A stretch of 20,936 bases of DNA, from positions 1 through 20,936 of IMG/VR virus record IMGVR_UViG_3300046000_007471; one strand, given 5' to 3'. A program made the translations under genes and the position numbers. Every line of letters starts with the position of its first letter. Positions within the stretch are counted from its first letter, which is position 1. A model generated the notes under the pieces. The model was not told the origin of the DNA, searched no databases, and worked only from the letters and a program-made list of their open reading frames with translations. Below are positions 1 to 20,936 of the stretch, piece after piece. The DNA is from a virus.

Positions 1-1
1 G

Positions 2-2560
2 AATAGTTTAGAGAGTGGGTATACTAATAAAAGTTTTTATTTCGATAATGATGAGCCTAAAAGTGTTACAAGTTATGAAACATTGTATAACAGTTATATA
101 GGTCAAAAAAATACATATCAAATAAAATCTAACGGTATTTTCGGTTCTAATAATGTTTTATCAAATACTGATGGTTTTTTTAACAGTCAAATAGAAAAAG
201 ATTTTACAGACATATCTAAAGGAAATGATTCATTTATTAGTAAACTAAGTGAATTTTTAAAACAGGAAAACACTCAAGTTAACATAGAATTAGTAGGGAC
301 TAGTTCTGCTCTCGATAGTGCAAATTATAATAAAAATTTATCGCAAACTAGAATAGATTCTGTTATTGAATATTTTAAAAACTATACAAATCCAAACACA
401 AATACATCTTTAAAAAATTTAGTAGATACTAGATTAAAATTTACAACTGTTTCTGAAGGGGAGGATGCGGTAATTTCAGTAAACGGTAGAACAATAAATT
501 GTAATCAATTAATCACTCAGGGTACAAGTAACAATAATAAAGATAAAAATATTTATTCTACAGATTCTATGGCGTGTAGAAGAGTAAGAATTGGTAAAGT
601 TACCGCAACCGAACCACCAACAAATAATAAAAGTAATGTTTTAGGACCTATTCAAACAAACCCTCAAAACGACAATAAAACAATAAACAATACGGATAAC
701 GTTACGGTTTCAAAACCACAATCAACAACAAGTATATCACAAAAATTAAAAGAAGGTTTGAGTAAAAAAGTACTTAGAAATCTTTTAACGGAGTGTGAAT
801 ATTTTGAAGTTATGGAAAAAACAACACCGTTTGTTTACGACTCAATAAAAGAAAAAATTAAATATTTTAATCCGGCATTTCATTCTATGACACCCGAAGG
901 ATTAAATGCTAGATTAACATTTTTGAATCAGTGCCTCAGACCTGGACAAACGATTCCTGTTATAGGTACTGATGGAAAACCGAAATTTAATGACGCGTCA
1001 AATACATCTTTTGGAGCACCTCCCGTTTTAATTTTAAGAATCGGTGATTTTTACCACACTAAGATTATTCCGAAAAGTATTGCATTTACTTATGACCCGT
1101 TGATTTACGATATGAACCCTGAAGGAATTGGATTACAACCTATGATTGCAAATGTTACAATGTCTTTTGATTTTATAGGTGGTCATGGTTTGGCAGGTCC
1201 TGTGGGGCAATTACAAAATGCGTTGTCGTTTAATTATTATGGTAATACAGAAATATATGATGAAAGAGCGGTGGCTACTGAGGATACAAGTGCTTTAGAT
1301 AAAGAAGTTTTTGACGCTATTGTTGAGGCTCAAGGTATAAAATCACCAATTGCGACAAATCCTAAAACTAATTTAGGAGGTACGACAATTGGTAATATAT
1401 TATCAACTAATGTAATTGAAGGTGGAGAAACTGGAGATATGACCTATCAAGCAATAATGGATAAACAAGTTGACCAACTTAAAGAATATTTTAGTAATGT
1501 TGTTAATCAAGCGGATTCGGTGGTTAAGACATATAATATGGGAGTATGGCAACTTATGACAAAAGATAGATTGTATACGACAGGTTTATTAAACGGCGAA
1601 CCACCAAATAATAATACCCCTATTTTTGGTTCATCTTCCGGTATTAGTAAAAAAATTGATGATTTATTTACATCATTTGTAAATGACATTAAAACCACCG
1701 ATGTTATAAACAATAATAATTCAATTATGTTTGGTTTGTATAAAACCACAAAATACAATAAAGAAATTCCTACAATTGAAAATAATTTTGTTAAATATGT
1801 GGAATCATTAAAGAGTGAATTTGAATCCACCGTTTTTGAAAAAAATCAAAATATTGTAAATCAAGAAGTTGATATGGTTCAAACATTTAGAAAATTAAAT
1901 GTTGTTACTAAAAAAACTGATGGTAAAATATTGGCGAACACTTCCGCATTTATATACAATGTAAGTGGAACTAGCGAAGTTACTCCACCAACCACACAAA
2001 CAAATACTTTAGGTGAATTAAGTAGTGATTACTCTTTAGCGTCAGATAAGTTAATGGATTATAATGATTTTTTAAAAAATAAAAAATTATTAGAAACAAC
2101 ATATGGACCAGAACCAGGAAAGTTCACTGCGTCCAGTGAAAAGTTTCAAGTACAATCTATAAATGAAAAAAGAATGTTTATGGTTATGGCTAGAATTTTT
2201 GAAAATAAAGATAAATTAGAAAAATTTAAAAGTACTGTTATAAGTACAGAAATTTCAAATGTACCAAAATTAAGAAAAACTTTTGACGAATTATGTGATA
2301 AATTTAAAGATTTAGTTTTGAACGAATTAAAAGCTGAAGAGAAAAAAATGAAAGATATTAAAGAAGATAAAGAGTATTTAAGTTACATTAATACTAATGT
2401 ATATTCTAAAGGTAAGACTAGAAAGTTTAATTATACCACAGTTCCTAATCAAACCACAAATAGTCAACAGATAACTTTAATAAAGAATGTTTACTCTGAC
2501 CAAAATGTTGATAATGATAATAAGACATTCAATGGTAAAATTAAGTTCAATAATAATTAA
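2..2560 (+). CDS. Large baseplate/tail protein with OmpA-like and tail-tube-like domains (5' end missing)
   Basis: The reading frame is open from base 2, so the gene starts before the window; the TTG at 83 is an internal codon. About 852 residues are visible. Roughly bases 190-600 encode an OmpA/MotB-like fold: a beta strand NIELVG, the helix signature YNKNLSQTRIDSVIEYF and the closing strand CRRVRIGKV, with a longer than usual insertion before that last strand. Bases about 1015-1200 read PPVLILRIGDFYHTKIIPKS followed by FTYDPLIYDMNPEGIG and ANVTMSFDF. This resembles the C-terminal half of contractile-injection-system tube/LysM baseplate proteins (Afp7-type). The C-terminal third is lysine/glutamate-rich and probably helical. 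It sits 2 bases before gp53 and is probably co-transcribed with it. By context it could start the tail tube or belong to the hub (gp48/gp54-like role). The OmpA call is moderately sure, the tube-domain call weaker, the exact role inferred. Confidence 0.6.
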   Translation, partial: NSLESGYTNKSFYFDNDEPKSVTSYETLYNSYIGQKNTYQIKSNGIFGSNNVLSNTDGFFNSQIEKDFTDISKGNDSFISKLSEFLKQENTQVNIELVGTSSALDSANYNKNLSQTRIDSVIEYFKNYTNPNTNTSLKNLVDTRLKFTTVSEGEDAVISVNGRTINCNQLITQGTSNNNKDKNIYSTDSMACRRVRIGKVTATEPPTNNKSNVLGPIQTNPQNDNKTINNTDNVTVSKPQSTTSISQKLKEGLSKKVLRNLLTECEYFEVMEKTTPFVYDSIKEKIKYFNPAFHSMTPEGLNARLTFLNQCLRPGQTIPVIGTDGKPKFNDASNTSFGAPPVLILRIGDFYHTKIIPKSIAFTYDPLIYDMNPEGIGLQPMIANVTMSFDFIGGHGLAGPVGQLQNALSFNYYGNTEIYDERAVATEDTSALDKEVFDAIVEAQGIKSPIATNPKTNLGGTTIGNILSTNVIEGGETGDMTYQAIMDKQVDQLKEYFSNVVNQADSVVKTYNMGVWQLMTKDRLYTTGLLNGEPPNNNTPIFGSSSGISKKIDDLFTSFVNDIKTTDVINNNNSIMFGLYKTTKYNKEIPTIENNFVKYVESLKSEFESTVFEKNQNIVNQEVDMVQTFRKLNVVTKKTDGKILANTSAFIYNVSGTSEVTPPTTQTNTLGELSSDYSLASDKLMDYNDFLKNKKLLETTYGPEPGKFTASSEKFQVQSINEKRMFMVMARIFENKDKLEKFKSTVISTEISNVPKLRKTFDELCDKFKDLVLNELKAEEKKMKDIKEDKEYLSYINTNVYSKGKTRKFNYTTVPNQTTNSQQITLIKNVYSDQNVDNDNKTFNGKIKFNNN

Positions 2561-2562
2561 TA

Positions 2563-2889
2563 ATGGCAAAAAGGCAAACATACGATAGATACGGAACTTT
2601 TCTTATTAACGGACAACAAACAGTCGTCCCTTATATTACTTTACCAAGTAAAACAACAGATAAGAGATATATCTATAAAGTAGACCAATCAAGATTAGAT
2701 AAAATCTCTCAACAGTTTTATGGTTCACCAACTTTTGGGTGGTTAATATTAATGGCTAATCCTCAATATGGTGGTCAAGAATGGAACATCCCTGATGGTG
2801 CGATATTGACAATACCTTTCCCACTTATAAGTTCTTTACAAGACTATAAAAGTCAATTAGATTTACATTTCTTCTACTATGGACGATAA
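2563..2889 (+). CDS. gp53: Baseplate wedge protein gp53-like (LysM fold)
   Basis: This 108-residue protein resembles T4 gp53, which joins neighbouring baseplate wedges and carries a LysM-like fold. A LysM-like stretch spans about residues 36-90: YKVDQSRLDKISQQFYG, then GWLILMANPQY and a closing PDGAILTIPFP, the usual 'asymmetric start, N-P-x-x, P-x-G-x-x-L-x-I-P' pattern. It is shorter than T4 gp53 (about 196 residues), so it is essentially the LysM core. The start follows the previous stop by 2 bases, and its last 11 bases overlap the start of the giant hub gene, which suggests translational coupling. In tailed phages this LysM fold is thought to be structural rather than a cell-wall binder. 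Confidence 0.85.
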   Translation: MAKRQTYDRYGTFLINGQQTVVPYITLPSKTTDKRYIYKVDQSRLDKISQQFYGSPTFGWLILMANPQYGGQEWNIPDGAILTIPFPLISSLQDYKSQLDLHFFYYGR

Positions 2890-5800
2890 TCAAGAAAACA
2901 TACTTGTCGATTTTGACGTTAATAATATTATTGTTGTTGACCCAAACAAAGTTGTTGATGAGAATGGTAGAGCCTCGGAACGTTTGATAAATCATGAGAA
3001 TTTGGTAATATACGCCAATCTTGAGTGTAAAGTTTTACCTAGAACTAAATTAATTTTAGGCTCTTCAAATACTGACAATGTCAGAACTATTTCTGTTGCG
3101 GAAATAAATTTTTTGAATCCAGGTAAAAAAACGTTTTTGGACAACTCTTATACTGATGATTTAACAGGTAAAGATATTCTTACTGGAAAAGGGACAAATC
3201 AATCAAATCCAAATAGTCCAACTAAGGATTTGAAAACTGATGAGTATTATTTAAAACAATCAACAACTACAGGAACTGCTGACGTTAAAACAACAGACAA
3301 TGGTTTATTGGGTATACGTTCAATTAGCGTTAGACAAAACACTAGTTTTTTACCAACAATAACCGTTAAAATGGAAGACGTTAGAGGTAGAGCATTATTT
3401 GAAAGTGGAGACAATTCACCGTATGCGTCTTTCTTTAATTTACCATATCCTTTATTTCATCTTACTTTAAAAGGGTATTATGGTAAAGCGATAAAGTTAC
3501 CTTTGATGTTAAAAGATTTTACCGCATCGTTTAATAGTGAAACTGCGAATTTTGATGTTACATGTGAATTTATTACTTATAAATTTAATGTGTTAAGTGA
3601 TATTTCGATGGGAAATGTTTTTGCAACACCTCACATGTATCAATCAAACGTTGAAACAAAGCCAAAGGTTGGAGGACCACAAACAAACCAACCAACAAAA
3701 AATAGTGTGGTTGAGTTAGGTTATGAAAAAATAAGGGAAATGTATAGTGAATACAAATCAAAAGGTATGATACCTGACGATTTTCCTGAAATAACTGTAG
3801 TACAGATGAAAAATAGAATTGATAATTTTATTAAAAATATTCTTAATTCATTTGAACAACAAAATTTAGACGCATTAACAAATTGTTCAAAATATCAAAC
3901 ACAAGTAGGTAATTTTAGAGGGGAAGTTTTAATTTATCAAGGTAGTTCATGGTTCAACAGATACATGGATACTGAAAATGCTTTTATAACCAATGACGGT
4001 CAAAAAGTTTATACGTTTAAAAAAGAATACAATCAAACAAAAAGACAAGACGCTAAAAACGAACTAAAAAAAATTGTTGAAAAGTATAATGAAATTTTAA
4101 ATAAAAATGAAACATTAGGTAATCCTGGTAGTTACACAATTAATGGGGATGAAAAAAAGGTTGAGTTAGGTAACAAAGTTAATTACAATGATTTTAGTGT
4201 TACGGATTTGAAAGTAGAAGATTTTGAATTATTGGAGACTTATCGACAAAGAAAAAAAATAACGGGAGATGTTAATCAAACACAACTTGACTTATTCAGA
4301 ATAGAACTTGAAGAAGAAAATATTGTAAGTAATTCAAGTATTAAATTAGAAGACGGTCAACCTGTATTGATAACGGATTATTTTATTTTTGAAGGGTTAA
4401 AGAGATTTGAAGGTATAATTAACGAAATGTTAAAGTCTGCAAAAGACAATAGAAACGCGATTGAAGAGGACTTGACACAAGCTTTATCGGAACAACTACA
4501 AAATAAATCTAACGGTATAGGTTTTGTGCCAACAATTAGAAATGTTTTGGCGGTTTTGTTTGCAAATGGTGAGGCTTTTTTACGTTTGATGGACGATGTT
4601 CATACTAAGGCGTGGGCTCAAAAAGATAATAAAATACGTAAGTCAATTATTTTTGACGCCAAAACAAATCCGGCTAGCTCAGAACCATCAAGTTCGGGTG
4701 GTAATGCTAAAATACCTGTATTTCCTTGGCCACAAATTTTAGTGAGTACAAGTGGTGATAAAGGTCAAGAATATTTTGAAGTGAAATATCCTGGTAGTCC
4801 CGAGATAATTGACCAAACACAGGCTTATCGTTATGACGTTTGGCCTGAAGTTGAATTTCTTGAAGAATTTATCAAAGGATTAACTCAGAGAACAACTTCA
4901 GTTGATTATGTTGAAACTTCAAATGAAGAAAGTGATATCAAAAGAGTAAGTTTAAATGCTATTGAATATCCAACATCTAATGTGATTTATAGTAATAAAG
5001 AAGAGACTAAATATTTTTTTGAAATATATGAAAGGATTTTATTATATTCATTTTTTTCTAAAATGGGAAGAACTAATAATAACACTGCGGACTCAAGTTC
5101 AATTTCAAACCTAATCGCCGAGATAGAAAAAACTAATATAGTTCAAAGTTTAGGTAATAACAATCCATTTTTAAGTGAAAAATTAAAAAACTATCCCTAC
5201 AATTCTTCAAATATTCTCGAGATATTAAAACAATACTCAAATCAAGGTGTTGGGGAAAGTTGGCAAAACTTTATTAGAGGTATATTCAATACGTCGTATA
5301 TTAAAAATTTAGTAGAAAATTCAGAATTCGAAATATTCAATATCGGTACTAATAAAATACAATTTTTAGGTAGAACAATAGATTTATTCAAAGTCAACAA
5401 TACGATATCTATTGAAGGTGAAGAAAAATTAGTTGAGTATTTGACGGGAAATTCAAAAAATCAAAAAACATTTGATTTAACGGATACATTCCCTTTTACA
5501 AACTTAAGTTGGGATAAGACAAACATGGCTGGTGTTTCATCGTTAGATTTATCGTCTTTGAATTTAGTTAGTAATTTAAATTTACCAATACCGTTTGCAT
5601 CTATCGGAGATTTTTTCCAAACTAGTAAAGTTATAAATTATAATAAAAATCTGAAAGTAATTTCAAATTTTTCAGGTCAAACATTAAACTCATTAGCTCC
5701 GAAACCATTCGCCAGTTTCAATTATCTAAGTTTAACAACTCCAAATTTATTAAATCAAAAACAAGAATTTAATATTTCCAAATTAAATGATTTTTATTTA

Positions 5801-8800
5801 AATAGGGTAAATAAACCTAATCAACAATTACCTACCGAAGGAACATTACTTTATAAAAATCATAATGGTGAGTTAACTGATTTACAAACGGTTTCAATTT
5901 TGAATACTCCTTATTTTATAAATTCTATACAAGATGGAGTAAATAAATTCAGAGATTATAATGAAAATCCATATGTTGCATCCGCTTTTTTATTTTTAAA
6001 CAGCTTACCAATTGCAACATTGAAAGAAAAGTATAAAACCTTCAATGAAGTATCAAATCCAAACGCGACTGAACCTCAAGATAATATAGAAGATTTAAAT
6101 TATATTTTTGCGACCTTAAAAAAATACGGAGCGATACATAAATTACCGTTGGCGTGGACGCTAAAAATGGGGTCGATATGGCATAGATATAAAAAATACG
6201 TTGAAAAAGGTGAGGATATTTTAAACACTTCTTGGTCAGGTTTTAGTTATATTAATAATTTTGACCCTACGACTAATGACCCAACAAAAGATTATGCGTT
6301 AACTCTTTCAGGGGGTAATGTTGATATTATTTTAGAAAAAAACTCAACATTAGGAGGTCAACAATACACTACAATTAACACCGGAGTTTATCCAAAATTA
6401 ATTAACGATTTTAATGTGTTTTATCAAGGATATCAAGTTTTTAATGGTTATACAAGTTCAGATATACAAAGTGGTATTACTTCAGGAGTTACAATTTTCA
6501 ATGTACCGACATCGAATTTAACATTTAGTAATGGTTATGATTTACAAAACTTGAATAGAGTTTTACGTATAACGCCTTGGTCTGTTTATGTTGACGATAT
6601 AAGTAAAAAATATTCATATTTACTACCCTCACACGGAAGTCAAATAAATCAAATTAAAGATGAATGTTTTGTAAATAATTTAAAAGTTACTGAAGTAACA
6701 GGAAACACCTCAGTTTATAATGGTTCAATTAGATTATTTTGGGCGGCACCAAATTATGGTTATTTTGATGTTAATGACATTGTTAAGCCATCTCCATCGG
6801 AGTATATGCAAAGGATTTTACCATTCACAAGTCAACAAAGAAACTTTACATTACAGGGGAGTCAATCAACATATAGTAAAATTGAAGATATCTTCGGTGT
6901 CTTCGAAAAAAATGTTTTAGATACTTTCGAAAAGAAATTTTTGGATTTTTCAAAATCAATTTATGACTACAAAGACCCGTTAGAAGGTAGTACAAAATCG
7001 TACGGTAATTTTCAAATGTTATTTACATCATTAATGAAAGTACCTTCAATTTCTGACGATTTAAGTTTGACTAATTATGATAGATTAATTTTTTTACAAA
7101 ATAGACAGATTATAAACTTTGGTAATATAATTAAAAGTTTCTTAGAGTATGATGTTTTGATAAAATTTGGTAACCCATCTAATTTTGATAGAAATTTATT
7201 TTATTCTTTTTCTAATGATGTAAATGAGATTGTAGACCCTTGGACTTGGGAATACTATAGTATTAACACACCAAACGCTTTACCTAACACAAGTGGAGTA
7301 CCTAATTTGGTTACTTCTAAACTAAACTACCCAAATGAATGGAAAACTTTGGAAACGTATGTTGGTTTTTCACAATTAAGTGGGATTACTTACACAAATA
7401 CAGGCTCAACAATTACCGATTTTTTTATAGATTTTAATATTGCATTTACTGAAAAAAATATTGTAAATTTTACACCGATAATAAAAATATATGCCACACA
7501 AAAACAAACTGACCCAAATTTAAATCCTATAACTTTCAAAACAAAAATGAGTGAATTTTTGGTTTCAAACGAAACTTTTGTAGGTAAAATTGTGAATAGT
7601 TTATTTACCAAATTAAATAAAGAATTGGATAACATTAAAATAAATCCTGAAAAAAATACTAAAACGGCGATTGAAGGTGAAACCCCAAAAGAACAACTAT
7701 GGGATATGTTCAAAGCAATTAACGATAAATGGATTGCGGGTAACGATTTTAAAAATAAAACATTGTTTGAAGATGTTTTACTTTTAGATAGAGCAAGTAG
7801 AAATGTTGGTGACATTATTTTGGTTGATATATATAAACTTTCTGAACTAATTGACCCTCAAACTTTGAATCCTAAAACTAATTTATTATATGTTGTATCA
7901 AGTATATTGACTGAAAATAGATTTCAGATGTTTAACGTTCCGGCATATGTTAATTTTTATAATGTACAAGATGCTACTAAAAATCCTAAACCAAGGTCAG
8001 ATGGAAGTACTCAAACGGCAAATGATTTGTTTGGAACATTTCTAAGTGTTGATACAAGAAATTCTTCCACTAAAATGGTTTGTTTTTATGTTGGTAAGTC
8101 AAGTGAATTTTTGGATTCACCAAAAACACAAACACAAAGAAAAAATGATACATTTTCATTAACACAAGTTTCTAATCATCCATTGGTGGAAAATTTATCG
8201 GACAAAAAAGATTGGGACAAATCCAATAAAGTGGTCGGTTTCAATGTTGACATCGGACCACAAAATCAAGGGGTATTTACCAGATTCTCAGTGTCTCAAA
8301 AGTCCGCAACATCAACTGCCGAGTCTTTACAAAGAATTTCGGAAATTGCGAATCAGGCAGGAAATAGAACTGTATCCACACAAAACCAATCTTTATTGGA
8401 CATTTATCAAACAAGAAGTTACACATGTGACATTAGTATGATGGGTAATGTTATGATTCAACCAATGATGTACTTTAACTTGAGATATGTACCTATGTTT
8501 TCAGGGTCATATATGATTACAACGGTAAATCATGAAATAGGACCTGGTAAATTTGAGACAACAATTCAAGGTGTAAGACAACCTACATTCAATTTACCAA
8601 AAATAACTGATTTCTTAATGTCGTTAAGAGCTAATTTAGTTCAAGCGATTATAGATAAAACTGCTCAAGCTAAACAAGAACAAACAAAGGATAGTCAAGG
8701 TAATTCTATTAGTAATAAAAACAAAACCGCATCTGATGCAAAAAAAGGTAAGAAATTAACAGAAGTTCAGGCTTGTACGCCAATTCCGAAATACTCAGAT

Positions 8801-9691
8801 TTCACGGTTTTAGACACTCCACCACAACCTACAACAGTTACAATTCAAGATATGAAAAATAGAGTTGGTGTAATAGCAAACAAATATCCTGTTAATGGTT
8901 CAAAAATGGCACCAGTTGTTTTTACAACAATGTACTTATGGTCAGGAACAACCACAGGATTTAGTGCGCTCGGAAATAATTTTGCCGGTATTGATATTAA
9001 CCAAGATTGGGTGACTCTTATCCCAACATACTTTACAAGTAAAAAATATTATTGTCTTAAAGGACAGTCCACACTTTTACCTTATGTAACGTTCCAAGAT
9101 GTTAATTCTCAAATTGAATTTTTATTTGCTTTTTTCAATAAAAAAATAAATAATGTAAGTTTACCTAATATTACACCTGAAAGTGTGGCTAAGTTTTGGG
9201 TAGAAAACAAAGATTTTGCGTCTAAATCAAACACTTACTATTCGACATTAGATTCTTCTGTAAGAATTGATATTGAAGCAAAAGTAAAAGAATCTTTAAA
9301 TTTATTCGGTTATTCAAACCCTGTCCCATCGCCAACACCAACCCCTACACCAACACCTTTACCATCTCCGGCAACATTGGTCATTATATCAACATCATCT
9401 CCAACACCTAATACAAGTGATGCTAGTTATATAAACATACAAATGCTTGGGGGTACTTACATTATTATGAAAATAAATGATGTTAATTTTGCGGTTAATA
9501 AAATAGGGACAACAACTTTCAAAGATAATGGTAATAATATCGTTAGTTCTATCCTTACTTCAGGTCCTAATCCACCATCGATATATCAAGTAAATGGACA
9601 GATACCTGGTACTTATTCTATTACTGTAAATTATTACGCCTTTGGTTTACTTAATCCAACAGTTCAACTTTCAGTTAACTTTAATCAGTAA
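2879..9691 (+). CDS. Giant baseplate hub-like protein (gp27/late-control-D-like region, glucosaminidase-like module, beta tip)
   Basis: The frame is uninterrupted for 2270 residues, far longer than T4 gp27 (391) or gp5 (575). About residues 140-245 form a beta-rich domain (ISVRQNTSFLPTITVKMEDV, then PYPLFHLTLKGYYGK). About 245-1600 is a long region I do not recognise. About 1630-1900 looks like a gp27/late-control-D-type hub domain: LLDRASRNVGDIILVD, SLLDIYQTRSYTCDISMMGN, YVPMFSGSYMITTVNHEIGP, ending TIQGVRQP. About 1960-2135 resembles a glucosaminidase fold around N2033-N2034 (NNFAGI), with a later QSTLLPYVTFQDVNSQIEFL segment. Residues 2148-2164 are a Pro/Thr/Ser linker, followed by an 80-residue Ig-like beta domain at the C-terminus. 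Its start overlaps gp53 by 11 bases. It most likely forms the central hub plus a needle or tip at the base of the tail. The hub role is fairly sure, the sub-domain calls less so. Confidence 0.65.
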   Translation: MDDNQENILVDFDVNNIIVVDPNKVVDENGRASERLINHENLVIYANLECKVLPRTKLILGSSNTDNVRTISVAEINFLNPGKKTFLDNSYTDDLTGKDILTGKGTNQSNPNSPTKDLKTDEYYLKQSTTTGTADVKTTDNGLLGIRSISVRQNTSFLPTITVKMEDVRGRALFESGDNSPYASFFNLPYPLFHLTLKGYYGKAIKLPLMLKDFTASFNSETANFDVTCEFITYKFNVLSDISMGNVFATPHMYQSNVETKPKVGGPQTNQPTKNSVVELGYEKIREMYSEYKSKGMIPDDFPEITVVQMKNRIDNFIKNILNSFEQQNLDALTNCSKYQTQVGNFRGEVLIYQGSSWFNRYMDTENAFITNDGQKVYTFKKEYNQTKRQDAKNELKKIVEKYNEILNKNETLGNPGSYTINGDEKKVELGNKVNYNDFSVTDLKVEDFELLETYRQRKKITGDVNQTQLDLFRIELEEENIVSNSSIKLEDGQPVLITDYFIFEGLKRFEGIINEMLKSAKDNRNAIEEDLTQALSEQLQNKSNGIGFVPTIRNVLAVLFANGEAFLRLMDDVHTKAWAQKDNKIRKSIIFDAKTNPASSEPSSSGGNAKIPVFPWPQILVSTSGDKGQEYFEVKYPGSPEIIDQTQAYRYDVWPEVEFLEEFIKGLTQRTTSVDYVETSNEESDIKRVSLNAIEYPTSNVIYSNKEETKYFFEIYERILLYSFFSKMGRTNNNTADSSSISNLIAEIEKTNIVQSLGNNNPFLSEKLKNYPYNSSNILEILKQYSNQGVGESWQNFIRGIFNTSYIKNLVENSEFEIFNIGTNKIQFLGRTIDLFKVNNTISIEGEEKLVEYLTGNSKNQKTFDLTDTFPFTNLSWDKTNMAGVSSLDLSSLNLVSNLNLPIPFASIGDFFQTSKVINYNKNLKVISNFSGQTLNSLAPKPFASFNYLSLTTPNLLNQKQEFNISKLNDFYLNRVNKPNQQLPTEGTLLYKNHNGELTDLQTVSILNTPYFINSIQDGVNKFRDYNENPYVASAFLFLNSLPIATLKEKYKTFNEVSNPNATEPQDNIEDLNYIFATLKKYGAIHKLPLAWTLKMGSIWHRYKKYVEKGEDILNTSWSGFSYINNFDPTTNDPTKDYALTLSGGNVDIILEKNSTLGGQQYTTINTGVYPKLINDFNVFYQGYQVFNGYTSSDIQSGITSGVTIFNVPTSNLTFSNGYDLQNLNRVLRITPWSVYVDDISKKYSYLLPSHGSQINQIKDECFVNNLKVTEVTGNTSVYNGSIRLFWAAPNYGYFDVNDIVKPSPSEYMQRILPFTSQQRNFTLQGSQSTYSKIEDIFGVFEKNVLDTFEKKFLDFSKSIYDYKDPLEGSTKSYGNFQMLFTSLMKVPSISDDLSLTNYDRLIFLQNRQIINFGNIIKSFLEYDVLIKFGNPSNFDRNLFYSFSNDVNEIVDPWTWEYYSINTPNALPNTSGVPNLVTSKLNYPNEWKTLETYVGFSQLSGITYTNTGSTITDFFIDFNIAFTEKNIVNFTPIIKIYATQKQTDPNLNPITFKTKMSEFLVSNETFVGKIVNSLFTKLNKELDNIKINPEKNTKTAIEGETPKEQLWDMFKAINDKWIAGNDFKNKTLFEDVLLLDRASRNVGDIILVDIYKLSELIDPQTLNPKTNLLYVVSSILTENRFQMFNVPAYVNFYNVQDATKNPKPRSDGSTQTANDLFGTFLSVDTRNSSTKMVCFYVGKSSEFLDSPKTQTQRKNDTFSLTQVSNHPLVENLSDKKDWDKSNKVVGFNVDIGPQNQGVFTRFSVSQKSATSTAESLQRISEIANQAGNRTVSTQNQSLLDIYQTRSYTCDISMMGNVMIQPMMYFNLRYVPMFSGSYMITTVNHEIGPGKFETTIQGVRQPTFNLPKITDFLMSLRANLVQAIIDKTAQAKQEQTKDSQGNSISNKNKTASDAKKGKKLTEVQACTPIPKYSDFTVLDTPPQPTTVTIQDMKNRVGVIANKYPVNGSKMAPVVFTTMYLWSGTTTGFSALGNNFAGIDINQDWVTLIPTYFTSKKYYCLKGQSTLLPYVTFQDVNSQIEFLFAFFNKKINNVSLPNITPESVAKFWVENKDFASKSNTYYSTLDSSVRIDIEAKVKESLNLFGYSNPVPSPTPTPTPTPLPSPATLVIISTSSPTPNTSDASYINIQMLGGTYIIMKINDVNFAVNKIGTTTFKDNGNNIVSSILTSGPNPPSIYQVNGQIPGTYSITVNYYAFGLLNPTVQLSVNFNQ
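9320..9370 (+). repeat. Pro-Thr/Pro-Ser codon repeat (interdomain linker)
   Basis: This is a low-complexity run of near-identical CCN-ACN codon pairs coding for PVPSPTPTPTPTPLPSP, residues 2148-2164 of the giant hub protein. It marks a flexible or extended linker between the glucosaminidase-like module and the C-terminal beta domain. The repeated hexamers could change copy number by slippage without breaking the frame. Confidence 0.75.
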
Positions 9692-9709
9692 CATTTTGTT
9701 TTATTGATA

Positions 9710-9719
9710 TATTTATAAT
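9710..9719 (+). promoter_or_regulatory. Candidate promoter: TATTTATAAT motif before the 74-residue gene
   Basis: TATTTATA at 9710-9717 ends 14 bases before the ATG at 9732 and contains a perfect TATAAT at 9714-9719. No clear -35 box sits 16-18 bases upstream, although TTTTG lies at 9694-9698. The same octamer occurs before the helicase gene and before gp25. The reverse complement, TATAAATA, equals the T4 late promoter core, but nothing is encoded leftward here. The function is inferred from position and recurrence only. Confidence 0.3.
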
Positions 9720-9731
9720 AAAAAATAGATT

Positions 9732-9956
9732 ATGAATACTAAGTTAATATTAGATAATTATTTAGGTAAAAATACCAGAACCACTGAAAAAGATTTAGGT
9801 GACGGTTCAAAACAAGTTTGTGACTTAGACACAGGTGAGTGTTATGTAATAAGAATGAAAGATGGATTGATTGAAAGAGTAGATAATACATTACAAAGAA
9901 ATAAAAAAATCCAAGTTGAAACAACAACAGGAATTAAACAACTTTTAAATGGATAA
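9732..9956 (+). CDS. Small hypothetical protein, 74 residues
   Basis: I do not recognise this protein. The ATG at 9732 is preceded by an A-rich stretch, and the gene begins 40 bases after the giant hub gene ends. The product is short, charged and soluble-looking, with no signal peptide or membrane segment. The middle has a compact pattern likely to be beta hairpins (DLGDGSKQVCDLDTGECYVI) with two cysteines eight residues apart, followed by a basic segment. Its stop overlaps the start of the next gene by 8 bases, so the two are probably translated together. The clean spacing and overlap support a real gene. Nothing in the sequence tells the role; by location it could be a minor virion or assembly protein. 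Confidence 0.6.
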   Translation: MNTKLILDNYLGKNTRTTEKDLGDGSKQVCDLDTGECYVIRMKDGLIERVDNTLQRNKKIQVETTTGIKQLLNG

Positions 9957-10611
9957 TAAGATGAAAATAGATGATAAAATCATTTCTGAATTAAGGCGTT
10001 ATAATAGTATTAACAAATATATTACTGAACAAGATGCTACTTTACCTCCACCTCCAAATGACGCACCTCCAGTTGATGCGGGTTTAACCCCACCACCTGC
10101 GGATATGGGGGCGACTCCACCACCCGCACCTGTAACAGGGGGTACAACGGTTGATATTGAATCAGACCCTGATGTTGAAAAAATTGGTGATGAAAAAGAT
10201 GGGAACAAAGAAGAACTTGAAATTACTGATTTGGTAACATCACAAAAAAATGCTGAAACAAAACAAGAAGAATACTTCGAATCATTATTCAAACATATTG
10301 AATCGTTAGAAGGAAAACTTTCAGAAATGGATAATATTGTTAATAAATTAAATGATTTAGAAAATAAAATAGAAAAATATAGAGTTAAAACACCTGAAGA
10401 AAAATTAGAATTAAGAAGTTTAGATTCAGGACCTTTTAACCAAAAACTTACAGATTTCTTTGACGATAAACAAGAAGATATGAAAAAAACGGGTAAGAAT
10501 GAATATATCTTAACTCAAGATGAAGTTCAAGATTATTCACCTTTGGAAATTAAAAAAAGTTTTAGAAACTTTGAACAAAATCCTGTTAGTGACTACCAAA
10601 ATATTAAATAA
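9949..10611 (+). CDS. Hypothetical proline-rich, coiled-coil acidic protein, 220 residues
   Basis: No family is recognised. The N-terminal ~27 residues are probably helical and end KYITEQDA. Next comes a proline-rich segment with imperfect repeats (about residues 32-65: LPPPPNDAPP, LTPPPADMGATPPPAPV). An acidic stretch and a probable coiled coil follow at about residues 100-150 (SLFKHIESLEGKLSEM, NKLNDLENKIEKYRV), then a charged C-terminus. An alternative in-frame ATG lies at 9961. ITE-Q fits the (I/L)-x-E rule of T4-type prohead protease sites, which would make the first residues a propeptide, but this is only a hint. The gene overlaps the preceding one by 8 bases and ends just before an intrinsic terminator. 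A structural or assembly role is a guess from composition and context. Confidence 0.65.
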   Translation: MDNKMKIDDKIISELRRYNSINKYITEQDATLPPPPNDAPPVDAGLTPPPADMGATPPPAPVTGGTTVDIESDPDVEKIGDEKDGNKEELEITDLVTSQKNAETKQEEYFESLFKHIESLEGKLSEMDNIVNKLNDLENKIEKYRVKTPEEKLELRSLDSGPFNQKLTDFFDDKQEDMKKTGKNEYILTQDEVQDYSPLEIKKSFRNFEQNPVSDYQNIK

Positions 10612-10612
10612 T

Positions 10613-10638
10613 AAAAACGACCCAAAAGGTCGTTTTTT
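10613..10638 (+). terminator. Intrinsic terminator upstream of gp32
   Basis: A perfect 10-bp stem pairs 10613-10622 (AAAAACGACC) with 10628-10637 (GGTCGTTTTT) around a 5-base loop CAAAA, and ends in a T run (10633-10638). It starts right after the stop codon of the 220-residue gene. It separates the tail-gene transcript from the gp32 promoter 12 bases further on. Confidence 0.88.
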
Positions 10639-10650
10639 GTTCCAAGCAAA

Positions 10651-10679
10651 TTGACTTACATGAAAAACTCTATTATACT
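10651..10679 (+). promoter_or_regulatory. Sigma70-like promoter for gp32
   Basis: TTGACT (10651-10656, 5 of 6 to TTGACA) and TATACT (10674-10679, 5 of 6 to TATAAT) are exactly 17 bases apart. This puts a start near 10686, about 20 bases before the gp32 ATG. It lies between a terminator and gp32, where a promoter is needed. The usual Bacteroidota primary-sigma signal (TTTG / TAnnTTTG) is different, so either the host guess or the sigma usage deserves attention. Confidence 0.6.
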
Positions 10680-10705
10680 TATTAAACAATTAAATTATAT
10701 AAATT

Positions 10706-11554
10706 ATGGCGACAAACAATTCACTAGATGCGGTACTTGCACAGTACGAAATCTCAAAACAGGGGTCTTCTTCTACCTCTAAAATGTCTCAAGACGAAAG
10801 AATGAAAAAATACTTTGCGGCAATTTTAAAAGATAATGAAAAGCAAGGTCAGAAAAAATTAAGAATCCTACCTACAAAAGACGGAACTTCCCCATTCAAA
10901 GAAGTTTGGTATCATGAAATCCAAGTGGATGGTAAATGGCAAAAATTTTACGACCCAGGAAAAAATGATAATGAACGTTCACCATTGAATGAAGTTCATG
11001 AAGAACTTATGTCAACAGGTAAAGACTCTGATAAAGAATTGGCAAAACAATACAAAGCTCGTAAATTCTATATCGTTAAAGTTATTGATAGAGATAATGA
11101 ACAAGATGGCGTTAAGTTTTGGAGATTCAAACACAATTACAAAAACGAAGGAATTCTTGATAAAATTATTCCAATTTGGAGAAATAAAGGTGATATCACT
11201 GACTCAGAAAAAGGTCGAGACATCATACTTGAGTTGACAAAAGCTAAGACACCAAAAGGCGCAACTTATACAGTTATTCAAACAATTATGCACGATGACC
11301 CAACTCCTGTTCACGATAATAAGGAAACTATGGAATCATGGTTAAGTGATGAATTAACTTGGCAAGATGTTTACTCTAAAAAACCTGAAGAATATCTTGA
11401 AGCAATTGCAAGAGGTGAAACCCCACGTTGGGATTCAGACGCAGGTAAATACGTTTATGGAAACTCTACCGAAGAAACTGTTTCATTTGGTGGTAGTAAA
11501 TCAGTAAAAGACCCACAAGAGGATGCTGAACCAGATTCAGATATGCCTTTCTAA
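10706..11554 (+). CDS. gp32: Single-stranded DNA-binding protein, gp32-like
   Basis: gp32 coats single-stranded DNA at the phage fork and in recombination. This 282-residue protein has the T4 gp32 plan (301 residues). A short N-terminal segment (DAVLAQYEISK) would serve cooperativity. The OB-fold core opens with KKLRILPTKDGTSPFKEVWY (compare T4 VIRFLPSKNDEQAPF) and continues with QVDGKWQKFYDPG and RKFYIVKVIDRDNE. An acidic tail closes the protein. Where T4 has its zinc module (H64, C77, C86, C90), the sequence reads SPLNEVHEELMSTG, and the whole protein contains no cysteine, so zinc binding in the T4 manner is impossible. The last residues, DAEPDSDMPF, look like the tip of bacterial SSB (DDDIPF). 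Promoter and terminator flank it, suggesting strong monocistronic expression. The gp32 identity is inferred from these motifs and from the uvsX/gp41 neighbourhood. Confidence 0.85.
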   Translation: MATNNSLDAVLAQYEISKQGSSSTSKMSQDERMKKYFAAILKDNEKQGQKKLRILPTKDGTSPFKEVWYHEIQVDGKWQKFYDPGKNDNERSPLNEVHEELMSTGKDSDKELAKQYKARKFYIVKVIDRDNEQDGVKFWRFKHNYKNEGILDKIIPIWRNKGDITDSEKGRDIILELTKAKTPKGATYTVIQTIMHDDPTPVHDNKETMESWLSDELTWQDVYSKKPEEYLEAIARGETPRWDSDAGKYVYGNSTEETVSFGGSKSVKDPQEDAEPDSDMPF

Positions 11555-11567
11555 TCAAATTCACAAT

Positions 11568-11608
11568 ACATAGACACTGACTATATTTTGGTGTCTATGT
11601 TTTTTTTT
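11568..11608 (+). terminator. Intrinsic terminator after gp32
   Basis: A perfect 10-bp stem pairs 11568-11577 (ACATAGACAC) with 11591-11600 (GTGTCTATGT) over a 13-base loop, followed by nine T (11600-11608). It starts 13 bases after the gp32 stop. The next gene starts only 18 bases past the T run, so downstream genes need read-through or a promoter inside or upstream of the hairpin. Confidence 0.88.
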
Positions 11609-11626
11609 AATACAAAACTTAAAATT

Positions 11627-11872
11627 ATGAAAAAACAAGACCAAATTACAAGAAAAATGTACGATGCTTTATTATTGAAGTATCAATCACAAATGGCCGA
11701 TTCTGAAGCGTCACTATTGGTGTATTTTAATAATCCAGTTGCGATTGGAGAACACCCTCAACATATTGAAGAAATGGATAAATTAGTTGAGAAAATTGCG
11801 AATGCTAAAGATAAGTTAGAAACAATCAGAAATTTTTACAAATACGAATTAGATTTAAATCATGGCAATTAA
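11627..11872 (+). CDS. Small hypothetical protein upstream of uvsX, 81 residues
   Basis: I chose the ATG at 11627 (A-rich lead AAAATT). An in-frame TTG at 11588 would place the start inside the gp32 terminator hairpin, which is implausible. The product is a small, mostly helical, charged protein: KMYDALLLKYQSQMADSEAS, a central VYFNNPVAIGEHPQHIEEM, then a probable helix MDKLVEKIANAKDKLETIRN. The helix-loop-helix look, with 'IGEHPQH' in the turn, suggests a small interaction module. Its 3' end overlaps the start of uvsX by 11 bases, so it belongs to the recombination operon. In T4 this neighbourhood holds loader and mediator proteins (gp59, UvsY, gp33), but I see no sequence match to any of them. 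Confidence 0.7.
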   Translation: MKKQDQITRKMYDALLLKYQSQMADSEASLLVYFNNPVAIGEHPQHIEEMDKLVEKIANAKDKLETIRNFYKYELDLNHGN

Positions 11873-12851
11873 GAAAAAAGAAATTAGTTTATCATCTATA
11901 AAAGATAAGTTTTCAACTAAAACTAAGTACAAACCTGAAAGTTACTATAGTTGTGGTGATGCTTTTATGGAGGCTTGTGGATTACCAGGTCCGATTATGG
12001 GAGGTATCAACATGTTTTTAGGACATTCAAATAGTAGCAAAACAACCGCTATGATTTTAGCAGGCGTTGATGCTCAAAAAAAAGGACATTTACCTGTTTT
12101 TATCATCACAGAAAAAAAATGGAGTTGGTCACACGCAGTTGAGTTGGGATTACAAGCTGAACAAAATTCAGACGGAGAGTGGGACGGAGATTTTATTTTT
12201 AATGATAGTTTTGACTACATAGAACAAGCGACTGATTATATCAATGAATTATTAGATGCTCAAGAGAAAGGTGAATTACCTTATAATTTATTATTCTTAT
12301 GGGATTCCGTTGGTTCAATTCCATGTAAAATGACTTTTGAAGGTAAAGGTGGTAAAATGCACAACGCATCCGCATTGGCGGATAGAATAGGTATGGGAGT
12401 TCACTCAAGAATTTCTAAATCCAAAAAAGAAGAATATCCGTACTATAATACAATGGTGGTTGTTAACCAACCTTGGGTTGATTTACCTGATAACCCTTTT
12501 GGACAACCTGAAATTAAAGCAAAAGGTGGCGAGGCACTTTGGTTGGCGTCATCATTAGTGTTTTTATTTGGTAATCAAAAGAAAGCTGGTATTAACCACA
12601 TTACGGCAACTAAAAATGGTAGAACTGTTAGATATGCGATTAGAACTAAAATATCAATTATCAAAAATCATGTTAATGGTTTAGGGTATAATGATGGTAA
12701 AATAATTGCGGTACCACAAGGATATATTTCAGACACAAAAGAGGCTTTAGAAGAATACAAAAAACAGTACTCAAGTTATTGGAACGCAGTCCTATCAGGA
12801 ACCGGTGAAATTTTACTTGATGAAACTGAAGAAACTGATGTTGAATCGTAA
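11862..12851 (+). CDS. uvsX: UvsX-like RecA-family recombinase
   Basis: UvsX is the phage RecA/Rad51 relative: it forms filaments on single-stranded DNA and drives strand exchange and recombination-dependent replication. The 329-residue protein has a Walker A at G54 (GHSNSSKT, residues 54-61) in which the usual glycine before lysine is serine, a deviation shared in kind with T4 UvsX (GPSKSFKS). Walker B is LLFLWDS with D148. PVFIITEKKWSW matches the strand carrying the catalytic glutamate, and VVVNQPW plus KAKGGEALWLASSLVFL match the RecA-core region towards the DNA-binding loops. The acidic C-terminus (LDETEETDVES) resembles regulatory tails of the family. T4 UvsX is 391 residues, so this is a compact form. 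It overlaps the preceding 81-residue gene and is followed 29 bases later by the 5' nuclease gene. Confidence 0.92.
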   Translation: MAIKKKEISLSSIKDKFSTKTKYKPESYYSCGDAFMEACGLPGPIMGGINMFLGHSNSSKTTAMILAGVDAQKKGHLPVFIITEKKWSWSHAVELGLQAEQNSDGEWDGDFIFNDSFDYIEQATDYINELLDAQEKGELPYNLLFLWDSVGSIPCKMTFEGKGGKMHNASALADRIGMGVHSRISKSKKEEYPYYNTMVVVNQPWVDLPDNPFGQPEIKAKGGEALWLASSLVFLFGNQKKAGINHITATKNGRTVRYAIRTKISIIKNHVNGLGYNDGKIIAVPQGYISDTKEALEEYKKQYSSYWNAVLSGTGEILLDETEETDVES

Positions 12852-12880
12852 AAAAATAGTAACCCTTTAATAAACTCAAA

Positions 12881-13888
12881 GTGCTCAAAACATTATTAGT
12901 TGACGGAAACAACTTATTTAAAATTGGTTTTCACGGTGTAAAAGATTATTACCATAATGGTAAACATATAGGTGCGATATGGCACTTTATGAATACACTA
13001 AGAAGGTTTATTGAAGAACAAAATTTCGATAAAGTAGTCGTATTTTGGGATGGAAATTCTAATTCACTTGAAAGAAAACTACTTTATCCTCAATATAAAG
13101 AAAACCGTAGGTCAGTCTATAATGAAGATAAAGAATATTCTGCTAATTATCAAAAACAAAGAATCAAACAGTATCTTGAAGAAACTTTTGTAAGACAAAT
13201 TATTGTTGACAATAATGAGGCTGACGATTTAATTGCCTTCTATTGTCAAATTTCAATCAATGAACAAAAAACGATATTTTCATCTGATAAAGATTTGACT
13301 CAACTTATTTCTGAACAAGTATCCATTTATTCCCCATCGGCAAAACAAACTTACAAGTACGGTGATAAGATTAAAATTGACCAACATGAATTTCCACACA
13401 TTAATGTAAAAACTTTTAAAATATTATCAGGTGATAAATCAGATAATATCGATGGAATTTATTATTTAGGTGAAAAAACTTTGGTAAAATTATTTCCTGA
13501 AATACTTGAAAAACCAACTTCAGTTACCGATATTTTAAAACGAGCTGAAGAACTTCTAAAAGAAGACAAAGACAACAAAATATTACAAAATTTACTAACT
13601 GGTAAAACAAAAACAGGTGTATACGGAAATGAATTTTTTGAAGTCAACGAAAAAATTGTTGATTTATCAAACCCAATCATTAGTGAACAAGCGAAAGAAA
13701 TCGTTAAATCAAATTATGAAGAAACTTTAGACCCTGAAGGAAGGGGTTATAAGAATCTGATTAAAATGATGATGGAAGACGGATTCTTCAAATTTCTACC
13801 TAAAGGTGACGACGCTTGGGTAAACTTCGTAAAACCATTTTTAAAATTAACTAGAAAAGAAAAAAAGAAATACCAAACAAACAAATAA
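12881..13888 (+). CDS. rnh: 5'-3' exonuclease / flap endonuclease, T4 RNase H-like
   Basis: This enzyme removes RNA primers and 5' flaps from lagging-strand fragments (PIN/FEN superfamily). The 335-residue product, slightly longer than T4 RNase H (305), begins at a GTG that places the first metal-binding aspartate at D8 (LLVDGNNL). Other metal and active-site residues line up: D57 in VVFWDGN, E113-A-D115-D116 in the NNEADDL motif, and D136/D138 in FSSDKDLTQL. The helix-3-turn-helix DNA-binding motif is at 184-189 (GDKSDN, then IDGIYYLGEKT), with the family's usual glycines. Residues 60-100 (ERKLLYPQYKENR) match the helical arch area. It lies between uvsX and the helicase gene, fitting a replication-fork operon. 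No separate promoter is evident in the 29-base gap upstream. Confidence 0.9.
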   Translation: MLKTLLVDGNNLFKIGFHGVKDYYHNGKHIGAIWHFMNTLRRFIEEQNFDKVVVFWDGNSNSLERKLLYPQYKENRRSVYNEDKEYSANYQKQRIKQYLEETFVRQIIVDNNEADDLIAFYCQISINEQKTIFSSDKDLTQLISEQVSIYSPSAKQTYKYGDKIKIDQHEFPHINVKTFKILSGDKSDNIDGIYYLGEKTLVKLFPEILEKPTSVTDILKRAEELLKEDKDNKILQNLLTGKTKTGVYGNEFFEVNEKIVDLSNPIISEQAKEIVKSNYEETLDPEGRGYKNLIKMMMEDGFFKFLPKGDDAWVNFVKPFLKLTRKEKKKYQTNK

Positions 13889-13896
13889 AAAAAAGT

Positions 13897-14349
13897 ATGA
13901 AAGACCAAGAAACAACAAAAATGGAATTCTTAATGATGGTTAACGATAACATCATTGTACAAAGATTTTTCAATGTTAGAGATTTCAATTCGAAAGCTAA
14001 AAACTCTTATGAACTTTATGATTTCATAAAAGATTTTAAAGAAACATTGGAACGTGAATTCAAAATGAAATCAGTAACATATTTGTTAGACAACAATTAT
14101 GAAATTATGGGTAACCCTGAAATGTTAAATACGTCATATATAGACGGACCGGAATATTTTAACATTTTTATTAAACAAAATGATGTGACAATTTGTCATA
14201 GACAGTTCGATGCGAAAGTATACCCGCCTAAAATAAGATACACCGTAGACATACGTCCGCACATAAAAAGTTTACTTTACGGTTTAACTGACATTTTTTC
14301 ATCTGAAAATTTAACGTTTGAATTCGCCGGAGTTAAGACAAATCACTAA
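13897..14349 (+). CDS. Hypothetical protein between 5' nuclease and helicase, 150 residues
   Basis: I do not recognise this protein. It starts 8 bases after the nuclease gene in an A-rich context; a second in-frame ATG at 13921 (MEFLMMVNDNIIVQRFFNVR) is an equally plausible start and would give 142 residues. The look is an alpha/beta protein: an N-terminal hairpin (FLMMVNDNIIVQRFFNVRDF), a helix (YDFIKDFKETLEREFKM), and further strands (FNIFIKQNDVTICHRQFDAK, IRYTVDIRPHI). No membrane segment or known nucleic-acid motif is visible. The position in the replication/recombination block hints at an accessory role there, but the sequence does not show one. Confidence 0.7.
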   Translation: MKDQETTKMEFLMMVNDNIIVQRFFNVRDFNSKAKNSYELYDFIKDFKETLEREFKMKSVTYLLDNNYEIMGNPEMLNTSYIDGPEYFNIFIKQNDVTICHRQFDAKVYPPKIRYTVDIRPHIKSLLYGLTDIFSSENLTFEFAGVKTNH

Positions 14350-14359
14350 TATTTATAAA
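14350..14359 (+). promoter_or_regulatory. Candidate promoter: TATTTATAAA motif before the helicase gene
   Basis: TATTTATA at 14350-14357 lies immediately after the stop of the 150-residue gene and ends 19 bases before the helicase ATG at 14377. It shares the octamer with the sites at 9710 and 19207. No convincing -35 element is visible. A promoter here would start a helicase-nrdB-nrdA transcript. The evidence is recurrence and position only, in very AT-rich DNA. Confidence 0.3.
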
Positions 14360-14376
14360 ATACACTACTAAAAAAT

Positions 14377-15756
14377 ATGGCGTCTAATAAGAATTTTGAA
14401 TATCTCGGAAGTACTTTCCAAATACAATTACTAAACCAAATCATCATTGACAAAGACTTTGGAAGGTCAATTATAGACGTAATAGACACCAATTATTTTG
14501 AAAACAAATACTTCAAGTTAATCATACAAATGATTAAGGAGTATTATTCAAAATACGAACATACCCCAACTTTTGATACTTTAGAACAAATAACAAAGGC
14601 TGAGTTACAACAAGAAACAGTTTCTAAAATAGTTCTTGATACCATTAAAAAAATACAAGATTCACCAATCGAAGGTGGGGAATTTGTACAAGAAAAAGCT
14701 ATGAAGTTTTGTAAACAACAAGAATTACAAAAAGTCATGTCTAAGGCTCAAAAAATAATCGACGGTGGGGAATTTGAAAATTACGATACTTTAGAACAAT
14801 TAGTAAGAGAGGCGTTACAAGTAGGGGAGAGAGAAGATGGAATGGCAGACGTTTTCTCTAATTTAGATGAGGTTTTAAACGAAGATTATAGACATCCGAT
14901 ACCTATGGGTATTCCAGGAATCGACCGTCTTTTAAAAGGTGGTTTAGCCAAAGGTGAGATTGGAGTTATATTAGCACCAACAGGTGTTGGTAAATCAACA
15001 TTCTTGACTAAAATTTCGAACCACGCATATAATTTAGGATACAACGTTATTCAAATATTTTTTGAAGATAATCCTAAAATTATTCAAAGAAAACACATAA
15101 CTTTATGGACGAAGATTCATCCAGATGAGTTGACTTTGAAAAAAGAACAAGTAATGATTAAAGTTCAACAAATCAAAGATACTATGGAGAATAAATTAAT
15201 TCTCAAAAAGTTACCTTCTGATACATTAACCATGTTACAAATTAAAAATCAACTCAGAAAAATGATTGCTGACGGAATAAAACTTGATATGGTGTTGTTG
15301 GATTATATAGACTGTGTAGTACCTGATAAAAATTTAGGTGACGAGTGGAAGTCTGAAGGTTCTGTAATGAGAGGATTTGAGTCCATGTGTCACGAATTAA
15401 ACTTAGTTGGATGGACGGCAACACAAGGTAATAGAAGTTCAATATCTTCAGAAGTGGTTACTACCGACCAAATGGGTGGGTCAATTAAAAAGGCTCAAGT
15501 TGGTCACGTAATTATTTCAGTTGCTAAAACATTACAACAAAAAGAAATGAAATTAGCTACTATTGCGGTAACTAAATCACGTATTGGTGATGATGGAATT
15601 GTGTTCGAAAATTGCAAATTTGACAATGGTATGTTAGAAATTGATACCGAAAGTTCAGTAACCTTTTTAGGTTTAGAAGAACAAAATGAGCAAAGACAAA
15701 GAGATAGGGTTAAAGACCTTTTAGAAAAAAGAAAACAAAGAGAACAACAAAAATAA
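14377..15756 (+). CDS. gp41: Replicative DNA helicase, gp41/DnaB-like
   Basis: This is the hexameric 5'-3' helicase that unwinds the phage fork and partners with primase. The 459-residue protein is close to T4 gp41 (475). Residues ~5-110 form the DnaB-type N-terminal helical domain (FQIQLLNQIIIDKDFGRSII). The RecA-like motor follows: GIPGIDRLLKGGLAKGE (about 180-195), Walker A APTGVGKST at 200-208 with K206, the H1a-type glutamate in IQIFFEDN, Walker B MVLLDYID with D309, and motif H3 WTATQGNRSS. An arginine-finger area falls near TKSRIGDDG. The lysine/arginine-rich C-terminus (LEKRKQREQQK) may contact a partner. No primase (gp61) or loader (gp59) gene is recognisable nearby. It is followed 10 bases later by nrdB, which suggests one transcript for fork and dNTP supply. 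Confidence 0.92.
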   Translation: MASNKNFEYLGSTFQIQLLNQIIIDKDFGRSIIDVIDTNYFENKYFKLIIQMIKEYYSKYEHTPTFDTLEQITKAELQQETVSKIVLDTIKKIQDSPIEGGEFVQEKAMKFCKQQELQKVMSKAQKIIDGGEFENYDTLEQLVREALQVGEREDGMADVFSNLDEVLNEDYRHPIPMGIPGIDRLLKGGLAKGEIGVILAPTGVGKSTFLTKISNHAYNLGYNVIQIFFEDNPKIIQRKHITLWTKIHPDELTLKKEQVMIKVQQIKDTMENKLILKKLPSDTLTMLQIKNQLRKMIADGIKLDMVLLDYIDCVVPDKNLGDEWKSEGSVMRGFESMCHELNLVGWTATQGNRSSISSEVVTTDQMGGSIKKAQVGHVIISVAKTLQQKEMKLATIAVTKSRIGDDGIVFENCKFDNGMLEIDTESSVTFLGLEEQNEQRQRDRVKDLLEKRKQREQQK

Positions 15757-15766
15757 ATAAAAAAAT

Positions 15767-16714
15767 ATGGAAAAAATATTAAAAGAGAATCCAAACAGGT
15801 TTGTAATATTCCCGATAGAATATAACGATATATGGGAATATTATAAAAAACATCAAGCCGCGTTTTGGACTGCCGAGGAGATTGATTTAACGAATGATAT
15901 TCGTGATTGGGAAAATTTATCTGAAAATGAACAATATTTTATTAAAAATATATTGTCATTTTTCGCAGCATCAGATGGAATTGTTAATGAAAATTTGGCT
16001 GAGAATTTTTACAGAGAAGTGCAATACCCTGAAGCGAAGTTCTTTTACGGATTTCAACTTATGATGGAAAATATTCATAGTTTAATGTATTCATTATTAA
16101 TTGATACTTACATATCAAATGAAGATGAAAAACAAAAATGTTTCACCGCGTTAGATAATTTACCTGCGGTTCAGAAAAAGGCTAATTGGGCTTTAGATTG
16201 GATTAAAAATGCGTCTTTTGAGGAAAGATTAGTTGCTTTTGCGGCAGTTGAAGGTATATTCTTTTCAGGTTCATTTTGTTCTATTTTTTGGTTAAAATCA
16301 AGAGGGTTAATGCAAGGATTGTGTAACGCAAATTCTTTAATCTTCAAAGACGAGAATTTACATTGTGATTTTGCAATTCATTTATTAAATAATCATGTTG
16401 AAAATAAACCAAGTGAAAAAAGAATAAGAGAAATTTTATTATCCGCACTTGAAATTGAAAAAGAATTCATCACAGAATCATTACCGGTTTCTTTAATTGG
16501 TATGAATTCTAATTTAATGAAACAATATTTAGAATTTGTTGTTGATGGGTTATTAGTTAAATTTGGTTGTAAGAAACAATTCAACGTTGAACAACCATTT
16601 AAATTTATGGAACAAATTGCCGTTGAAACTAAGGGTAATTTCTTTGAGTCAAGAACTGTTGAATATCAAAAGGCGAAATTGAACGAAACAATTTCATTTG
16701 ATGATGAATTTTAA
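15767..16714 (+). CDS. nrdB: Ribonucleoside-diphosphate reductase, class I, small (beta) subunit
   Basis: NrdB carries the di-iron centre and tyrosyl radical that start ribonucleotide reduction. The 315-residue protein has all six expected metal ligands: D70 ([12 protein letters not shown]), E101 and H104 ([10 protein letters not shown]), E162 ([10 protein letters not shown]), E196 and H199 (KDENLHCDF). The radical tyrosine is Y108. The sequence style ([50 protein letters not shown]) matches the eukaryote-like R2 group, which is also common in Bacteroidota, not the E. coli/T4 type. The C-terminal peptide ISFDDEF resembles the R2 tail (FTLDADF in mouse) that docks onto the large subunit. It is encoded in the stretch overlapping the start of nrdA. 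The overlap supports equal, coupled production of the two subunits. Function and type are clear from sequence. Confidence 0.96.
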
Positions 16715-19160
16715 TTATAATTACGATATGATGTCTTTAAAAATAAAAAAAAGAAGTGGTGATGAAGTTTCTTTTAACCCACAAAAAATTTATAACCGTG
16801 TAAAAAGGGCGGCTAAAGGATTAAATGTTAATGCTGATGAAATATTCATCAAAGTAATAACATCAGTACCTGTTGAAGGTCAAATAACAACTAAGGAGTT
16901 AGATAAATTGGTATATGAGATAGCTGCGGCGTATACGGGAAGTCATCATGATTATTCAAGATTGGCGTCCTCAGTTGCGATTTCTACCTACCATAAAGAA
17001 ACAAACCCAAGTTTCAGTGAAACAATCCAAGAACTATACGAAAACGGTGTAGTTAATGAAGAATTAATACAAATTATACAAAATTACGGTAGTAAAAATA
17101 TTGATGATATAATTAATCATGAAAATGATTATAATTTTGATTTTTTTGCATGGAAATCTTTATCTGAGATGTATTTGTTGAAATTACCAAATGGTAAAAC
17201 AGTTGAAAGACCTCAACATATGTATATGAGAGTTGCTCTTTGGGTTACTAAATCATTTGAACAGGCGGTTGAGTATTATAAGTCATTATCAAATCAACTT
17301 ATATCACCAGCAACTCCAATTATGATTAATGCGGGAACTAAAGTACCTCAGTTAGCATCTTGTGTTTTACATTATAACGACTCAGACTCAAGAGAAGGGT
17401 TATTGGATACTATGAAAGATATCTCAACTTATTCGTCAGATGCTGCGGGTATAGGTTTATCTATGTCAAACATCAGAAGTAAAGAAAGTAGAATATCTTC
17501 ATCAGGAGGATATGCTGGTGGTTTATTAAAATATTTAAAAATAGTTAATGAATCCTTAAGATTTTTCAATCAACAAGGTAGAAGACCGGGAAGCGCAGCG
17601 ATTTATCTTGAACCTTGGCACAAAGACATAATCGATTTATTAGAAATTAAAAAGAATACAGGTGCTGAAGAATTAAGAGCAAGAGATTTATTTACTGCTT
17701 TATGGATTCCTGATAACTTTATGAGGGCGGTAAAGAACAATGAAGATTGGTATTTGTTCTGTCCTAACGATATTAAAAAGTCGGGTATAAAAGCACTTCA
17801 AGAATCCTACGGTCAAGAATACGAAAGTAATTATAAACTTGCGGTTTCTATGGGGTTAGGAAAAAAAGTTAAGGCTCAAGACATTTGGACAAAAATAGTG
17901 GAAGCTCAAATAGAAACAGGTGTGCCTTATTTGTGTTCAAAAGATAATGCTAACAAAAAAACAAACCACCAAAATATTGGTGTAATCAAACAATCAAATC
18001 TTTGTAATGAAATTTACCAATATACTGATGAGAAAACTACGGCAATTTGCACTCTTTCATCTATGGTATTGAAGAATTTTATTATTGATGGTAAGTTTGA
18101 ATTTAATTTATTATACAATGAAGTTAGAAAAGTTGTAAAAGCGTTAAACAAAGTAGTTGATATTAATAGTTACTCAACGGAGAAAGGTCGTAAAGGCGGT
18201 TTAGAACAAAGAGCAATTGCTATTGGAACACAAGGTTTGGCTGACGTTTTTTATTTGATGGATTATACTTTCACATCTGACGAGGCTAAAAAATTAAATA
18301 AAGATATTTTTGAAACAATTTATTTCGCGGCAATAAGTGAAAGTAATGAATTATGTAAAACAAAACAATACAAACCATATGAATTTTTTGATGGTTCTCC
18401 AATGTCAAAATGGATATTCCAATATGATATGTGGGGTTTAGATGAATCACAACTTTCAGGAATGTGGGATTGGAAATCTCTTAAAGAAGAGGTTAAAAAT
18501 CATGGAGTGTGTAATTCATTATTTACGGCTCAAATGCCTGTAGCATCTTCGGCCAAAATTACAGGTTCATACGAAATGACCGAACCAGCACACTCGGCAA
18601 TCTTTAACAGAAGAGTTGTAGGTGGGGAGATTATGATTGTTAACAAATACTTAATTAGTGATTTTGAAAAACTTGGAATTTGGTGTGAAGATTTAAAGAA
18701 TGAAATTATATTAAATGAAGGTTCAATTCAGAATATTAATTTTAACAACTACTTAGACCCTGAAGATAAAAACTACACTAAGAAAGTTAAACGAATTGAA
18801 CACTTAATTCCAAAATATAAAACTATTTGGGAAATTTCACAGAAAGAATTAATTGATATGGCGGCCGATAGAGCTCCTTTTATTGACCAATCACAATCAA
18901 TGAACATTTATATGGGTAATCCAACATTATCTAAAATTACATCATCTCACTTTAGAGCTTGGGAAAAAGGTTTAAAGACTTTATGTTATTACGTTAGAAC
19001 TAAAGCAATTTCAACAGGGGCTAAACACTTGGCGGTTGATATTTCTAAAATTAACAAACCTAAACCAACACCAGAACCACCAAAAGTTGATTATAGTGAT
19101 ATGAATTTACCTCCGAAACCTGAGAACAGTCAATTCGATTGTTTTGGATGTTCTTCCTAA
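16701..19160 (+). CDS. nrdA: Ribonucleoside-diphosphate reductase, class I, large (alpha) subunit
   Basis: NrdA reduces ribonucleoside diphosphates to deoxy forms for phage DNA synthesis. About 819 residues follow the ATG at 16701; ATGs at 16704, 16728 and 16731 are possible starts (an upstream TTG at 16698 is less likely). An N-terminal ATP-cone ([20 protein letters not shown], residues ~12-100) implies dATP/ATP overall-activity control. Catalytic residues are present: C221 ([10 protein letters not shown]) and C450 (AICTLSS) as the redox pair, and N433-x-C435-x-E437 (SNLCNEI) with the thiyl-radical cysteine. [34 protein letters not shown] and the phosphate-binding region [12 protein letters not shown] match class Ia enzymes of the eukaryote-like group. 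A swinging C-terminal tail ends C814-F-G-C817 for re-reduction by thioredoxin/glutaredoxin. The gene overlaps nrdB by 14 bases and ends before a strong terminator. Confidence 0.96.
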
Positions 19161-19170
19161 ATAAGACAAT

Positions 19171-19197
19171 AATCCCGACAACATGTCGGGATTTTTT
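19171..19197 (+). terminator. Intrinsic terminator after nrdA
   Basis: A perfect 10-bp stem pairs 19171-19180 (AATCCCGACA) with 19184-19193 (TGTCGGGATT); the loop is ACA, or 5 bases if the last pair is open. The T run is 19192-19197. It begins 11 bases after the nrdA stop and closes the replication/dNTP block before the baseplate genes resume. Confidence 0.9.
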
Positions 19198-19206
19198 ATT
19201 TTTATC

Positions 19207-19214
19207 TATTTATA
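19207..19214 (+). promoter_or_regulatory. Candidate promoter: TATTTATAG motif before gp25
   Basis: TATTTATA at 19207-19214 lies 10 bases past the nrdA terminator and ends 31 bases before the gp25 ATG. A second similar octamer, TATTTATT, is at 19233-19240, closer to the start. Because the terminator should stop upstream transcripts, gp25-gp6 needs a promoter in this 48-base stretch, and this motif is the best candidate. It is shared with the sites at 9710 and 14350. Confidence 0.35.
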
Positions 19215-19245
19215 GAAAATAATCGCAACATATATTTATTACTGA

Positions 19246-19704
19246 ATGGCTCAAGCTCAAACATATGGTATTAATTTTCCCTTTAGGGATTCTTTTGATG
19301 GGAATTATTTGGACTTATCTGAAACTTCACAAGAAGAGATTAGAACTGATTTAATACATTTATTATTAACAAGAAAAGGAACTAGATATTATTTACCTGA
19401 TTTTGGTACTAGATTATATGAATATATTTTTGAACCTCTTGACGGACCTACTTTTTCAGAGATTGAAACAGAAATAAGGGATTCTGTTGGAGAATATATA
19501 CCGGGTATAACAATTACTAGTATTCAAATAACAGACGCGTCTTTAGGTGAGGAAGATAAAGGTACATTCATTAACGATAATGACGAAAGAATTTATAGAG
19601 TTCCTGGAATAGGTACTAAAGAACATACCGCAAAAATTAAAATCGATTACGTAATTAACAGTGATGTGTTCAATGCAAGCGATTTCGTAATTATTAATAT
19701 TTAA
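19246..19704 (+). CDS. gp25: Baseplate wedge protein gp25-like
   Basis: gp25 is a small wedge protein that nucleates sheath assembly at the baseplate; relatives occur in all contractile tails and in type VI secretion (TssE). The 152-residue product, somewhat longer than T4 gp25 (132), carries the GPW/gp25 signature: EIRTDLIHLLLTRKGTRYY followed by LPDFGTRLYEYIFEPLDGP, with the conserved leucine-rich helix, the basic K/R-G-T-R turn and the P-x-F-G-x-x-L motif. Further helix and strands (FSEIETEIRDSVGEYIPGIT, AKIKIDYVI) fit the fold. A short acidic insertion (LGEEDKGTFINDNDER) accounts for the extra length. It is 5 bases upstream of gp6, the wedge partner it touches in the T4 baseplate. Confidence 0.92.
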   Translation: MAQAQTYGINFPFRDSFDGNYLDLSETSQEEIRTDLIHLLLTRKGTRYYLPDFGTRLYEYIFEPLDGPTFSEIETEIRDSVGEYIPGITITSIQITDASLGEEDKGTFINDNDERIYRVPGIGTKEHTAKIKIDYVINSDVFNASDFVIINI

Positions 19705-19709
19705 AAGAA

Positions 19710-20936
19710 ATGGCAAATAAGAAAATATCTTACACAACTCGTGATTTTCAGTCAATCAGAACTGAACTTATAAATTTTACAAAAACTTACTATCCTGATT
19801 TAATTGAAAACTTTAATGATGCGTCAGTTTTTTCTGCCTTGTTAGATTTAAACGCTGCGGTTACCGATAATTTACAGTTCAATATAGATAGAAGTATACA
19901 AGAAACTGTTTTACAATATGCACAACAACGTTCTTCAATATATAATATAGCTAGAAATTATGGATTAAAGATACCTGGACAAAGACCTTCAGTTTCATTA
20001 GTTGATTTTTCAATTACTGTTCCTGCGTTTGGTGATAAAGAAGATTTGAGGTATTGTGGTATTTTGAGAAGAGGTTCACAAGTAAATGGTGGTGGGCAAG
20101 TCTTTGAAACTGTTTATGATATAGATTTCGCATCGCCAGTAAATTCCGAAGGTTACCCTAACAGATTAAAAATACCTAATTTTGATGCCAACAATAAATT
20201 ACTTAACTACACAATCTTAAAAAGAGAAACTGTAGTTAATGGATTAACTAAAGTATTCAAAAGAGTTATCACACCAAATGATGTAAGACCTTTTTTTGAG
20301 CTTTTTTTACCTGAAAAAAATGTCTTAGGTGTTACAAGTGTACTTTTAAAAGATGGTACACAATACGCTGATGTACCAACAGTACAAGAATTTTTAGGTG
20401 CTGATGATAGATGGTATGAAGTTAAAGCTTTAATTGAAGATAGAGTTTTTATTGAAGACCCTACAAAAGTTTCAGACCAACCTGGTACAAAAGTGGGTAA
20501 GTATATTCAAACAAATACTAAATTTATAACTGAGTATACTCCTGAAGGATTTTTAAAAATGACTTTTGGAGGAGGGTCACAATCGGCAGATGAACAATTA
20601 CGAGAATTTGCAAGAAATGGGTTCAAATTAGATTTATACAAATACTCAAATAACCTTGGATTAGGAAGTACTTTGAAAGGTAATACAACTCTATTTGTAC
20701 AATATAGAATAGGTGGTGGTATTAATAGTAATTTAGGTGTGAATGCAATTACTCAAATTGGTACTATAAGTTTTTCAGTAAATGGGCCTTCAGATACTGT
20801 TAATACGAGTGTTATAAATTCTTTAAGATGTACAAATGTTGTTGCCGCAATTGGAGGGGCTAACGCTCCAACAATAGAAGAAGTTAGAAATTTAGTAGCG
20901 TTTAATTTTGCGGCTCAAAACAGAGCGGTAACGGTT
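19710..20936 (+). CDS. gp6: Baseplate wedge protein gp6-like (baseplate J family), 3' end missing
   Basis: An open frame of 409 codons runs from the ATG at 19710 to the last base of the window without a stop. It is the N-terminal part of a gp6/baseplate J-like wedge protein, which in T4 (660 residues) forms the ring of the baseplate together with gp7, gp25 and gp53. The N-terminal helices match the family: TTRDFQSIRTELINFTKTYY, NDASVFSALLDLNAAVTDNL, then YAQQRSSIYNIARNYGLKIP. A beta-rich middle follows (SLVDFSITVPAFG, ILRRGSQVNGGGQVFE). Near the window end, TIEEVRNLVAFN with QNRAVTV corresponds to the conserved 'E-x-x-R ... R-A-V-T' segment of baseplate J proteins. Spacing from gp25 (5 bases) implies co-translation in a wedge operon. 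Confidence 0.88.
   Translation, partial: MANKKISYTTRDFQSIRTELINFTKTYYPDLIENFNDASVFSALLDLNAAVTDNLQFNIDRSIQETVLQYAQQRSSIYNIARNYGLKIPGQRPSVSLVDFSITVPAFGDKEDLRYCGILRRGSQVNGGGQVFETVYDIDFASPVNSEGYPNRLKIPNFDANNKLLNYTILKRETVVNGLTKVFKRVITPNDVRPFFELFLPEKNVLGVTSVLLKDGTQYADVPTVQEFLGADDRWYEVKALIEDRVFIEDPTKVSDQPGTKVGKYIQTNTKFITEYTPEGFLKMTFGGGSQSADEQLREFARNGFKLDLYKYSNNLGLGSTLKGNTTLFVQYRIGGGINSNLGVNAITQIGTISFSVNGPSDTVNTSVINSLRCTNVVAAIGGANAPTIEEVRNLVAFNFAAQNRAVTV

Follow-up and report, generated by a model that had tools for sequence, protein, structure and literature searches.

A candidate baseplate hub of 2270 residues in T4-type phages, with two predicted barrels separated by a large conserved insert

The baseplate hub gp27 of phage T4 is a 44-kDa protein whose two barrels (residues 2-111 and 207-239 plus 307-368) lie ~95 residues apart (PMC3004832). 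Hubs that carry further domains have been described. Gp15 of Anabaena phage A-1(L), ~900 aa long, contains lysozyme, endoglucanase and C-terminal peptidase domains, and activity was measured for the endoglucanase and the peptidase (PMC10966104). Deep-Blue Gp189 and Vp4 Gp110 (NlpC/P60) are hub-lysin fusions with bacteriolytic activity (PMC11406892). The phiKZ protein gp181 is a 246-kDa needle-like cell-puncturing device, putatively a trimer, for which lytic activity was measured (PMC5380687).

A linear virus record of 20,936 bases (the window) was analysed here, in which one gene encodes a chain of 2270 residues. This chain is likely to be a gp27-type baseplate hub of a T4-type contractile tail, with its barrels split by a large outward insert and with a GH73-like module as a cap. 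The features are listed in Table 1.

Table 1. Features of the giant hub gene and its baseplate neighbours in the window
Feature	Residues	Position (nt)	Strand	Basis
Upstream baseplate protein, C-terminal part, with OmpA-like peptidoglycan-binding domain		2..2560	+	PF00691, E=2.2e-5
gp53-like wedge protein		2563..2889	+	phrog_7145, E=1.8e-6
Giant hub ORF	2270 aa	2879..9691	+	Uninterrupted, ATG start; related full-length ORFs exist
Hub barrel 1, tube-like beta-barrel	~37-240	2987..3598	+	Fold matches
Inter-barrel insert, ~1,540 aa	~241-1784	3599..8230	+	Between the two barrels
Hub barrel 2, late-control-D/gp27-like	~1785-1903	8231..8587	+	Fold matches
GH73-like module (glucosaminidase/FlgJ fold)	~1987-2146	8837..9316	+	Fold matches
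Pro/Thr-rich linker NPVPSPTPTPTPTPLPSP		9317..9421	+	Sequence
Optional C-terminal Ig/FnIII-like domain	~2182-2270	9422..9688	+	Fold matches
gp25-like baseplate wedge protein		19246..19704	+	PF04965, E=5e-11
gp6-like wedge protein, cut by record end		19710..20936	+	tblastn to annotated baseplate wedge proteins

Family and gene neighbourhood of the giant open reading frame

The first-pass annotation had described this gene as encoding a giant single-chain hub, and both parts of that description were supported: the ORF is intact from its ATG and has full-length relatives, and the chain has two predicted hub barrels and a position after gp53. Searches of IMG/VR yielded 228 related stretches with the single sequence as query and at least 589 among 599 candidates with a 30-sequence profile. 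Hundreds of related viral contigs encode the giant hub. The retrieved loci contained 112 full-length ORFs of 2016-2594 aa, and the size is thus a trait of the whole lineage. Since relatives of similar full length are present on many independent contigs, the ORF is neither a chance product nor an assembly fusion, and an assembly artefact was ruled out as its source. A single in-frame TAG was seen inside the hub gene of one relative (L149:2855-2857); nine adjoining genes of that locus, which match window genes, had none.

Used as a single query against Pfam, PHROGs and PDB sequences, the protein gave no credible match, nor did profiles of each half against the PDB, and the family had no PHROG hit. 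No relative was found when three family members were compared by tblastn with 50,697 phage records, by a profile search of pT24, two phages of more than 600 kb, immuto, Mel-JY01 and LR756508, or in GTDB genome contigs searched for a host link. Comparison of chain segments with hhalign found no internal duplication. The best NrdA matches of the window were phages of Tenacibaculum and Cellulophaga, and the host is therefore probably a member of the Bacteroidota.

T4-type genes in the window comprised gp53-like, SSB, UvsX, exonuclease-like, ribonucleotide reductase, gp25 and gp6 genes. The first 11 nt of the hub gene overlap the end of the gp53 gene, and gp53 lies directly upstream of the hub in 124 of 157 loci. 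The order OmpA-domain protein, gp53, hub, 74-aa protein, 220-aa protein and gp32 is kept between neighbours in 118-140 of these loci. The 74-aa (9732-9956) and 220-aa (9949-10611) proteins follow the hub in 138-140 of the 157, and the former is highly conserved (62-84% in sampled relatives). The PF00691 match in the upstream protein sits just under Pfam's cut-off. Full-length relatives of this protein mostly measure ~1530-1720 aa, with a few reaching 2036 aa, and its conserved C-terminal stretch gave the impression of a tube-initiator barrel.

A 208-kb relative (G001) extended this order upstream: sheath, a 273-aa protein, tube, a hub subunit (phrog_150), a 615-aa protein, the OmpA-domain protein, gp53 and the hub. 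The 615-aa protein was read as a tape measure from its own sequence and from the annotated tape measure similarly placed in immuto. The gp6-homologous ORF of G001 matched phrog_219 (E=5e-24). After gp6 this genome encodes two proteins that are unusual company for baseplate genes: one of 1845 aa (L165:10434-15971) has several hydrophobic stretches resembling membrane segments, and one of 303 aa (L165:16046-16957) is alpha/beta-hydrolase-like and has hydrophobic segments at its N-terminus. Elsewhere in G001, a 367-aa protein with a papain-family cysteine protease domain (L168:6620-7723; PF00112, E=1.6e-5) adjoins a 2047-aa repeat-rich protein. At L167:5440-9240 a tail sheath of 1266 aa was found, with its best sheath-domain match C-terminal and seemingly a very long N-terminal extension. 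In Mel-JY01 the position of the OmpA-domain protein, immediately ahead of the gp53-like gene, is occupied by a 2255-aa gene (L181:15572-22339).

Predicted barrels and the insert between them

Two AlphaFold2 half-models (N-half and C-half) were built from 78-sequence alignments, with mean pLDDT of 74.8 and 73.0, and each barrel comes from a different half-model. Foldseek against the PDB gave no match below E=0.001 for either half-model, and the hub, GH73-like and Ig assignments are accordingly made at fold level and are of moderate strength. They gain credibility from the domain order and the genomic context.

Barrel 1 matched VgrG1 (4mtk residues 5-94; Z 8.4 over 90 residues, 3.0 Å) and the Milano hub (8fqc_U1 residues 3-127; Z 8.3 over 99 residues, 2.9 Å), as well as the Mu and PVC hubs and many tail-tube and hub chains (Z 6.8-8.4, moderate). 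All four hub matches fall in the N-terminal barrel of the hub chain. Flagellin-helix matches to residues ~280-600 tie with these Z values and were treated as nonspecific. Barrel 2 matched the pyocin R2 hub (6u5h; Z 9.9 over 91 residues, 3.0 Å), the Algoriphagus eCIS hub (7aef_q; Z 9.7 over 72 residues, rmsd 1.5 Å) and the hubs of Pam3, diffocin, A-1(L) and P1. In 13 long relatives Phage_GPD (PF05954) gave a single hit, weak and below cut-off (E=0.012), which maps by coordinates to about barrel 2 of a 2460-aa hub ORF; the hub model PF09097 had no hit in long relatives. The final hairpin of barrel 2 aligned with the 671-aa protein of Mel-JY01 (score 29.1 against a shuffled maximum of 17.6) and marginally with the immuto protein (22.6 against 21.2). 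Barrel 1 aligned with neither protein better than shuffled controls in hhalign. Mean pairwise identity within the family is 55% for barrel 1 and 61% for barrel 2.

The insert was modelled as long helices (~280-600), a mixed region (600-1000) and a confident alpha/beta region (1076-1576). Residues 1577-1784 were poorly modelled, so the stretch assigned to the insert may include the first strands of barrel 2. Its length is 1451-1735 aa in 78 relatives and its mean pairwise identity is 43%, a value below those of the two barrels and above the 24% of the GH73-like module. It had no match among Pfam, PHROG and PDB sequences. Matches to the Ig domain crowded the structural hit list of the C-half, and the lack of matches for residues 1076-1576 is therefore no evidence of a new fold.

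These results redraw the layout first proposed for the chain. A gp27/late-control-D-like region had been placed at residues 1630-1900; it is present, narrowed to barrel 2, but is not the only hub region, as barrel 1 lies near the N-terminus. The ~1400 residues that had been left unassigned ahead of a hub are instead ~1,540 residues inserted between two hub barrels.

If the chain assembles as gp27 does, three copies would build a torus, with the two tube-like barrels of each copy giving it pseudo-sixfold symmetry and prolonging the tail tube. In place of the ~95-residue linker domain of gp27 there would be a folded module of ~1,500 residues. This insert most likely points outward from the ring, where it would serve as a built-in collar that links the hub with the wedges (gp6/gp25/gp53), and the GH73-like module would lie distal to barrel 2, facing the cell wall. 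The hub appears to have been stretched mainly by a conserved block placed between ring-forming domains. Prediction and synteny together support the two barrels, their separation, the GH73-like fold and its loss of Glu, the conservation of the insert and the gene order.

We also considered that the chain might be a giant trimeric puncturing needle like phiKZ gp181, with a lysozyme-superfamily module near its C-terminus, and not a ring-forming hub. The size and layout are strikingly alike (2237 aa, SLT domain at 1885-1978). Against this, no sequence relation to gp181 was detected (hhalign probability 0.1; gp181/phrog_3201), the insert is flanked on either side by a predicted hub-type barrel, and the catalytic residue of the GH73-like module is mostly lost. 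On balance a needle is improbable.

C-terminal modules and the search for a spike

The GH73-like module matched Listeria Auto (3fi7; Z 8.0 over 127 residues) and a Sphingomonas A1 hydrolase (3k3t; Z 7.9 over 129 residues), both at borderline Z. At the position of the catalytic Glu this virus has Trp2021 (TGG, 8939-8941); the column was set by motif alignment. Glu occupies it in 9 of 78 relatives, and most have Arg, Asn, Lys, Ser or another residue instead. Asn2034, which belongs to the NNFAGI-like motif, is invariant (78/78), and relatives such as L106 and L111 carry the GH73-type pattern LESG...ENNFAGI. The wall-enzyme-like module of the first-pass annotation is therefore recognisable as a fold, with Trp in place of its catalytic Glu. 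Given the loss of Glu in this virus and most relatives, the module probably binds peptidoglycan or caps the hub there; a tail-lysozyme role is possible in the minority that keeps Glu. Lysozyme activity of the module in this virus as well, by way of another residue, would fit the predicted fold, the invariant Asn and the Glu of the nine relatives, yet is unlikely in view of the residues found at the catalytic position and of a sequence identity that is the lowest among the recognised domains. The loss of Glu in most members raises the question of how such phages cross peptidoglycan, to which the OmpA-like domain encoded by the adjoining baseplate gene may supply part of an answer.

The beta tip that had been proposed for the end of the chain corresponds to one Ig/FnIII-like domain; it is not a gp5-type spike, and it is absent in 44 of 78 relatives (20 or fewer residues past 2146). 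The chain models showed no recognisable OB-fold or beta-helix in a list of fold matches that was filled by the Ig domain, and the gap between barrel 2 and the GH73-like module is only ~83 residues. For these reasons the proposal that hub, spike/lysozyme and tip are fused in one chain is unsupported; what was recognised is the barrels, a GH73-like module that in most members lacks the catalytic Glu, and the optional Ig domain.

Separate spike or gp27 genes were sought with Pfam models for gp5, gp27 and spike proteins (PF06714, PF09097, PF04717, PF05488, PF18352, PF05954) in the 13 long relatives, which are possibly incomplete records, and none was found above cut-off. These models barely detect the giant hub itself, which limits their negatives. 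A weak Gp5_OB match in G001 (E 0.007, below cut-off) lies inside the 1845-aa ORF with membrane-like segments, and the same search gave comparable signals in control genomes. No T4 portal hit was found in G001; this genome may therefore be incomplete, and a missing spike or gp5 there proves nothing. The lack of a gp5 inside the 20.9-kb linear record likewise says little. It is doubtful that the baseplate is a spike-less one of T4 type, in which the insert and the degenerate GH73-like cap replace the gp5-type spike/lysozyme and the hub-wedge connectors; were it so, the central apparatus would be a single chain of ~250 kDa.

A hub polyprotein that is processed in the virion to release the insert as a baseplate protein of its own has a precedent in T4 gp5, which is cleaved during maturation (PMC3004832). 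The insert, however, is in frame and of near-constant length in 78 relatives, the sole interrupted copy found (L149) has just one in-frame TAG, and we regard cleavage as very unlikely. A tape measure was rejected on the separate 615-aa gene that reads as one, two upstream of gp53 in the 208-kb relative, and a tail fibre is opposed by the gp53-adjacent position and the hub barrels.

Comparison with known hubs

If the chain is a gp27-type hub, as we favour, giant proteins now listed as uncharacterised gain a likely identity, in a lineage that is widespread among environmental T4-type phages. Contractile injection machines have the gp27-type hub as a conserved component, and the giant hub shows how far that component can be rebuilt. 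It also raises the structural question of what surrounds the hub, and whether there is any spike at all.

Two BFVD entries matched the predicted C-terminal half: A0A6J5L837 from an uncultured Caudovirales phage (E 1.8e-67, 31% identity) and A0A8S5LAH1 ('Lysozyme', Myoviridae sp. ctPuP5; E 1.1e-15, 19% identity). Both are uncharacterised database entries. The cultured Flavobacterium phage immuto, which shares the gene neighbourhood of the giant hub, is arranged comparably: its gp53-like gene is followed by a 938-aa protein (gp033) with VanY at its C-terminal end (E 6.6e-10); in the cultured phage Mel-JY01 a 671-aa protein follows the gp53-like gene. In immuto gp033 (a hub by position), Deep-Blue Gp189 and Vp4 Gp110 the hub is followed by a C-terminal wall enzyme, and these fusions of 746-938 aa are without a giant inter-barrel insert.

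Like phiKZ gp181, the giant hub is one chain that bears a lysozyme-superfamily module close to its C-terminus; it differs from gp181 in the loss of the catalytic Glu and in having no detectable sequence relation. It shares with A-1(L) gp15 the presence of extra domains both inserted into and appended to the hub barrels, but its insert of ~1,540 aa is without a recognised enzyme and its C-terminal enzyme fold is degenerate. As in T4 gp27, Mu gp44 and the N-terminal half of VgrG, two tube-like beta-barrels are predicted per chain, and as in T4 the baseplate gene neighbourhood includes gp53, gp25 and gp6. Unlike gp27 (~390 aa, about five-fold shorter), it has ~1,540 residues in place of ~95 between its barrels, and a GH73-like module and an Ig domain after them. 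Because hub-hydrolase chains and gp181 are already known, the giant hub is an unusual version of a known part and not a new machine; what is new is the size of the insert, its constancy and its position between the hub barrels.
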